From: Rahnella variigena
GTDB lineage: Bacteria > Pseudomonadota > Gammaproteobacteria > Enterobacterales > Enterobacteriaceae
Assembly (NCBI RefSeq): GCF_003610915.1
Contig: NZ_NSDJ01000002.1
Span: 124,001-188,000, forward strand
DNA: 64,000 bases
Direction of reading: 5' to 3'
Shown here: piece by piece, positions 1 to 64,000 of the stretch
Layout of the letters: each line of letters starts with the position of its first letter
Numbering within the stretch: position 1 is the first letter of the stretch
The notes under the pieces: model-generated
The model's database searches: none
Told to the model about the DNA's origin: nothing
The model's input: the letters and a program-made list of their open reading frames with translations, nothing else
Program-made: the position numbers and the translations under genes

Positions 1-3000
1 CAGGCGTAAGCCGGTGCTCAGCGTCAGTAAATGCCCGGCCAGATTGCCGCTGTCTACACTGGAAATGTAGCGCGGATTGAGCGGCTGGAGCGTGCGTGTG
101 TCGTACCAGTTATATAAATGTCCGCGATAATGCTCGAGTTTATCCAGCGTATCGAGCGTCAGCATCGTGCGTTCCAGCACTTCACCCTGGGTGAGATAAC
201 CAAAATCCCACGCGGTAATATTGGCCAGCAGCGACAACCCGATGTTGGTCGGCGAGGTGCGGTGCGCGATCACCGGCTGGGGGATTTCCTGGAAGTTATC
301 CGGCGGCAGCCAGTTTTCTGTTTCATTCACGAAAACTTCAAAGAAGGACCAGGTCTGACGGGCAGCCTGACGCAGGTAAATCTGTTGTTGTGCGTCCAGA
401 TCCGGCACCTGGCGGCGGGCGGGCTGACTGAGCCAGCATAAAATACGCGGCGCGATAAACCACAGCAGGCCGAGCGGGACGGCAAAGCCCAGCAGCGGCG
501 GACTTGCCTGCGCAGCGAGCAAAATGACCGCCACGCCTGCCAGCGGATTAGCCCACATGCGGCGGTAGAAATATCCCGGCGAATGCGCACGGGATTTCGC
601 GCTGATATTGACGCTCGCCCACTCATGTAACTTGCGATGGCTGACACTGAGTCGCCACAGTGTCAGCAAAATCGCCTGCACCGAGTAGACGGCTTCGTGC
701 GGCAACGTCATCAGATTAAGCAACACGCGGGAAATCCGGCTGACGGTGGCCGATGCCACACTTTTCAGATGCGGAACCAGCGCCCGTCGCGGCCCTTTAT
801 TCAGCAGGTCTAACACCAGCGCCACCAGCGCCGGGAACAGCAGCATCACGGTAATAAAACCGAGCCAGTAAAGTTTGTCCGGCACCACCAGCAGCGTGGT
901 GAAGATCAGAACCAGCAGGGCTGGCGCGACCAGACTGCGGCGCAGGTTATCGAACAGTTTCCAGCGGGAAAGCGTGGTCAGCGGATTACGGCAGCGCGTC
1001 CCATCTTCCTGCGTGACATAAAACCCCAGCCAGTTAAGCAACTGCCAGTCGCCACGGATCCAGCGGGTTTTACGCGCTACGTCTGCCAGATAATGATCGG
1101 GATATTGCTCGTAAAGCACCACATCGCTGAGCATACCCGAGCGCGCGTAACAGCCTTCCAGCAGGTCGTGGCTGAGCACCAGATTTTCCGGGCAGGTATT
1201 GTCCGTGGCGCGGATGAACATATCGACGTCGTAAATACCTTTACCGACAAAAGAGCCTTCCCCGAATAAATCCTGATAGATGTCGGAAGACATCGACGAA
1301 TAAGGATCGTTGCCCGGCACGCTGCTGCATAAAGCGGCGTAGCGTCCCTGACCGTTTTCCGGGATTTCCTCCGCCAGCCGTGGCTGGAGAATGGCGTAAC
1401 CGGACACCACCCGATGACGTTTTTCGTCATACACCGGATGATTGAGCGGATGCGCCATTGCCGCGATCAGCTGATGAGCGGTGGCCCGCGGCAGCACGGT
1501 ATCGCTGTCGAGAGTGATAACGTATTTCACCTGACGCAGATGCGCCTGCGTGCTGCCTTCGGTCAGCGAGAACGGCTCGCCTTCATCGCGCAGCCAGCGG
1601 TTAAGCGCATTCAGTTTGCCGCGCTTACGCTCATACCCCATCCATACGCCTTGTTTCTCATTGAGTTCGCTGTCGCGGTGCAACAGCGTAAACAGTGCGC
1701 CCTGCGCAGAGGGATAACGGCGGTTCAGCACCTGAATTTGCTGCACGGCAAAGGCCAGCAGGGCATCGTTATCCGCATTCTGCGGATTTACGCTGTCATG
1801 AAAATCACTGAGCAGCGCGAAATTCAGGTTAGGTAACACGTTGCCGAGATAACAAACTTCAAGGCTGCTGATCAGCGCCTCGATATTTTTGCGGCTGCCG
1901 AGCAGACACGGGATCACCACCAGTGTGCTGGCGGACGCGGGAATGCCACCGGCATATTCGAGGCGCGGCAGCGGTTGCGGCGTCCGGCTGCGGGTGGTGA
2001 TTTCGCTGAGCAGATTGAGCGCGAACTGGCTGGCGACCAGCACCACCGGTACTAACAAACTCCACCATAACCAGTGCATAGGCGTATGGGCGGAACGGTA
2101 GAGCGCGTCAGCGGTGACAGCGGTGGTCAGCAGCAACAGGCTGCCGAGCCACGAGAGAAGCGGTGTCTGGTTGAGGCGGCCACGCATGCGCGTCACCCAT
2201 GAGAATCTGACATTCAGGTCTTTTTCGAGAGCCTTGCGCCCGGCGTCGATCAGGTAATAACCCACATGTCGTTGCTGTACGGCACCGCTCGCCTGTTGCG
2301 CTAAGGCAATCGCGCGGCTGGCAACAAAGGCCTCGTCGTGGCGGGAGTTGCGCGAAAGGCGTTCTATCTGATGGCGGTAATTATCGCGGGTATCGAAGTG
2401 CATGGAGGCGTAAATGCCAGCGGGATCTTCATGCAGAATTTTCTCCACCACGCTGAGATTTTCAGCGAAATCCGCCCAGTCCATTTCGGTCAGCTGGCGT
2501 AATCCCATAATGCTGTTGCTGACTGAAAGCTGGTTGGCCGCCAGTTGCTGATTAAATTTGTCGATCACTTCCCGCTGCGTCAAGCCGACTTCGCTCAGAC
2601 GCTGTTCCACCCAGGTCAGCGGCAGCGCCAGTATTGAACCGTGTCCCTGCAGACGGCGAACCAGTTCAGCGACAAACGCGCTGGTGCGCGGTGGATTGCT
2701 GCGTGCCATATCGGCAATCACGATGATCTGACTGGCCGGATCGTTCTCGGCGCTGTCTTGCAATTTATTGACCCAAAAATCGGCCAGATTGCGCTCCTGC
2801 TGGGCATTTGCCACTTCAATGCTGACGCGGCGCAGGTTCTCGATCAGCGCCAGACGCAGCATCCCCGGAAACGCCCACAATTCGCCGAGCGTCAGCTGTC
2901 GCACGCTCTGATAGGTGGAGAGAAAACGGGTGAGCGTGGTGATGTCCCAGAGTCCGTCGCTGTGGCTGACGACTTCGGTGGCGATGTCATAAATGCGCGG

Positions 3001-3405
3001 GCAAAAATGCGGTGCGCCCAGTGAGGGCAGGCCTTTGCCGAAGTTTTTCGGCAGCAACTGGCGAACGACGCGGATCTGTTCTTCGATCAGATAAAAGTTG
3101 TCGAGCAGCCATTCTCCGGCGGGCGTAATACTGGCTTTCTCGCCACTGCTGAGGATAAGACAGCTGCGGGTCAGGACTTTTTCGTTATCGTCGAGACGTT
3201 TAAGCAGGTAGTAGGGCAGTTTCTTACCGGAAAGCTTATGCGAGAGTGCCAGCTTGCCGCCAAAACGTTCCATCTGATCCGCTGAGAAGAGTTCGGCGCG
3301 GATAGGCGCGGGATTTTCCAGCGCGCTGGCCCGATGACGTCGGGTAATGACCGGAACAGGTGGTTCTCTTTTACTTTTAAACCAGTTAATCACAGCATTT
3401 TTCAC
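1..3405 (-). CDS. Cyclic beta-1,2-glucan synthase-like protein (NdvB/ChvB type), N-terminal 1135 residues
   Basis: The reading frame is open from a GTG at 3405 to the window edge, so the C-terminal part lies outside. An in-frame TAA four codons upstream and an AGG nine bases before the GTG fix the start. The N-terminal ~300 residues match the NdvB pattern (RQLLPKNFGKGLP, PRIYDIATEVVSHSDG, GELWAFPGMLRLALIENLRR). Hydrophobic segments follow, then a family 84 glycosyltransferase domain with a DSD motif (residues 633-635), SHDLLEG near 745 and RWIRGDWQLLNW near 790. More membrane segments come before the window edge. Family members are about 2,800 residues, are inner-membrane proteins, and make periplasmic cyclic beta-1,2-glucan from UDP-glucose, with a C-terminal GH94 phosphorylase that controls chain length. 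That C-terminal half cannot be seen here. The gene is divergent from lldD. Confidence 0.85.
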   Translation of the reverse strand, partial: MKNAVINWFKSKREPPVPVITRRHRASALENPAPIRAELFSADQMERFGGKLALSHKLSGKKLPYYLLKRLDDNEKVLTRSCLILSSGEKASITPAGEWLLDNFYLIEEQIRVVRQLLPKNFGKGLPSLGAPHFCPRIYDIATEVVSHSDGLWDITTLTRFLSTYQSVRQLTLGELWAFPGMLRLALIENLRRVSIEVANAQQERNLADFWVNKLQDSAENDPASQIIVIADMARSNPPRTSAFVAELVRRLQGHGSILALPLTWVEQRLSEVGLTQREVIDKFNQQLAANQLSVSNSIMGLRQLTEMDWADFAENLSVVEKILHEDPAGIYASMHFDTRDNYRHQIERLSRNSRHDEAFVASRAIALAQQASGAVQQRHVGYYLIDAGRKALEKDLNVRFSWVTRMRGRLNQTPLLSWLGSLLLLTTAVTADALYRSAHTPMHWLWWSLLVPVVLVASQFALNLLSEITTRSRTPQPLPRLEYAGGIPASASTLVVIPCLLGSRKNIEALISSLEVCYLGNVLPNLNFALLSDFHDSVNPQNADNDALLAFAVQQIQVLNRRYPSAQGALFTLLHRDSELNEKQGVWMGYERKRGKLNALNRWLRDEGEPFSLTEGSTQAHLRQVKYVITLDSDTVLPRATAHQLIAAMAHPLNHPVYDEKRHRVVSGYAILQPRLAEEIPENGQGRYAALCSSVPGNDPYSSMSSDIYQDLFGEGSFVGKGIYDVDMFIRATDNTCPENLVLSHDLLEGCYARSGMLSDVVLYEQYPDHYLADVARKTRWIRGDWQLLNWLGFYVTQEDGTRCRNPLTTLSRWKLFDNLRRSLVAPALLVLIFTTLLVVPDKLYWLGFITVMLLFPALVALVLDLLNKGPRRALVPHLKSVASATVSRISRVLLNLMTLPHEAVYSVQAILLTLWRLSVSHRKLHEWASVNISAKSRAHSPGYFYRRMWANPLAGVAVILLAAQASPPLLGFAVPLGLLWFIAPRILCWLSQPARRQVPDLDAQQQIYLRQAARQTWSFFEVFVNETENWLPPDNFQEIPQPVIAHRTSPTNIGLSLLANITAWDFGYLTQGEVLERTMLTLDTLDKLEHYRGHLYNWYDTRTLQPLNPRYISSVDSGNLAGHLLTLSTGLRL

Positions 3406-3740
3406 GTCGACTTACCTTACGCGAACCCGAAAAGGCAGTTGCCTGAGCTGCGATAAGAGTTCACACGAAGAGAATAGTGGGCAGAGGGCAGGGAGGCAGA
3501 TCGAATTTGTCGCCGGGCGGGCGTCTCCCCTGAGCTTAGTCTCTTTTGGGGCGGAGCGTGGGTTTAGTTTCCAAAGTTGCTGACGTTTCAGCGCAGATCA
3601 CTGCAAAATTAATGGGGATCGTGAAACAGCGCTGAAATTCGTAGTCATTGTTTTCTCTCGTGTTGTGTATTTTCAACTACACTTTCTGCACCCCTACAGC
3701 GCCAAATAAAAGAGCGCGTTATGAATAACGAGAAAACATC
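3406..3740. promoter_or_regulatory. Divergent intergenic region, ndvB-like gene / lldD
   Basis: This 335-base gap must carry both promoters. An inverted repeat with 9-base arms (TTTCAGCGC near 3584, GCGCTGAAA near 3632) lies about 100 bases before lldD and is a possible operator. No convincing -35/-10 pair was picked out, and the LldR operator known upstream of E. coli lldPRD was not recognised. Confidence 0.4.
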
Positions 3741-4889
3741 ATGATCATTTCTGCATCAACGGACTATCGCGCTGCGGCAAAAAGTAAACTGCCGCCATTC
3801 CTGTTTCATTACATCGACGGTGGCGCTTATAACGAGCACACGCTGCGTTGTAACACCGCCGATCTGGCTGATATCGCCCTGCGCCAGCGCATTCTGAAAA
3901 ACATGTCGGATCTGAGTCTTGAAACCGAATTGTTTGGTGAAAAGCTGGCGATGCCTGTGGTGCTGGCACCGGTCGGGCTGACCGGCATGTACGCGCGACG
4001 TGGCGAAGTTCAGGCCGCCCGCGCCGCAGCAAAAAAAGGCATTCCGTTCACGCTTTCCACCGTTTCCGTTTGTCCGATTGAAGAAGTCGCACCGGCCATC
4101 GATCGCCCGATGTGGTTCCAGCTTTACGTGCTCAAAGACCGTGGATTTATGCGTAATGCGCTGGAACGCGCACAGGCCGCAGGCGTCAAAACGCTGGTGT
4201 TTACTGTTGATATGCCGGTGCCTGGCGCTCGTTATCGTGATGCCCATTCCGGTATGAGCGGCCCGAATGCCGCCGCCCGCCGCATGTTACAGGCGGTGAT
4301 GCATCCGCAATGGGCCTGGGATGTGGGTCTGAACGGTAAACCGCACGATCTGGGGAATGTCTCGGCCTATCGCGGTAAACCGACCACGCTGGAAGATTAT
4401 ATCGGCTGGCTGGGTGCCAACTTCGACCCGTCGATTTCATGGAAAGATTTAGAGTGGATCCGCGAATTCTGGAAAGGTCCGATGATTATCAAAGGCATTC
4501 TGGATCCGGAAGACGCGAAAGATGCGGTGAAATTTGGTGCAGACGGCATCGTGGTGTCTAACCACGGCGGCCGCCAGCTCGACGGCGTGCTTTCTACCGC
4601 GCACGCACTGCCTGCCATCGCCGATGCGGTAAAAGGCGACATCACTATTCTTGCCGATTCCGGTATCCGCACCGGTCTGGACGTAGTGCGCATGATTGCC
4701 CTTGGCGCAGACAGCGTATTACTGGGCAGGGCGTTTGTGTACGCGCTGGCGGCGGCGGGCGAGGCGGGCGTGATTAATCTGCTGAACCTGATCGAGAAAG
4801 AAATGCGCGTGGCGATGACATTAACCGGCGCGAAATCGATATCTGAGATTAGCGCGGAATCGCTGGTGTACGGAAGAAGTTTGCGCTGA
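3741..4889 (+). CDS. lldD: FMN-dependent L-lactate dehydrogenase LldD
   Basis: LldD oxidises L-lactate to pyruvate at the inner face of the cytoplasmic membrane and passes electrons to the quinone pool. The 382-residue product aligns with E. coli LldD (396 residues) from the first residue ([14 protein letters not shown]). It carries the catalytic histidine H275 in [10 protein letters not shown] and the FMN-site segments TVDMP and ADSGIRTG. It ends about a dozen residues earlier than the E. coli protein. The ATG at 3741 has a weak GAG eight bases upstream. Unlike E. coli, there is no lldP permease or lldR regulator beside it, so uptake and control must come from elsewhere. Family assignment is firm. 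Confidence 0.96.
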
Positions 4890-4900
4890 TGCGGTCATTC

Positions 4901-4934
4901 CCGGGGCCGTCTGCTATGACTGCCCCGGTCTTAT
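4901..4934. terminator. GC-rich hairpin between convergent lldD and GGDEF gene
   Basis: CCGGGGC at 4901-4907 pairs with GCCCCGG at 4922-4928, immediately after the lldD stop and touching the stop of the convergent gene. The loop is long and the T-tract poor, so this is at best a weak bidirectional terminator. Confidence 0.4.
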
Positions 4935-6064
4935 CACTCTGCCACGCAATACCCGTTTCTTCCCGCATGTTTTGCCTGATACAAGGCGCTGTCAGCGCGC
5001 TTTAGCAACTCCAGCGCCGTCATTCCCGTTGCCCATTGCATGATGCCCTGACTGACCGTTATGGTTTCTGAAACCTGTGATAACGCATGGGGAATAGCGG
5101 CTTTTTCGACACTCTCTTTGATGCGGTGCGCGATCACTGCTGCATCGTTGGCACCTGCGTTATGCAGCAGAATGACGAATTCCTCGCCACCGTAGCGGGC
5201 GACCAGATCAGCCGGTTGCCGGACGACATTCTTGAAGCATTCTGCGATGCCCACCAGACAGCTATCTCCCGCCTGATGACCATAGTGGTCGTTGTATTTT
5301 TTGAAGAAATCGACGTCAATCATGATCAGTGAAAAGGTGCCACCCGAACGTTCTGTCTGAGCAATAAGTTGTTCGAGCTGGTTATCAAGCTGGCGACGAT
5401 TTGCCACGCCCGTCAGCGGGTCGTAATGCGCCAGATTATCCAGCTTACTGACCAGCAGCTGGTTATCACATTCCCGGCGAATCGAGAGCACAAACCAGCG
5501 GCTCAGCATGATGCGACCGGTTTCGAACAGGGCACTGGCGATCAGAATAGCCGCAACTTCTAATACCGGAATAGTGTTGTCACGAAAAATCAAATGTATA
5601 AACAGTGATAACCACAGCGGCGCGATGAAGCTGTAAAGGACCGGCATGGTCGGATAGAGCGCAATCAGCGCGGTAAAAATCAGCATGCAGAACAGAGGAA
5701 AGACCATTTGCTGCTGCGCATCGCTGGCCAGCATGTAGTGGAACACCACCGCCCAGTACAAACCGACCAGGAAAGCCAAGGCCATCGCCGGTGTGCGCGA
5801 ACGGATGAAACGTAACACTGGCAGTGCAATGACAAAAAACACTAAAAAAATTAGCGATAACTTGTCCAGCACCGGTCCGGCAATCGCCACGTCGGCGTGC
5901 GGATCGAGCAAAAGTCTGAACTGGTGGCGACCAAACAGAAAAAGTACAAAACATAAATTAGCGATCAACAGCCAGATACCGCTGGTGCGCAGTGACGCTT
6001 TTTTATAATGATCCAGCATGGCGTTAAACGCAGTGTCTTGCAGCGTGTGAGTGGTCTTTTGCAT
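4934..6064 (-). CDS. Membrane-anchored GGDEF diguanylate cyclase
   Basis: The product (376 residues) should make cyclic di-GMP from two GTP, a signal that promotes biofilm over motility. The N-terminal half has about six hydrophobic segments, so the sensor is membrane-embedded. A GGDEF domain follows, beginning near LDNLAHYDPLTGVANRR, with the active-site motif GGEEF at residues 292-296, an accepted active variant. No EAL domain is present. The ATG at 6064 was chosen because AAGGA sits six bases upstream. A longer reading to 6187 would add 41 residues encoded by a repeat element and overlap pqqF. An RxxD inhibitory site five residues before GGEEF is not evident. Confidence 0.9.
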   Translation of the reverse strand: MQKTTHTLQDTAFNAMLDHYKKASLRTSGIWLLIANLCFVLFLFGRHQFRLLLDPHADVAIAGPVLDKLSLIFLVFFVIALPVLRFIRSRTPAMALAFLVGLYWAVVFHYMLASDAQQQMVFPLFCMLIFTALIALYPTMPVLYSFIAPLWLSLFIHLIFRDNTIPVLEVAAILIASALFETGRIMLSRWFVLSIRRECDNQLLVSKLDNLAHYDPLTGVANRRQLDNQLEQLIAQTERSGGTFSLIMIDVDFFKKYNDHYGHQAGDSCLVGIAECFKNVVRQPADLVARYGGEEFVILLHNAGANDAAVIAHRIKESVEKAAIPHALSQVSETITVSQGIMQWATGMTALELLKRADSALYQAKHAGRNGYCVAE

Positions 6065-6115
6065 GGCTTTCCTTAACTTCGTCTTCGTGGATAGTGTAGA
6101 CGAAGAAGAGTTTTT

Positions 6116-6243
6116 ACTCCTCCCCCTGCTAAGAGGCAGGCGGGGAGGGGGTTTTAAGGACGAACCGATGTACAAAGCAGACATCAACTTCTTGATTTTT
6201 CAGTAATACCCCACCCCAACCCTCCCCTTCGCAGGGGAGGGAG
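6116..6243. repeat. Paired palindromic repeat (REPIN-like), locus 1
   Basis: Two short GC-rich units face each other. Unit A (6116-6156, plus sense) has the form CTCCTCCCCCTG...GGGGG-TTTTAA. Unit B (about 6205-6243, minus sense) has the form CTCCCTCCCCTGCGAAGGGG followed by GGGTTGGGGTGGGGTATT. A spacer of about 48 bases unrelated to the other loci separates them. The same A/B pair occurs at 16000-16136 and 22652-22778. Here the element lies inside the 3' end of pqqF. The palindromic core of this A copy is degraded (CTGCTAAGAGGCAGG). Confidence 0.8.
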
Positions 6244-8381
6244 TTGTCCGGTTCGCGCACACAGGCCAGCAGTTGTTCTGTTGTAATCGCCGCAACAGAC
6301 TCTTCATTCAGCTCTGGCGCAGCCGCAAACTCCCTCAACCATTGCTGCGTCGCTGCTTCCAGCCTGTCAGCAGGCCTGACTGCCAGCGATTCCCGCAGCG
6401 CGCCGCGCTTCTCCTCCAGTGCCTGCGGGGTGATGCTGTTAATCATGGCGGGGATCTGCGCGATAAACGCATCAATAAACCCCAGCAACGCTTGCGCGTC
6501 ATATACGGGTGACTGTAAGGCAAACAAAATACCGGACTGGCGCGCGGTCTGATGGAAACGGCAACTGACCACATAGCCAATATTCTTTTCAACGCGGTAT
6601 TGCTGGAAGAATGCTGGCTCAAGAAAAGACGCCAGAATCTGCGTGGCGGCCAGACATACGGCGGTGTTTTCCTTCAGCGGCCTGAACACTAGTACTGCGG
6701 CGTCATCACCCGCGGTCGCGAATTCATGTGACTTTTCGGACGAGCCGCAGATCACTTCCGGCAGTTTTGCGAGCAGCGTGCGGATCGCAATCTCCGACTC
6801 TGCCTTGCGTTGCTCCTGTTCAAAAAGCCGTTCGCCCTGCGTCAGCGCTATAGCCGAGGGCGAGCGCAGCAGCGCACGTGCTGTGGAGAGCGTACGTGTT
6901 ACCCATTCCTGTGGCCCGCTGAGCTGCAATAATCCGTTTCCCTGAACATGCGTAAAGACCAGCGAATTGCCTTCATGAGCAGATTGCGCACTAAGTGCGC
7001 GCAGACAGGCACGGGCGATACAGGCCTGATGTAAGGTCAGGGGCGCACCGGTGGTATGCACCCTTTCGTCTGTTTTGTGCACAATTCCATTAGGTGGGAG
7101 ATGAAAAGCAAAAGATGATTTTGTGACATTGTCACTTATTCCGTCCCACTCAGCGAAACTCACTGGCAGGTTGAAACCTTGTGCGGGCGTGCTTTGCCCC
7201 TGAACATCTGGCGCAATCCACAGTCGCGTCATGTTCCGCGGATGCAACTCAGCGAGTAATGTCTGCCAGCCATTTTGGGTGGCGGGCGGAAAGTCCAGCG
7301 TTCGCGTGCGCAGCTGATCCAGCGGCGTTAAACGGCTGAAATCGCGATGTGCGAGGGCGGCATAATGTTGCAGATGTTCCGCGCTTAAATCGCGGAACTG
7401 TTGCAGCCACAGGCAGAACAGCGTTTCGATGCGGGCGCGCAAACCGGGCGAAGTCTCGCAGACCAGAAATTCAACGCTGAGAATAGCGTCACGCTCTGAT
7501 GCATACGGCAGCGAAACCCGCACATCATCGGCCAGCGCCTGCGTCCGCAGGGTGTCCAGCAAACTATCCGGTGCTTCGTCTGTCAGTAGCTGACGCAATA
7601 AGGTCAGGGCAGGGCAATGTGTGACCGGGAACGAAAAACGCAGCCGCGGTGAACCGTCAAGACGCAGCTGAAGATGGTGTTTGTCGCGTAATACAACAGG
7701 CTGAGCGGGCGCTGGCTGATAACCGTTGCGGGCTGAAAAGGCATTGCCGTAACGTTCTGACAGCGCGGTCAGTTCTGTGAAAGATTGCGGGCCCTGCAGC
7801 CACAGCGTCAGATGGTCTGCGGTGAAAAATTGCTGATGATAGTGCGTCAGCGCCCGTTGCAGTGCGGGAATATCTTCGCCGAAAGAGGCACGGTTACCGA
7901 CGTGAAAATCGTGCAGGCGCGCCGGAGCGTTAAACGCCAGACTCAGTGCCGCATCACACAGCGAGTCTGCATGGCCGGTCAGCATGTTGTATTCGGCGTC
8001 AATGACAGACACTTCCTGCCTGACCGAATCCTCTGCCAGCAGCGGTTGCGCCAGCATATCCACCAGCCGTGCCAGACCCGCTTCAAATTTTGCCGGTGTC
8101 ATGTCGAAAAACCATGCGGTGGCATTCGCGTGCGTGGTGGCGTTGAGTTTTGCACCCTCGGCCTGCGCCCACATCATCAGCCGATCGTCACCCTGAAACT
8201 GACGGCCTCCGGCAAACACAACGTGTTCGAACAGATGCGCCAGACCGGGGAATTCCGGCGGTTCGTGATGACTTCCGGCATCAAGGTGAATGAGTGCGGC
8301 AGCACGCGAGGCCTGCGGGTCGTGAAGCATGTTAACCCGCAGGCCGTTCGCCAGCGTCAGTGACTGCACGTCAGGCAGCAT
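6129..8381 (-). CDS. pqqF: PqqF, M16-family zinc protease of PQQ biosynthesis (repeat-encoded C-terminus)
   Basis: PqqF helps release the crosslinked Glu-Tyr pair from the PqqA peptide. The inverted zinc motif HLFEH is at residues 49-53 (H49, E52, H53), preceded by HEPPEFPGLAHL, typical of pitrilysin-like proteases. Total length is 750 residues, close to the ~760 of Klebsiella PqqF. The ATG at 8381 follows the pqqE stop by seven bases, so it is the last gene of pqqABCDEF. The last ~35 residues, starting around NSLPCEGEGWGG and ending KTPSPPAS, are translated from the paired palindromic repeat. The original stop codon has been lost or displaced, and the TAG now used lies within the repeat. Catalytic residues are intact, so activity is probably retained. 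Confidence 0.93.
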   Translation of the reverse strand: MLPDVQSLTLANGLRVNMLHDPQASRAAALIHLDAGSHHEPPEFPGLAHLFEHVVFAGGRQFQGDDRLMMWAQAEGAKLNATTHANATAWFFDMTPAKFEAGLARLVDMLAQPLLAEDSVRQEVSVIDAEYNMLTGHADSLCDAALSLAFNAPARLHDFHVGNRASFGEDIPALQRALTHYHQQFFTADHLTLWLQGPQSFTELTALSERYGNAFSARNGYQPAPAQPVVLRDKHHLQLRLDGSPRLRFSFPVTHCPALTLLRQLLTDEAPDSLLDTLRTQALADDVRVSLPYASERDAILSVEFLVCETSPGLRARIETLFCLWLQQFRDLSAEHLQHYAALAHRDFSRLTPLDQLRTRTLDFPPATQNGWQTLLAELHPRNMTRLWIAPDVQGQSTPAQGFNLPVSFAEWDGISDNVTKSSFAFHLPPNGIVHKTDERVHTTGAPLTLHQACIARACLRALSAQSAHEGNSLVFTHVQGNGLLQLSGPQEWVTRTLSTARALLRSPSAIALTQGERLFEQEQRKAESEIAIRTLLAKLPEVICGSSEKSHEFATAGDDAAVLVFRPLKENTAVCLAATQILASFLEPAFFQQYRVEKNIGYVVSCRFHQTARQSGILFALQSPVYDAQALLGFIDAFIAQIPAMINSITPQALEEKRGALRESLAVRPADRLEAATQQWLREFAAAPELNEESVAAITTEQLLACVREPDNSLPCEGEGWGGVLLKNQEVDVCFVHRFVLKTPSPPAS

Positions 8382-8388
8382 CAGCGTT

Positions 8389-9522
8389 TCAGCCTTTGAA
8401 GATCAGTTGCGAGTTCGCGCGGTTGCGGAACTGGAGCTGATTGATCTGAATGTTGGTGCAATTCGCCTGCTCGCGTGCGGCGAGGATCATGCCGTGATGT
8501 TCAGATTTGGAACACACCGGATCGGCGTTATCAGCATTGCCGGTCAGCATAAATGCCTGACAGCGACAGCCGCCGAAATCCTTCTCTTTTTCAGAGCAGG
8601 AACGGCAAGGTTCCGGCATCCAGTCGAAGCCACGGTATTTGTTAAAGCCGAAGGAGTCGTACCAGATTTCCTGCAGGGTATTTTCCAGTACCGATGGGAA
8701 TTCCACCGGCAGCTGGCGCGCGCTGTGGCACGGCAGCGCCATGCCTTCCGGCGTGACACTTAAGAAAATCGCGCCCCAGCCGCCCATGCAGCCTTTCGGA
8801 CGTTCTTCGTAATAATCCGGCGTCACAAACAGCAAATTCGCCAGATTACCGGTTCCGGCCATTTTCTCGCGGTACTGATGTACCACGTCTTCGGCGCGGG
8901 CGATCTGCTCCCGGGTCGGCAGCAACCCTTCGCGGTTGAGCTGTGCCCAGCCGTAAAACTGACAAGTCGCCAGTTCGACATCGTCGGCGTCCAGCTCAAT
9001 GCTCAGGTCGATAATTTTGTCGATCTGATCGATGTTATGGCGGTGCAGCACGAAGTTCAGCACCATCGGATAACCGTGGGCTTTTACTGCTTTTGCCATC
9101 GCCAGCTTTTGCTGGAAAGCTTTAGCATTGCCCGCCAGCGCGGCGTTCAGCTCTTCGTCACTGGCCTGGAAGCTGATCTGAATATGGTCCAGACCGGCTT
9201 GTGCAAACGCATCGATTTTCTTTTCCGTCAGCCCGATCCCGGACGTGATCAGGTTGGTGTAAAAACCCAGATCACGCGCAGCGCGGATGAGCTCCGGCAA
9301 GTCTTTACGCACCAGCGGTTCGCCGCCGGAGAAACCGATTTGCACCGAGCCCATTTCCCGCGCTTCTTCAAACACCTTGATCCACTGGGCGGTGGTCAGT
9401 TCTTTTTCCTGTTTGGCGAAATCAAGCGGATTCGAGCAATACGGGCATTGCAGCGGGCAGCGGTAAGTCAGTTCGGCCAGCAGCCACAGTGGCGGTTTGA
9501 CCGCAGGTTTAAGCAGGTTCAC
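8389..9522 (-). CDS. pqqE: PqqE, radical SAM peptide cyclase of PQQ biosynthesis
   Basis: PqqE uses a [4Fe-4S] cluster and SAM to form the carbon-carbon bond between Glu and Tyr of PqqA, with PqqD presenting the peptide. The radical SAM motif CxxxCxxC is C22, C26 and C29 in [11 protein letters not shown]. The C-terminal SPASM region has cysteines in [30 protein letters not shown] and DPVCSK. The GTG at 9522 was chosen: it gives 377 residues and begins [15 protein letters not shown], matching family N-termini. It overlaps the pqqD stop by 14 bases, pointing to translational coupling. The frame stays open upstream to 9579, adding 19 residues with no family counterpart. Confidence 0.95.
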
Positions 9523-9796
9523 GGAAGGTAATCCACTTTTGTGCATGGGCCTGAGCGAAGAAATCTTTGACGTCATCATTCACGCCACCGGCTTCAGGGA
9601 AGCGCTCATTCAGCTCATCAATGATATTGGCAATCGTCCGCTCGCCGTCGACCAGTTGCAAAATAAACGTCGCACTGTCGTTGAGTTTTGCCATGCCTTC
9701 CGGATACAAAATCACGTGGCAGTCCTGCGTTTTTTCAAATTGCATGCGGTAGCCGCGGCGGAACATCGGCGTGTAGTGTTCGGTAATGGTGATCAC
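9509..9796 (-). CDS. pqqD: PqqD, PqqA-binding chaperone
   Basis: This 95-residue protein belongs to the PqqD family of RiPP recognition elements. It binds the PqqA precursor and delivers it to PqqE. Family features visible include the N-terminal [10 protein letters not shown] segment and the winged-helix-like core around [25 protein letters not shown]. Translation starts at a GTG that overlaps the pqqC stop codon in a GTGA arrangement (4 bases), and the stop lies within the start of pqqE. This tight packing implies coupled expression. Confidence 0.95.
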
Positions 9797-10560
9797 AGAA
9801 GTCGTCCTTTGTGCCAGACCGCCAGTTGCGTCACGCTGTGGTACGGCGGGCGGTTAAGTTCGTAAGCCAGGGTCATGGAATCGAGCATGCTCCACAGAAT
9901 GTCGAGTTTGAATTGCAGGATTTCCAGCATACGCTGTTGTTTTTCAACGGTATCGCAGTATTCCAGCGCCAGTTGCAGGCCGTGTTCGACGTCGCGATTC
10001 GCCTGACTCAGACGGCTGCGGAAATAGCCGTAACCCTCTTCCTCGATCCATTTGTAATGCTGCGGCCAGGTGTCGAGACGCGCCTGATGGATTTGCGGGG
10101 CAAACAGTTCAGTCAGCGAGCTGCACGCCGCTTCCTGCCAGACGGCGCGGCGGGCAAAGTTGACGTAGGCATCGACGGCGAAACGCACGCCCGGCAACAC
10201 CATTTCTTCTGACAGCAGCACATCACGATCCAGACCGACCGCTTCACCCAGTCGCAGCCAGGCTTCGATACCGCCTTCACTGCCGTCATAACCGTCGTGA
10301 TCAAGAATACGCTGCACCCATTTGCGGCGGGTCAGGGGATCCGGACAGTTAGCCATAATAGCCGCGTCTTTCAGCGGAATACTGGTCTGATAATAGAACC
10401 GGTTCGCTACCCAGCCCTGAATTTGCTCGCGCGTCGCCTGACCATTGTGCATCGCAATATGGTAGGGATGATGGATGTGGTAGAACGCGCCTTTGGCACG
10501 CAGCGCCTGTTCAAATTCTTGCGGCGTCATCGGTGACGTCGGGTGTGAAGAAGTCGTCAT
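9793..10560 (-). CDS. pqqC: PqqC, pyrroloquinoline-quinone synthase
   Basis: PqqC carries out the last step of PQQ synthesis, a cofactor-independent eight-electron ring closure and oxidation of AHQQ. The 255-residue length is usual. Family segments visible are the [15 protein letters not shown] start, the [22 protein letters not shown] stretch (read as two parts, [10 protein letters not shown] and [12 protein letters not shown]), [20 protein letters not shown], and [17 protein letters not shown]. The fold is a helical bundle related to heme oxygenase and TenA. The gene follows pqqB by 12 bases and shares four bases with pqqD. Confidence 0.96.
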
Positions 10561-10572
10561 AATCGTATTTAC

Positions 10573-11484
10573 CTAAAGTTCGATGCGCATCCCGTCCCGG
10601 CTGACTTCAATATTTTGCTGCGTCAGCGCCTGCCGCTCGGCAGAGGATTCATTGAGGATCGGGTTGGTATTATTAATATGGATGAGAATTTTGCGTTCCG
10701 CCGGAAGGGAAGAAAGCAGGGCAATCAGCCCCTGTTCTTCGGCAAGCGCCAGATGGCCCATGTCTTTGCCGGTATTGCGGCCAACGCCGGTGGTCGCCAG
10801 CTCGTTGTCCTGCCACAGCGTGCCGTCAATCAGCAGGCAGTCAGCTTTATTGAGCCACTTCATCAGCTCGTCGTCTGGCTCGCCCAGACCCGGTGCGTAC
10901 AGCAGCGAGGTGCCGGTTTTCGTGTCTTCAATAAACAGCGCGATATTGTGGCCGGGGAGCGGTTTGCCGCGGTATTTCGAATAAGGCGGTGCGTTGCTCA
11001 GCAGCGGAATGGCAGTGAATTTCAGATCCGGGCACACGGCCACGGAGAAGCTGTTCTCCGGTTCGATAGCGTGGTGTTGCAGGCCGCCATTCCAGTGCGA
11101 AAGCATGGTGAAAATCGGGAAGCCGGTAGTGAGATCGTCGTGGACTTCCGGCGTACACCACACCTGATGCGGGCAGCCTTCGCGCAAATTCAGCAGACCG
11201 GTGCAGTGATCAATCTGGCTGTCGGTCAGGATGATGGAACCGATGGCGGTGCCGCGCAAAACGTCGTGTTTAATCAGTTCGGGCGTGGCGGCTATCTGGT
11301 GGCAAATGTCCGGCGAAGCGTTACACAGCACCCAGTCTCTGCCGTTGTCGCTGACGGCGATAGAAGATTGCGTGCGCGCGGAGGTTTTCATGGTGCCATT
11401 GCGCACACCCTGACAGTTGCTGCAATTGCAGTTCCACTGCGGGAAGCCGCCGCCAGCCGCTGAACCAAGTACGATAATTTGCAT
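10573..11484 (-). CDS. pqqB: PqqB, metallo-beta-lactamase-fold PQQ biosynthesis protein
   Basis: PqqB is a 303-residue metallo-beta-lactamase-fold protein. Later work on the family assigns it a hydroxylation step on the excised Glu-Tyr intermediate; older work proposed a role in PQQ export. Visible features are the N-terminal [13 protein letters not shown], a cysteine cluster ([10 protein letters not shown]) and the metal-site segment [11 protein letters not shown]. The ATG at 11484 was chosen because it starts at [13 protein letters not shown] like its homologues. A frame open to 11535 would translate the pqqA-pqqB intercistronic hairpin and was rejected. Confidence 0.95.
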
Positions 11485-11512
11485 GTGTGAACCAGGGGAA
11501 AGGGAAGGAAGA

Positions 11513-11534
11513 TGCCCACAGCGAACCGTGGGCA
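11513..11534 (-). promoter_or_regulatory. Hairpin between pqqA and pqqB
   Basis: TGCCCAC at 11513-11519 pairs with GTGGGCA at 11528-11534, an eight-base loop between them. It has no T-tract, so it may be a processing or stabilising stem that keeps pqqA mRNA more abundant than the downstream enzymes. That role is inference, consistent with PqqA being the consumed substrate. Confidence 0.55.
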
Positions 11535-11541
11535 TAAGGGC

Positions 11542-11613
11542 TTAGCGGTTAGAAATGTACAGCGTCACTTCTAAGCCTAAACGCAGGTCTTCGAAAGAAG
11601 GTTTAGTCCACAT
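11542..11613 (-). CDS. pqqA: PqqA, precursor peptide of PQQ
   Basis: This 23-codon gene encodes the ribosomal precursor [16 protein letters not shown]..., ending TLYISNR. The glutamate E15 and tyrosine Y19 in the conserved E-x-x-x-Y spacing provide all carbon and nitrogen atoms of PQQ. The ATG at 11613 follows AAGAGGA with eight bases spacing. It is the first gene of pqqABCDEF and is the substrate of PqqE/PqqD, with PqqF excising the modified pair. Confidence 0.97.
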
Positions 11614-11666
11614 GATAACGTCCTCTTGGTGATTACAGTTTTAAGTTCACTGCCGCTTTCATTGCG

Positions 11667-11689
11667 GAAGGTGATCGGCTTATTGTCAA
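11667..11689 (-). promoter_or_regulatory. Possible pqqA promoter -35 element
   Basis: A perfect TTGACA (minus strand, 11684-11689) lies about 70 bases before pqqA. The hexamer 17 bases downstream (CGCAAT) matches TATAAT at only three positions. The position is right, but the -10 is weak. Confidence 0.35.
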
Positions 11690-11783
11690 ATATCGCCGGT
11701 TTGGCTACAAAAATGTTGCGATGGTGCCAGACCGATATTGCCCTGTAAGCCACAGGGATTAGCGCAAAACGCCGGATGAAAAA

Positions 11784-12821
11784 CTATTCACCCCACGTTT
11801 GCTTTAATACTTTCAGCCAGTTGCGGTACGCGATTTTTTCGATAAGCGGCTTGCCGTAGCCCGCATCAGACATGGCCTGCAACAGAACGGGCAGTCCGGC
11901 AACATCACCCAGCGCGTCCGGCACATTGATACCGTCGAAATCCGAACCAAAACCGACATTTTCTTCGCCCAGTTTACCAATAAGGTTATCAAGATGTTTA
12001 ACAATTTCGGTGATCGGGGTGTCGCCGTTGCGTTTCCCATCGGCACGCAGGAACGCGGTGCCGAAATTCACGCCAACAAAGCCGTCACTTTCGGCAATGG
12101 CGGCCAGTTGTTTATCGGTCAGATTACGCGGTTGCGGGCATAACGCATGGACATTGGAATGAGTGGCGACCAGCGGGGCATCGCTGAATTTTGCTGTCTG
12201 CCAGAAGGCTTTTTCGTTCATGTGCGAGACATCGAACAGAATTTTTTTGCGGTTGCATTCACGCAGTAAATCAAGCCCGGCGGGCGTCAGGCCATCACCG
12301 GTATCCGGCGAACCCGGAAAATCACCTTTGACTCCAGTACCAAACTGATTGGGTAAATTCCACAGCGGCCCGATGCTGCGCAGCCCTTTTTCATACCAGA
12401 CTTCCAGCCGTGAATAGTCATCGCCCAGCGCTTCCGCGCCCTCGATATGCATCACCATTGCCAGCAGGCCGTGAGCCATACAATGCTCAATTTCGGCGAC
12501 CGTCCGGCAGATTTTTGCCCGCCCGGATGACTGCGTTTCAAGGCGTTCAAGCAATGAAATCTGCGCCTGCGTGATGGCTAACGCGTCATGCGGTTCTGGC
12601 GGAGAATTTGGCTTCAGTTGCGGCATATACGAAGCAGGTGGTACGAAAATGGCAAATAAACCGCCTGCGAAACCGCCGAGGCGACAACGCCTGAGATCGA
12701 GATGCCCTTCAAGTGCGCCATCAAGAAACTGAGCAGCAGGATCTGCTGCGTCATGCAGCCACAGGCGAAGTAACAGGTCGTTATGACCGTCAAAGACAGG
12801 GGGATTGGGGATGGTGTTCAT
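11784..12821 (-). CDS. M19-family (renal dipeptidase-type) membrane dipeptidase
   Basis: The 345-residue product belongs to peptidase family M19, zinc dipeptidases related to renal dipeptidase. The metal-binding start FDGHNDLLLRLW supplies the H-x-D pair. Further family segments are MHIEGAEALGDD (bridging glutamate), the histidine in VATHSNVHAL, and the terminal GSDFDGI. No signal peptide is evident, so it is probably cytoplasmic. It lies upstream of pqqA in the same direction, 170 bases away, so it is not obviously in the pqq operon. M19 genes are commonly seen next to pqq clusters, and a role in clearing peptide debris is speculative. Confidence 0.9.
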   Translation of the reverse strand: MNTIPNPPVFDGHNDLLLRLWLHDAADPAAQFLDGALEGHLDLRRCRLGGFAGGLFAIFVPPASYMPQLKPNSPPEPHDALAITQAQISLLERLETQSSGRAKICRTVAEIEHCMAHGLLAMVMHIEGAEALGDDYSRLEVWYEKGLRSIGPLWNLPNQFGTGVKGDFPGSPDTGDGLTPAGLDLLRECNRKKILFDVSHMNEKAFWQTAKFSDAPLVATHSNVHALCPQPRNLTDKQLAAIAESDGFVGVNFGTAFLRADGKRNGDTPITEIVKHLDNLIGKLGEENVGFGSDFDGINVPDALGDVAGLPVLLQAMSDAGYGKPLIEKIAYRNWLKVLKQTWGE

Positions 12822-13166
12822 GATGTTAATGGTACTTTATAAAAGCATGTTGAAACATGGGGAATTATGTAAGTTTTGGTTTTTTGCACGGATCGGTGCA
12901 AAGGGGGCGATTTTAAAATCAATTTCCAGGTCAAGGTCAAGACCGTGGGCGTCGGCCCACACCGACCAGAGACCCGGTAACGCGCGGGCCTCTGGACTCC
13001 GCGCTTTTTTACTGCGCGCTGTCGCAGGCACGACGGACATGTTCTGGTGCAATAGTGAGTGGCGCAAAATGTCATCGCTGCGCGATCCCCGAATTTCAGG
13101 CTTCGAGCCAAAGGTCTCGAACCGTTCATTCGGTGCCATTTTTGATCACGCCAATCAACCTTTTTA
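12822..13166. other. Intergenic region without a credible gene
   Basis: Short frames occur on both strands but have no recognisable family. A hairpin GTGGGC-gtcg-GCCCAC is at about 12947-12962, followed by CACACCGAC. A similar GGCCGCCCACACCGAT occurs at about 15974-15990 on the other side of fhuE. The region may therefore be part of, or a remnant of, the dispersed repeats bracketing fhuE. Confidence 0.4.
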
Positions 13167-13167
13167 A

Positions 13168-13506
13168 AAGATGAAAAACAGTATGCCGTTGAATTTAAGA
13201 TCGTGGGGGCGATTCAGAAAGCTTGCTGAACGGAGCGGCCTGAAGACCTCAGGCTTCAGGACCGAGAGAAGGTACCGCGCAGCGGCAAGATTTCCAGCCT
13301 GTCGCGGAGATACCTGAAACATAGCCAGCGAGCGGAGCGCGTATTGAAAAAGCGAGGGGAGTTCAGAGGGGAAAGCCTTTCCCCTCTGGTCGGTTTCGGC
13401 GCAGCGCGTCATGTGACCGCAGCACTTGAGAAACCGAAATATTCTCGATCCAGCCCTCACGGCGAGTGAGAAACCGAAATATACCCGTTCTGCCCTCACT
13501 GCAAGT
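13168..13506 (+). repeat. Long structured repeat, copy 1 (left of fhuE)
   Basis: About 340 bases closely match 16138-16525 in the same orientation. Landmarks are AACAGTATGCCGTTGAATTT at the start, a nested palindrome CCTGAAG-acctcag-GCTTCAGG near 13240, and an almost perfect hairpin AGAGGGGAAAG-C-CTTTCCCCTCT near 13366-13388. The copy ends with two ~40-base units (13428-13467 and 13468-13506), each starting GAGAAACCGAAA and ending at a small palindrome CTCAC-ggcga-GTGAG. Minus-strand frames through it have no homology that I recognise outside the repeat. Confidence 0.85.
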
Positions 13507-13511
13507 GATAA

Positions 13512-13528
13512 GCCGCAATTGCTGCGGC
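13512..13528 (-). terminator. Hairpin downstream of fhuE-like gene
   Basis: GCCGCA and TGCGGC arms with a five-base loop lie ten bases past the receptor stop codon. The following T-tract is poor (TTATCACTT), so termination strength is uncertain. Confidence 0.5.
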
Positions 13529-13537
13529 CTGAGCAAA

Positions 13538-15760
13538 TCAGAAACTATAGCTCGCCGTCACCGACACATTCCGCGGCTCGCCATATACCACATACTGGTT
13601 CACGCTGGTGTCATATTCCTTGTCGAACAGGTTGTTGATATTGCCCTGCACGGCCAGCTGTTTCGTGACCTGATAACGGCTGAACAGATTGACCAGCGCG
13701 TAGCTGCCTTGCTCTGCATAACGGGTGCCGTTGCCGCTCGGGCCAGGGACGTCCTGCCAGACGTGAGTCTGCCAGTTCACGCCACCGCCGACGGTCAGAT
13801 CCTGCAACATCGGCAGACGGTAGCTGGAGAACAATTTCAGCTGGGTGCGCGGCAGTTGCGGGTTAACCGCATCACCGTTTTCATCTTCTGCAATGTAACG
13901 GGTGCCGCCGAACGTCATCTGCCAGTTATCGGTCAGTGCGCCGTTCACTTCAAATTCCACGCCACGGCTGACGGTGCCGTCTTTCCCTTCATAGGCCGTA
14001 TCGGTCGAGCCCGGGATTGTACGTCCGGTACTCTGCGCAACGTTGTCCAGTTCTGCGCGGAAGATGGAAACGGACGCTGTCAGGCGGCTGTTAAACCAGT
14101 CAGATTTCACACCCGCTTCGTAGTTTTTACCGATGACCGGGGAAAGATACGCGCCGTTGATATCACGGTAAGTCTGTGGCTGGAACACCGAGGTGTAGCT
14201 CGCGTAGGTCGACCAGGTATCGTTGATGTCAAACACCAGACCGGCATACGGCGTGATGTTGTTCTTCTCGATCTGATCGGTCAGCGTGTGCGAGTTCCAG
14301 TTGGTGTAACGCGCCCCGACGATCAGATGCAGCGGATCGGCCAGTGAAAGACGAGTCGCAACATAGGCTGACTTTTGACGGATAGTGTCGTCTTCGGCCA
14401 GAGAACGCGGGTTCCAGTCGGTCTCAGGGAACTGTCCGTTGAAATCATTAAAGTTGCCGAGCTCTTCGGTGGAAATATTGGCAAAGGAACTGTAATAGGT
14501 GTTCTGCTGTTTGCTGTAGCTCACGCCGGTCATCAGCTCGTGCTGACGGCCAAACAGCTGATACGGGCCACTGGCAAAGGCATCGACGCCATCGACTTTA
14601 CGCTTACCGGTGTTGTAGCCGGTACCCGCAACGACCGGATATCCGGCATAGGCCGATTCACCGACGCCGGTGGTTTTATCAAATGTGCCGTCGATATACA
14701 TCATCTTAGAGTCGATGTGCGATTCGGTATGCGTGCCGTTCAGGGTTGCCTGCCAGCCGTTGTCGAAGGACTGTTTCAGGGTGGTGAACAGCTTGGTGGT
14801 TTCTTTATCGCTGTAAGCCCAGTCCGGTGCCGAGTTAAAACCACGGCGATAGTCTGTTTTGCTGCCGTCCAGATACCAGCGCGGCATTCCGCCCCAGGTC
14901 GGGCTGTCGGTGTTGGTTTGCTGGAATTCGTAGCCCGCCGAAAGCAGAGTGGAATCGGTCAGGTCAGCATCCACGGTGGCATACACGAATTTTTTGGTCG
15001 CGCCGTAACGTTCAACGTAGCTGTTTTTATCCTGATAACCGGTGACAAGACGGCCGCGCACGCTGCCGGATTCATTCAGCGGGGTAGATAAATCCGCCAC
15101 ATAGCGTTGTTTGTTCCAGCTGCCGTAACTGGCGGCAACGTTACCGGTGAACTCTTTACTGTCGGCATGTTTACGCACCTGGTTAACGGACGCTGACGGA
15201 TTCCCCGGACCGGTCATCAGGCCGGTCGCACCACGGACAACTTCGATACGATCATAAATGGCCGTGTCGGACTGGGAATCACCAATGTCCCAGCGTGGGT
15301 CAAAGGTGGTCGGGATGTTATCAACCATGTAGTTGTCGATCAGAAAACCGCGCGCGTAGTAGGTACGGCGGTCAAGGTCAGAGACACTTTCCTGGATCCC
15401 GGTGGTGTTTCGCAGCACATCACCCAGCGACTGAAGCTGCTGATCCTGCATACGTTGTGTGCTGATAATGCTGACGGACTGCGGGATATCGCGTGCAGTC
15501 AGCGCCATTTTGGTGCCCGCGGTGGTAACCGGCACACTGTAATCGGTCGCTGAGGTATCTGCCGCGCTGGTGTCGTTCTGACCGGTGACGACAACCGTGT
15601 CTTCAGCGGTTTTTTTTGCGCTGGCTTCTGCTGCATAAGCACTATGCAATGAAGATGAAACCAGCAGGGCAATGATGGAAAGTGAAAGTTTCTTTCCTGA
15701 ATTGTTTTGAGGATTTTCCTTAACACTCCTGACGGCGTAATTCCCTGTAAAATTTGACAT
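13538..15760 (-). CDS. fhuE: TonB-dependent siderophore receptor, FhuE-like
   Basis: This outer-membrane receptor resembles E. coli FhuE, which takes up ferric coprogen and ferric rhodotorulic acid with TonB energy. The 740-residue product has a signal peptide (to about residue 43, SSSLHSAYA), an early TonB-box-like DTVVVTGQND and a plug domain with ARDIPQSVSIISTQRMQDQQ. FhuE-like blocks follow (RGFLIDNYMVDNIPT, VVRGATGLMTGPGNPSA, SPTWGGMPRWYLDGS), and the barrel ends with a terminal phenylalanine (ASYSF). The ATG at 15760 follows GGAG by eight bases; the frame is open upstream but without a signal-peptide-like start. A Fur-box/promoter overlap precedes it and two repeat copies flank it. Exact siderophore range is inferred from similarity. 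Confidence 0.9.
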   Translation of the reverse strand: MSNFTGNYAVRSVKENPQNNSGKKLSLSIIALLVSSSLHSAYAAEASAKKTAEDTVVVTGQNDTSAADTSATDYSVPVTTAGTKMALTARDIPQSVSIISTQRMQDQQLQSLGDVLRNTTGIQESVSDLDRRTYYARGFLIDNYMVDNIPTTFDPRWDIGDSQSDTAIYDRIEVVRGATGLMTGPGNPSASVNQVRKHADSKEFTGNVAASYGSWNKQRYVADLSTPLNESGSVRGRLVTGYQDKNSYVERYGATKKFVYATVDADLTDSTLLSAGYEFQQTNTDSPTWGGMPRWYLDGSKTDYRRGFNSAPDWAYSDKETTKLFTTLKQSFDNGWQATLNGTHTESHIDSKMMYIDGTFDKTTGVGESAYAGYPVVAGTGYNTGKRKVDGVDAFASGPYQLFGRQHELMTGVSYSKQQNTYYSSFANISTEELGNFNDFNGQFPETDWNPRSLAEDDTIRQKSAYVATRLSLADPLHLIVGARYTNWNSHTLTDQIEKNNITPYAGLVFDINDTWSTYASYTSVFQPQTYRDINGAYLSPVIGKNYEAGVKSDWFNSRLTASVSIFRAELDNVAQSTGRTIPGSTDTAYEGKDGTVSRGVEFEVNGALTDNWQMTFGGTRYIAEDENGDAVNPQLPRTQLKLFSSYRLPMLQDLTVGGGVNWQTHVWQDVPGPSGNGTRYAEQGSYALVNLFSRYQVTKQLAVQGNINNLFDKEYDTSVNQYVVYGEPRNVSVTASYSF

Positions 15761-15902
15761 AAGTATTCTCCACACGGTTATTTTCTTATTTTTTAAACCA
15801 CTGCATTTTTTTATGAATACGGCTTTATCAGCATGAGCAAACCCCGCCAGGATCCCCGGAACAAGGGCTGGAGAAGATAAAATGAGCATGGTTAATAAAA
15901 CG

Positions 15903-15938
15903 AATGAGAATAATACGCATTGGGTTTACTGCTGTAAA
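15903..15938 (-). promoter_or_regulatory. Promoter with overlapping Fur box for fhuE-like gene
   Basis: On the minus strand, TTTACA (15933-15938) and TATTAT (15910-15915) are separated by 17 bases, a strong sigma-70 promoter. A 19-base Fur-box-like sequence (15903-15921, AATGAGAATAATACGCATT read on plus) covers the -10 hexamer, so Fe-Fur binding would block RNA polymerase. The leader to the ATG is about 145 bases. Confidence 0.75.
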
Positions 15939-15999
15939 TAAATATTACAGACAGGGGGAGAGGGTGCGTGGGTTGGCCGCCCACACCGATAGCCGCAAC

Positions 16000-16136
16000 G
16001 CTCCCTCCCCTGCGAAGGGAAGGGTTGGGGTGGGGTATTAAAAATAAATTAAGAAGCAGGAGTTTGCTCTGACCAGAACAAACAGTGTTTGCGCTTAAAA
16101 CCCCCTCCCAGCCTCCCCCTTCGCAGGGGGAGGAGC
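16000..16136. repeat. Paired palindromic repeat (REPIN-like), locus 2
   Basis: Unit B (about 16000-16039, plus sense, CTCCCTCCCCTGCGAAGGGA then GGGTTGGGGTGGGGTATT) faces unit A (about 16097-16136, minus sense). The order is reversed relative to loci 1 and 3, so the whole pair has been inverted. The ~57-base spacer is not shared with the other loci. It abuts the second long-repeat copy. Confidence 0.8.
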
Positions 16137-16137
16137 A

Positions 16138-16525
16138 AAGATAAAAAACAGTATGCCGTTGAATTTAAGATGGTGCGGGCGATTCAGAAATCTTGCTGAA
16201 CGGAGCGGCCTGAAGACCTCAGGCTTCAGGACCGAGAGAAGGAACCGCAAAGCGGCAAGATTTCCAGCCTGTCACCGGGATACCTGAAACATAGTGTCTG
16301 GCGGAGCGCGTATTGAAAAAGCGAGGGGAGTTCAGAGGGGGAAAGCCTTTCCCCTCTGGTCGGTTTTGGCGCAGCGCGTTAAGTGATCGCAGTACTTGAG
16401 AAACCGAAACATTCTCGATCCAGCCTTCACGGCGAGTGAGAAACCGAAATATTCTCGATCCAGCCCTCACGGCGAGTGAAAAACCGAAACATTCTCGATC
16501 CAGCTCCTCACCGCCAGGTGAGAAC
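16138..16525 (+). repeat. Long structured repeat, copy 2 (right of fhuE)
   Basis: This is a direct copy of 13168-13506. It shares the AACAGTATGCCGTTGAATTT start, the CCTGAAG/CTTCAGG nested palindrome, the AGAGGGGG-AAAGCCTTT-CCCCTCT hairpin and the 40-base terminal units. It has three units (16398-16437, 16438-16477, 16478 onward) against two in copy 1. The last unit ends in a longer stem CTCACC-gcca-GGTGAG. Differences are scattered substitutions and small indels, so the copies are not recent duplicates. Confidence 0.85.
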
Positions 16526-16559
16526 AATTTGCAATTAAAAATCCACCTTTTAGCCATTA

Positions 16560-16583
16560 AGAAATCTAGACATCTAAACGTTC
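16560..16583 (+). promoter_or_regulatory. MetJ operator (three tandem met boxes)
   Basis: Three consecutive 8-mers, AGAAATCT, AGACATCT and AAACGTTC, match the met-box consensus AGACGTCT at 6, 7 and 5 of 8 positions without gaps. They lie about 75-95 bases upstream of the methyltransferase gene. MetJ with SAM binds tandem met boxes cooperatively, so the operon should be repressed when methionine/SAM is plentiful. A weak promoter (TTGTAG, 17 bases, TGTTAA) follows at about 16586-16614. Confidence 0.75.
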
Positions 16584-16655
16584 GTTTTGTAGAGTGTCAT
16601 CACCTGCCGTGTTAACGATTGATTCGGCTAAGAAAAATACGATGGTGGTGACACA

Positions 16656-17558
16656 ATGTTCAGTAACATTCAAATCCTCGATGGCGGCATGGGTCGCGAA
16701 CTGGCCCGGATGGGCGCTCCTTTTCGTCAGCCGGAATGGTCTGCGCTGGCGCTGATAGAGGCTCCGCAGTTTGTGCGTGCCGCGCATGATGCCTTTATCG
16801 CTGCCGGTTCTCAGGTGATCACCACCAACAGCTACGCCGTTGTACCGTTCCACGTCGGGGACGATGTTTTTGCTGAGCAGGGCGCGGCGCTGATCGCTCT
16901 TTCCGGCAAACTGGCGCGTGAAGCGGCGGATGCGGCTCCGGCTAAGGTGCTCGTTGCGGGTTCGCTTCCTCCGGTTCTGGGTTCTTATCGCCCGGATCTG
17001 TTCGAACCGGTGGCGGCTAAAAAATTACTTCAGGTGCTGGTGGATAACCTGACCGGTAACGTCGATGTCTGGCTGGCGGAAACACAGAGTTCTGTGGCGG
17101 AAGTTGAAGCGGTGCGTGATGTGCTGGGCGATGACCCCCGTCCGCTGTGGCTGTCCTTCACTTTGCAGGACAATCTTGATCCGCAGGGCAATGCGCTGCT
17201 GCGTTCCGGCGAATCCGTTGCTGAGGCGGTGAACGCTGCACTGCGGATTTCTGCCGGTGCGGTGCTGTTCAATTGCAGCCGACCGGAAGTGATGGCGACG
17301 GCGGTGAAAACCGCACGCGCTGCACTGACCGCGCAGGGATCGGCGCTTGATATCGGTGTCTATGCCAACGCCTTTGAACCTTCCGATAACACGCGCGGTG
17401 CCAACGAAGGGCTGAGCAAAATGCGTCAGGACACCGATCCTGCCGGATACCTCGATTTCGCCAAAGACTGGGTGGCGCAGGGCGCGACGATGGTTGGCGG
17501 CTGCTGCGGCATCGGGCCGGAACATATTGCGGCGCTGAAAAAAGCCTTCGTTAAATAA
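16656..17558 (+). CDS. mmuM: Homocysteine S-methyltransferase (MmuM-like)
   Basis: The 300-residue protein belongs to the cobalamin-independent homocysteine S-methyltransferase family, which moves a methyl group from S-methylmethionine (or SAM) to homocysteine to give methionine. Visible features are the N-terminal LDGGMGRELARMGAP, the TTNSYAV segment, and the three zinc-ligand cysteines, one in LFNCSRPEVM and a pair in GGCCGIGPEHI near the C-terminus. E. coli MmuM is 310 residues and is paired with the MmuP permease. Here the partner is an ABC importer starting 64 bases downstream. The MetJ boxes upstream fit a methionine-salvage role. Confidence 0.9.
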   Translation: MFSNIQILDGGMGRELARMGAPFRQPEWSALALIEAPQFVRAAHDAFIAAGSQVITTNSYAVVPFHVGDDVFAEQGAALIALSGKLAREAADAAPAKVLVAGSLPPVLGSYRPDLFEPVAAKKLLQVLVDNLTGNVDVWLAETQSSVAEVEAVRDVLGDDPRPLWLSFTLQDNLDPQGNALLRSGESVAEAVNAALRISAGAVLFNCSRPEVMATAVKTARAALTAQGSALDIGVYANAFEPSDNTRGANEGLSKMRQDTDPAGYLDFAKDWVAQGATMVGGCCGIGPEHIAALKKAFVK

Positions 17559-17622
17559 CGTCCATAAAAAGAAAAAATCACATTTATATTCTGAAGGCAT
17601 CCTTCGGAGACAGGGGAAACAC

Positions 17623-19167
17623 ATGATTGATCGTCGTTCGTTTATTAAAAGTGCGGGGGCACTTACCGTTGCTGCGGCAACGCATTCTCTGTGGCTGGGA
17701 AATGCTTTTGCTGCGGAGACAGATAAACCGAAAAAAGGCGGCCATCTGGTCGTCGGCGTAGATAACGCCTCAAGTACTGACCGTCTGGATCCAGCGTTCT
17801 GGTTCGAAACTTATATGTATTTCGTTGGCTCGCAGATGTTTAACAATCTGGTGGAAATCGACGAAAACGCGAAGCTCGCGCCGTCGCTGGCCGAGTCGTG
17901 GGCTTCCACTGACGGCAGCAAAACCTGGGTGCTGAAAATCCGTCAGGGCGTGCAGTTCCATGACGGTCGCTCACTGGGCGCGAAAGACGTGGTGTATTCC
18001 CTTAATCACCATCGTGGCGAGAAATCCACGTCGCCGGTGAAAGGGTATCTGGATCCGGTCAGTTCCATTGAAGCTACCGGTGAACATGAAGTGACGATCA
18101 AACTCACCGCGCCGGACGTCGAATTCGTCTGGCTGCTGAGCGCCGTGCATTTCGCCATTACCGCTGAAAACGAAAGCTTTGATAAAGGCATCGGTACCGG
18201 CGCCTTTATCCTGGAGAAATTCCAGCCGGGCGTCACCACGCTGACCAAACGCAATCCGAACTACTGGAACAGCGAACGTGGTCATGTCGATTCGGTCGAA
18301 ACGCTGGCAATGAACGATTCTACTGCCCGTGTGGCCGCGCTGGTCAGCGGATCGGCGCAACTGATTAACCGCGTGAATCCGCGCATTGTCAGCCGCATCG
18401 AGCGTATGCCGAACCTCAAACTGGTGCGTGCCAAAGACAGCATGATTTACACCTTCCCGGGGCTGTCGAATCTCGCGCCGTTCGATAATGTTGATGGCCG
18501 TCTGGCGCTGAAATACGCCATTGATCGTCAGAAAATAATCGACACCGTGCTCGGCGGTTATGCCAGCGTGGCGAATGACAACCCGATCTTCCCGTCGAAC
18601 CGTTACTTCGCGAAAGACATTCCGCAGCGTCCGTACGACCCAGAAAAAGCGCAATTCCACTGGAAGAAGTCTGGTTTCAGCGGTCCGCTGACGCTGAATG
18701 TGGCTGATGCCGGTTTCCCCGGCGCAGTCGATGCCGGTCAGATTTATCAGCAATCCGCGGCCAAAGCGGGCATTAACCTGAATGTGGTACGCGTGCCGGA
18801 CGATGCGTTCTGGAATGATATCTGGCAGAAGAAAGCTTTTGTTTCGTCTAACTGGGCAAACCGTCCGACTGCTGATGCGCTGCTTTCACTGGTGTTCACC
18901 AGCCAGTCTTCGTGGAACGAATCGGCGTGGCATGTGCCTGAGTTCGATGCGATGGTGAAAGCCGCACGCGGTGAACCGGACGAAGCGCGCCGCAAGCAGA
19001 TTTATCACGATATTCAGGTGATGCTGGTCGATCAGGGCAGCGAAATCATTCCGCTGTATGCCGATGCGCTCGATGGCTGTTCTTCCAAAATCAAAGGGTT
19101 CACCTCCGTTCCGGGGATGCCGCTGAGTGGCAACCGCGCGGCGGAAAAAGTCTGGATCGAAGGCTGA
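17623..19167 (+). CDS. ABC importer periplasmic binding protein, family 5 (Dpp/Opp/Nik type), Tat signal
   Basis: The 514-residue protein is a family 5 solute-binding protein: GGHLVVGVDNASSTDRLDP, VEIDENAKLAPSLAESW and VQFHDGRSLGAKDVVYSL are typical blocks. The N-terminus has a twin-arginine motif (DRRSFIKSAG) followed by a hydrophobic stretch and NAFAAE cleavage site, so export through Tat is likely, which is uncommon for this family. It lies between mmuM and two permease genes and so feeds the same importer. Substrate is not evident from sequence. The MetJ operator and methyltransferase point to a sulfur compound such as S-methylmethionine or a methionine-containing peptide. Confidence 0.88.
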   Translation: MIDRRSFIKSAGALTVAAATHSLWLGNAFAAETDKPKKGGHLVVGVDNASSTDRLDPAFWFETYMYFVGSQMFNNLVEIDENAKLAPSLAESWASTDGSKTWVLKIRQGVQFHDGRSLGAKDVVYSLNHHRGEKSTSPVKGYLDPVSSIEATGEHEVTIKLTAPDVEFVWLLSAVHFAITAENESFDKGIGTGAFILEKFQPGVTTLTKRNPNYWNSERGHVDSVETLAMNDSTARVAALVSGSAQLINRVNPRIVSRIERMPNLKLVRAKDSMIYTFPGLSNLAPFDNVDGRLALKYAIDRQKIIDTVLGGYASVANDNPIFPSNRYFAKDIPQRPYDPEKAQFHWKKSGFSGPLTLNVADAGFPGAVDAGQIYQQSAAKAGINLNVVRVPDDAFWNDIWQKKAFVSSNWANRPTADALLSLVFTSQSSWNESAWHVPEFDAMVKAARGEPDEARRKQIYHDIQVMLVDQGSEIIPLYADALDGCSSKIKGFTSVPGMPLSGNRAAEKVWIEG

Positions 19168-19180
19168 ACCGGGTAAAAAT

Positions 19181-20200
19181 ATGTCTGACTTATCTGCACA
19201 ACAGAAAGCGACTCAACGGCCTGCGGGCCGTTTTTCGCAACCTCATTCCGGCCTTCTGAGCATGGTGCTGGTGCGCCTGTTTTATGGCGTGCTGGTGGTG
19301 CTCGCGGTCTCGGTGCTGATTTTTGCCGGTGTGCAGCTGCTGCCGGGCAATGCCGCGACGGCTATTCTGGGCCAGAGCGCGACGCCGGATGCCATTCGCG
19401 AACTGAATCTCCAGCTCGGGCTGGATAAACCGGCCGTCAGCCGCTATCTGAGCTGGTTGTTTGGCGTGCTGCACGGTGATTTCGGCACCAGTTTTTCTAC
19501 CCGTGAAGCCATCAGCGGTCCGCTGTTTACCCGTCTGGGCAATACGCTGTTTCTAGCCGGATGCACCGCCGCGATTGCGGTTCCGCTGGCGCTGCTGATC
19601 GGGTTTATCTCAGTGCGCTATCACGGCAGTGTTATTGATACGCTGCTCAATGTGATCACCCGCGCGACGGTCGCGTTGCCGGAGTTTTTCTCCGGTTATC
19701 TGCTGATCCTGATTTTTGCCATCACGCTGGCGTGGGCGCCAAGCAACAGCAGTATCACGGCAGATATGCCGCTGACGGCCAAACTTTCAGCGATTTCCCT
19801 GCCGTGTGCCACGCTGGTGCTGGCGATCCTCGGGCATATGAGCAACATGACCCGTGCTGCGCTGATTGCCGCGCAAAGTTCGGCGTATGTCGACACTGCG
19901 CTGCTGAAAGGGTTGTCGCCGTCGCGCATTTTGTGGCGTCACGTTTTACCCAATGCTATCGGGCCGATTATTAACGTCGTGGCGATTAATCTGGCGTATC
20001 TGATGGTTGGCGTGGTGATTGTCGAAAACGTGTTTGTGTATCCGGGACTCGGACAATACATGGTCGACAGCATCAGCAAGCGTGATATTCCGGTGATGCA
20101 GGACTGCGCGCTGTTACTGGCCGGCATTTATATCCTGCTGAATTTGCTGGCAGATGTGATGGCGCTGATCTCAAATCCGCGTTTACGCCACAACCGCTGA
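19181..20200 (+). CDS. ABC importer permease, DppB/NikB type
   Basis: The product (339 residues) is a multi-spanning inner-membrane permease with the N-terminal pattern of the DppB group (VRLFYGVLVVLAVSVLIFAG, then QLLPGNAATAILG). The EAA coupling loop is visible near IAAQSSAYVDTALLKGLSPS with RILWRHVLPNAIGPI. The ATG at 19181 was chosen because it follows GGG and lies 13 bases after the binding-protein stop. The longer frame from 19127 would overlap that gene. Partner of the next permease. Confidence 0.9.
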   Translation: MSDLSAQQKATQRPAGRFSQPHSGLLSMVLVRLFYGVLVVLAVSVLIFAGVQLLPGNAATAILGQSATPDAIRELNLQLGLDKPAVSRYLSWLFGVLHGDFGTSFSTREAISGPLFTRLGNTLFLAGCTAAIAVPLALLIGFISVRYHGSVIDTLLNVITRATVALPEFFSGYLLILIFAITLAWAPSNSSITADMPLTAKLSAISLPCATLVLAILGHMSNMTRAALIAAQSSAYVDTALLKGLSPSRILWRHVLPNAIGPIINVVAINLAYLMVGVVIVENVFVYPGLGQYMVDSISKRDIPVMQDCALLLAGIYILLNLLADVMALISNPRLRHNR

Positions 20201-20218
20201 ATCTTAGGAATAGTTGTC

Positions 20219-21034
20219 ATGCCTGCATTAAAACCTGCTTCGATTCTCGGCCTGCTGGTGCTGAGTCTGTTTATTGTTATCGCCATTTTTGCTCCGTGGC
20301 TGGCGCCTCATGCACCGGATCAGACGCTCGGCATGTCGTGGGATTTACCGGGACCCAACGCACTTCTTGGCACCGATAATCTCGGACGTGATCTGCTTTC
20401 CCGGCTGATCTGGGGCACACGCGTTTCCCTGGGCGTGACCGCGCTGGCGGCGCTGGTGGCGTTTATCGTCGGCTGTACGCTGGGCTTTATCGCCGGACTG
20501 CACGGTGGCTGGCTGGATCAGGTGATTTCCCGCTGCAACGATATCGTGATGGCGATCCCGACGCTGATCCTGGCACTGATCGTGCTGGCTGTGTTACCTA
20601 AAACCATTCTGGTGCTGACGCTGGTGCTCGGTTTACTGGAATCTACCCGTGTACTGCGTGTGGCACGTTCTCTCGCGGTGGATATCGGCGTGATGGAATT
20701 TGTCGATGTGGCGCGTCTGCGCGGCGAAAGCCTCGGCTGGATCCTGTGGCGGGTCATTTTACCGAATGCATTACAGACGTTAATTGCCGAATTCGGCCTG
20801 CGTTTTATCTTCATTTTGCTGTTCCTTTCCGCGCTGTCTTTCCTCGGTTTAGGCGTTCAGCCACCGACCGCCGACTGGGGCGGACTGGCACGCGATAACA
20901 AAGACGGCATTCTGTTTGGTGTCTGGGCGGCATTAATTCCAGGCGGTGCCATTGCCGTGCTGGCGCTGGCGGTCAACGCAGTGGCGGACTGGCTGATGAG
21001 CGGTCAGCGTCGCGTCTGGGGGAAAAAAGCATGA
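20219..21034 (+). CDS. ABC importer permease, DppC/NikC type
   Basis: The 271-residue second permease has the DppC-type start (LVLSLFIVIAIFAPWLAPHAPDQ in part, then LLGTDNLGRDLLSRLIWGTR) and an EAA loop at VDVARLRGESLGWILWRVILPN. The SFLGLGVQPPTADWGGL ending is typical of the group. TTAGGAA precedes the ATG. The last codon overlaps the ATP-binding gene by four bases (ATGA), so the subunits are translationally coupled. Confidence 0.92.
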   Translation: MPALKPASILGLLVLSLFIVIAIFAPWLAPHAPDQTLGMSWDLPGPNALLGTDNLGRDLLSRLIWGTRVSLGVTALAALVAFIVGCTLGFIAGLHGGWLDQVISRCNDIVMAIPTLILALIVLAVLPKTILVLTLVLGLLESTRVLRVARSLAVDIGVMEFVDVARLRGESLGWILWRVILPNALQTLIAEFGLRFIFILLFLSALSFLGLGVQPPTADWGGLARDNKDGILFGVWAALIPGGAIAVLALAVNAVADWLMSGQRRVWGKKA

Positions 21035-22620
21035 ATGAACAGTTACTGAACGTTGAAAACTTGTGTGTGGTTTCGCAGGGAAAAAGTCCGCGCACGCTGG
21101 TGGATAATGTCTCTTTTACCGTCAGACGCGGCGAAGTGCTCGGACTGATTGGTGAATCAGGTGCGGGCAAATCGACCATCGGACTGGCAATCCTCGGGCA
21201 TTGCCGTCAGGGGATGCGCATTCAGTCAGGCAAGATTGCCTTCAGCGGGCAGGACCTGACGCAGCTTTCTGACCGACAGTTGCGTCAGGTGCGCGGCAGG
21301 CAAATTGCCTATGTGGCGCAATCTGCCGGTGCGGCGTTTAATCCGGCGATAACGCTCGGCGAGCAGGTGATTGAAGCAGCGCTGAAACACAATATTTTTA
21401 ACCGCCAGCAGGCGCAGGCGAGGGCAATTGAGCTGTTCGAACAGCTTGGTTTGCCGGAGCCGCAGCAGTTTTATCAGCGCTATCCGCATCAGGTTTCCGG
21501 TGGCCAGTTACAGCGGGCGATGATTGCGATGGCACTTTGCGCGGGGCCGGAACTGCTGATTTTCGATGAGCCGACGACGGCACTGGATGTTACCACGCAG
21601 CTCGGCGTGCTAAAGGCTATCAGCGATGTCATTCGTCTTTCCGGCGTGGCGGCGATTTATATCAGCCATGATCTGGCGGTGGTCGCGCAGATAAGCCATC
21701 ACATTATGGTATTGCAGCATGGCAAAATGGTGGAGCACGCGCCGACGGCACAACTGCTGGCTGAGCCTCAGCAGGATTACACCCGCCGCCTGTTACAGGC
21801 GCAGGGCAAGACCAAAACACCGCAAACCGGCGACGCGCCGCTGATGCTGACGATCAGTAATATCAGCGCCCGCTATCATGCGCAGCCGGTGCTGCAAAAC
21901 ATCTCACTCAGTTTGCCGCGTGGCCGCACGCTGGCGGTCATTGGTGAATCGGGTTCAGGCAAATCGACCCTCGGAAAAGTGATTTGCGGATTACTGGTGC
22001 CGGAATCAGGAGATGTCAGCCTGGAGCAGACCTTACTTCCCGCCGGACTGCGTCAGCGCAGCCGCGTGCAATTGCGCGATGTACAGATGATCCATCAGAT
22101 CCCTGATACGGCGCTTAACCCGAAAGAGCGTATCGGCGGCCAGATTTCGCGCGTGCTGGCGTGTTTTACCACGCTGAACCGCAGTGAGCGTGAGGCACGG
22201 GTAAAAGCTTTGCTGGCGCAAGTCGGGCTTAATGCTGAACTGGCAGAGCGTTTTCCTGATGCGCTTTCCGGCGGTCAGAAACAGCGCGTTTGTATCGCGC
22301 GGGCACTGGCGGCTGAACCCAAAGTTATCGTTTGTGATGAGCCCACCTCGGCACTCGACCCGTTAGTCGCCCGCGATGTGCTGGCATTACTGCGCCAGAT
22401 CCAGCAAGACACCGGCATTTCTTACCTGTTCATCACTCACGACTTGCAGGTGGTGCGGGAAGTCGCCGATGACGTCGCGGTGCTAAAACAGGGCGTGATT
22501 GTGCGCCAGGGCCCGGTCAGCTCCACTTTGGCCGAACCGCTGGACGATTACACCCGCGAATTGCTGCACTCCGTACCTGAGATTCGGGTCGGCTGGCTGG
22601 AAGAAATGTTTGCTAATTAA
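21031..22620 (+). CDS. ABC importer ATP-binding protein, two fused nucleotide-binding domains
   Basis: This 529-residue protein carries two complete ATPase domains, equivalent to DppD plus DppF in one chain (YejF/GsiA-like architecture). Domain 1 has Walker A GESGAGKST, signature VSGGQLQR and Walker B LLIFDEPTTALD. Domain 2 has GESGSGKST, LSGGQKQR and VIVCDEPTSALD. It completes a full importer: binding protein, two permeases and one fused ATPase. It is the last gene of the mmuM operon. A repeat pair follows instead of a clear terminator. Confidence 0.93.
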   Translation: MNEQLLNVENLCVVSQGKSPRTLVDNVSFTVRRGEVLGLIGESGAGKSTIGLAILGHCRQGMRIQSGKIAFSGQDLTQLSDRQLRQVRGRQIAYVAQSAGAAFNPAITLGEQVIEAALKHNIFNRQQAQARAIELFEQLGLPEPQQFYQRYPHQVSGGQLQRAMIAMALCAGPELLIFDEPTTALDVTTQLGVLKAISDVIRLSGVAAIYISHDLAVVAQISHHIMVLQHGKMVEHAPTAQLLAEPQQDYTRRLLQAQGKTKTPQTGDAPLMLTISNISARYHAQPVLQNISLSLPRGRTLAVIGESGSGKSTLGKVICGLLVPESGDVSLEQTLLPAGLRQRSRVQLRDVQMIHQIPDTALNPKERIGGQISRVLACFTTLNRSEREARVKALLAQVGLNAELAERFPDALSGGQKQRVCIARALAAEPKVIVCDEPTSALDPLVARDVLALLRQIQQDTGISYLFITHDLQVVREVADDVAVLKQGVIVRQGPVSSTLAEPLDDYTRELLHSVPEIRVGWLEEMFAN

Positions 22621-22651
22621 TACTCCTCCTCCTGCCCGGCGGTTTCGTTGT

Positions 22652-22778
22652 GCTCCTCCCCCTGCGAAGGGGGAGGCGGGAGGGGGTATTAATGACGAAA
22701 AGAAAGCTTAAGTGAATTTCAACGTTATCGACTGACCTTAATACCCCACCCCAACCCTCCCCTTCGCAGGGGAGGGAG
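22652..22778. repeat. Paired palindromic repeat (REPIN-like), locus 3
   Basis: Unit A (22652-22692, plus, CTCCTCCCCCTGCGAAGGGG then GAGGCGGGAGGGGGTATTAA) faces unit B (about 22740-22778, minus). Order and spacing match locus 1, with a different spacer. An extra CTCCTCCTG fragment at 22623-22635 may be a remnant of another unit. It lies just past the ABC ATPase stop codon and could act as an mRNA-stabilising or terminating structure. Confidence 0.8.
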
Positions 22779-22822
22779 CAGAATGGTCATCCTTATTTAC
22801 ACTTTCCTAATATTCTCTTCGC

Positions 22823-22849
22823 TAAAGATTCCTTTATTTATACCGATAA
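22823..22849 (+). promoter_or_regulatory. FliA (sigma-28) promoter of chemoreceptor gene
   Basis: TAAAGATT (22823-22830), exactly 11 bases, then ACCGATAA (22842-22849) matches the flagellar class 3 consensus TAAAGTTT-N11-GCCGATAA. It lies 110 bases before the chemoreceptor start codon. This places the gene in the motility regulon. Confidence 0.85.
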
Positions 22850-22958
22850 CCCTGTTGGATTAAATAAATATCTGCAAAGTAGTTCCTCTATGTAATCAAT
22901 ATTTTGAAATATTTTTTCATTGTATTTATTTTATTGGCCAGGAAACAAGGGAGAAGGA

Positions 22959-24623
22959 ATGTTTAAAGCGATCAACAATATGCGTGTCGGTGCCCGTCTG
23001 GGTGCGGCATTTAGTCTGGTGATACTGCTGCTGATCATCGTCAGCGTAACGGCAGTGACGAAAATAAGCAGTATTAACAGCACTATCGAACAAATAGTCA
23101 GCGACCGTTATGTCAAAGTGCGGCTGGCATTTGATGTCCGTGACGGGGTGAACGATCAGATTAAATATCTTCGCGGTATTGTCATCGATACCAAAAATCC
23201 TGAGCAAAATAAAAAACGTTATTTACAGCTTGATGACACCGTTAAACAAACTAATTTAGCGATGGATAAAATCGCCGCTATCCAGACGACGGTGACAGGC
23301 AAACAAAAGATTAAAGCGTTGCAGGATGCCAGTGACACCTTTGAAGCCGCGAAAGAACAACTGGTCAATTTAGCGCGTGCCGGGGATATGGACGGCGCGA
23401 CGGAATTCGTTCTGCGCAAACTGACTACGTCACAAAATGCTTATCTGGATCTGGCAACGGCGTTTGCCGACTCGCAGGATCAGCAGTTACAGAGCGAAGG
23501 CAAAACGGCGATTGCCGATGGCGCAACGGCGATTCAGCTGACACTGATTTTCTCCGCGCTGGCGATTCTGGTGGCGGCCACGCTGGGCTTTTTCCTCACC
23601 CGTTCTATCACCCGTCCGCTGAATACTGCCGTAAAAGTGGCAGAAAACGTCGCGGCAGGGGATCTGACCACGCAAATCCACGTGAGTTCAAACGATGAAA
23701 CCGGTCAGCTCATGCAGGGGTTGAAAAACATGAACGAAAACCTGCTGAAGATTGTGACCGAAGTGCGTGCGGGTACCAACGCGATCCACAGCGCCTCGGG
23801 TGAAATCGCGGCCGGAAACCTGGATTTGTCTTCACGCACCGAACAGCAGGCCAGTTCGCTGGAAGAAACGGCCTCGGCCATGGAGCAGATGACCGCGACT
23901 GTGAAGCAGAATGCCGATAACGCGCGTCAGGCCAATCAGCTGGCGGCGCAGGCTTCCCGCGTGGCTGTGCAGGGCGGAGAAGTGGTGGGCGAAGTGGTTC
24001 ACACCATGGAAGGCATCAACGCGTCTTCACGCAAAATCGTCGATATCATTGCCGTAATTGACGGCATTGCGTTCCAGACCAATATTCTGGCGCTGAATGC
24101 TGCGGTTGAAGCCGCGCGCGCCGGTGAGCAGGGGCGCGGTTTTGCGGTAGTGGCCTCTGAGGTGCGGAATCTGGCGCAACGATCTGCCAGTGCTGCGAAA
24201 GAGATCAAAGTGCTGATTGACGATTCTGTAGCGAAAGTGGATAACGGCACGCAACTGGTCGCCAAAGCCGGTTCGACGATGGCGGAAGTGGTGTCCAGCG
24301 TGAAAAGCGTGACCGACATTGTGGGCGAAATCGCTATCGCCAGTAACGAACAAAGCACCGGCATTGAGGAAATTAATAAAGCCATTACGCAGATGGATGA
24401 AGTGACGCAGCAGAACGCCGCACTGGTTCAGGAAGCGTCGTCGGCAGCGTATTCTCTCAATGAGCAGGCGGAGCGTTTATCACAAGCCATCAGCATCTTT
24501 AAAGTCAGCGCAGGTTCTGCGACGGCGGCGGTGCGTAAGGCTGCTCACGCGAAAACACCGGCCTTGTTGTCAAACCGCCAGCCGGTTCCTGCCGTTGAAG
24601 AAGGTAACTGGGAAACTTTTTAA
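22959..24623 (+). CDS. Methyl-accepting chemotaxis protein with NWETF tail
   Basis: This 554-residue transmembrane chemoreceptor has a first membrane segment (about residues 12-32) and a periplasmic four-helix-type ligand domain. A second membrane segment ([13 protein letters not shown], about 205-222) and a HAMP domain lead to a long cytoplasmic coiled coil. The signalling tip, read around [20 protein letters not shown] and [19 protein letters not shown], is the highly conserved CheA/CheW-binding region. The last five residues NWETF are the tether for CheR and CheB, so this is a high-abundance Tar/Tsr-type receptor. The ATG at 22959 has AGGGAG upstream, and the earlier frame start at 22920 lacks one. 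Ligand unknown. Confidence 0.95.
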
Positions 24624-24663
24624 ACTTCCGCATAGTTTCTGAAAAATTTCTGTTTTACGTCTG

Positions 24664-24692
24664 AAACCCGACAAATTCTGTCGGGTTTTTTA
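24664..24692 (+). terminator. Rho-independent terminator after chemoreceptor gene
   Basis: ACCCGACA pairs with TGTCGGGT around a five-base loop and is followed by TTTTT. It ends the chemoreceptor transcript before the beta-lactamase gene. Confidence 0.85.
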
Positions 24693-24748
24693 CTTTATGT
24701 GTCAGCTTTTGCCATAATCCCTTCGCCAATATAAAGGAGAAGGCTTTG

Positions 24749-25636
24749 ATGATGAAAAATACCCTGCGTAAAACCGTGCTGATGGCAGCGGCTGTGGTGC
24801 CAATGCTCGCATTCAGCGCGCCGTCATGGGCGCAAACTGCGACGAAAATGACGTCAGTTCAGCAACAGCTGACGGCGTTGGAAAAAGAAAGCGGCGGACG
24901 TCTTGGCGTGATGCTGATTGATACGGCGGACAACTCGCAAATTGCTTATCGTGCGGATGAACGTTTTGCGATGTGCAGCACCAGTAAGTTCATGGCGGCT
25001 TCGGCGATCCTGAAAGAGAGCGAAGTGAAGAAAAATCTCCTTACTCAGCATGTCGCGTTGAAAAAATCGGATCTGGTGAATTACAACCCGATTACCGAAA
25101 AGCATCTCAACGAGGGTATGACGATTGGCGAACTGGCGGCAGCGGCCTTGCAATACAGTGATAACACCGCCATGAATAAGCTTATCGAACATCTCGGCGG
25201 GCCACACAAAGTCACCGATTATGCACGTACGCTGGGCGACAACACTTTCCGTCTGGATCGCACCGAACCGACGCTGAACACCGCCATTCCGGGCGATGAG
25301 CGCGACACCACGTCACCGCGTGCGATGGCGCTGAGCCTGCAACACGCGACGCTGGGCTCCGCGCTGGCGGAACCGCAGCGCGCACAACTGGTGGAATGGA
25401 TGAAAGGGAATACCACCGGCGCGATGAGCATCCGCGCAGGATTACCGGCGACCTGGATTGTCGGCGATAAAACCGGCAGCGGCGATTACGGCACGACCAA
25501 TGATATCGCAGTGATCTGGCCTGAAAACAAAGCGCCGCTGGTGCTGGTAACGTATTTCACCCAACCGGAAAAAGATGCAAAATCTCGTCGTGATGTGCTC
25601 GCCAGTGCGGCCAAGATAGTGACGCAGGGTTATTGA
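24749..25636 (+). CDS. bla: Class A beta-lactamase, RAHN/CTX-M-like
   Basis: A periplasmic serine beta-lactamase of 295 residues with a Sec signal peptide ending near PSWAQ. Active-site elements in order: C-S-T-S-K (S77 here, Ambler S70, K73), SDN (Ambler 130-132), E-P-T-L-N (Glu166 loop) and KTGSGDYG (234-241). Cys at Ambler 69 and Ser at 237 are seen in CTX-M and in chromosomal enzymes of Rahnella, which hydrolyse cephalosporins well. AAGGAG stands nine bases before the ATG at 24749; the next codon is also ATG. The flanking genes are ordinary chromosomal ones and there is no insertion sequence, so this is probably the species' resident enzyme. No LysR-type ampR-like regulator is adjacent. 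Substrate range is inferred. Confidence 0.94.
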
Positions 25637-25669
25637 TCCACGCACATAAAGATCAATTAAAAAAATAAG

Positions 25670-25696
25670 AAAAGGGTCCGCAGGGACCCTTTTTTG
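25670..25696. terminator. Bidirectional terminator between bla and aldo/keto reductase
   Basis: AAGGGTCC-gcag-GGACCCTT with A-rich sequence on one side and TTTTTT on the other serves both convergent genes. Confidence 0.9.
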
Positions 25697-25719
25697 TGTC
25701 TGTTTAACGCCTGATCCGG

Positions 25720-26742
<1,023 letters not shown>

Positions 26743-27069
26743 TCATCTTGTGATTATGGGATTTCCCGTTGCGGGCAACGGCAGGTGATGTAGTGTCAGT
26801 CATACTAGACGCTGAACTTTCATCAGATTAGAGGGGGTTATCTGCAAGAGCTTATGAGCAGGATTCATGAATCAATATGAGGCCGTTGTTATATCCTTGA
26901 AAAGTGGCCCTGTATTAAAGGTTTTAATAAGCAGTAATAAAAGTCCGGATTATTTCGTCCCTAAGTGGAATTGATCTCGTTGTAATATATTTAAACATTT
27001 ATATCAGGCCAATATTCAGCCAGTTACTGGCGATATAATTATTATTGACACTTATCTGCTGTCCCCGAG

Positions 27070-27237
27070 ACTATAATTGCAATGTTCACTATGACGTCTG
27101 ATCCGGGTATCCCAACCTGTGCGGCGTCAAGCCTATCTGGCCAAACCTCTTCGCGATTTCGTCAGCAGGAAGTGCCTGCCGGGATCCCTGTTTAGCCTGT
27201 ATTTAACAGGCCGGAAGTGCTTTTTAGGCCTTTATTA
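27070..27237 (+). ncRNA. Candidate structured leader or small RNA upstream of dat
   Basis: A perfect TATAAT (about 27072-27077) has a TTGACA 21 bases upstream, a long spacing. The transcribed stretch could fold: GACG (27092) pairs with CGTC (27126) around CCGGG-tat-CCC, and CCTGTTTA/TTAACAGG forms another stem near 27187-27210. AGGCC...GGCCT followed by TTTATT near 27208-27236 resembles a weak terminator. It could be an attenuated leader of dat, whose ATG is another ~215 bases away, or an independent small RNA. I do not recognise a known riboswitch class. The rest of the 26710-27451 gap holds no credible gene and is AT-rich. Confidence 0.35.
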
Positions 27238-27451
27238 ATGACCCCGTAATGGGCTAAACTCAGCACGATCGTTCATTAAATCAGCAACATATTGATTAGT
27301 ATGCAAAATAATAAACAATTCTATACAAAATAAATTATTGAGGTGGGGGCAAAAAAGCCATATATTGGCCGCGTTTTTCACAGGGTACTTACTTTTAAAT
27401 TCCATTTATTCAATTGCGGCGTTACCAATAACCCGCGGTTGTAGGAGAGAT

Positions 27452-28837
27452 ATGATGACGGATAAAGTCCGTATTGACAGTTTAGGTGCGAATTCATTAA
27501 ACGGAAACAATGAAACCTATTTGGCGAGACAAGCTGAATTTGAATCGAATGTTCGGAGCTATCCTCGTAAATTGCCTCTGGCAATCGCGAAAGCCAATGG
27601 CGTGTGGATCACTGATGTTGAGAATAATCAATATCTTGATTGCCTGGCAGGCGCGGGTACGCTGGCTCTGGGACATAATCATCCTGACGTGCTGCAAAGC
27701 ATCCAAAATGTCATTACCAGCGGCTTGCCGTTACATACACTGGATCTGACAACACCGTTGAAAGATCAGTTCTCCGAATATCTGCTTTCTGTGTTGCCAC
27801 AACAGGGCAAAGAATATTGCCTGCAGTTCACCGGCCCGTCCGGTGCTGATGCTGTTGAAGCGGCAATGAAACTGGCTAAGAAAGTCACTGGCCGTACCGG
27901 TATCATCAGTTTCTCTGGTGGCTACCACGGCATGACGCACGCCACGCTGGCGGTGACCGGTAACCTGTCTCCGAAAGAAGCGGTTAACGGCATGATGCCG
28001 GAAGTGCAGTTTATGCCTTATCCGCACCAGTACCGCTGCCCGCTGGGCATTGGCGGTGACGCTGGCGTCAAAGCATTAACTTACTACTTCGAAAACCTGA
28101 TCAACGACGTGGAAAGCGGCGTGCGCAAACCAGCGGCTGTGATCCTGGAAGCCGTTCAGGGCGAAGGCGGCGTGAACCCGGCTCCGGCTGAGTGGTTGCA
28201 GCGCATCCGTAAAGTAACTCAGGAACACGGCATTCTGCTGATCCTCGATGAAGTTCAGGCGGGTTTCTGCCGTACCGGCAAGCAGTTCGCCTTCGAACAC
28301 GCAGGTATTGAGCCGGACATCATTGTGATGTCTAAAGCGGTGGGCGGTGGTCTGCCACTGGCTGTTCTGGGTATCAAAAAAGAGTTCGACGCCTGGGCGC
28401 CGGGTCACCACACCGGGACCTTCCGCGGCAACCAGCTGGCGATGGCGACCGGCCTGACCACGCTGAAAATCCTGAAAGAAGAAAAAATTGCCGAGAAAGT
28501 GGCTGCACAGGGCGAGTGGCTGAAAGGCAAACTGGCTGAGATGCAGAAACGTTATCCGGTAATTGGTCACGTGCGCGGTCTGGGTCTGATGATCGGTATC
28601 GAGATCGTGAAACCGAACGAAGCGCAGGATCATATGGGTTGCTACCCGGCTGACGGCGAGCTTTCTGCCCTGTTGCAGAAAAAATGCTTCGAAGCAGGCC
28701 TGATCCTCGAACGCGGTGGCCGTAATGGTTGCGTTCTTCGCCTGTTGCCTTCCCTGCTGATCACCAATGATGAGCTTGGTATTTTCCTCGATAAGTTTGA
28801 GCAGGCGCTGTTAGCGGCTGGCGTCAAGCCTGTCTGA
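27452..28837 (+). CDS. dat: Diaminobutyrate--2-oxoglutarate aminotransferase
   Basis: This PLP-dependent class III aminotransferase (461 residues) converts aspartate semialdehyde plus glutamate to L-2,4-diaminobutyrate and 2-oxoglutarate. The cofactor region is typical: [46 protein letters not shown] and the Schiff-base lysine in [13 protein letters not shown]. The ATG at 27452 follows AGGAGA. An upstream reading from 27338 adds a hydrophobic 38-residue segment with no family match. The next gene encodes the decarboxylase for its product, so the pair makes 1,3-diaminopropane, a polyamine and a possible siderophore precursor. Confidence 0.94.
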
Positions 28838-28855
28838 GCGGAGTAAGAGATTCTG

Positions 28856-30328
28856 ATGTCCGAGTTAAACCCGATTCTGGCAGGTTCAGCGCAAAGCACT
28901 GAAGCCTATCAGCAAGCCATTGCGCAGAGCAGTGAAGCTGTTGTGCAGTGGCTGCAACAACCTGAGATGTATCAGGGCAAAACCGTTGCTGAGCTGCGTG
29001 AACGTATCAAACTGGACTTCAATCCAAACGGCCTGGGTAATCAGGCCGCGATTGAACGCGCCATTGAATACTTTTTAAAAGACAGCCTGTCTGTACATCA
29101 TCCGCAGTGTGTTGCGCATCTGCATTGCCCGAGTCTGGTCGTCAGCCAGGCCGCGGAAGTGCTGATCAACGCCACTAACCAGAGCATGGACTCCTGGGAT
29201 CAAAGCCCGTCAGCGACCATCATTGAGATGAAACTGATCGAATGGCTGCGTACTCAGGTTGGCTATCAGGCTGGCGACGCGGGCGTGTTCACCAGCGGCG
29301 GCACCCAGAGCAATCTGATGGGGCTGATGCTGGCGCGTGATGCCTTCTTTGCCCGTCAGGGTCATTCCATTCAGCAGGATGGTCTGGTCGGTAATCTGCG
29401 TAAAGTTAAAGTGTTATGTTCTGAAAACGCGCATTTCTCTGTGCAGAAGAACATGGCATTGCTCGGTCTGGGTTATCAGTGCGTGACGCTGGTGAAAACC
29501 GACGAGTTCGCGCGTATGGATCTCAACGATCTGCGCGATAAAGTCGCACAGGCGCAGGCCAATGGCGATCAGATACTCGCGATCGTGGCGACCGCCGGGA
29601 CCACCGACGCCGGTGCTATCGACCCGCTGCGCGCCATTGCTGAACTGGCCGCTGAGCATCAGATTTGGGTTCATGTGGATGCGGCGTGGGGCGGTGCTCT
29701 GTTGCTGTCCGAAAAATACCGCGACTATCTGGACGGCATCCAGTTAGTGGATTCCATCACTCTGGACTTCCACAAACAGTTCTTCCAGACCATCAGCTGT
29801 GGCGCGTTCCTGCTTAAAGAAGAACGTCATTACGAGCTGATGCGCTATCAGGCGGCTTATCTGAACTCTGAGTTCGACGAAGCTGCTGGTGTGCCAAATC
29901 TGGTGTCCAAATCGCTGCAAACCACCCGCCGTTTCGATGCACTGAAACTGTGGATGGGTCTTGAAGCGTTAGGGCAGAAACAGTATGCCGCCATCATCGA
30001 TCACGGTGTGACGATGGCTCAGGAAGTCGCGCAGTATGTGACTTCTGAAGCCGCGCTGGAACTGGTGATGAAGCCTCAGCTGGCGAGCGTGCTGTTCCGT
30101 TATCGTCCTGAGCAACTGGCGGGCAGCAGCGATGCGGCTATCGCGTTGCTGAACCAGAAAATCGGCGATGCGCTGCTGGAATCTGGTCGCGCCAACGTAG
30201 GCGTTACTGAGCATAGCGGCGTGACCTGTCTCAAGCTGACTCTGCTGAACCCGACAGTAACGCTGGAAGACGTAAAAGTTCTGCTGGCGCTGGTTGAGAA
30301 AACCGCACAGCAACTGCTGAACCAGTAA
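28856..30328 (+). CDS. ddc: L-2,4-diaminobutyrate decarboxylase
   Basis: The 490-residue protein is a group II PLP-dependent decarboxylase that turns 2,4-diaminobutyrate into 1,3-diaminopropane. Recognised blocks: HPQCVAHLHCPSL near the N-terminus, GVFTSGGTQSNLMGLMLARD, VHVDAAWGGALLLS (Asp and Ala facing the cofactor) and the PLP lysine in LDFHKQFFQTISCGAFL. GGAG lies upstream of the ATG, 18 bases after the dat stop, so the two form an operon closed by a strong terminator. No siderophore synthetase genes are adjacent, so the amine is likely used as a polyamine. Confidence 0.95.
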   Translation: MSELNPILAGSAQSTEAYQQAIAQSSEAVVQWLQQPEMYQGKTVAELRERIKLDFNPNGLGNQAAIERAIEYFLKDSLSVHHPQCVAHLHCPSLVVSQAAEVLINATNQSMDSWDQSPSATIIEMKLIEWLRTQVGYQAGDAGVFTSGGTQSNLMGLMLARDAFFARQGHSIQQDGLVGNLRKVKVLCSENAHFSVQKNMALLGLGYQCVTLVKTDEFARMDLNDLRDKVAQAQANGDQILAIVATAGTTDAGAIDPLRAIAELAAEHQIWVHVDAAWGGALLLSEKYRDYLDGIQLVDSITLDFHKQFFQTISCGAFLLKEERHYELMRYQAAYLNSEFDEAAGVPNLVSKSLQTTRRFDALKLWMGLEALGQKQYAAIIDHGVTMAQEVAQYVTSEAALELVMKPQLASVLFRYRPEQLAGSSDAAIALLNQKIGDALLESGRANVGVTEHSGVTCLKLTLLNPTVTLEDVKVLLALVEKTAQQLLNQ

Positions 30329-30356
30329 GTTTTAGTTCTGCGCCCAGGCGCAGCCA

Positions 30357-30391
30357 AAAGCCGGTGATACGAAAGTGTCACCGGCTTTTTT
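30357..30391 (+). terminator. Strong terminator of dat-ddc
   Basis: AAAGCCGGTGA pairs with TCACCGGCTTT around a ten-base loop, followed by a TTTTTT run. Confidence 0.92.
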
Positions 30392-30433
30392 ATGTCCTTA
30401 TTCACCGCAGGCCCTTTGTATTGCTGAACCACG

Positions 30434-30461
30434 GGAAAAAAGAACCCACCTGATGGTGGGC
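30434..30461 (-). terminator. Terminator of the two-gene module
   Basis: On the minus strand CCCACC-atca-GGTGGG is followed by TTCTTTTTT, about 35 bases past the stop of the downstream gene of the module. Confidence 0.85.
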
Positions 30462-30496
30462 TGTGTAAGGGGTAATGCTGAAAGTATGCGACTCAG

Positions 30497-30874
30497 CTAA
30501 ATCAGGGTTTGCTTGTCAGGTAATTTCATTGGCGGGTGAGCGGAGTAATGAACAAATCTTGCCGATGTAGTATTTTCATTTTGATAATGCACCACATGGC
30601 TTGATGTCCAGTCACCAAACGGCTTGCTCTGATTATATGACTGGTGACCGACATGGTAATGCCAGAGTCTGTTGGCGATTGCATACTGGATCAATTCCAG
30701 CCTCCTGGTGTGATTGAGACTGACTCCTGCTGAGGACTTATTCCTTCCCGGCAGGGAACTAAATCCACTTGACTTCAGCAATGCGACGAAGTCGCCAACG
30801 ACCTTAACCTCTTCTTTTTTCAGGGTTAACATCAAATTAATGAATGATTGTGAATAAGTTACACTGACAGTCAT
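30497..30874 (-). CDS. Unassigned small protein, possible YafO/RelE-like toxin of a two-gene module
   Basis: This 125-residue protein is not clearly recognised. It begins MTVSVTYSQSFINLMLTLKK and has the segments LPGRNKSS, LWHYHVGHQSYN, SSHVVHYQNE and ARFVHYSAHPPMKLP. The ordering of a GR turn, a W-H-x-H strand, a V-H-Y strand and a terminal H resembles YafO-type RelE-fold mRNA interferases; this is a motif impression, not a proven match. It shares one base with the upstream gene (TAATG), so translation is coupled. A start 10 codons earlier (30904) would lie inside the neighbour. Base composition is visibly richer in A+T than the flanks, suggesting acquisition. Confidence 0.6.
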   Translation of the reverse strand: MTVSVTYSQSFINLMLTLKKEEVKVVGDFVALLKSSGFSSLPGRNKSSAGVSLNHTRRLELIQYAIANRLWHYHVGHQSYNQSKPFGDWTSSHVVHYQNENTTSARFVHYSAHPPMKLPDKQTLI

Positions 30875-31494
30875 TATGCATCCTTTCTCATTGACTCGAT
30901 CCAATTGGCAAAATCTTCACCAGTAGTAACCCAATCAGGGTGGTTAACGCTTTTTGACTGGATAGATTGGGACATCACGTTAAGGTCATACGAAAATTCG
31001 TCGCTGCTTTGGGTCTGATATAGAGCAACGAGCTCACAGAGTTCACTGGTTATTTTTTGATAATCTTCAAAAGATTGCAGTGCCTTGGTCTTCATATATC
31101 GCAGATGCGTGATGTGGGGAGCCCAGGCTTCATGCATTTCGGCTTTAAAAAAGGTATATAGCATTCTTTTATTACCTAGCGAAATCTCAGCAACCCGTGA
31201 ACGAAGATTTTCAGCTGAGTTCTCTTTAATCTGAAGGCCTTCTATGTCTGCTTCAGTTCCTGATTTCAGAGCCAAAATCATTTTGCTGCCTTCGATACAT
31301 TGAAGCCTCACCGAATCAACAATGGCATCTGTTTTCTTTATTGCGTCCGACACCTGTTTTTTAGTCAGTGAACGATGATGGCTTCGATCAAAATCATCCA
31401 GAGGCCGCTCAACCACCTGAGAAGCCTTTCTAAATATGCCATCAACCTTATCCAGGTCGGGGCTAAAAAATGCCAAAGCCTCAATGCCAATCAT
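30874..31494 (-). CDS. Unassigned helical protein, upstream partner of the two-gene module
   Basis: This 206-residue protein matches no family that I recognise. It is predicted to be mostly helical, with charged stretches such as SLTKKQVSDAIKKTDAIVDS and ENSAENLRSRVAEISLGNKR and a tryptophan-containing tail (HPDWVTTGEDFANWIESMRK). There is no signal peptide or membrane segment. The ATG at 31494 follows AAGGA by eight bases and is preferred; an ATG at 31503 is in frame but sits directly on the AAAGG. It precedes and overlaps the smaller gene by one base, the order usual for antitoxin then toxin, though at ~200 residues it is large for an antitoxin. Composition is A+T-rich. Confidence 0.6.
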   Translation of the reverse strand: MIGIEALAFFSPDLDKVDGIFRKASQVVERPLDDFDRSHHRSLTKKQVSDAIKKTDAIVDSVRLQCIEGSKMILALKSGTEADIEGLQIKENSAENLRSRVAEISLGNKRMLYTFFKAEMHEAWAPHITHLRYMKTKALQSFEDYQKITSELCELVALYQTQSSDEFSYDLNVMSQSIQSKSVNHPDWVTTGEDFANWIESMRKDA

Positions 31495-31575
31495 CTCATT
31501 CATCCTTTGAGTTTATTGTGTATATCCCTTTACCGCAAATAGCCCGTAATCATTGTTCGGGCAGATCCTTACTTA

Positions 31576-31620
31576 TTTCATAACATCGGATTTCATAACA
31601 TCGGATTTCATAACATCGGA
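31576..31620 (+). repeat. Three perfect tandem 15-base repeats
   Basis: TTTCATAACATCGGA is repeated three times without interruption, about 80 bases before the two-gene module. It could be an operator array for autoregulation or a slippage-prone tract. A 15-base period does not match whole helical turns. The rest of the 31504-31796 gap has no gene. Confidence 0.9.
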
Positions 31621-31796
31621 CTCGCCCCAGAAATCATAGTAAACGAGCCAGTCACTCATTTATATACCGATGGCGCTAAGCCTTTAGCACGTTCTCTTTT
31701 CAGAAAACCCGCCTAATCACCGAACTTTCCTATTCTTCCGACCGCCAGGGCCTCGTTTCCTATACTGGTACTTTGTGCTGAAAACGGGGAGGGACG

Positions 31797-32909
31797 ATGA
31801 ATGTTCTGTCACATTTTAATTTTATCGCGCTGGTGATGACACCAGCATTCTGGATTGGCGTCGCGACGATGGTGATGGTTACGCTGGTGACTTACTGGCT
31901 ACTGAGCTGGTTACTGTCGTTTCTGCGCAAAGGCGTTAAGAGCTGGGGGGAGGTGCATCCGGCGACCAACAGAATGCGATTTATATTGGGCGATATTCTC
32001 AACCGCACTAATAATCTGCTGATATTCGTCGCCGCATTCCTGTTCAGCCTGCGGTTCGTCGATCTGCCGGACAATCTCTACAACACCATCAGCCATGCGT
32101 GGTTTCTGGTGCTGGCGCTGCAAATGGCGCTATGGCTTGATCAGGGTGTGGTGTCGTGGTTGCGGCATATCATGCGGCAGCCGGGCATGAACAAAAATCC
32201 GGTGACGCTGGTGATCACCGGTCTGATATTCCGCGCGATGGTCTGGTCGGTAATGCTGTTATCCATTCTGGCTAACGTTGGCGTCAACATTACCGCGCTT
32301 GTCGCCAGTCTGGGCGTGGGCGGTATTGCTATCGCGCTGGCTATCCAGACCATTCTCAGCGATGTGTTTGCCTCGCTGTCGATTGGCTTTGATAAGCCTT
32401 TCGAAATTGGTGATTTTGTGGTGTTCAATGATGTCGCCGGTACGGTGGAACATATCGGCCTGAAGACCACACGCATCCGCAGCCTGAGTGGGGAACAGAT
32501 TGTCTGCGGGAATGCCATTTTGCTTCAGCAGACGCTGCATAATTACAAGCGTATGCAAACCCGCCGTATCGTGTTTAATTTTGGTATCGCCATCAATACC
32601 CCGCCGGATAAGCTGCGCAATATCGGTGACATGGTCAAAGGGATTATTATCGACGTCGGCGAAACCAAATTTGACCGGGCGCATCTGCTGGGTTTTGGTA
32701 CCGACCGTTTGAATATTGAGGTGGTTCATATCGTTAATACTGCCGACTACAACAAATATATGGATATCCAGCAGGAAATTAATATCCGCATTATCGAAAA
32801 GCTCATGGAAAACGGAATTGAGATGGCGCTGCCTAATATGATTGTTAAAACACCGGAGAAAAGTGGCGTTGGAGAATGGGAAGCTGCCAGCGCAAAACCG
32901 CAGGGTTAG
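31797..32909 (+). CDS. MscS-family mechanosensitive channel
   Basis: The 370-residue inner-membrane protein has about five hydrophobic segments. It then has the conserved pore helix and MscS core: VASLGVGGIAIALAIQ, SDVFASLSIGFDKPFEIGD and the following beta domain (GTVEHIGLKTTRIRSLSGE). It opens under membrane tension to release solutes on hypo-osmotic shock. The length and extra N-terminal helices fit YnaI/YbdG-type relatives more than the 286-residue MscS, though which subgroup is uncertain. GGGAGGG precedes the ATG. The trehalose genes nearby suit an osmotic-stress neighbourhood. Confidence 0.9.
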   Translation: MNVLSHFNFIALVMTPAFWIGVATMVMVTLVTYWLLSWLLSFLRKGVKSWGEVHPATNRMRFILGDILNRTNNLLIFVAAFLFSLRFVDLPDNLYNTISHAWFLVLALQMALWLDQGVVSWLRHIMRQPGMNKNPVTLVITGLIFRAMVWSVMLLSILANVGVNITALVASLGVGGIAIALAIQTILSDVFASLSIGFDKPFEIGDFVVFNDVAGTVEHIGLKTTRIRSLSGEQIVCGNAILLQQTLHNYKRMQTRRIVFNFGIAINTPPDKLRNIGDMVKGIIIDVGETKFDRAHLLGFGTDRLNIEVVHIVNTADYNKYMDIQQEINIRIIEKLMENGIEMALPNMIVKTPEKSGVGEWEAASAKPQG

Positions 32910-32911
32910 GA

Positions 32912-32958
32912 TAAAAAAGGGTTGCCGCACATCACAGTGCAGCAACCCTGGTTTTTTT
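32912..32958. terminator. Bidirectional terminator, mscS-like / serine hydrolase
   Basis: GGTTGC-c-GCAC and GTGC-a-GCAACC form a long stem around ATCACA, with AAAAAA on the left and TTTTTTT on the right, serving two convergent genes. Confidence 0.88.
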
Positions 32959-32966
32959 GGATCTGA

Positions 32967-34289
32967 TTAACGTAACTGCTGTGCGATGGCGCTGTACATC
33001 AGCGACGCTTCCAGCGGTTGCGCGCTGAAATCAGGTTCTGCCTGCGGCCATGTTGACCACTGAACAATAACCAGATTTTCAGCGCGGTTCACCATAATCA
33101 CCTGACCATAAATACCCAGCGCCCACATCGAACCTTTTAGCGATTCAGACGGCGCTGGCGTGACGTTTTTGGCATTGGCGGGGACGGCATTATTCCACCA
33201 CTGATAGCCGTACATGCCTTCCGGATGCGCAGCTGAAACCGAATTCTTCGCCTTATTCCAGTCTGCCGCCTGTTCCAGCCAGTGTTCAGGCAGACTTGTT
33301 TTACCGTCCGGCAACTGGCCGCCGCTCATTACAAACTCGCCGAAACGTCCCCAGTCTTCTAACGTCGCGTTAAAGCCGTGCGCCCCTACGTCATGTTTTC
33401 CCTGCTGATACGAGTGCCAGACGCCATCCTGGGCCATGCCGTAAGGCTGCCAGAGGGTTTTTTCCAGATATTTCGCCAGCGGCTTACCGGTGGCTTTTTC
33501 CAGCACATCGCCCAGCAGCCATGCACCGCCAGAAGAATACGACCAGGATTCACCCGCCGAATGCGCGCGTTTCAAACCCGTAATGATTTTACGAACGCAA
33601 TCGTAGGTGCCCGGCTGCGCTTCACATTGGGTGAGATGAGCAAAATCTGATTCAGGATTAGTGTAGTCCTCATTCCATGCCACGCCGGAGGTGTGCTGAA
33701 TAAGCTGGCGCAGCGTGACGCCTTCCCACGCGGTGCCTTTGAGGTCCGGCTCGTAATCGGTGATGAGGTCATTCAGTGATTTGATTTTTCCCTCTTTGAT
33801 CGCAATCCCGACCAGTGTTGACACCACGGATTTCCCTACAGAACGCGATGTCCACAAGGTGTGGTCTGTATTGCCTTCGCCCAGATATTTGTACGCGATT
33901 TTGCCGTTCTTCAGCACAAGCATGCCGGTTACATTTTCACGCTTCAGGTAATCCTGCAGCGTATAGGTTTTACCGTTCACGCTGTACGTCGGATCCTGAA
34001 GTTGTTTTTCTGCCTGTACGAATGGCGTAGCCTTGCCATGACGGAAAACGTCGCCAGCATAATTGCGGTAGTCGTTACGAAAACCGATGACACGGGCGGC
34101 CTGATCCCAGTTCAGCATGTCTTTGGTATCCGGCAGCGTCTTATCGAATGGCGTCGGACAGTTGCTGAGTTTGATACCGCCGCAGTCCAGTGGTTGTTCT
34201 GCAGAAGCAGGCGTCATAAACGAGACTGCTGCACTCATGGTTACAGCCAGCATCAGAGGTTTTAGGAGGGGATGATTCCATGTTTTCAT
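32967..34289 (-). CDS. Periplasmic serine hydrolase, class C beta-lactamase/esterase family
   Basis: The 440-residue protein belongs to the beta-lactamase-related serine hydrolases (EstB/6-aminohexanoate-dimer hydrolase type). A signal peptide ends near TPASA (residue 30). The nucleophile motif S-x-x-K is SVGK (S150, K153) in SRSVGKSVVSTL, and the second motif Y-x-S is in WSYSSGGAWLLG. IKEGKIKSLNDLITDYEPDL and TLRQLIQHTSGVAW are family landmarks. The ATG at 34289 gives a proper signal peptide; the upstream frame to 34391 does not. It is divergent from a LysR-type gene that may control it. Likely an esterase or amidase rather than a resistance enzyme; substrate unknown. Confidence 0.9.
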   Translation of the reverse strand: MKTWNHPLLKPLMLAVTMSAAVSFMTPASAEQPLDCGGIKLSNCPTPFDKTLPDTKDMLNWDQAARVIGFRNDYRNYAGDVFRHGKATPFVQAEKQLQDPTYSVNGKTYTLQDYLKRENVTGMLVLKNGKIAYKYLGEGNTDHTLWTSRSVGKSVVSTLVGIAIKEGKIKSLNDLITDYEPDLKGTAWEGVTLRQLIQHTSGVAWNEDYTNPESDFAHLTQCEAQPGTYDCVRKIITGLKRAHSAGESWSYSSGGAWLLGDVLEKATGKPLAKYLEKTLWQPYGMAQDGVWHSYQQGKHDVGAHGFNATLEDWGRFGEFVMSGGQLPDGKTSLPEHWLEQAADWNKAKNSVSAAHPEGMYGYQWWNNAVPANAKNVTPAPSESLKGSMWALGIYGQVIMVNRAENLVIVQWSTWPQAEPDFSAQPLEASLMYSAIAQQLR

Positions 34290-34407
34290 GTTTTCACTTA
34301 TCCATCGGAGTATCGGGAAACATGAGTATAAGGAGGGTAAATGATTTAAAAAAATCAGCTGATGGGGGAAAATCCCCCAATAAAATGACATTTACAGGGA
34401 GCAGAAC

Positions 34408-35304
34408 ATGTCAGCGTTACGTTATTCCTTCTCACAGATAGAGGCTTTTGCCTGCGTTGCTGAAATGGGCAATTTATCCCGTGCCGCGTTATCACTGGGT
34501 AAGGATCGCACCACGCTGCGTGATTTAATTGATTATTTCGAAGACGCGCTGGGGTATCCGCTGTTTATCCGTCAGGGGCGCACGCTGGTGCTGACGGAGC
34601 AAGGGCAGCAACTCCACCGGCAGGCACATTTGCTGATGCGTCAGGCTCAGGCCTTTGAGTTTTACGCGCAGTCGCTGCCTCAGCCTGATCAGCAGGAACT
34701 GGTGATGGTCTACGACCCCTTCGTTTCGCAGGCGTTTATCGACGCTGTTATCGTGATGATGTCGAAAGAGGGGATCCGTTTCAGCGCATGGAGCGCATCG
34801 CGGGAAGAGGCCGAAGCGGCGCTGACTGCCGGGACGGCCCAGATTGCAGTCTGTCAGGCAAATAATCGTGCGCTGGGGATGGATATGGAATGGTGCGCGC
34901 TGGGCAATATTGAACTGGATTTTTACACCGCAAGCGGTTTGTTTCAGCATCAGCAGCGTCCGCTAACGTTGCTCAATCTTTCCCTGAAACCTCAGCTGGT
35001 CATGCATCACAAACAGGATGAGCAGATTGCCCGCCGGTTACAAATTTCGGGGCATACCCTGTATGTCAACGAGCGTTCTGCGCTGCGCAGTTTGCTGGAA
35101 AATGCGCAGGGGTGGGGATTTTTACCCACACATTATCAGGCATCGACATGGAAGGATGTGCAGGCGATTGAGACGGAAGTGGGCAATCAGGGACTGACCA
35201 TTACGATGGTGGCTATCTGGCAGCCCGGTCAGACAAAGCAACCGGTCACTGGCAGATTAATCAGTGCACTGCCGGAATTATGGCGTAACAGCCTTCAGGG
35301 CTGA
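34408..35304 (+). CDS. LysR-family transcriptional regulator
   Basis: The 298-residue protein has an N-terminal winged helix-turn-helix (SQIEAFACVAEMGNLSRAAL, then SLGKDRTTLRDLIDYFEDALG) and a C-terminal effector domain. The HTH is slightly unusual, with DRTTLRDLI in place of the common QPAVSRQI. AGGGAG precedes the ATG. It is divergent from the serine hydrolase gene with a 118-base shared control region, the typical LysR arrangement, so that gene is its most likely target. Confidence 0.9.
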   Translation: MSALRYSFSQIEAFACVAEMGNLSRAALSLGKDRTTLRDLIDYFEDALGYPLFIRQGRTLVLTEQGQQLHRQAHLLMRQAQAFEFYAQSLPQPDQQELVMVYDPFVSQAFIDAVIVMMSKEGIRFSAWSASREEAEAALTAGTAQIAVCQANNRALGMDMEWCALGNIELDFYTASGLFQHQQRPLTLLNLSLKPQLVMHHKQDEQIARRLQISGHTLYVNERSALRSLLENAQGWGFLPTHYQASTWKDVQAIETEVGNQGLTITMVAIWQPGQTKQPVTGRLISALPELWRNSLQG

Positions 35305-35442
35305 AGGATGTGATCGCCGGATAAATGTGCCCTCAGGCAGGCAATTTCAGCGGGCTTTGCTACGCTTTCTTAGCATCCTGTATCTGAACCTCGCCCTGCA
35401 AACCATACTGTTTTCCCGAAAATCTGCTGAGGAGTTCATTCT

Positions 35443-36279
35443 ATGCCTTTTGTTAAAACGAAAGACGGAGTCAATATTTTCTTCAAAGACTGGGGTCCGA
35501 AAGACAAGCAACCGGTTGTTTTCCATCACGGATGGCCGCTGAGTGCGGATGACTGGGACAATCAGATGCTGTTCTTCCTGGCTGAAGGTTTTCGTGTGAT
35601 CGCCATCGACCGTCGCGGACACGGGCGTTCGGATCAGACCAGTGAAGGTAACGATATGGATCACTATGCGTCCGATGCTTCCGCTGTCGCCGAGCATCTT
35701 GACCTGCATGATGCGGTGCATATCGGTCATTCAACGGGCGGAGGACAGGTTGCCCGCTATGTGGCGCAATATGGCCAGCCGCAGGGACGTGTGGCGAAAG
35801 CTGTGCTGATCAGCGCGGTTCCGCCGCTAATGGTGAAGACTGATGCTAATCCCGACGGTACACCGATTGCCGTCTTCGATGGTTTTCGCAGTGCGCTCGC
35901 CGCGAACCGTGCGCAGTTTTATTTAGACGTCGCTTCCGGACCTTTCTACGGGTTTAACCGCGACGGGGCAGAAGTGTCACAAGGCACCATCAATAACTGG
36001 TGGCGTCAGGGTATGACCGGCAGCGCCAATGCGCATTACGAAGGGATCAAGGCATTTTCGGAAACTGATCAGACCGACGATCTGAAAGCCATTACTGTGC
36101 CGACGCTGGTCTTGCAGGGGGATGATGATCAGGTTGTGCCCTATAAAGATGCTGCTCTCCTGCAGGATAAACTGCTGGCAGACAGCACCCTGAAGATTTA
36201 TCCGGGCTATCCTCACGGTATGCACACCACACACGCCGACGTGATCAATAAGGATATTCTGGCGTTTATCCGCGGATAA
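35443..36279 (+). CDS. Alpha/beta hydrolase, non-heme chloroperoxidase-like
   Basis: The 278-residue protein is an alpha/beta hydrolase of the arylesterase/cofactor-free haloperoxidase group. Visible are the oxyanion segment VFHHGWPLSADDWDNQ, the RRGHGRSDQ turn and the nucleophile elbow GHSTGGGQ (serine about residue 95). The acid is the Asp within LVLQGDDDQVVP, and the base is the His in YPGYPHGMHTTH near the C-terminus. TGAGGAG precedes the ATG. No signal peptide, so cytoplasmic. Substrate unknown. Confidence 0.92.
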   Translation: MPFVKTKDGVNIFFKDWGPKDKQPVVFHHGWPLSADDWDNQMLFFLAEGFRVIAIDRRGHGRSDQTSEGNDMDHYASDASAVAEHLDLHDAVHIGHSTGGGQVARYVAQYGQPQGRVAKAVLISAVPPLMVKTDANPDGTPIAVFDGFRSALAANRAQFYLDVASGPFYGFNRDGAEVSQGTINNWWRQGMTGSANAHYEGIKAFSETDQTDDLKAITVPTLVLQGDDDQVVPYKDAALLQDKLLADSTLKIYPGYPHGMHTTHADVINKDILAFIRG

Positions 36280-36317
36280 TTCCTGCGTCATTTACGTGAA
36301 ACATTTTTGTTTACAAA

Positions 36318-36342
36318 GACCCGCTGAAATGGCGGGTTTTTT
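36318..36342 (+). terminator. Terminator after alpha/beta hydrolase
   Basis: CCCGC-tgaaatg-GCGGG followed by TTTTTT, 40 bases past the stop codon. Confidence 0.85.
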
Positions 36343-36353
36343 CTGCAAGGCAT

Positions 36354-36431
36354 AAAAAAGCCCGTCAGGGGAAACGGGCGTTTTTAAGGTTACAAGGGGA
36401 AGTCTTGAGATTTCTGTAGGTTGCTACAGAG
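36354..36431 (-). ncRNA. Candidate small RNA in the hydrolase/CsbD-like gap
   Basis: On the minus strand, a TATAGT hexamer (36438-36443) precedes a perfect TCTGTAG-caac-CTACAGA hairpin and a short single-stranded linker. It ends in a terminator stem GCCCGT/ACGGGC followed by TTTTTT. No reading frame explains this terminator on the minus strand. The -35 region is poor, so transcription is uncertain. I do not recognise a known family. The predicted RNA is about 78 bases. Confidence 0.4.
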
Positions 36432-36535
36432 ATGCTCACTATACACTCCCACTGTGACAGAAATGTGTAGGAGAATTCTGGTTCTCACGACAAAGCGTGG
36501 CGCGTACGGTGGCGGGATTGCGTCTTTCGGGCAAT

Positions 36536-36559
36536 AAAAAAGGCCCGAAGGCCTTTTTT
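36536..36559. terminator. Terminator of CsbD/YqjD-like gene
   Basis: AAAAAAGGCC-cgaa-GGCCTTTTTT is symmetrical and can work in both directions. It lies 26 bases past the stop of the minus-strand gene. Confidence 0.85.
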
Positions 36560-36584
36560 ATGCGGACTATGCCAGCTTACTCAC

Positions 36585-36857
36585 TTACTTACGGCCAAGC
36601 AGTAAACCCAGCACAACACCAATTGCGCCTGCCGCGATCAGACCGGACAGGGGATTTTCTTTGATCTTCTCCGCGACGTCAGAGACGACTTCACCGGCCT
36701 GAGCCGAGTATTTCCGCGCTGCGCCTTTAATCTGGTGCTTAGGAGAATCAACAAAATCGCCAAATTGTTTCTGTGCTTCACCGGCAAGCTGCTTGCCTTT
36801 GTCTTCGAGTTTATCTGCCAGATGGTTTGCGTCTGCATCGATATCATGTGATGACAT
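36585..36857 (-). CDS. Small tail-anchored stress protein, CsbD-like/DUF883 (YqjD/ElaB) type
   Basis: The 90-residue protein has a charged helical N-terminal part (DADANHLADKLEDKGKQLAGEA, read in two blocks DADANHLADKLED and KGKQLAGEA) and a C-terminal glycine-rich membrane anchor (ENPLSGLIAAGAIGVVLGLL). The tail matches the YqjD/ElaB family, stationary-phase inner-membrane proteins that bind ribosomes; the middle resembles CsbD-type stress proteins. AGGAGAT precedes the ATG by eight bases. RpoS control is expected from family knowledge but no promoter was identified. Confidence 0.8.
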   Translation of the reverse strand: MSSHDIDADANHLADKLEDKGKQLAGEAQKQFGDFVDSPKHQIKGAARKYSAQAGEVVSDVAEKIKENPLSGLIAAGAIGVVLGLLLGRK

Positions 36858-37205
36858 ATCTCTATCTCCTTTAGTTAACCGTTATTAAGCGTAGTCGAGA
36901 TTTTAAGGTTGTGGCGTTAATACAGAATAAAAAATCGGATATGCTGTAAGGATATGTTAATGGCTGAGATTTTTCTTATTTTGTCTGAAGACTCATTTTT
37001 AAGAGTAATGTCCATTGCCTGATGGGATTTGAGTATTTGCAATGTCTGTTAGTAATGAATGAAAATTGTGATATTTCCCTTTTACTTGACATCGAATATT
37101 CAATTATCCCTGGGGCTTTCTTTTAACGTCATTCTTTTATTATCAGAAAGAAAAAGTGATTTCCGGATAAATACTACCCGCCTTTAGGGCGGGCATTATC
37201 ATGCA
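36858..37205. other. Intergenic region, promoter side of CsbD-like gene
   Basis: The sequence is A+T-rich with no credible gene. A stem CCCGCC-ttta-GGGCGGG at about 37170-37186 lies just past the yciE stop and may be its terminator, although the minus-strand T-tract is weak. The promoter of the small stress gene should lie in 36870-36960. Confidence 0.5.
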
Positions 37206-37703
37206 CTAACGGGTTTTGCTGGCGGAAGTCGATTCAGATTCAGCTATCGCCGTTAATTTAATATCGGCATTTTTTTCTTCCTGCAAAGTGGCTTCCAGAA
37301 GTTTGGCCGCTTTGGTATAACCCAGTTTTTTTGCCAGTGCGGCTAAGGTGCCGTAGGTAGCAATTTCATAATGCTCCACTTTTTGTGCGGCACCGATAAG
37401 GCCTGCATCCAGCACTTCACCTTTTTCTACAGAATCAATCAGTTCTTGTGCTTCCTCTACCAGGCCTTCCATCGCATGGCATTTCATTCGTTTAATGCGC
37501 AGTTCGTCGGAGGACTCTACAACCTGATCCAGTCTTTCAATCTGACCCTGTGTTTCTTCCAGGTGAGACTTAAACGCCTCGACCAGTTTGGGATCCGTCG
37601 CAGCGCGTGCCATTTTAGGCAGCGCTTTAGTAATTTGACGTTCTGCGCTGTAAACGTCAGATAAATCATGAATAAAGAGTTCTTTCAGATTTGTAATAGA
37701 CAT
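37206..37703 (-). CDS. yciE: YciE-like ferritin-like protein (DUF892)
   Basis: The 165-residue protein belongs to the YciE/YciF family, four-helix ferritin-like proteins induced by osmotic and envelope stress. It matches E. coli YciE closely in FIHDLSDVYSAERQITKALP, HLEETQGQIERLDQVVES, IKRMKCHAMEGLVEEA and AAQKVEHYEIATYGTLAALA. The metal-site candidates are the Glu and His of EETQGQ and KVEHYEI. The last ten residues are Ser/Thr-rich and differ from E. coli. CAGGAAA precedes the ATG. It is a single gene here, without yciF or yciG beside it. Confidence 0.93.
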   Translation of the reverse strand: MSITNLKELFIHDLSDVYSAERQITKALPKMARAATDPKLVEAFKSHLEETQGQIERLDQVVESSDELRIKRMKCHAMEGLVEEAQELIDSVEKGEVLDAGLIGAAQKVEHYEIATYGTLAALAKKLGYTKAAKLLEATLQEEKNADIKLTAIAESESTSASKTR

Positions 37704-38047
37704 TTTATTTTCCTGTGGGTTATTTGTGACATCCCCTTTAGCTTAGCGGTATTATAATAAATGACTGTGAATTAAGAATTTTCTCAGGTGGAATTTAACG
37801 TTTCTGTAAAAAAGAAAATTTAAAGGTATGACGTTATTTTAAAGCACTATTTTTTTAGAAATAACTGCTTTGGATAATATTTTTTAAAATGGTCTTTTTA
37901 ATACCATTCCTACCGTTAGGTCATGATTTTGCGGTTGATGTTATTTACTTTAAGGCGGTTGAGGAAGATGCGTAAATTAAAATAAAATAAGATGTTGCAA
38001 TGAATATAAAAAACATTGCAACACCTCTTCTTTCTTTTCAGAACTCC
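37704..38047. other. A+T-rich intergenic region between yciE and treY
   Basis: No gene is credible. The right half is downstream of treY, and the left half must hold the yciE promoter. No clean terminator was found after treY. Confidence 0.5.
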
Positions 38048-40573
38048 TCAGCCAACTGAAACAGAACATAGCACGACCGGCTGATCACGCGGCCAGGTAC
38101 TGAGATCCAGCCGGTCAGTCACGTGGATTTCTCTGCCGCTGAGCAGGTCACAACAGGTGCGGTGAGCCAGTGATTCTGGCAGCAGCACCTGCGTATCAAC
38201 TTCCTCTGCGGGCTGAGTAAAGCCAACTTTTTGCTCATTAAAAACCAGACGGGGCGCGGCGACAATCACCGCTTCACCGTTTGCCTGCCGCGCAAAAGCG
38301 ATGACCTTACCGGCGTGGTCGCCAGTCGTTTCCAGCGGGAGATAATCCCCTTGCAGAAAAAGCGCGGTTTTTTGCTGACGATAACGGGCAAGAACGGCAA
38401 CGATATGTTGTTTCAGCTGCCCGCTTGTCCATGCGGTTTCATCGTTCCATGCTGGTTTTTCCCCCTGAACCAGCAGGCGCTTCAGCTCACCGAAATCAGG
38501 CAGACGCCGGTTATCCGGATCCACCAGACTGAAATTGAGCACTTCGCTGCCCTGATAAATATCCGGGACACCCGGCGCGATCATTTTGATCACCGTTTGG
38601 GTCAGACTGTTCACCAGCCCGGCGCGGATAAAGGGACGGATGGCAGCATAAAAATCATTCAGAAACAGACTGTTATCCGGAGAAAGAAGATGACGGGCAT
38701 AGCCGAGTACGGCGTTTTCATAATCATCGTTGCTGTCACCCCAGCTGGTACGAAGCTTGGCTTCACGCAGCGCCTTTTCTACAAATAGCTGGAATCTTTC
38801 ATTGAGTTCACGCAAACCTTCTTCATCGGCCGGATGCAGTGTTGCCGGCCATGCACCGGCCAGCGCCTGATAAAGCATCCATGCGCCGGTCAGTTTCGGT
38901 GCGGGGCCGTCGGGCAAGGTGATGACTTTCGACTGATTCATCTGATGCCAGCGGGTGACATTTTCGGCCCAAAGTTCCGGCGCTTCGGTGAGGGTAAACA
39001 GTCTGGCGCGGGCATCTTCGCCGCGTTTGGTATCGTGAGTTGACGTGGTGGAGAGTGCTGCCGGTTGTTCCCCGAGTCGACGGGCCATTTCCTGATGGAA
39101 CCGGTCGAGGGAAAACCTGCGCAGCAGAGGCTCTGCGCCCACTTCGTTCAGGGCCAGATCCATGTGCTGGCGGAAGAACAGCGTGTCCTCCACGGATTTC
39201 GCCATCAGCGGCCCCGTCAGTTGCTGGAAGCGGGTGCGGAACTGGTCAGCCTGACCGGATACGGACTCCGGTGTTTGCGCACAGAGAATACGAGCCAGAA
39301 ATTCGAGAATATCCGCCGGTACGGCAAGCGATGAGGTGGTGATCTTCCCGATAATGTTATGCAGCAGGGCAGCGTCATCGGCGGGCAGTCCACGCGATGT
39401 GCCATAAGTGCGATACACCGGGAAGGCGATCAGCAGTTCACGCAGCGCTGCCCGCAGGGTGTTGGCATCCCAGGTGTGGTCTTCCGCTTCTGCAATATTC
39501 AGCGCCAGCTGGCACAGCGTAGTGAATTCCCCTTCGAAATTTTTCTCCACCATCATCAGTTTGGCGGCGCGCAATTCTTCGCGCATATCCACCGGCTTGC
39601 CGACCACGTTTTCATACAGATTGCGCAGCACCGCGATGTTTTCATCTTCGACCAGCACATCGGAAAGTGCGGCGATAAATTCATAACCGGTGGTGCCGGA
39701 AACCGGCCAGTCAGCGGGCAGACGTTCGCCTTTACCGAGGATTTTCTCCACCGTGATGTAGCAATCCGCACCGGCCTTTTCCCGCAGACGTTCAAGATAA
39801 GCTTTTGGATCGGCAAGACCGTCCACATGATCCACCCGTAACCCGTCCACCGCGCCGGAATGCACCAGTTCGAGGATCAACCGGTGCGTATCATCGAATA
39901 CCGCGTCATCTTCCACCCGCACGCCCGCCAGACCGGTAATTTCAAAAAATCGCCGGTACGAAAGCTCACGCGGCGCATCGCGCCATGACATCAGCCGGTA
40001 GGGCTGGCGCTGATGTAACTCCGCCAGCGCGCCGTTATCCGGCGTAGCTGCGCTGGCGTCGTGCGTGTCTGGGGCAAGGGGATAGTACGTGTCGAAATAG
40101 GCGAGTGCAGGCTGACCGGTTCGGGGATCCGGCTTCAGGGTGATTTCACCTTTTTCAAGCACCTCTTCAAACGTATCGCCGAGAAAAGGCAGGGTCAGCC
40201 GCTGCGACCAGTCGATATCAAAATGCCGTGCATAACGGCTTTTTTCGCCGTGTTCAATCACGTCACGCCACCATGGGTTTTCCAGCGACGCGGCCATATG
40301 ATTCGGCACGATATCGAGGATCAGTCCCAGACCAGCGGCTTTCAGCGCCTGCGACAAACGGTCAAATCCCGCACGTCCGCCAATTATCGGATCGATTTCG
40401 TTGGCGTCGGTAATGTCGTAGCCATGCGTGGAATCGGAAGTCGCAGTAAAAATCGGTGAAGCATATAAGTGGCTGATCCCAAGTCGCTTTAAATAAGGAA
40501 CCAGTGCCACTGCTTTATCAAAATCCATGCCATCGCGGAACTGAATGCGGTAGGTCGCGGCGGGTATGTTCAC
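38048..40573 (-). CDS. treY: Maltooligosyl trehalose synthase
   Basis: TreY is a GH13 enzyme that converts the reducing end of maltooligosaccharides into an alpha-1,1 (trehalose) linkage. The 841-residue product begins MNIPAATYRIQFRDGMDFD and includes GISHLYASPIFTATSDSTHG, ILDIVPNHMA, the nucleophile region GLRVDHVDGL and the acid region YITVEKILG, then DTKRGEDARARL. Translation starts at a GTG two bases after the treZ stop, so it is coupled to treZ. No treX/glgX debranching gene is adjacent; glycogen-derived maltodextrins would be the substrate. Confidence 0.95.
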   Translation of the reverse strand: MNIPAATYRIQFRDGMDFDKAVALVPYLKRLGISHLYASPIFTATSDSTHGYDITDANEIDPIIGGRAGFDRLSQALKAAGLGLILDIVPNHMAASLENPWWRDVIEHGEKSRYARHFDIDWSQRLTLPFLGDTFEEVLEKGEITLKPDPRTGQPALAYFDTYYPLAPDTHDASAATPDNGALAELHQRQPYRLMSWRDAPRELSYRRFFEITGLAGVRVEDDAVFDDTHRLILELVHSGAVDGLRVDHVDGLADPKAYLERLREKAGADCYITVEKILGKGERLPADWPVSGTTGYEFIAALSDVLVEDENIAVLRNLYENVVGKPVDMREELRAAKLMMVEKNFEGEFTTLCQLALNIAEAEDHTWDANTLRAALRELLIAFPVYRTYGTSRGLPADDAALLHNIIGKITTSSLAVPADILEFLARILCAQTPESVSGQADQFRTRFQQLTGPLMAKSVEDTLFFRQHMDLALNEVGAEPLLRRFSLDRFHQEMARRLGEQPAALSTTSTHDTKRGEDARARLFTLTEAPELWAENVTRWHQMNQSKVITLPDGPAPKLTGAWMLYQALAGAWPATLHPADEEGLRELNERFQLFVEKALREAKLRTSWGDSNDDYENAVLGYARHLLSPDNSLFLNDFYAAIRPFIRAGLVNSLTQTVIKMIAPGVPDIYQGSEVLNFSLVDPDNRRLPDFGELKRLLVQGEKPAWNDETAWTSGQLKQHIVAVLARYRQQKTALFLQGDYLPLETTGDHAGKVIAFARQANGEAVIVAAPRLVFNEQKVGFTQPAEEVDTQVLLPESLAHRTCCDLLSGREIHVTDRLDLSTWPRDQPVVLCSVSVG

Positions 40574-40575
40574 AT

Positions 40576-42357
40576 TTATTCTCCCCTGAAAAGACGGACG
40601 ATGACGGAGCCGGGTTCTGACGCTTCTGTCGATTCGGGCCAGGCAAACAGCGTTTCACCCGGCTGGTCCGGCAGCGGTTGTGTGGTTTCCCCGAGATTGA
40701 GGGTCAGAGACAGGATGCCTTTAGGGAATGTCCAGGTGACGGCGAGCATACCGTCCGTGGCCTGCACTATTTTGCCTACGTTGCCCTGCACCGGCGTGAG
40801 TAACGGCACGACATATTCACGACGCAGCTGGAGCAATGTGCGGGTCAGCGCCAGGCTGTCGGCGCCATCAGGGCTGGCGGGCTTCTGCCAGTCCAGTTTA
40901 GAGCTTTCGAACGTCGCTACGGCGTTAGGATCGGGCACGCTTTCATTGCCATATCCGCTGTGACCTTCGAATTCTCTGGCGCGTCCTTCGCGAACAGCCT
41001 GCGCAAGATCACCCTCGAAATCGGTGAAAAACAGGAACGGATGGGTTTCGCCGTACTCTTCGCCCATAAATAACAGCGGGATATGAGGTGAAAGCAGTAA
41101 TGCGGCCAGCATGGCGCGTGTTTTACGTTCACCTGCCAGCGTGATCACACGGTCGCCCTGTGCGCGGTTGCCAATCTGATCGTGGTTTTGGATGAAATCG
41201 ACAAAGGCGACCGGTGGCTGATCGCGGCTCTTTTCTCCGCGAGGCTTGCCACTTTGCGGGGAAATTTCGCCCTGATACGCAAACCCTTCCGCGAACGCGC
41301 GGGCGGCTAACCCGAGGGGATCGGCGGCGAAATCCTGATAATAGGCGTGCGTTTCACCGGTACTGAGAACGTGGACCGCGTTATGTAAGTCATCATTCCA
41401 TTCAGCGGTAAACAGCGGGACATCACCTGCGGGCGTGCGCGGATGCAAAGAGGTAATATTGCGGCTGTCTTCGGTGGTCAGATGCACGTGGCGGCCGGTG
41501 ATTTCTGTGCGAATACGCCGGGCGATCTCCGGCAGAATATGCGGGTCTGAGGCGTCTTTCATCTGATCGACCGCGTCAAAACGCAGCCCGTCAAGCTGAT
41601 ACTCCTTCAGCCAGTAAAGCGGCGCATCGGTGATGTACTGACGGGCACCTTCCTGATCATAAGCAATGCTCGCGCCCCAGGCGGTCTGGCGTTCAGAATC
41701 GAAAAACTGCGGCGCCAGCAAGGGCAGATAATTGCCCTCAGGGCCGAAATGGTTGAGCACAATATCGAGCACCACCGAGATGCCGTGACCGTGCGCCGCA
41801 TCCACAAAAGCTTTGAAATCATCCGGTGTGCCGTAAGCAGAATGCGGCGCATAGAGCAACACGCCGTCATATCCCCAGCCACGATCACCGCCAAACTGCG
41901 CCAGTGGCAACACTTCTATCATGGTAATGCCGGTTTCAGCCAGATAAGGCAATTTCTCCATCGCCGCTGCGAACGTGCCCTGTGGGGTAAATGTGCCGAC
42001 ATGAAGCTCATAAATCACCGACTCTTCCCACGGACGTCCTTTCCAGTCAGCGTTCTGCCACTGATAGCTTTCTGATGACGTGACCAGCGAAGGGCCGTTG
42101 ACGCCTGCCTGCTGGGCACGGGAAGCGGGATCAGGCACCGCCATGCCATCGGCCAGAATAATCTGGTATGCCTCACCGGCAGAAACACCGGTTGCTACCT
42201 GTTCAAACCAGCCGTCTTCAGCAGCGGACATTTCTGTGTCCTTGCCGGAGAGCCGCAAGGTTAATTTTGCCTGACCCGGTGCCCAGACCCGAAAGTGAAC
42301 CGTACCGGCAGCAATGAAATTAGCCCCCCAGCTGGTGGTGAATGCGTTGAAATGCAT
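40576..42357 (-). CDS. treZ: Malto-oligosyltrehalose trehalohydrolase
   Basis: TreZ releases trehalose from the product of TreY. The 593-residue protein has an N-terminal beta-sandwich (VHFRVWAPGQAKLTLRL) and a GH13 barrel: YELHVGTFTPQGTF, GGDRGWGYDGVLLYAPHSAY, the nucleophile Asp in LRFDAVDQMKDAS, the acid Glu in LTTEDSRN, and NHDQIGNRAQGDR. GEEYGETHPFLFFTDF is typical of TreZ. The ATG at 42357 has GAGGTAA six bases upstream; an ATG five codons earlier does not. treZ-treY make trehalose, an osmoprotectant. Confidence 0.95.
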   Translation of the reverse strand: MHFNAFTTSWGANFIAAGTVHFRVWAPGQAKLTLRLSGKDTEMSAAEDGWFEQVATGVSAGEAYQIILADGMAVPDPASRAQQAGVNGPSLVTSSESYQWQNADWKGRPWEESVIYELHVGTFTPQGTFAAAMEKLPYLAETGITMIEVLPLAQFGGDRGWGYDGVLLYAPHSAYGTPDDFKAFVDAAHGHGISVVLDIVLNHFGPEGNYLPLLAPQFFDSERQTAWGASIAYDQEGARQYITDAPLYWLKEYQLDGLRFDAVDQMKDASDPHILPEIARRIRTEITGRHVHLTTEDSRNITSLHPRTPAGDVPLFTAEWNDDLHNAVHVLSTGETHAYYQDFAADPLGLAARAFAEGFAYQGEISPQSGKPRGEKSRDQPPVAFVDFIQNHDQIGNRAQGDRVITLAGERKTRAMLAALLLSPHIPLLFMGEEYGETHPFLFFTDFEGDLAQAVREGRAREFEGHSGYGNESVPDPNAVATFESSKLDWQKPASPDGADSLALTRTLLQLRREYVVPLLTPVQGNVGKIVQATDGMLAVTWTFPKGILSLTLNLGETTQPLPDQPGETLFAWPESTEASEPGSVIVRLFRGE

Positions 42358-42510
42358 CGCGTTACCTCGCATAAAAATGGGCGATCAAAAGGTCAGTTAG
42401 CCAACGAATAATAATGATAGTCGAGGATGACGCGGATGGGAGGCTTCAGGCATCAGGCCCCGGTTAAGGCCGGGGCGTTAAGGGTAAGTGTGATGAAACC
42501 GGTGCTGGCA

Positions 42511-42702
42511 TCAGGACGATGAGGTGAAAAACACGATGGAAATAATGAAAGAAACGACGGTCCCGATGAGCAACATACATTTGCTCGGCGTGAAGAACTT
42601 CTTGTTCTGATTGGCTTTATAAGCCTTGAGTAATAACCACAGCATCACGATGCCAATGATAATAAATATTACGCCACCCGATATACTCGCGACTGGAGCC
42701 AT
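42511..42702 (-). CDS. Small two-segment membrane protein, unknown
   Basis: The 63-residue protein has two hydrophobic segments (IFIIIGIVMLWLLL, about residues 12-25, and MLLIGTVVSFIISIVFF, about 43-59) joined by a lysine-rich loop (KANQNKKFF). The positive loop suggests both termini face the periplasm. AAGGATA precedes the ATG at normal spacing, which supports a real gene. No family is recognised. It is 150 bases upstream of treZ in the same direction, with a GC-rich stem (GCCCCGG/CCGGGGC near 42457-42476) between them. Confidence 0.7.
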   Translation of the reverse strand: MAPVASISGGVIFIIIGIVMLWLLLKAYKANQNKKFFTPSKCMLLIGTVVSFIISIVFFTSSS

Positions 42703-43007
42703 ATAAGTATCCTTCTCGTCGGTAAAATTTAATTATAGCTCAGCATCAGAGAAGCGTTTTTGAAGCGAATATTAACGGTTCATCGGCAATACTGGCATCA
42801 GACGATATGACATGCCCGGCCTGCCGCAGCGTCCGGTTCAGACTGTACTGAAGCCGCCGATCAAATGTATAATATCCTGCCGCGATAATGACATAGCGGA
42901 ACTACCGTTTTGCAGTGACTTAAGTGAAATAAAGCGTTTAATAAATGGGTTTTTATAAAATGGCGTTCAGCCTCAGATAATAATCACACAATACCTAAGG
43001 GAATTAA
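42703..43007. other. Intergenic region upstream of binding-protein gene
   Basis: No gene is credible. An AT-rich stretch GATAATAATCACACA (about 42977) resembles half of a Fur box but is too weak to call. Confidence 0.35.
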
Positions 43008-44114
43008 ATGAAGTTTCTTCATACTCTGCTTTTCATGCTGTCAGTGGTGATTACCGGACAGGCCAGTGCGGCAACAACCACCCTGACCGATGTACTGGGA
43101 AATAAAATAACCTTAAATACCCCGGTAAAAAGAGCGGTATTAGGTTTCTATTTTGAAGACTATATGGCGGTTGGCGGTGAACAGGCGTTTGACCATATTG
43201 TCGGTATCTCCCGCGAAGCCTGGCACGGCAAAGTTCCGGCGAACTGGGATATGTACATTAAACACCGTCCCTCCATTGCCGACATCCCGGATATTGGCGA
43301 AATCGATCTGCATAACGTGTCACTGGAAAAAGTGATCAGCCTGAAACCGGATGTGGTCATTTTAGCCAGCTGGCAGTATGCCGCCCTGAAATATGAAGTC
43401 ACACAACTTCAGAGTCTGAACATCCCGGTTGTGGTGCTCGATTACAATGACCAGACGGTGGAAAATCATGTGAAATCCACCGAAATCATCGGGATATTAA
43501 CCGGTCAGACTGAGCGTGCGCATGAGCTTGCTCAGCTTTATAAAAATAACATCACGCTGATTGAAGACCGCATCAAACAGGCAAATCTGCCGAAACCAAA
43601 AGTCTACATTGAGTTTGGCAATAAAGGTCCGGCGGAGTATTCGTTTACCTATGGCGAAAATATGTGGGGCGTGATGCTGCGTCTCGCGGGTGGTGAAAAT
43701 ATCGCGGCGCCGTTTGTTAAACAGTGGGGCGAAATTAACCCTGAGCAGTTACTGGTCGCTAAACCGGATGTCATTTTTATTTCCGGCCGGGAAAATAATA
43801 AGGTCGATACCGCATTAGAAATGGGTATTGGCGTCAATGAAGCCACGGCGAGAAAAAAACTGAACGGGTTCGCGCATCGTGACGGCTGGAGTTCATTACC
43901 GGCCATTAAGAATGACAGACTCTTCGGCGTTTATCAGGGCGCATCACGGACGCTGGTAGATTTCACTATGGTGCAGTTTATTGCCAAATCTCTTTATCCG
44001 GATTTATTTAAGGATATTGATCCGGTGAAAAACTATCACGATTATTACACAAAATATCTGCCTGTTATGCCGGTGGGAACCTTTGCGTTATCGGCCAGTG
44101 CTGAGCAGCAGTAA
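43008..44114 (+). CDS. Orphan periplasmic siderophore/iron-type ABC substrate-binding protein
   Basis: The 368-residue protein has a signal peptide (cleavage near GQASA) and the type III binding-protein fold of FepB/BtuF relatives. Features are VLGNKITLNTPVKRAVLGFY near the start, LEKVISLKPDVVILASW and a second lobe with MWGVMLRLAGGENIAAP and NPEQLLVAKPDVIFISGR. AAGGGAA precedes the ATG. It has no permease or ATPase gene beside it, so it must use a transporter encoded elsewhere or be a remnant of a larger locus. Ligand is inferred only at the level of iron complexes or cobalamin-like compounds. Confidence 0.85.
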   Translation: MKFLHTLLFMLSVVITGQASAATTTLTDVLGNKITLNTPVKRAVLGFYFEDYMAVGGEQAFDHIVGISREAWHGKVPANWDMYIKHRPSIADIPDIGEIDLHNVSLEKVISLKPDVVILASWQYAALKYEVTQLQSLNIPVVVLDYNDQTVENHVKSTEIIGILTGQTERAHELAQLYKNNITLIEDRIKQANLPKPKVYIEFGNKGPAEYSFTYGENMWGVMLRLAGGENIAAPFVKQWGEINPEQLLVAKPDVIFISGRENNKVDTALEMGIGVNEATARKKLNGFAHRDGWSSLPAIKNDRLFGVYQGASRTLVDFTMVQFIAKSLYPDLFKDIDPVKNYHDYYTKYLPVMPVGTFALSASAEQQ

Positions 44115-44243
44115 TTATTCCTGATAACCGATCGTTGCTGTTAATCCATCGCCGCGATACGTTGCGGCGATGAGTCAGTCATCTCATGGGATGCCGCCCT
44201 GTCGCCGCGTACATTTCAGTGACCGCGAATTAAAAGGGATGAA

Positions 44244-45029
44244 TTAAAAGGTATAAAGCACCGCCAGATTAAAAGTTGTCCCGCCGCGTTTTTCCACTAT
44301 CGGACTGTCAGCGGCTTTATCGTCCAGCCAGGTGTAATCCGCACTGACCAGACCGCTCCAGTTCGGGGTTAACTGATGGCTCCAGGTCAGGCTGCTGTCC
44401 ACGCCATAGAATCCTCCGGCGGCCTGATAAGCCCCAAAATGACTGCGACTGCTTTGCTCGCGGCTTACACCATAAAAGGTATTCATGTAGCGCCGGTCGC
44501 CAAAGAGCGCCGCCGACTGGAGCGCGACGGTGTCCGTATCATTCTGAAGCGGGAGTAACGTTACGGAAGTCTGATAATGCACGCCTTGCCCGTCGGTCAG
44601 CGGCAGGGTCGCTTTGCCTTCAAAAGACAGCCACGGTGTGGCTGACCAGCCCACGGCAAGGGCCGTGTTGGCGGTCGCATCAATATGCCCCATACCTTTG
44701 AGTTTTGCCGAGCCATCCCGCCACATGGAATTTTTGTCCGTACGTCCGAGGCTGTATCCCAGCGTATGTTCCAGATACAGGCCGTTATCCGTCTGCAAGT
44801 CATAGCCGATGCCTTTGAGCGAGTCGAAGAAAAACGCTCCGTCCCGCGCCTGAATAACAGGCGCAACCAGCCAGTTACGCTCACCGGAACCACTGTAACG
44901 CGGCGCGTTCTGCGCGCCCATTCCCACCGTGAAGGTGGTCGCTGGCGGGGTGTCATCGGCCAGTGTTTTAAGCACTGTCGCGGACAGGGCGAAACAGGTA
45001 ATGTGCAGTATTAGTTTTCTGGATATCAT
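44244..45029 (-). CDS. MipA/OmpV-family outer-membrane protein
   Basis: The 261-residue protein has a signal peptide and ends in a C-terminal aromatic residue (VLYTF), as outer-membrane beta-barrels do. The MipA/OmpV pattern is visible in VGMGAQNAPRYSGSGERNW, PVIQARDGAFFFDSLKGIGY and NTFYGVSREQS. Members scaffold murein enzymes or respond to envelope stress, and often sit next to two-component systems. The ATG at 45029 has GAGGAA six bases upstream; the longer frame to 45113 runs into the shared promoter. It is divergent from the response-regulator gene and is a likely target of it. Confidence 0.88.
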   Translation of the reverse strand: MISRKLILHITCFALSATVLKTLADDTPPATTFTVGMGAQNAPRYSGSGERNWLVAPVIQARDGAFFFDSLKGIGYDLQTDNGLYLEHTLGYSLGRTDKNSMWRDGSAKLKGMGHIDATANTALAVGWSATPWLSFEGKATLPLTDGQGVHYQTSVTLLPLQNDTDTVALQSAALFGDRRYMNTFYGVSREQSSRSHFGAYQAAGGFYGVDSSLTWSHQLTPNWSGLVSADYTWLDDKAADSPIVEKRGGTTFNLAVLYTF

Positions 45030-45153
45030 GTAATTCCTCATCACCCAAACGTATGGTTCGTAGCGGATTGCAGCCGCGCCTGAAACCGAAGTATGAAGAG
45101 GCAGTGTCAACAAACTGTCGGGGATTTATGAAGAAACCGTCAAGGCGACAAAC

Positions 45154-45849
45154 ATGCAAACAACACGAGTCCTGATCATTGAAGACGATGCCGATGCGGC
45201 AGACGTTCTCGATGCCTATTTACAACGTGAAGGGTATGAGGTGCAGATTGCGGGCGACGGCATTTCCGGGCTCGACAAAGCATTGCGCTGGAAGCCCGAT
45301 CTGGTGCTGCTGGATGTGATGCTGCCGGGCATGAGCGGCACCGACGTGCTGGCGACCCTGCGGCGGGAAACCCGTACGCCGGTGATTATGGTGACGGCGA
45401 TGGGCGATATGCCGGACAAAATTGGCGCGCTGCGGGAAGGTGCCGATGACTACGTGGTTAAACCTTATAATCCCGGCGAAGTGGTGGCGCGGGTGCAGGC
45501 CGTGCTCCGGCGCACTGCGTCCGGTGAAAAAGATTCAGCAACCCTGCGCTGGCAGGCGCTTGAGGTGGATGTTGATGCGCTTACCGCCGCCGTCAGCGCC
45601 CCGGCGGGTGAAAACCGCTATCTGGATTTAACCCCGACCGAATTCAGCATTCTGAGCACCCTGATGCGCGCCCCGACGCGGCCGTTTTCGCGCCAGTATT
45701 TGCTTGAGCAATGCCTGCCCGAGAGTGAGGCGCTGGAAAGGGTAGTCGATACGCATGTCTATAACTTGCGTAAAAAGCTTGAATCAGCGGGCATCCTGAA
45801 TGTGCTAGTCAACGTCCGCGGCGTGGGCTACAGGTTCAGACAGCCATGA
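45154..45849 (+). CDS. OmpR-family response regulator
   Basis: The 231-residue protein has a receiver domain with acidic pocket residues in IIEDDAD, the phospho-acceptor D54 in LVLLDVMLPGM, and the lysine in VVKPYNPGE. It is followed by a winged-helix DNA-binding domain (LTPTEFSILSTLMRAPTRPF, RVVDTHVYNLRKKLE, VRGVGYRF). It overlaps the kinase gene by four bases (ATGA), forming a cotranscribed pair. Location between a MipA-type gene and an RND pump suggests it controls envelope or efflux functions in response to an unknown signal. Confidence 0.94.
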   Translation: MQTTRVLIIEDDADAADVLDAYLQREGYEVQIAGDGISGLDKALRWKPDLVLLDVMLPGMSGTDVLATLRRETRTPVIMVTAMGDMPDKIGALREGADDYVVKPYNPGEVVARVQAVLRRTASGEKDSATLRWQALEVDVDALTAAVSAPAGENRYLDLTPTEFSILSTLMRAPTRPFSRQYLLEQCLPESEALERVVDTHVYNLRKKLESAGILNVLVNVRGVGYRFRQP

Positions 45850-47027
45850 TACGCTTACACTATCAGTCTTTATGGCGCTGGATCTGCGTGCGCATTCTGA
45901 CACTCGCCATCGGCAGCGTGGTTGTGATTGCGCTGTGTATGTGGCTGCGGTTTGTGATCGAAAACCTGTGGGTTTTGCATCATATGTCTCCTGCGATGCG
46001 ACAGGAGTTTGAGGTATTGCGCAATAACCCTGAACTCAATCTTTCGCGTTTTCATGAGATTGTGGATCTGGGCTGGGGAGCGCGTTACTCGGATCCTTCT
46101 ATCGCGTCAGCTGACTGGATCATGGTCGCCATTCTGGTGCTGGTGGTCATTCCGTTTATCGCGATTTTGGGATTAAAAGCCGCGCGGCCGCTTTCCTCGC
46201 AGTTTAGCCGTCTGGCGCAGGTGGCCCGTGCGGTAACCAAAGGGGATTTCAATACTCAGGCTGAACCGGTGAAAAATGCCCCCGCAGAACTGGTGCAGTT
46301 CACCGATGATTTTAACGCCATGATGCTGCAACTCTCGCGCTACGAGCGTGAACTGCGGGCATCGCATGTCGCGATGGCGCATGAGCTGCGTTCACCTCTG
46401 ACGGCGGCGGTTGGGCGGTTGCAGGGGATGCTCGACGGCGTATTTCCGCCGGAGCCACGCCAGTTGCAGATGGTAATGAAACAGCTTCTGCACCTGAACC
46501 GGCTGATTGACGAACTGCATCTGCTTTCTCTGGCGGATGCCGGTCAGCTGAATCTGAGCAAAACGCCGCTGGATCTCACTGAACTGTTGCGCGAACGGGT
46601 TGCGTGGCTGAAACCGCAGTCAGCGGAGGCCGGTTTTGACATCCTCCTCACAACTGAGACTCCTTGCCGTTATGTTGGCGACCCGTTCCGTCTCGGGCAG
46701 GTATTTACCATTCTGATGGAAAATGCGCTGCGTTACGCACTGGAAGGGCGGCGTCTCGACATCACGGTCAGGCCGGAAAACGGCGGTTATGAGATAGCAT
46801 TTCGGGACATGGGTCCGGCAGTCGATGACCATTTTCTGCCCGTCATGTTCGAGCGCTTCAGCCGGGCAGAATCTTCCCGCGCCCGGCATTCCGGTGGCAG
46901 CGGCCTTGGTTTATCCATTGCCCGCGCGATTTGTGAAGCCCACGGCGGGCGGATCAGTGCTGCGAAAAATGCGGGGGGCGGTCTGACCGTGACCGTCAGT
47001 TTACCTGTGCCGGAAAACGGACAATAA
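45846..47027 (+). CDS. Sensor histidine kinase
   Basis: The 393-residue kinase has two membrane segments (about residues 15-38 and 94-115) enclosing a short periplasmic loop, then a HAMP domain (LAQVARAVTKGDFNTQAEPV). The H box is MAHELRSPLTAAVGRL. The ATPase domain follows, with N box (ILMENALRYAL), G1 (DMGPAVDD) and G2 (HSGGSGLGLSIAR). The small periplasmic domain gives no clue to the ligand. Partner of the response regulator immediately upstream. Confidence 0.94.
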   Translation: MIRLHYQSLWRWICVRILTLAIGSVVVIALCMWLRFVIENLWVLHHMSPAMRQEFEVLRNNPELNLSRFHEIVDLGWGARYSDPSIASADWIMVAILVLVVIPFIAILGLKAARPLSSQFSRLAQVARAVTKGDFNTQAEPVKNAPAELVQFTDDFNAMMLQLSRYERELRASHVAMAHELRSPLTAAVGRLQGMLDGVFPPEPRQLQMVMKQLLHLNRLIDELHLLSLADAGQLNLSKTPLDLTELLRERVAWLKPQSAEAGFDILLTTETPCRYVGDPFRLGQVFTILMENALRYALEGRRLDITVRPENGGYEIAFRDMGPAVDDHFLPVMFERFSRAESSRARHSGGSGLGLSIARAICEAHGGRISAAKNAGGGLTVTVSLPVPENGQ

Positions 47028-47122
47028 AAAAGACCGCGTCTTGACGGTTCCTTGATGAAATATCACGGGAATCTGGACAGTCAGTGGATTGAATAGCGAT
47101 ATCTCAATTCAGGACGACTGTT

Positions 47123-48265
47123 ATGACCGTGACTTTGACTGATTATGTGCGCCACGCGGTGCGTCATCTGCACCCCTGTATTTGCCTGGCACCTCTCATC
47201 CCCGCAGCCTGTCTGCTGGTCCTGACTGTGATACTGACGGGCTGCGGGGATAAATCCCGTAAGCCCGCAGCGCCCGCACGCCCCGTCCGTGTGGTGATCG
47301 CCCCTTTACCCTCGGCATCCGCTACTGTGCCCCTGACCGGCGAAATCCGCGCTCAGGAAGAGGTGACGCTTGGGTTCCGGCTGGACGGTCGGGTGCTGAG
47401 CCGCGCGGTCGATGTCGGCGATCCCGTGGTGGCCGGGCAGGTGCTGGCAACGCAGGAAAGTGGCACCAGCCGTAATCAGCTCAACAGTGCGCAGGCCGAT
47501 CTGGACAGCGCGCGGGCGGCAGAGCAGGTGGCGGCGCTGAATCTCAGGCGTATGCAGTTGCTGATGCCGGGTGGTGCTATCGCCCGCACTCAGCTCGACA
47601 GCGCGCAGTCTGACTGGCAGACCGCCCGCTCGCGACGTCTGAGCAGTGAGGATTCACTGAAAACCGCGCGGGAAAACCTTTCCTGGGCACAGCTTACGGC
47701 GCCAGCGGAGGGCGTGATCACACAGGTCAGTGTGGCGGCGGGACAAGTTGTCAGCGCCGGACAAACCGTGATGACACTTGCGTCGGGCCGCGGACGTGAC
47801 GCGGTTTTCGACGTTGCCAGTCCGCAGTCCCTTTCTCAGCAAACCGGCGGCACTTTCAATGTCTCGCTGCTTTCTGACCCGTCTGTTGTGACGGCGGGAC
47901 ATTTACGCGACATCAGCCCGCAGGCCGATCCGCAAACCCGCACGTGGCGCGTTCGCCTGACGCTCGATAATCCGCCGCCCGCGATGGCGCTGGGCGCCAG
48001 TGTTCAGCTTTCACTTGTGCATGCCGGTAAGCCGGTGATCGCGTTACCTGCTTCTGCGCTGACCCGCGCCGGTGGCAATCCGGCCCTTTTTATCGTCAAT
48101 ACCCAAACACAGACGCTGCATCTGCGCCCCGTTGTTTTAGAGGGTTACAGCGCTTCAGACATCTTTATCTCTTCCGGTCTGAGCCCCGGTGAAAAGGTGG
48201 TGATCGCCGGAGTGAGTCAGTTGCGTGAAGGCGAGAAAGTGATGCCCGGTGAGAGTGCCGGATGA
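47123..48265 (+). CDS. RND efflux periplasmic adaptor lipoprotein
   Basis: The 380-residue membrane-fusion protein has a long N-terminal signal region ending in a lipobox LTGC (C41), so it is lipid-anchored to the inner membrane. The lipoyl-like halves are visible (GEIRAQEEVTLGFRLDGRV; TAPAEGVITQVSVAAGQVV) with a helical hairpin between them (NSAQADLDSARAAEQVAALN). It overlaps the RND gene by four bases. Together they form two parts of a tripartite pump; the outer-membrane channel (TolC-type) is not encoded here. Confidence 0.92.
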   Translation: MTVTLTDYVRHAVRHLHPCICLAPLIPAACLLVLTVILTGCGDKSRKPAAPARPVRVVIAPLPSASATVPLTGEIRAQEEVTLGFRLDGRVLSRAVDVGDPVVAGQVLATQESGTSRNQLNSAQADLDSARAAEQVAALNLRRMQLLMPGGAIARTQLDSAQSDWQTARSRRLSSEDSLKTARENLSWAQLTAPAEGVITQVSVAAGQVVSAGQTVMTLASGRGRDAVFDVASPQSLSQQTGGTFNVSLLSDPSVVTAGHLRDISPQADPQTRTWRVRLTLDNPPPAMALGASVQLSLVHAGKPVIALPASALTRAGGNPALFIVNTQTQTLHLRPVVLEGYSASDIFISSGLSPGEKVVIAGVSQLREGEKVMPGESAG

Positions 48266-51200
48266 ATCAGCGCCCCTCCTTACGTACCTTTAATCTTTCC
48301 GCCTGGGCGCTGGATCATCAGTCCCTGATGGCCTTTTTCATGCTGCTGTTAATGACCGCAGGGGTCATCAGTTATGAGCATTTACCGCGTAATGAGGATC
48401 CGGCATTCACTATTAAAACCGCCGTTGTGACCGCCCGCTGGCCGGGGGCTGACGTGGCGGATTCGGTCAGCCTGATGACGGATCCGCTGGAGAAAAAATT
48501 ACAGGAAACGCCCTATCTGGATTACGTCCAGAGTGAAACCCGCGCCGGGCAGTCGGTTATTTTTGTTAATTTGCGCGATGACACACCGCCTGCCGCCGTG
48601 GCGGGGATCTGGTATCAGGTGCGTAAAAAGATGCAGGACATTGCCCCGTCGTTACCCGCAGGTGTGCAAACCAGCGTGAACGATGAGTTCGATGATACGT
48701 TTGGCACTATTTATGGTTTTACCGCCGAGGGCTATACGCCGCGTGAACTGCGCGACCGGGTAGACGATATCAGCCGCAGTCTGATGTCTTTGCCGGACAT
48801 GGGTAAAACCAGTCTGCTGGGTGTGCAGGAGCAGAATATCGTGATTGCGTTTTCGCCCGCACAACTGGCGGGAATGGGGCTGGATTTACAGCAAATTACC
48901 GATGCGCTGAAAGCGCAAAACGCCGTCGAACCTTCGGGTGTTTTGCGCAGCGACCGTGACAATATCGCCTTGCGGGTGAGCGGTGCGCTGACGACGGAGC
49001 AGAGTCTGCGCGCGGTGACGCTGCATATCGCCGGGCGCTACATTCCGCTGACGGACGTCGCGACCATCAGCCGTCAGGATGCCGAACCGCCGTCACCGGT
49101 CTTTCGTGTCAACGGTAAACCGGCTATCGGGCTGGCTATTTCCATGGCGGCCAACGGCAATATGCTCTCCTTCGGCAAGGCGCTGAATGCGCGGATGGAC
49201 GACATCAGCGCCAGACTGCCGCACGGCATTGAAATGAGTAAAGTCGCCGATCAGTCGGCAGTCGTTTCGCAAGCCGTCAGCGGCTTTATCCGGGTACTGA
49301 TCGAAGCGGTAATGATTGTTCTGGCTGTCTCTTTTGTTTCGCTTGGCACCCGCGCCGGGCTGGTCGTTGCTGCCGCCATTCCGGTTGTGCTGGCGATGAC
49401 ATTTACCGGTATGTTGCTGGCGGGAATTGGCTTACAGCGGATTTCACTGGGAGCGCTGATTATCGCGCTGGGGTTGCTGGTCGATGATGCCATGATCACC
49501 GTCGAGGCGATGGTATCGCGCATTGAGGCCGGTGAGTCCAAATGGCGTGCGGCGACGTATGCTTTTGAAACCACTGCGTTCCCGATGCTGACCGGCACGC
49601 TGGTGATGATCGCTGGTTTTATTCCAGTCGGTTTCGCCGCCTCCAGCGCCGGTGAATATTGCTACTCGTTGTTTGCGGTGGTGTGTATCGCGCTGCTGTG
49701 CTCCTGGCTGGTTGCGATTCTTTTTTCTCCGCTGATGGGTTTGTGGATCTTGCCTGTAAAACAGGCTTCACAGGGGGGAAAAAGCAGCCGGCTGATGGGG
49801 TTGTATCAGCGCCTGCTGAATCAGGTACTGGCGCACCGCGGAATGACGATCGGTGTTGCCTGTCTGCTGCTGGGGCTGGCGGTGTATGCAACGACGTTTA
49901 TGCAGGGCGAGTTTTTTCCGGCATCTGATCGCCCGGAACTGCTGGTAAGTCTGAGTCTGCCAGCTAACGCGTCGCAAGCGGAAACCGCCCGGCAAACTGC
50001 GCGGCTGGAGCAGGCGTTGCAGGGCAATCCTTATGTCGATCACTTTTCCAGCTACGTCGGATCCGGCGCGGTGCGATTTTATCTGCCGATGGATGTGTTA
50101 CTGAATGACGAGAACACCGCGCAACTGGTGGTGGTCGCGAAAAGTCTGGATGACAGGGATAAGCTGAGTGCGCAGCTGGACTCGCTCCTGGTCCGGGATT
50201 TCAGCGATATCATTACCCGCGTTTCGCCGCTGGAACTGGGGCCGCCGGTGGGCTGGCCGGTAAAGTATCGGGTCAGCGGCCCCGCTTATGACAACGTCAG
50301 ACAGATCGCGCAGCATCTCGCCAGCGTGCTGGGAAGCAGTCCGCTGACCCGCGAAGTGAATCTGACCGCCGGAGAACCGGAGCGGCTCATCACGTTGCAG
50401 GTGAATCAGACTGCGGCGCGGGCGGTGGGCGTCTCATCAGAAAGTCTGGCGGCATTGCTTAATACCGTATGGTCAGGCAGCGTCGTTACCACGGTCAGGG
50501 ATAAAAACCGGCTGACCGATGTGGTTCTGCGGGCTAACGATCGTGAGCGGCTGGAGGTGGGCACGCTGTCGGGGCTGATGATCACCAGCGCAACGGGACA
50601 AAAAATACCGCTGAGTCAGGTTGCCACGCCGGTCTGGGGAATTGACGATCCGGTGGTCTGGCGGCGTCAGCGCCTGCCGTTTATCACCGTACAGACGGAT
50701 TTAGCCGCGGGGCTGCGGGCAGAAGCGGTTTCACAGCAGCTTGCCCCTTTGGTTTCCAGCCTCCGTGCTTCGCTGCCTGCCGGATATCAGATTGAGGAGG
50801 GCGGAGCGGTGGCGGAATCAGATAAAGGCAACAGTTCGGTGTTCGCGGTGTTACCGGTCACCTTACTGATTATGATGACGTTGCTGATGATTCAGTTGCA
50901 GCGTTTTTCCCGCCTGTTGCTGGCGTTATTGATGGCGCCTTTCGGTCTGCCTGGCATCGTGCTGGCGATGCTGCCGACGGGTACTCCGATGGGATTTGTG
51001 GCTTTGCTGGGCATTATTGCTTTAGCAGGAATGATCATCCGTAACGCGGTGATCCTCATCAGCGAGGCCGATAACAATGTTCTCGCCGGGATGCGTGGCG
51101 ATGAGGCCATCAAAGCCGCCGCCGTTCACCGGTCACGCCCGATCCTGCTGACAGCCTGTGCGGCAATACTCGGGATGGTGCCGATTGCTGAGCAGGTTTT

Positions 51201-51327
51201 CTGGGGACCGATGGCATACGCCATCATCGGCGGATTGCTGGTCGCCACTTTCGTGACGCTTACCGTATTACCGGCTGCCCTGAGTCTGGTGATGCAACGC
51301 GAGAAAATCCCGGGAGAGAAAATGTAA
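48262..51327 (+). CDS. RND-family efflux transporter (inner membrane)
   Basis: The 1021-residue protein has the 12-segment AcrB/MexB-type architecture with two large periplasmic loops. The proton-relay aspartates lie in LGLLVDDAMITVEAM (segment 4). The N-terminus starts AWALDHQSLMAFFMLLLMTA with PRNEDPAFTIKTAVV and WPGADV, which resembles the VexF/YegN-like subfamily rather than AcrB. TGTPMGFVALLGIIALAGMI is a conserved C-terminal block. Drug substrates cannot be inferred from sequence. The preceding two-component system is the probable regulator. Confidence 0.93.
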   Translation: MNQRPSLRTFNLSAWALDHQSLMAFFMLLLMTAGVISYEHLPRNEDPAFTIKTAVVTARWPGADVADSVSLMTDPLEKKLQETPYLDYVQSETRAGQSVIFVNLRDDTPPAAVAGIWYQVRKKMQDIAPSLPAGVQTSVNDEFDDTFGTIYGFTAEGYTPRELRDRVDDISRSLMSLPDMGKTSLLGVQEQNIVIAFSPAQLAGMGLDLQQITDALKAQNAVEPSGVLRSDRDNIALRVSGALTTEQSLRAVTLHIAGRYIPLTDVATISRQDAEPPSPVFRVNGKPAIGLAISMAANGNMLSFGKALNARMDDISARLPHGIEMSKVADQSAVVSQAVSGFIRVLIEAVMIVLAVSFVSLGTRAGLVVAAAIPVVLAMTFTGMLLAGIGLQRISLGALIIALGLLVDDAMITVEAMVSRIEAGESKWRAATYAFETTAFPMLTGTLVMIAGFIPVGFAASSAGEYCYSLFAVVCIALLCSWLVAILFSPLMGLWILPVKQASQGGKSSRLMGLYQRLLNQVLAHRGMTIGVACLLLGLAVYATTFMQGEFFPASDRPELLVSLSLPANASQAETARQTARLEQALQGNPYVDHFSSYVGSGAVRFYLPMDVLLNDENTAQLVVVAKSLDDRDKLSAQLDSLLVRDFSDIITRVSPLELGPPVGWPVKYRVSGPAYDNVRQIAQHLASVLGSSPLTREVNLTAGEPERLITLQVNQTAARAVGVSSESLAALLNTVWSGSVVTTVRDKNRLTDVVLRANDRERLEVGTLSGLMITSATGQKIPLSQVATPVWGIDDPVVWRRQRLPFITVQTDLAAGLRAEAVSQQLAPLVSSLRASLPAGYQIEEGGAVAESDKGNSSVFAVLPVTLLIMMTLLMIQLQRFSRLLLALLMAPFGLPGIVLAMLPTGTPMGFVALLGIIALAGMIIRNAVILISEADNNVLAGMRGDEAIKAAAVHRSRPILLTACAAILGMVPIAEQVFWGPMAYAIIGGLLVATFVTLTVLPAALSLVMQREKIPGEKM

Positions 51328-51426
51328 TCCGTCAACCACCGCATTCCCGTTCTTCGGGCTGCTTCAAGGTAAATTTTTGCGCAACACGATATATTGCCCG
51401 CTTGTTGGATTTTGGACACTTTGGGA

Positions 51427-53115
51427 ATGTACGAGTTTAATCTGGTGTTGCTGCTGTTACAGCAGATGTGCGTGTTTTTGGTGATCGCCTGGCTGATGAG
51501 TAAAACGCGGTTATTTATTCCGCTGGTTCAGGTCACGGTGCGCCTGCCGCACAAACTGTTGTGCTATATCACGTTTTCTATTTTTTGCATTATGGGCACC
51601 TATTTCGGGCTGCATATCGAGGATTCTATTGCCAATACCCGCGCGATCGGCGCGGTGATGGGCGGATTACTTGGCGGGCCGGTGGTCGGCGGATTAGTCG
51701 GCCTGACCGGCGGCATCCACCGTTATTCGATGGGGGGCATGACGGCGCTGAGTTGCATGATCTCCACCATCGCCGAGGGATTACTAGGCGGCCTGATCCA
51801 CAGTGTTTTAATCAAACGCGGACGCATCGATAAGTTATTTAATCCGCTGGTGGCCGCTGGCGTCACCTTTGTGGCCGAAATTGTGCAAATGCTGATCATC
51901 CTGCTGATTGCCCGCCCGTTCACAGATGCACTCCATCTGGTCAGCAGTATTGCCGCGCCGATGATGGTGACCAATACGCTCGGTGCCGCCATGTTTATGC
52001 GTATTCTGCTGGATAAGCGGGCAATGTTCGAAAAATACACCTCGGCGTTTTCGGCAACAGCGCTGAAAGTCGCGGCCTCGACGGAAGGTATTTTGCGGCG
52101 CGGATTTAACGAAGAGAACAGCATGAAAGTGGCGCAGGTGCTGCTGAAAGAGCTGGATATTGGCGCGGTGGCGATAACCGATCGCGAGCGATTGCTGGCC
52201 TTTACCGGCATCGGCGACGACCATCATCTGGTCGGCAAACCTATTGCTTCTGACTATACCTGGCGCGCCATCGAGAACGACGAAGTGGTATACGCCGATG
52301 GCAACGAGATGCCTTACCGCTGTTCGCTGCATCCCAGCTGCAAACTGGGCTCGACGCTGGTGATCCCGCTGCGCGGCGAGAATCAGCGGGTGATCGGTAC
52401 TATCAAATTGTACGAAGTGCGAAACCGGCTATTCAGTTCCATCAACCGCACATTGGGCGAAGGCATTGCCCAACTGCTGTCGGCACAGATCCTTGCCGGT
52501 AAATTCGAACAACAAAAAGCGCTGCTGGCGCAGTCTGAAATTAAGCTGCTGCACGCGCAGGTGAATCCGCATTTCCTGTTTAACGCCCTCAATACGCTGA
52601 TGGCGGTGATACGCCACGACAGCGATAAAGCCGGGCAACTGGTGCAGTATCTCTCAACGTTCTTTCGCAAAAATCTCAAACGCTCTTCCGAGATTGTCAC
52701 GCTGGCGGATGAGCTGGAGCACGTGAATGCCTATCTGCAAATCGAGCTGGCACGTTTTTCGTCGCGTCTGAACGTGGATTTACAGGTGCCGGATGCATTG
52801 TCTTTTCAGCATCTTCCGGCCTTTACTCTGCAACCGCTGGTGGAAAACGCCATAAAACACGGCACATCCCAGTTGCTGAGCAATGGCAATATCATCATTC
52901 GTGCTTACAGTGAGGGGCAGACAGTGATCGTCGAAGTGGAAGATAACGCCGGTTTGTATCAGCCGGAAGAAAGCGGTGACGGATTAGGCATGAGTCTGGT
53001 GGACAAGCGCCTGCGGGCGCGTTTTGGCGATGATTTCGGCATTACCGTCAACTGTAAACCGGATGATTTCACGCGTATTACGTTACGTCTGCCAGCGGAG
53101 GGCGCGCCATGCTAA
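51427..53115 (+). CDS. btsS: BtsS, LytS-type pyruvate sensor kinase
   Basis: The 562-residue protein is nearly colinear with E. coli BtsS/YehU, a high-affinity pyruvate receptor. It begins [20 protein letters not shown] and has the 5TM-LYT membrane domain ([22 protein letters not shown]), a GAF domain ([19 protein letters not shown]) and the His-kinase domain with [16 protein letters not shown]. The ATG at 51427 aligns with family starts; the frame extends 11 codons upstream without support. It overlaps btsR by seven bases. In E. coli this pair lies far from its target gene, whereas here btsT is next door. Confidence 0.96.
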
Positions 53116-53828
53116 GAGTGCTGATTGTCGATGATGAGCCGCTGGCGCTGGAGAATCTGCGCTTACAGCTTCAGGATGAAAGCGACATTGAAATTGTCGG
53201 CGAGTGTACCAATGCCATTGAAGCGATTGGCGTGATCCACAAAATCCGCCCTGACGTGGTGTTTCTGGACATTCAGATGCCGCGCATCAGCGGGCTGGAA
53301 ATGGTCGGTATGCTCGATGAGCAGCACCGCCCGCACATCGTTTTTCTGACCGCCTTTGAGGAATATGCGGTGCAGGCGTTTGAACAGTGCGCGTTTGATT
53401 ATCTGCTCAAACCCATCCAGACGCCGCGTTTACAAAAAACGCTGGCGCGTTTGCGGCTGGGTTTTCAGGAACAGGATGTCTCGCAGTTACCGCAATACCA
53501 GCAGCCGCTGAAGTTTATCCCCTGTCTGAGCAGCAACCGGATCTGGTTGTTGCAACTGGAAGATGTGGCATTCGTCAGCAGCCGCATCGGCGGGGTGTAT
53601 GTCACCGGACAGGATGGCAAAGAGACATTTACGGAACTGACCTTACGCACGCTGGAAGTCCGTACGCCGTTGTTACGTTGTCACCGGCAGTATCTGGTGA
53701 ATATGGATTATCTTAAGGAAATCCGCCTGGAAGATAAAAATCAGGCGGAGCTGTTACTGCGTGATGGTCAGGTCGTGCCGGTCAGCCGTCGCTATCTCAA
53801 ATCGCTGAAAGAGACGGTGGGGCTGTAA
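53109..53828 (+). CDS. btsR: BtsR, LytTR-type response regulator
   Basis: The 239-residue regulator has a CheY-like receiver with phospho-acceptor D54 in [13 protein letters not shown] and a C-terminal LytTR DNA-binding domain ([47 protein letters not shown]). BtsR activates the pyruvate transporter gene btsT. Candidate binding repeats are at 57452-57499, upstream of btsT. Confidence 0.95.
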
Positions 53829-53859
53829 ACCCCGCCGGTTTTTCTTTTGGTCAGATCAA

Positions 53860-54822
53860 TCAAGCCGGTCGCAGCCGGGCAAAAGCTTCGCGGATTTCGG
53901 TTTCAGGCAATTGCATACCGATAAACACTAACGCACTGCGCGGGGTTTCATCCGGCTGCCACGGGCGGTCCCAGTCGGCGCTGTACAGGCGCTGAACGCC
54001 CTGAAACAGCAGGCGGCACGGCTGATCTTCTATCCACAACATCCCTTTGTACCGCATCAGATTGTCGGCGAAGCTGGCCAGCAGTTCTTCCATCACCGCG
54101 GAAATGGCGGTCAGCGCCACCGGATAATCCAGCTCCACCACAATGGAGGAAACCGTGTTTTGCTGTGGCGCGACGCGATGGAACAGCGGTTTCGCGGCGA
54201 TCACGTTTTCTTCGAGCATAAATCCGCGGGTATCAAACAACAGTGCCGGATCGATATCGCCCTGAACCATTTTATATACCGGCGCACGGGCATTAATACG
54301 TTGCAGCCGTTCTGTCAGTTCAGGGCATTCACCGGATACATCCGTTTTGGTCAGCAGGATGCGGTCGGCGTAACCAATCTGCGACTGTGCCAGCGGGAAC
54401 TGATCCAGCTGCGACATGGCATGTACGGCATCCACCAGCGTGATAACGCCGTCTAAGACATAACGTTCACAGATGACTTCATGGGCGAAAAACGCCTGCA
54501 GGATCGGGCCGGGATCGGCCATGCCAGTGCATTCAATCATCAGCCGGTCAAACTGCACTTCGCCTTTATCCACGCTGTCGAGCAAATCCAGCAGCGCCGC
54601 TTCCAGCTCGCCCGAACGGGTGCAGCAAATACAGCCGTTGGATAAGGTGGTGATGCGCGTGGCGCGATCGCCAATCAGCTGGTTGTCGATGGGCATTTCG
54701 CCAAATTCATTCTCGATCACCGCAATTTTTATCTCTTGCTGCGTATGCAGAATCTGGCGTAAAAGCGTGGTTTTTCCGGCACCTAAAAAACCGGTTAATA
54801 CTGTGACTGCAATCGGTGTCAT
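53860..54822 (-). CDS. yjiA: YjiA, COG0523-family GTPase / metal chaperone
   Basis: The 320-residue protein is a G3E-family GTPase with Walker A GFLGAGKTTLL, the metal-binding CxCC in SNGCICCTRSGEL, the Glu-rich IENEFGEMPIDN segment and a guanine-specificity TKTD (LLTKTD). E. coli YjiA binds zinc and other metals. It is the last gene of btsT-yjiX-yjiA. AGAGGAAA precedes the ATG. Confidence 0.95.
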   Translation of the reverse strand: MTPIAVTVLTGFLGAGKTTLLRQILHTQQEIKIAVIENEFGEMPIDNQLIGDRATRITTLSNGCICCTRSGELEAALLDLLDSVDKGEVQFDRLMIECTGMADPGPILQAFFAHEVICERYVLDGVITLVDAVHAMSQLDQFPLAQSQIGYADRILLTKTDVSGECPELTERLQRINARAPVYKMVQGDIDPALLFDTRGFMLEENVIAAKPLFHRVAPQQNTVSSIVVELDYPVALTAISAVMEELLASFADNLMRYKGMLWIEDQPCRLLFQGVQRLYSADWDRPWQPDETPRSALVFIGMQLPETEIREAFARLRPA

Positions 54823-54870
54823 GTTCGCTTTCCTCTTAACTACGGTGCTCTTTTTAACTTCAGCTACTTC

Positions 54871-55074
54871 TCAACAACAGCGCATTCCGCCTTTCCCGTC
54901 GCCGCCATAACGCGCCTGCTGGCGCTCGCGGAAAAACTCCTCGTAGGTCATCGGCGTGGTATCCGGGTGGTTGGTCTGCATATGCAGAACGTAAGTGTCG
55001 TAATCCGGTATGCCCACCAGCATACGCACGGCCTGACCGAGGTATTTCTTTGCCGCACCTAAGTTGTCAAACAT
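54871..55074 (-). CDS. yjiX: YjiX, small conserved protein linked to BtsT/CstA transporters
   Basis: The 67-residue protein matches YjiX/YbdD (DUF466): [38 protein letters not shown] and a C-terminal GMRCC. The terminal cysteines are typical. These proteins are encoded just after CstA-family transporters and are thought to help them function. AGAGGA precedes the ATG. Confidence 0.95.
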
Positions 55075-55097
55075 ACGTAATCCTCTGAATTATTTGG

Positions 55098-55122
55098 AAA
55101 AGCCCCGCGTGTGCGGGGCTTT
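55098..55122 (-). terminator. Intercistronic hairpin between btsT and yjiX
   Basis: AAAGCCCCGC-acac-GCGGGGCTTT with a short T run on the minus strand. It probably reduces readthrough so that yjiX-yjiA are made in smaller amounts than btsT. Confidence 0.75.
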
Positions 55123-55133
55123 CTGGTAAACGG

Positions 55134-57287
55134 TTAGTGCCCGGAGGAGATTTTAATCCCTTCCGCAGGAACCGGCACATAAGGCGTTTCCTTATCGGTA
55201 CGCTTGTCGGTTTTACGTGCCTGTAGGCAGGCGCGAATACCGTAGAAAATGATGCTGTACACCACAATCAGGAACAGAATACTCAGCCCGGCGTTGGTGT
55301 AGTTGTTGATCACAATGTGATGCATATTGCTGATTTGTTCCGGTGTCAGGTTCTCGCCGCCAGCAGAAATGCGTTCTTTGTACTGACCGGCCATGTAGAA
55401 GAAGCCTTCCATCTGCGCATTGGTGCTGAACAGTTTCAGACCCAGCGCCCAGGTAGTACAAATCAGTAACCAGATGGCAGGCACCATGGTGACCCAGATG
55501 TACTTGGTGCGTTTCATTTTCACCAGTACTACGGTGGCGAGGATCAGCGCAACGGCAGCCAGCATCTGGTTCGAAATCCCAAACAGCGGCCACAGACTTT
55601 TCACGCCGCCCAGCGGATCGACCACGCCCTGATACAGCAGGTAACCCCACAGCCCGACGCAGCCTGCGGTACCAATAATCCCGGCGACCAGGGAGTCAGT
55701 TTTTTTCAGGAACGGCACAAAGTTACCCAGCAGATCCTGCAACATAAAGCGGCCGGAGCGCGTACCCGCATCCAGTGCGGTCAGGATAAACAGCGCTTCA
55801 AACAGAATGCCGAAGTGATACCAGAAGCCCATATCCGCCAGTGGCATGATCTTGTGGAACACATGCGCAATACCTACGGCAAGCGTAGGTGCGCCACCCG
55901 CACGGTTCAGCACTGACGGTTCACCGATGTCTTTCGCCGTTTGCATAATCTGCTCAGGCGAGATCACAAATCCCCATGAACTGACGGTTGCTGCCGCGTG
56001 CGCTGTAACATCTTTCAGCTGCGCCAGAATCATCGGTGCATTATCGCCGCCCAGTTCGTGCAGGTTTGGCATGGTGATGCCAAGCCCGGCTGGCGGGGTA
56101 TTCATCGCGAAATACAGACCCGGTTCAATGATGGAGGCCGCGACCAGCGCCATCACCGCCACGAAGGATTCCATCAGCATCGCACCGTAACCGATAAACC
56201 GTGCATCGGTTTCACAGGCCAGCAACTTAGGCGTGGTGCCGGAAGCAATCAGCGCATGGAAACCGGACACTGCACCGCAGGCAATGGTGATAAACAGGAA
56301 CGGGAACAACGCGCCTTTCCACAACGGACCTGTACCGTCGATGTACTGGGTCAGCGCAGGCATTTTCAGTTCCGGATTGAGGATCACGATACCGATCGCC
56401 AGCCCGACGATAACGCCGATTTTCAGGAAGGTTGCCAGATAGTCACGCGGCGCAAGAATAAGCCACACCGGCAGCAGGGCGGAGACGAACGCATAACCAA
56501 TCAGCGTGAAGGTGATGGTGGTGTCTTTGAACGTCAGCGCCGGACCCCAGAACGGGTCGCTGGCGATAACGCCCCCGAAATAGATTGACGCGACCAGCAG
56601 GACAACGCCAATGACCGAGATTTCACCCACGCGTCCCGGCCGGATAAAGCGCATGTAGATGCCCATAAACAGCGCAATCGGCACCGTAGAACACACCGTA
56701 AACACGCCCCACGGACTTTCCGCCAGCGCTTTCACCACGATTAACGCCAGCACCGCCAGAATAATAATCATGATCAGGAAGCAACCGAACAGCGCAATAG
56801 TGCCCGGCACCGGCCCCATTTCTTCTTTGATCATCTCACCCAGAGACGCGCCGTTACGGCGTGAAGAGATGAAGAGCACCATGAAGTCCTGCACCGCACC
56901 GGCCAGAACCACACCGGCCAGCAACCACAGCACGCCCGGCAGATAACCCATTTGCGCGGCGAGCACCGGACCGACTAACGGACCGGCACCGGCGATGGCG
57001 GCAAAGTGGTGACCGAACAGCACGTTGCGGTTGGTCGGCACATAGTTCAGGCCGTCGTTGTTGATCACCGCAGGCGTGGAACGGGAAGGATCCAGCTTCA
57101 TGACCTTTTGCGCGATATACAGACTGTAATAGCGATAGGCCACCAGATAGACCGACACCGAGGCGACGACTATCCATAATGCGCTGATGTGTTCACCCCG
57201 CCGCAGGGCGACGACGCCCAGACAGCAGGCACCGAGGAGGGCAACAAGCATCCACGGTAAGTGTTTGAAGAAGGCTTTTTTGTTCAT
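55134..57287 (-). CDS. btsT: BtsT, pyruvate transporter (CstA family)
   Basis: The 717-residue inner-membrane protein is a pyruvate/proton symporter of the CstA family, with about 16-18 segments. It starts MNKKAFFKHLPWMLVALLG and includes FGHHFAAIAGAGPLVGPVLA, GVVLAGAVQDFMVLFISSRR, FLFITIACGAVSGFHALIAS and LFEALFILTALDAGTRSGRF. E. coli BtsT has 716 residues. It heads btsT-yjiX-yjiA and is the known target of BtsSR, encoded just 3 kb away. Upstream are BtsR-like repeats and a CRP-like site. Confidence 0.96.
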   Translation of the reverse strand: MNKKAFFKHLPWMLVALLGACCLGVVALRRGEHISALWIVVASVSVYLVAYRYYSLYIAQKVMKLDPSRSTPAVINNDGLNYVPTNRNVLFGHHFAAIAGAGPLVGPVLAAQMGYLPGVLWLLAGVVLAGAVQDFMVLFISSRRNGASLGEMIKEEMGPVPGTIALFGCFLIMIIILAVLALIVVKALAESPWGVFTVCSTVPIALFMGIYMRFIRPGRVGEISVIGVVLLVASIYFGGVIASDPFWGPALTFKDTTITFTLIGYAFVSALLPVWLILAPRDYLATFLKIGVIVGLAIGIVILNPELKMPALTQYIDGTGPLWKGALFPFLFITIACGAVSGFHALIASGTTPKLLACETDARFIGYGAMLMESFVAVMALVAASIIEPGLYFAMNTPPAGLGITMPNLHELGGDNAPMILAQLKDVTAHAAATVSSWGFVISPEQIMQTAKDIGEPSVLNRAGGAPTLAVGIAHVFHKIMPLADMGFWYHFGILFEALFILTALDAGTRSGRFMLQDLLGNFVPFLKKTDSLVAGIIGTAGCVGLWGYLLYQGVVDPLGGVKSLWPLFGISNQMLAAVALILATVVLVKMKRTKYIWVTMVPAIWLLICTTWALGLKLFSTNAQMEGFFYMAGQYKERISAGGENLTPEQISNMHHIVINNYTNAGLSILFLIVVYSIIFYGIRACLQARKTDKRTDKETPYVPVPAEGIKISSGH

Positions 57288-57451
57288 AAATAACCCGGTT
57301 ATTTAAAAAAACTCACGAAATGCCCGTCTCTGTTTTCTTTATTAAGCACTGCTTTCAGAGAGGCTGGGCCTGTTTATTGCGTATTTTTCTTGCGCACTTT
57401 TATTGCCCGTATAGGGTGCCAAAATCGCAGTTGCACAGGCGGGAAAGTTGG

Positions 57452-57499
57452 TCAGCGGTCACAGAGAGAGATAAGCGGTTGTCAGGCGGGATGAGCGGT
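57452..57499 (-). promoter_or_regulatory. Three BtsR-like direct repeats upstream of btsT
   Basis: Read on the minus strand, ACCGCTCA (57492-57499), ACCGCTTA (57472-57479) and ACCGCTGA (57452-57459) occur at exactly 20-base spacing. The BtsR/YehT motif described in E. coli is two direct repeats of ACC(G/A)CT(C/T)A with a spacer of about 13 bases. The first two match fully and the third at seven of eight positions. They lie 165-212 bases before the btsT ATG. Three phased sites instead of two may mean cooperative or graded activation. Confidence 0.75.
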
Positions 57500-57523
57500 T
57501 AAGGGGGCGATTAAGGACGTGAA

Positions 57524-57545
57524 ATCTGTGAGTTAGGTCACGTAG
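57524..57545. promoter_or_regulatory. CRP-binding site
   Basis: TGTGA-gttagg-TCACG (core 57527-57542) matches the CRP pattern TGTGA-N6-TCACA with one mismatch. It stands between the BtsR-like repeats of btsT and the GH1 glucosidase gene, so it could act on either or both. Both are plausible catabolite-controlled genes. Confidence 0.7.
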
Positions 57546-57626
57546 CAATCCTGTCAGAAGGTCAGGACAGCAGCGTAACTTTTGTGGCACCGTCGTGTTT
57601 TGACAGGTAAATTATTCATTTGCTAA

Positions 57627-59102
<1,476 letters not shown>

Positions 59103-59121
59103 TATTCTCCCGTCAGGCCTG

Positions 59122-59158
59122 AAACAGTCCGGGTGATGCCCGGACTGTTCTTTATTTT
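59122..59158 (+). terminator. Terminator after GH1 gene
   Basis: AACAGTCCGGG-tgatg-CCCGGACTGTT, an eleven-base perfect stem, followed by CTTTATTTT. Confidence 0.9.
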
Positions 59159-59271
59159 CGTTTCATTACCCGGGAACGGCAGGCAGTGGTAAGGGGGATA
59201 CAGCATTGATGTTTCTCTTGAGCCCATAGGATATCTTTTTCAAATAAACCTCATCCTTAATATGAGCATAA

Positions 59272-59288
59272 CCATATTAATAATATGG
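59272..59288. promoter_or_regulatory. Perfect 17-base palindrome in the A+T-rich control region
   Basis: CCATATTA-a-TAATATGG lies about 260 bases before the ToxR-like regulator gene, in a 59159-59550 gap that is otherwise A+T-rich and without a gene. It is a candidate operator for that regulator or for a silencing protein. No assignment is possible by sequence alone. Confidence 0.45.
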
Positions 59289-59550
59289 CTATTGAGAAAA
59301 TCCTTAATTGGTGAAATTACGATTGTAAAAGAATTAAACAGGTAAGCGTGTCACCAGATATGTTCTTATTCAAACTTAGTCTGTGATAATTCGTAATAAT
59401 CTGGAGATAAATTTCACTTAAGTTAAGGTCAGCGCGGGAGGTATACGAAGACAGTGCCATTTAAAGAAAGCAGTATAACGTATCATTAGTGCTTCTTTAT
59501 TTAACTTATCCTATACTGTTATGACATAGTGATAATTCAGTGATTTTTTA

Positions 59551-60387
59551 ATGATTTATATAATAGATGGCAGCATTACTTACAACCCAGATGACTGCAC
59601 TCTGGGTCATATACCCACTGAAGAGTCCGTGAGCCTCAGTATCTCGGCAGGGCGCTTGCTCGAGCGACTGTTGAATTCTGAAGGGGAGATACTGGCCCGG
59701 GATATGTTGCTGACAGAAGTATGGGATAAGTATGGTTTGCGTGGGTCGAACAGCAACCTGAATCAGTATCTGAGTATTCTGAGGAGAGTACTCGCAGGAT
59801 ACGGGTGCGATAATCTCATCATCACCATTCCTAAAATAGGGATCCGTATTAATACGGAATTAAAGATCGAGCGTGAATCGTCTCCGGTATTGATCGCGAG
59901 CGATGATAATGTGGGGGAAGGGCAAGAAAGTATTACGACTCATGAAATAAGTACTGAGACGGTTCCGCCATTGCTTCGCGAACAAGAACAAATTTCACCT
60001 AAGCCATCGTGGTCAACTCCAGGATTATTGATTGCCGCAACGATTACTGCACTGCTCGCCGGGGGAGCGGGTTGGTATTACTGGACAATTCGTTCTGCGG
60101 AACAGATGCTACCAACAACCACGATAAAGCTGGAAGGGGGTTGTGAGGCAGTGTTATTACATGGACTGGATGTTCTTGAACGTAAGTCATTAGATCAACA
60201 AATTCGGGAAATAATAAAAGAAAATAATCAGTCTTGCGATACGAGTCATCGATTTTATTTTGACAATAATACGTCATTTACCACTCATAATTATGGCAGG
60301 ACGATCCTGTCATCTTGTAAGATTGACAGCGGTGGCCACGTTATTTCATGTGATAATTTTTATTATTTAGACTGGAGAATGAATTGA
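59551..60387 (+). CDS. ToxR/CadC/MarT-like membrane-bound transcriptional regulator
   Basis: The 278-residue protein has an N-terminal OmpR-type winged helix (about residues 1-105). LTEVWDKYGLRGSNSNLNQY and LSILRRVLAGYG form the recognition region, with the wing at IITIPKIGIRIN. A polar linker, one membrane segment (LLIAATITALLAGGAGWYYW, about 160-182) and a ~90-residue periplasmic domain with several cysteines (EGGCEAV, QSCDTSH, SSCKIDS, ISCDNF) follow. This is the architecture of ToxR, CadC and MarT. The paired cysteines might sense redox state. It is followed by a FidL-like partner overlapping four bases. Composition is A+T-rich, consistent with acquired DNA. Confidence 0.88.
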   Translation: MIYIIDGSITYNPDDCTLGHIPTEESVSLSISAGRLLERLLNSEGEILARDMLLTEVWDKYGLRGSNSNLNQYLSILRRVLAGYGCDNLIITIPKIGIRINTELKIERESSPVLIASDDNVGEGQESITTHEISTETVPPLLREQEQISPKPSWSTPGLLIAATITALLAGGAGWYYWTIRSAEQMLPTTTIKLEGGCEAVLLHGLDVLERKSLDQQIREIIKENNQSCDTSHRFYFDNNTSFTTHNYGRTILSSCKIDSGGHVISCDNFYYLDWRMN

Positions 60388-60881
60388 AGCGGAATATTTT
60401 TTTAACGTTTGCTTTTGTGCTGATCTCACTTTTGTTACTACTTTTCATTGGTATTAACTATTCTGCTCAAAAAAGCGAAGTTTTTCCATTTCGTTGTTCA
60501 ACTTTTTCCCGTTATGATTTAAGTCGTAAAGAAGGAAAAAGAATTGAATTTGCTGTTACACAAGATTTGCGGTTCCAGAATGATAAAACAGGCTATCTGT
60601 TACTCAATGGACAGACAACCTTAGGAGACGATTCTATGATAGTTAACAGAAGAATCGTTCTGTCCGGCGGAAATAAGATTGACAGTGATACTTACCGCTA
60701 CAATATTAGTAATACTATCACGTCACCCACTGATACAACGCCAGACAGTATGTTCAATATGTTGCTAGCTGAACTCACGCTTGATCACTCTTATCTTCAG
60801 CTTAGTGTCGATAAGGTTGATAATAAATCTTATTTGATTGGTGGTCCGCTTTCATATTTATTTACATGTCAGCGATATTAA
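60384..60881 (+). CDS. FidL-like membrane partner of ToxR-like regulator
   Basis: The 165-residue protein has one N-terminal membrane anchor (TFAFVLISLLLLLFIGIN) and a periplasmic beta-rich domain, the layout of FidL/YqeJ/ToxS-type partners that pair with MarT/ToxR-like regulators. Translation begins at a TTG that overlaps the regulator's stop codon (TTGA), with GGAG eight bases upstream. A stabilising or co-sensing role for the partner is inferred from position. Targets are unknown; the exporter operon on the other strand is a candidate. Confidence 0.8.
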   Translation: MKRNIFLTFAFVLISLLLLLFIGINYSAQKSEVFPFRCSTFSRYDLSRKEGKRIEFAVTQDLRFQNDKTGYLLLNGQTTLGDDSMIVNRRIVLSGGNKIDSDTYRYNISNTITSPTDTTPDSMFNMLLAELTLDHSYLQLSVDKVDNKSYLIGGPLSYLFTCQRY

Positions 60882-60982
60882 AATTTAACGATCACGGGTC
60901 TTCTGGTTTTGTTGAGGCAGAAAGGTTGAAAAAATTTCTGCCGATATAAATCATTAATTATTAGGTTTTTATTCTATTTTTC

Positions 60983-61007
60983 TAAAAAAAAGCCGCTGAA
61001 CAGCGGC
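60983..61007 (-). terminator. Terminator of the exporter operon
   Basis: On the minus strand, GCCGCTG-tt-CAGCGGC is followed by eight T residues, a textbook terminator 70 bases past the DUF1795 gene. Confidence 0.92.
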
Positions 61008-61076
61008 AGCGGCAAATAGTGTTTCCAATTTTACGGCATGAAATATGATACAAAATCAGTCTTTACTCTGATTCAT

Positions 61077-61511
61077 TTACAAATTTGTTTTGAAGCTTTT
61101 CAGTGTATCTGTGAAACATTGATTATCTGCGTTTGTCAGGACAGATGATTTAGAAACTGAAAAAATTAGCAAGTCTTCCATGTTCAGCGTGAAAATAGCC
61201 TGTTTCTGGTAAGAACGAACTTTGTCTGGGCGTAAGAAACTGTAATTAATTAATATTCCTGAGGTCAGGTTGTCGCCAAGCACCACAAGTTCATAGGGTT
61301 CTTGCAACCACTCTTTCATTTTGGATTTTAAAATACTGAGCTGGCTGTCAATATATTCCTCAACGCTATTGTGATTGCCGAGACTATCACGAGAAATAGT
61401 AATCGTTGGCAGAATAGACCTCGTATCGTTCAGCGTATTCAAAGTACGCTCACAATATCCTGAAGGCAGTGTAACTACACCTTCACTAAAGCGGCAAATA
61501 TTCTTATCCAT
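61077..61511 (-). CDS. DUF1795 (DcrB/EagR-like) protein in type I exporter operon
   Basis: The 144-residue protein fits the DUF1795 family: EGVVTLPSGYCERTLNTL at the start, the core LPTITISRDSLG, a helix EEYIDSQLSILKSKMKEWL, and strands KQAIFTLNMEDLLIFSVS. Family members called EagR are chaperones that shield membrane segments of type VI effectors before secretion. Here it is last in an operon with a C39 ABC exporter and overlaps its stop by eight bases, with GGAG before the ATG. No type VI gene is visible. A chaperone or immunity role for the exporter's cargo is inference. Composition is A+T-rich. Confidence 0.75.
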   Translation of the reverse strand: MDKNICRFSEGVVTLPSGYCERTLNTLNDTRSILPTITISRDSLGNHNSVEEYIDSQLSILKSKMKEWLQEPYELVVLGDNLTSGILINYSFLRPDKVRSYQKQAIFTLNMEDLLIFSVSKSSVLTNADNQCFTDTLKSFKTNL

Positions 61512-63681
61512 GTGTTATCTCCATTTCCTTACTGTTGTCTGCACGAACGAATAATTGTTCTGCTGTGACTTCGCTGAGAGTACCGTTATGCATCATAACG
61601 ATTTTATCTGCACTACGAATCGTTTCTGGTCGATGCGCAATGATAATGCGGGTGATGTTCATACGTTTAATCGAATCGTTGATTTTCGCTTCGTTTGAAA
61701 TATCCAGGTGACTGGTCGCCTCATCCAATACAAGAATTTGTGGATCCCGGTACAGTGCGCGGGCCAATAAAATGCGTTGTAGCTGCCCCCCCGAAAGAAA
61801 CGAACCCATATCGCCAACCAGACTCTGATAATTCATAGGCATTTTCATTATATCGCCATGAATTTGTGCCAGGCGTGCGACGCGGGTAATTTTGGCGTGA
61901 TCGGGTTCGTTATCAAAGAAGCTAATATTTTCGCTGATAGATCCTGAAAAAAGTATGTCATCTTGCATCACGCAGCCTATCCGATCGCGATGATGAGAAA
62001 GCCCGGTTTGTTTTATATCGATACCTCCTACAGTAATAGTACCGCTCTCAGGATGTAATAAACCAAGGATGACTTTCGCTAACGTTGTCTTACCCTGACC
62101 AGATGGACCGACAATCGCTATACTTTCGCCCGCACGAATGGTCAGGTTGGCACCGTCAATAACCCAGGCATCAGTCGAACCATAGCGGAACTTAATGTCT
62201 GATAATACGATATCCTGTGCTGGCTGGTGCTCGTCGGTGGTATGCACGAGACCCGGGCTGGCTTCAGAGCTGGCCTCTGTTTCAGACAGGACGATATCTG
62301 CAAGTCGTTCTCCGTGCATTCGCAGCATACGAAAATCTATTATCGCATTGATTAAACCTGCACCACGGCTCATAAACTGATCGGAAAAACTAATGAATGC
62401 CGTGAGCATACCTGCAGAGAAATTCCCATCGAGCACCTGAAGCGCGGCTAACCAAACCAGGGCTACTCGCCCTACAGAAGTGAGTAAGCCTTGTGCGGAG
62501 CCGAACAGAATGTTGAGCTTCTGCATGACAATGCCTTTGTTGGTGCTGTCCACCATCAAATTCATATAGGCTGCCAGTCGGGGTACCTGCTTATTATTCG
62601 TTTTGACAGCCTGAATGCCGCGAAGTGTTTCCAGTAATGATGACTGCGTGCGTGCCGAACTGATAATTTGCTCTTCATTGGCGCGGCGAACCGGGTCATA
62701 AGCCATGAATCGCAGCAGGGCATAAACAACAAACAAGCCAATGACTAACCAGGCAAGTTTAGCGTTGTAAATAAACAACATTACTACTGTCACGATTGAC
62801 ATCACACCATCGAGAACCGTGCTGATAAATCGGGTGGTGAGAGTGCTTTGTATCGTGTTTAATGAGGCGTAGCGCGAAAGAATATCGCCCACATGACGCG
62901 ATTCAAACCAGTCAAGAGGAAGCTTCAGCATATGGTGGCAGACATTAATGGTCCATTGCACACTCAATTGACTGGAGAACCAACTCATTACCCATGAGCG
63001 TAGTGCTGAGATAATGGTCTGAAACAGGGCAATCATCATGAAACCGACGCCAAGTAGCGTTAGTAATGAATAATCGGCAGAAACTAGCACCATATCCATG
63101 ACCCATTGCATAAAGAATGGGGATAAAACACCGAACAGCTCCAACGCTACCGACAAAATAAGAACCTGAACGAAAGCGGACTTTACCCCTGTCACGCTTC
63201 CAACAAGTTTTCTCATTGAAATCCGCGCTTTCTCTTCTTTCACTTCAAAGGTGGAGGAGGGCACAAGTTCCAATGCGACACCGGTAAAAGTATTCGATGC
63301 TTCTTTAAACGTGACCTCACGAATGCCACGCGCGGGATCGTGAAGAGTGATCTTGTTACCACGCACTTTCTTAAGTACGACAAAATGGTTCAATTCCCAA
63401 TGTAAAATACAAGGGGTACGGAGTTTCGACAGCTCTTCAAGGTCAACGCGCAGTGCACGCGAGCTCATATTCAGTTGCTGCGCAATGCCGATGACATCGG
63501 AAAGCGTCGCCCCTTTAAGCGATGTAGAAAATTGCCGGCGCAGGGTGATCATATCGATCTCATGCCCGTGATAGTTGGCAATCATACCCAGACAGGCTAA
63601 TCCGCATTCGGCCGCTTGCGACTGACGGATTAAAGGCAGACGGTTAAACCATTTAAAATTGAGTTTCTCTAATAACAACAC
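61504..63681 (-). CDS. Bacteriocin-type ABC exporter with C39 peptidase domain (CvaB-like)
   Basis: The 725-residue protein has three parts. The C39 cysteine peptidase (about residues 1-140) has C26 in QAAECGLACL, H99 in WELNHFVVL and D115 in LHDPARG, so all three catalytic residues are present and it should cut double-glycine leaders. A six-segment membrane domain follows (about 165-440). The ATPase has Walker A GPSGQGKTTL, signature LSGGQLQR and Walker B ILVLDEATSHLD. The start is a GTG at 63681 with AAGG eight bases upstream. It sits between a HlyD-type adaptor and a DUF1795 gene. No double-glycine precursor gene was found within the window. Confidence 0.94.
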   Translation of the reverse strand: MLLLEKLNFKWFNRLPLIRQSQAAECGLACLGMIANYHGHEIDMITLRRQFSTSLKGATLSDVIGIAQQLNMSSRALRVDLEELSKLRTPCILHWELNHFVVLKKVRGNKITLHDPARGIREVTFKEASNTFTGVALELVPSSTFEVKEEKARISMRKLVGSVTGVKSAFVQVLILSVALELFGVLSPFFMQWVMDMVLVSADYSLLTLLGVGFMMIALFQTIISALRSWVMSWFSSQLSVQWTINVCHHMLKLPLDWFESRHVGDILSRYASLNTIQSTLTTRFISTVLDGVMSIVTVVMLFIYNAKLAWLVIGLFVVYALLRFMAYDPVRRANEEQIISSARTQSSLLETLRGIQAVKTNNKQVPRLAAYMNLMVDSTNKGIVMQKLNILFGSAQGLLTSVGRVALVWLAALQVLDGNFSAGMLTAFISFSDQFMSRGAGLINAIIDFRMLRMHGERLADIVLSETEASSEASPGLVHTTDEHQPAQDIVLSDIKFRYGSTDAWVIDGANLTIRAGESIAIVGPSGQGKTTLAKVILGLLHPESGTITVGGIDIKQTGLSHHRDRIGCVMQDDILFSGSISENISFFDNEPDHAKITRVARLAQIHGDIMKMPMNYQSLVGDMGSFLSGGQLQRILLARALYRDPQILVLDEATSHLDISNEAKINDSIKRMNITRIIIAHRPETIRSADKIVMMHNGTLSEVTAEQLFVRADNSKEMEITHG

Positions 63682-63697
63682 AGAACAGACCTTCTAA

Positions 63698-64000
63698 TCA
63701 GAGCGAAATTTTGTGACCCAGCGCGAAAATCGGCTCAAGTACCCACTCGTAAAGACGACGTTTGTCGACGATAAAATCGGCGTCCAGCGCCATTCCCGGT
63801 TTTAGTGGCTCGTTTTGCATATAGGCTTTAATAGATTGTTTATCTAATGCCACCAGTACACGGTACTGTTGTTCTTCAACATTGTTTTTTCCGGTGAGCG
63901 TGGCGACTTCCTGCGGAGAAAGTGCTGTACGAGAGACCTCAATGACTTTTCCGTATTGCTGACCAAACTTCTGATAGGGAAAGGCTTTATAACGCAGTAC
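63698..64000 (-). CDS. HlyD-family secretion adaptor (CvaA-like), C-terminal part
   Basis: The last ~100 codons of a membrane-fusion protein run off the window edge. The translation includes YKAFPYQKFGQQYGKVIEVS, a variable stretch, QQYRVLVALDKQSIKAY, LKPGMALDADFIVDKRRLYE and the terminal WVLEPIFALGHKISL, typical of CvaA/HlyD C-termini. It ends 17 bases before the exporter GTG, so the two are cotranscribed and form the inner-membrane part of a type I secretion system. A TolC-type channel is not in the window. Confidence 0.92.
   Translation of the reverse strand, partial: VLRYKAFPYQKFGQQYGKVIEVSRTALSPQEVATLTGKNNVEEQQYRVLVALDKQSIKAYMQNEPLKPGMALDADFIVDKRRLYEWVLEPIFALGHKISL

Follow-up and report, generated by a model that had tools for sequence, protein, structure and literature searches.

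Why does a gene of the DcrB/DUF1795 family, whose Eag members are known to serve effectors of type VI secretion systems (PMC7773334), stand at the end of an operon for type I export? The question arises at the edge of a 64,000-nucleotide stretch of Rahnella variigena DNA (the window, C2:124001-188000 of a 5.5-Mb, two-contig assembly), where the first-pass annotation had read the order HlyD adaptor, C39-peptidase ABC exporter, DUF1795 protein and terminator, all elements of which were found. We consider it probable that the locus is an 11-gene operon that combines a fimbria with the type I export of two peptides, that an Eag chaperone was recruited into it for a prepeptide, and that the peptides act as a Cdz-like contact bacteriocin.

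The operon continues past the window into an adjoining stretch (L003; its coordinates plus 60000 give the window scale, and gene starts are those of a mechanical ORF list). Its 11 codirectional genes, all on the minus strand, run from L003:12725 down to L003:1077. The first two encode a 105-aa glycine-zipper leader peptide with a GTG start (L003:12408-12725, leader MRELTSFETQNVSGAG) and a 73-aa leader peptide (L003:12176-12397, leader MRELNTKEIEDVSGG). These are followed by a pilin (L003:11548-12078; PF00419/PF16970), a PapD-type chaperone (L003:10750-11547; PF00345/PF02753), an usher (L003:8134-10722; PF00577 with PF13954/PF13953), a fimbrial adhesin with a pilin domain (L003:7068-8198; PF00419), a response regulator (L003:6343-7023), TolC (L003:4984-6327), a 419-aa HlyD-type adaptor (L003:3698-4957) of which the C-terminal 100 codons lie in the window (63698..64000), a 725-aa C39-peptidase ABC exporter with a GTG start (61504..63681), and finally the 144-aa DcrB/DUF1795 protein of the Eag family (61077..61511; PF08786). 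The Pfam matches to pilin, PapD-type chaperone, usher and adhesin make up a chaperone-usher fimbria. Because no gap between the listed ORFs exceeds 97 bases, the operon is likely a single transcript. The full fimbria, TolC, the response regulator and the second small leader peptide were absent from the first-pass annotation.

The exporter has the predicted domain layout of a C39-peptidase ABC exporter, with an N-terminal C39 domain followed by ABC membrane and nucleotide-binding domains (Peptidase_C39, ABC_membrane and ABC_tran). Colicin V and the class II microcins are exported by systems of this kind (CvaAB-TolC), in which a C39 ABC protein, an HlyD adaptor and TolC handle peptides with double-glycine leaders. 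Compared with the colicin V system, the window operon adds a fimbria, a response regulator, its own TolC and the Eag-family gene. The label CvaA/CvaB-type is fair by architecture; among the best 25 of the 193 NCBIfam models matched by the ABC protein none reaches its cut-off.

On the plus strand, convergent to the operon, a FidL-like membrane protein with a TTG start (60384..60881; PF15941, 50.1 bits) is paired with a regulator recognised as an ORF with homologues (59551..60387). The regulator was called ToxR-like in the earlier annotation, and its Pantoea homologues are annotated as winged helix-turn-helix proteins. A FidL-like homologue adjoins the operon or its remains in nine loci, our own included, and is a conserved neighbor in the Pantoea versions. 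Two further regulator genes lie upstream of the operon in the opposite direction. The low GC content is confirmed, and the accessory island proposed to continue past position 64000 finds support: GC is 43% at 60001-64000 compared with 50-58% in the window's remaining 4-kb steps, and 34-48% in 1-kb steps that cover the operon and the flank upstream of it. A DcrB search within the genus was positive in one of 14 genomes, the window's own, which fits an accessory island.

The assignment of the last gene to DUF1795 holds well above threshold, with PF08786 matching the 144-aa protein at 57.4 bits (gathering cut-off 27.2; E 2e-15) over profile positions 1-127 of 127, and a whole-genome search recovers the same gene. 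NCBIfam has no family for it and PHROGs gives no match. As had been noted, the gene shares eight bases (61504-61511) with the ABC exporter gene, and just 3' of it on the minus strand lies an intrinsic-terminator-like stem-loop with eight T (60992..61013; one observed compared with a mean of 0.1 in shuffled sequence). The protein contains no hydrophobic window and is therefore probably cytosolic.

An AF2 monomer of DcrB (pLDDT 90.6) finds its best structural match in SciW, either free or in complex with the Rhs1 transmembrane domain, and so has the fold of SciW and EagT6. Mog1, TplEi and PsbP proteins share this fold. In its crystal complex SciW holds a transmembrane segment of an effector, and for EagT6 the residues that contact the client are listed by Ahmad et al (PMC7773334), through whose printed alignment we mapped them onto DcrB. 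The comparison covers 80 rows, counting the window protein twice (win, P0001), including one partial sequence (P0076, 129 aa) and leaving out P0079 and P0080. All 80 rows retain EagT6 residues Q58, Q102 and F104 as well as the isoleucine at I113, and 79 retain the serine at S41; in EagT6, Q58, Q102 and S41 grip helix backbones. The remaining contacts are changed: I22 is leucine in 78 rows, the knob residue L66 is methionine in 69, I24 is threonine in 75, V39 is threonine in 78, and S37 is replaced by proline or threonine. Rhs-linked rows have the polar grip and F104 in common with these sequences and differ in the hydrophobic lining, and the lipoprotein DcrB of the same genome lacks all five of the best-kept residues. 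The exporter-linked DcrB resembles SciW and EagT6, as described in PMC7773334, in family, fold, Q58/Q102/S41 and F104, but differs in its altered lining and in its partner, which is a type I exporter with leader peptides instead of a PAAR effector. An unchanged helix grip with an altered lining is what would be expected of a chaperone with a new client. Because the neighbor of DcrB is a C39 exporter and no prePAAR effector adjoins it, we class the protein as a member of the Eag family and do not file it as a type VI effector chaperone.

A double-glycine cargo with a hydrophobic part had been predicted, and it was located ~11 kb upstream of DcrB as two leader peptides, with leaders ending in VSGA (105-aa peptide) and VSGG (73-aa peptide). 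In its mature form the 105-aa peptide carries 10 GxxxG motifs compared with a shuffle mean of 3.4 (0 of 2000 shuffles as high) and two hydrophobic stretches, and a structure model (pLDDT 78.7) predicts helices at residues 15-47 and 52-96. It is therefore modeled as a hydrophobic two-helix, glycine-zipper protein. Both peptides have the size and leader of Cdz-like proteins (60-151 residues, leader ending in glycine followed by glycine, alanine or serine). The zippers of such proteins, as defined in PMC5380434, are flanked but not interrupted by proline or charged residues and the C-terminus is polar; the 105-aa peptide has a polar tail but also one aspartate inside its second glycine-rich stretch, so that it fits this definition imperfectly. 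NCBIfam has no family for the 105-aa peptide, and for the 73-aa peptide it gives a leader match below threshold; PHROGs matches the former weakly to a family of unknown function. A protein search with the 105-aa peptide returned 64 matches at 67-99% identity. Identities between the Rahnella and Pantoea vagans versions are 81% for the 105-aa peptide, 75% for the second peptide, 71% for DcrB and 88% for the exporter.

Where, then, did the chaperone gene come from? The family-level search gave a DcrB match in 47 of 295 genomes. Among 59 listed matches (the window's excluded), 29, mostly the higher-scoring ones, were inspected with their neighbors: 27 adjoin rhs genes and two an exporter, the latter (L009, L011) being the genomes of L062 and L051. 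Seven of the 20 lowest-ranking plasmid records (rows H61-H80) were also inspected, and all seven genes lie beside rhs. A first tree of 55 rows, distorted by two very long rows (the Rhs-linked L045 and the exporter-linked L059), required two changes of context. In the 53-row tree, from which L045 and L059 were left out, the 21 exporter-linked rows form one clade (support 99/97) that nests within the Rhs-linked rows when rooted on L043/L044; this outgroup is itself Rhs-linked, so the direction of change rests on that rooting. Tree rows were 17 of 80 protein matches plus the locus rows; L009 and L011, which duplicate L062 and L051, were omitted, as was L020 because of a stop. Since L059 was left out and the DcrBs of L136 and L138 lie outside all trees, a single origin of all exporter-linked copies cannot be claimed; these three may stem from a second recruitment, or else from an early one that has since diverged. 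A 25-row exporter tree requires four changes of DcrB label. The ABC and DcrB trees agree in branching order (L062, L051, main clade), which fits joint inheritance. These comparisons suggest that DcrB came from the Eag chaperone stock that serves Rhs effectors and was brought into an exporter operon at least once. The proposed relation to Eag chaperones of type VI effectors is thereby backed by both tree and fold. The Rhs partners of DcrB's nearest relatives have glycine-rich hydrophobic N-termini, like the cargo in kind. Actual homology was considered and rejected: a profile-profile comparison of the cargo with Rhs transmembrane segments gave probability 6.6 and one aligned column, so the likeness is one of kind, that of glycine-rich hydrophobic helices, and not shown descent.

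The three-gene order recurs in many Pantoea records, and DcrB also follows the ABC gene in two more distant exporter operons, those of Enterobacter sp. (L051) and Erwinia endophytica (L062); the arrangement is not a chance insertion in one strain. Gene order identical to that of the window operon is found in P. vagans C9-1 pPag1 (L007), Pantoea sp. Lij88 (L041) and scan loci L047, L048, L049, L052 and L053; in L007 the regulator is annotated in two pieces. In the plasmid collection, where counts come from closely related strains and records are not independent, HlyD at 80% identity or more is present in 38 records, full-length DcrB of the exporter type in 37 (rows H21-H57) and the 105-aa peptide in 39. 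Comparison of the accession lists showed that 37 of the 38 HlyD records carry both DcrB and the 105-aa peptide, so that in this collection DcrB is co-inherited with exporter and cargo. The 38th record, NZ_CP038855, has the exporter, the regulators and the FidL pair without DcrB or the 105-aa peptide, and its fimbrial genes lie only outside the exporter series on the opposite strand. The remaining two records with the 105-aa peptide are relics. In the relics L042, L133 and L134 the fimbria and exporter genes are missing and dcrB is truncated at its 5' end, and L042 has a stop within the leader of the 105-aa peptide gene. Two further Pantoea plasmids (L136 and L138; HlyD identity 48% and 47%) have a PF08786 gene directly after the ABC gene, followed by a glycine-zipper leader peptide. 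The DcrB-ABC-HlyD stretch had no blastn match in the E. coli genomes.

A scan of genome_contigs with an HlyD alignment gave 74 loci, in nine of which the DcrB profile is positive, its absence elsewhere in the scan resting on that profile search. Absence by single-sequence search is weak evidence, since tblastn with the window DcrB did not recover the L136 and L138 genes. DcrB follows the ABC gene in L046, L047, L048, L049, L051, L052, L053 and L062, and in L059 (Erwinia oleae) it ends a differently ordered series. HlyD identity reaches at least 66% in nine scan loci, eight of them with DcrB; in the ninth, L050, DcrB is absent and no cargo or fimbria was found in the series. L050 and NZ_CP038855 cluster together in the exporter tree, and a single shared loss is therefore likely. 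The 105-aa peptide family is present in 14 of the 74 loci, the usher in 13 and both in 12. Seven of the 14 have DcrB, and the same seven have a recognizable 73-aa peptide; the seven without DcrB include loci of Erwinia typographi, Paraburkholderia, Mangrovibacter and Andreprevotia. A second leader peptide, different in sequence, does occur in L054 and L061, L057 has a broken peptide gene, and in Burkholderia ubonensis (L137) peptides, exporter and fimbria occur with no DcrB annotated. Several related peptide-exporter systems thus lack an Eag-family chaperone. In L051, DcrB follows the exporter, a different glycine-zipper leader peptide lies on the other strand and no fimbrial match was found near the exporter, which indicates that the chaperone gene travels with exporter and peptide and not with the fimbria.

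We propose that the two double-glycine-leader peptides are exported by a dedicated type I system of the C39 type (ABC, HlyD and its own TolC), and that an Eag-family chaperone from the Rhs-effector stock was recruited into its operon. DcrB, presumably as a claw-shaped dimer in the cytosol, would grip the hydrophobic helices of a prepeptide and keep them out of the inner membrane and unaggregated. The C39 domain would then take the leader, and the exporter would cut after Gly-Ala or Gly-Gly and secrete the peptide. The likeliest client would be the 105-aa prepeptide because of its two glycine-zipper helices; the 73-aa peptide stays a candidate because DcrB co-occurs with its family. The best supported element, on the strength of sequence comparison and modeling, is the cytosolic holding of a hydrophobic prepeptide by DcrB on behalf of the C39 exporter, and such a cargo would require shielding before export. 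Once exported, the peptides would most likely act as a two-peptide bacteriocin of the contact-dependent, Cdz-like kind, for which the fimbria would bring cells together. We are less sure of this last step, which concerns whether the peptides are a fimbria-aided bacteriocin or structural surface proteins. Our broadest reading, that a type VI helix chaperone moved at least once and perhaps twice into type I export and that the whole is a fimbria-coupled contact weapon, is tentative and somewhat short of even odds.

The alternative that survives best retains DcrB as the proposed chaperone and takes the peptides to be surface- or fimbria-associated structural proteins that self-assemble through their glycine zippers in adhesion or biofilm. 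A full fimbrial gene set lies within the peptide operon, 12 of the 14 scan loci with the 105-aa peptide family have an usher, and the cargo is conserved and not polymorphic. The 1 kb upstream of the peptides yielded no immunity gene, its small ORFs recurring in at most five of eight loci without a convincing candidate among them; this and the conservation of the cargo count against a toxin. However, leader, exporter and size match class II microcins and Cdz proteins, the Cdz-like clusters near fimbrial genes recorded in PMC5380434 are putative contact-dependent systems, and L051 combines a glycine-zipper leader peptide, exporter and DcrB without fimbrial matches. We regard a structural role as rather unlikely, and still as the most serious competitor of the bacteriocin. 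Much less probable is that DcrB is an immunity protein which binds and neutralizes peptide re-entering the producer. The first-pass annotation, whose reading of family, cargo, gene order and accessory nature stands, had offered this as an option, and the evidence does not support it: DcrB has no hydrophobic segment whereas a glycine-zipper peptide is expected to act at the membrane, its close sequence relatives are rhs-locus chaperones and what it retains are the residues that grip helices, the gene is missing from related systems, and the neighboring FidL-like membrane protein is an immunity candidate of at least equal merit. Least probable of all, and very doubtful, is that DcrB is an orphan Eag chaperone whose type VI effector is encoded elsewhere in the genome and that it stands in the operon by accident: the genome has type VI machinery (two TssK genes) of the kind whose effectors Eag proteins serve, but a search with one Rhs N-terminus gave a single weak match, to the PAAR region of that query, and no prePAAR or transmembrane N-terminus, and the placement of DcrB next to the ABC gene is kept across Pantoea with agreeing exporter and DcrB trees.

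Returning to the chaperone-assisted bacteriocin, its closest known counterparts are Cdz of Caulobacter and the Cdz-like clusters, which, as described in PMC5380434, likewise have small leader peptides with glycine zippers beside a type I exporter, Cdz also with two peptides. The same paper records fimbrial genes near many Cdz-like clusters and names an Erwinia sp. The operon described here differs in having a chaperone-usher fimbria inside the gene series, its own TolC and an Eag-family gene, and no CdzI-like immunity gene was identified. Leader peptides with exporters in Pantoea and Erwinia, regarded as putative class II microcins, have been screened in E. coli (PMC13174018, in whose main text neither 'fimbria' nor 'chaperone' occurs). 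PMC13129497 places DcrB/DUF1795 under type VI chaperones, and in the text of PMC11925235 'type I secretion' is found only in the reference list. Among the matches listed in the open-licence literature, no paper links Eag/DUF1795 proteins with type I export, none treats the Pantoea operon and none describes a dedicated cytosolic chaperone of a double-glycine peptide exporter. The parts of the operon are of known kinds; their combination is new.

If an Eag chaperone does serve a C39 exporter, hydrophobic helices, and not the type VI machine, would define the role of Eag chaperones. Export of some class II microcins or Cdz-like peptides may then need a holder protein that current screens omit, and heterologous peptide tests without that protein could read as inactive. 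The operon also offers a compact test bed for the joint action of pili and contact-dependent peptides, because natural relatives have lost cargo, fimbria and chaperone but retain the exporter. Type VI and type I secretion are usually treated separately; this operon would join the two.

The 105-aa double-glycine-leader peptide, encoded at L003:12408-12725 (L003 is the stretch that overlaps the end of the window and runs past it; adding 60000 gives the window scale), weakly matches phrog_32251, a family of unknown function (E 1.3e-4). When L003:12726-13746 and its counterparts from seven Pantoea loci are compared pairwise, a stretch of ~60-85 bases shortly 5′ of the peptide gene aligns in many of the comparisons listed. 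No open reading frame is common to all of these regions, and among the matches listed the upstream region of L048 aligns to no other locus. Farther upstream, a very large plus-strand open frame of near-identical repeats occupies L003:16146-20000 and continues beyond it, with a GC content of 64-69% compared with 34-48% in its surroundings. This frame adjoins an OmpA-like gene and resembles a BapA-type giant adhesin; the long minus-strand open frames in this region are probably repeat artefacts. At the other end of the operon, the regulator/FidL-like pair (window 59551-60881) adjoins the operon or its remains in nine loci, including our own, and persists in L042, where the operon is deleted. No homologue of the pair was found in L051 or L062, and it is a possible regulator or immunity candidate.

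Exporter, TolC and regulators are present in both L050 and NZ_CP038855, and a search of both loci for cargo, in-series fimbria and DcrB, the 144-aa DUF1795 protein, found none. Because the exporter tree groups the two together, a single shared loss is likely. Five further loci (L054, L056, L058, L061 and L137, from Erwinia, Paraburkholderia, Mangrovibacter, Andreprevotia and Burkholderia) contain the 105-aa peptide family, exporter and fimbria, in several gene orders, and have no recognisable DcrB.

Two TssK genes in the genome that the window comes from (G000:C2:262118 and 479392) mean that the contig of the window probably carries two type VI loci, and a search of this genome with one Rhs N-terminus gave a weak PAAR-region match and nothing else. 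Of the 14 scan loci that have the 105-aa peptide, the same seven (L047, L048, L049, L052, L053, L059 and L062) carry both DcrB and a recognisable 73-aa peptide homologue. Sequence distance alone may explain this co-occurrence. The 73-aa peptide could also be a client of DcrB, held by it before export.
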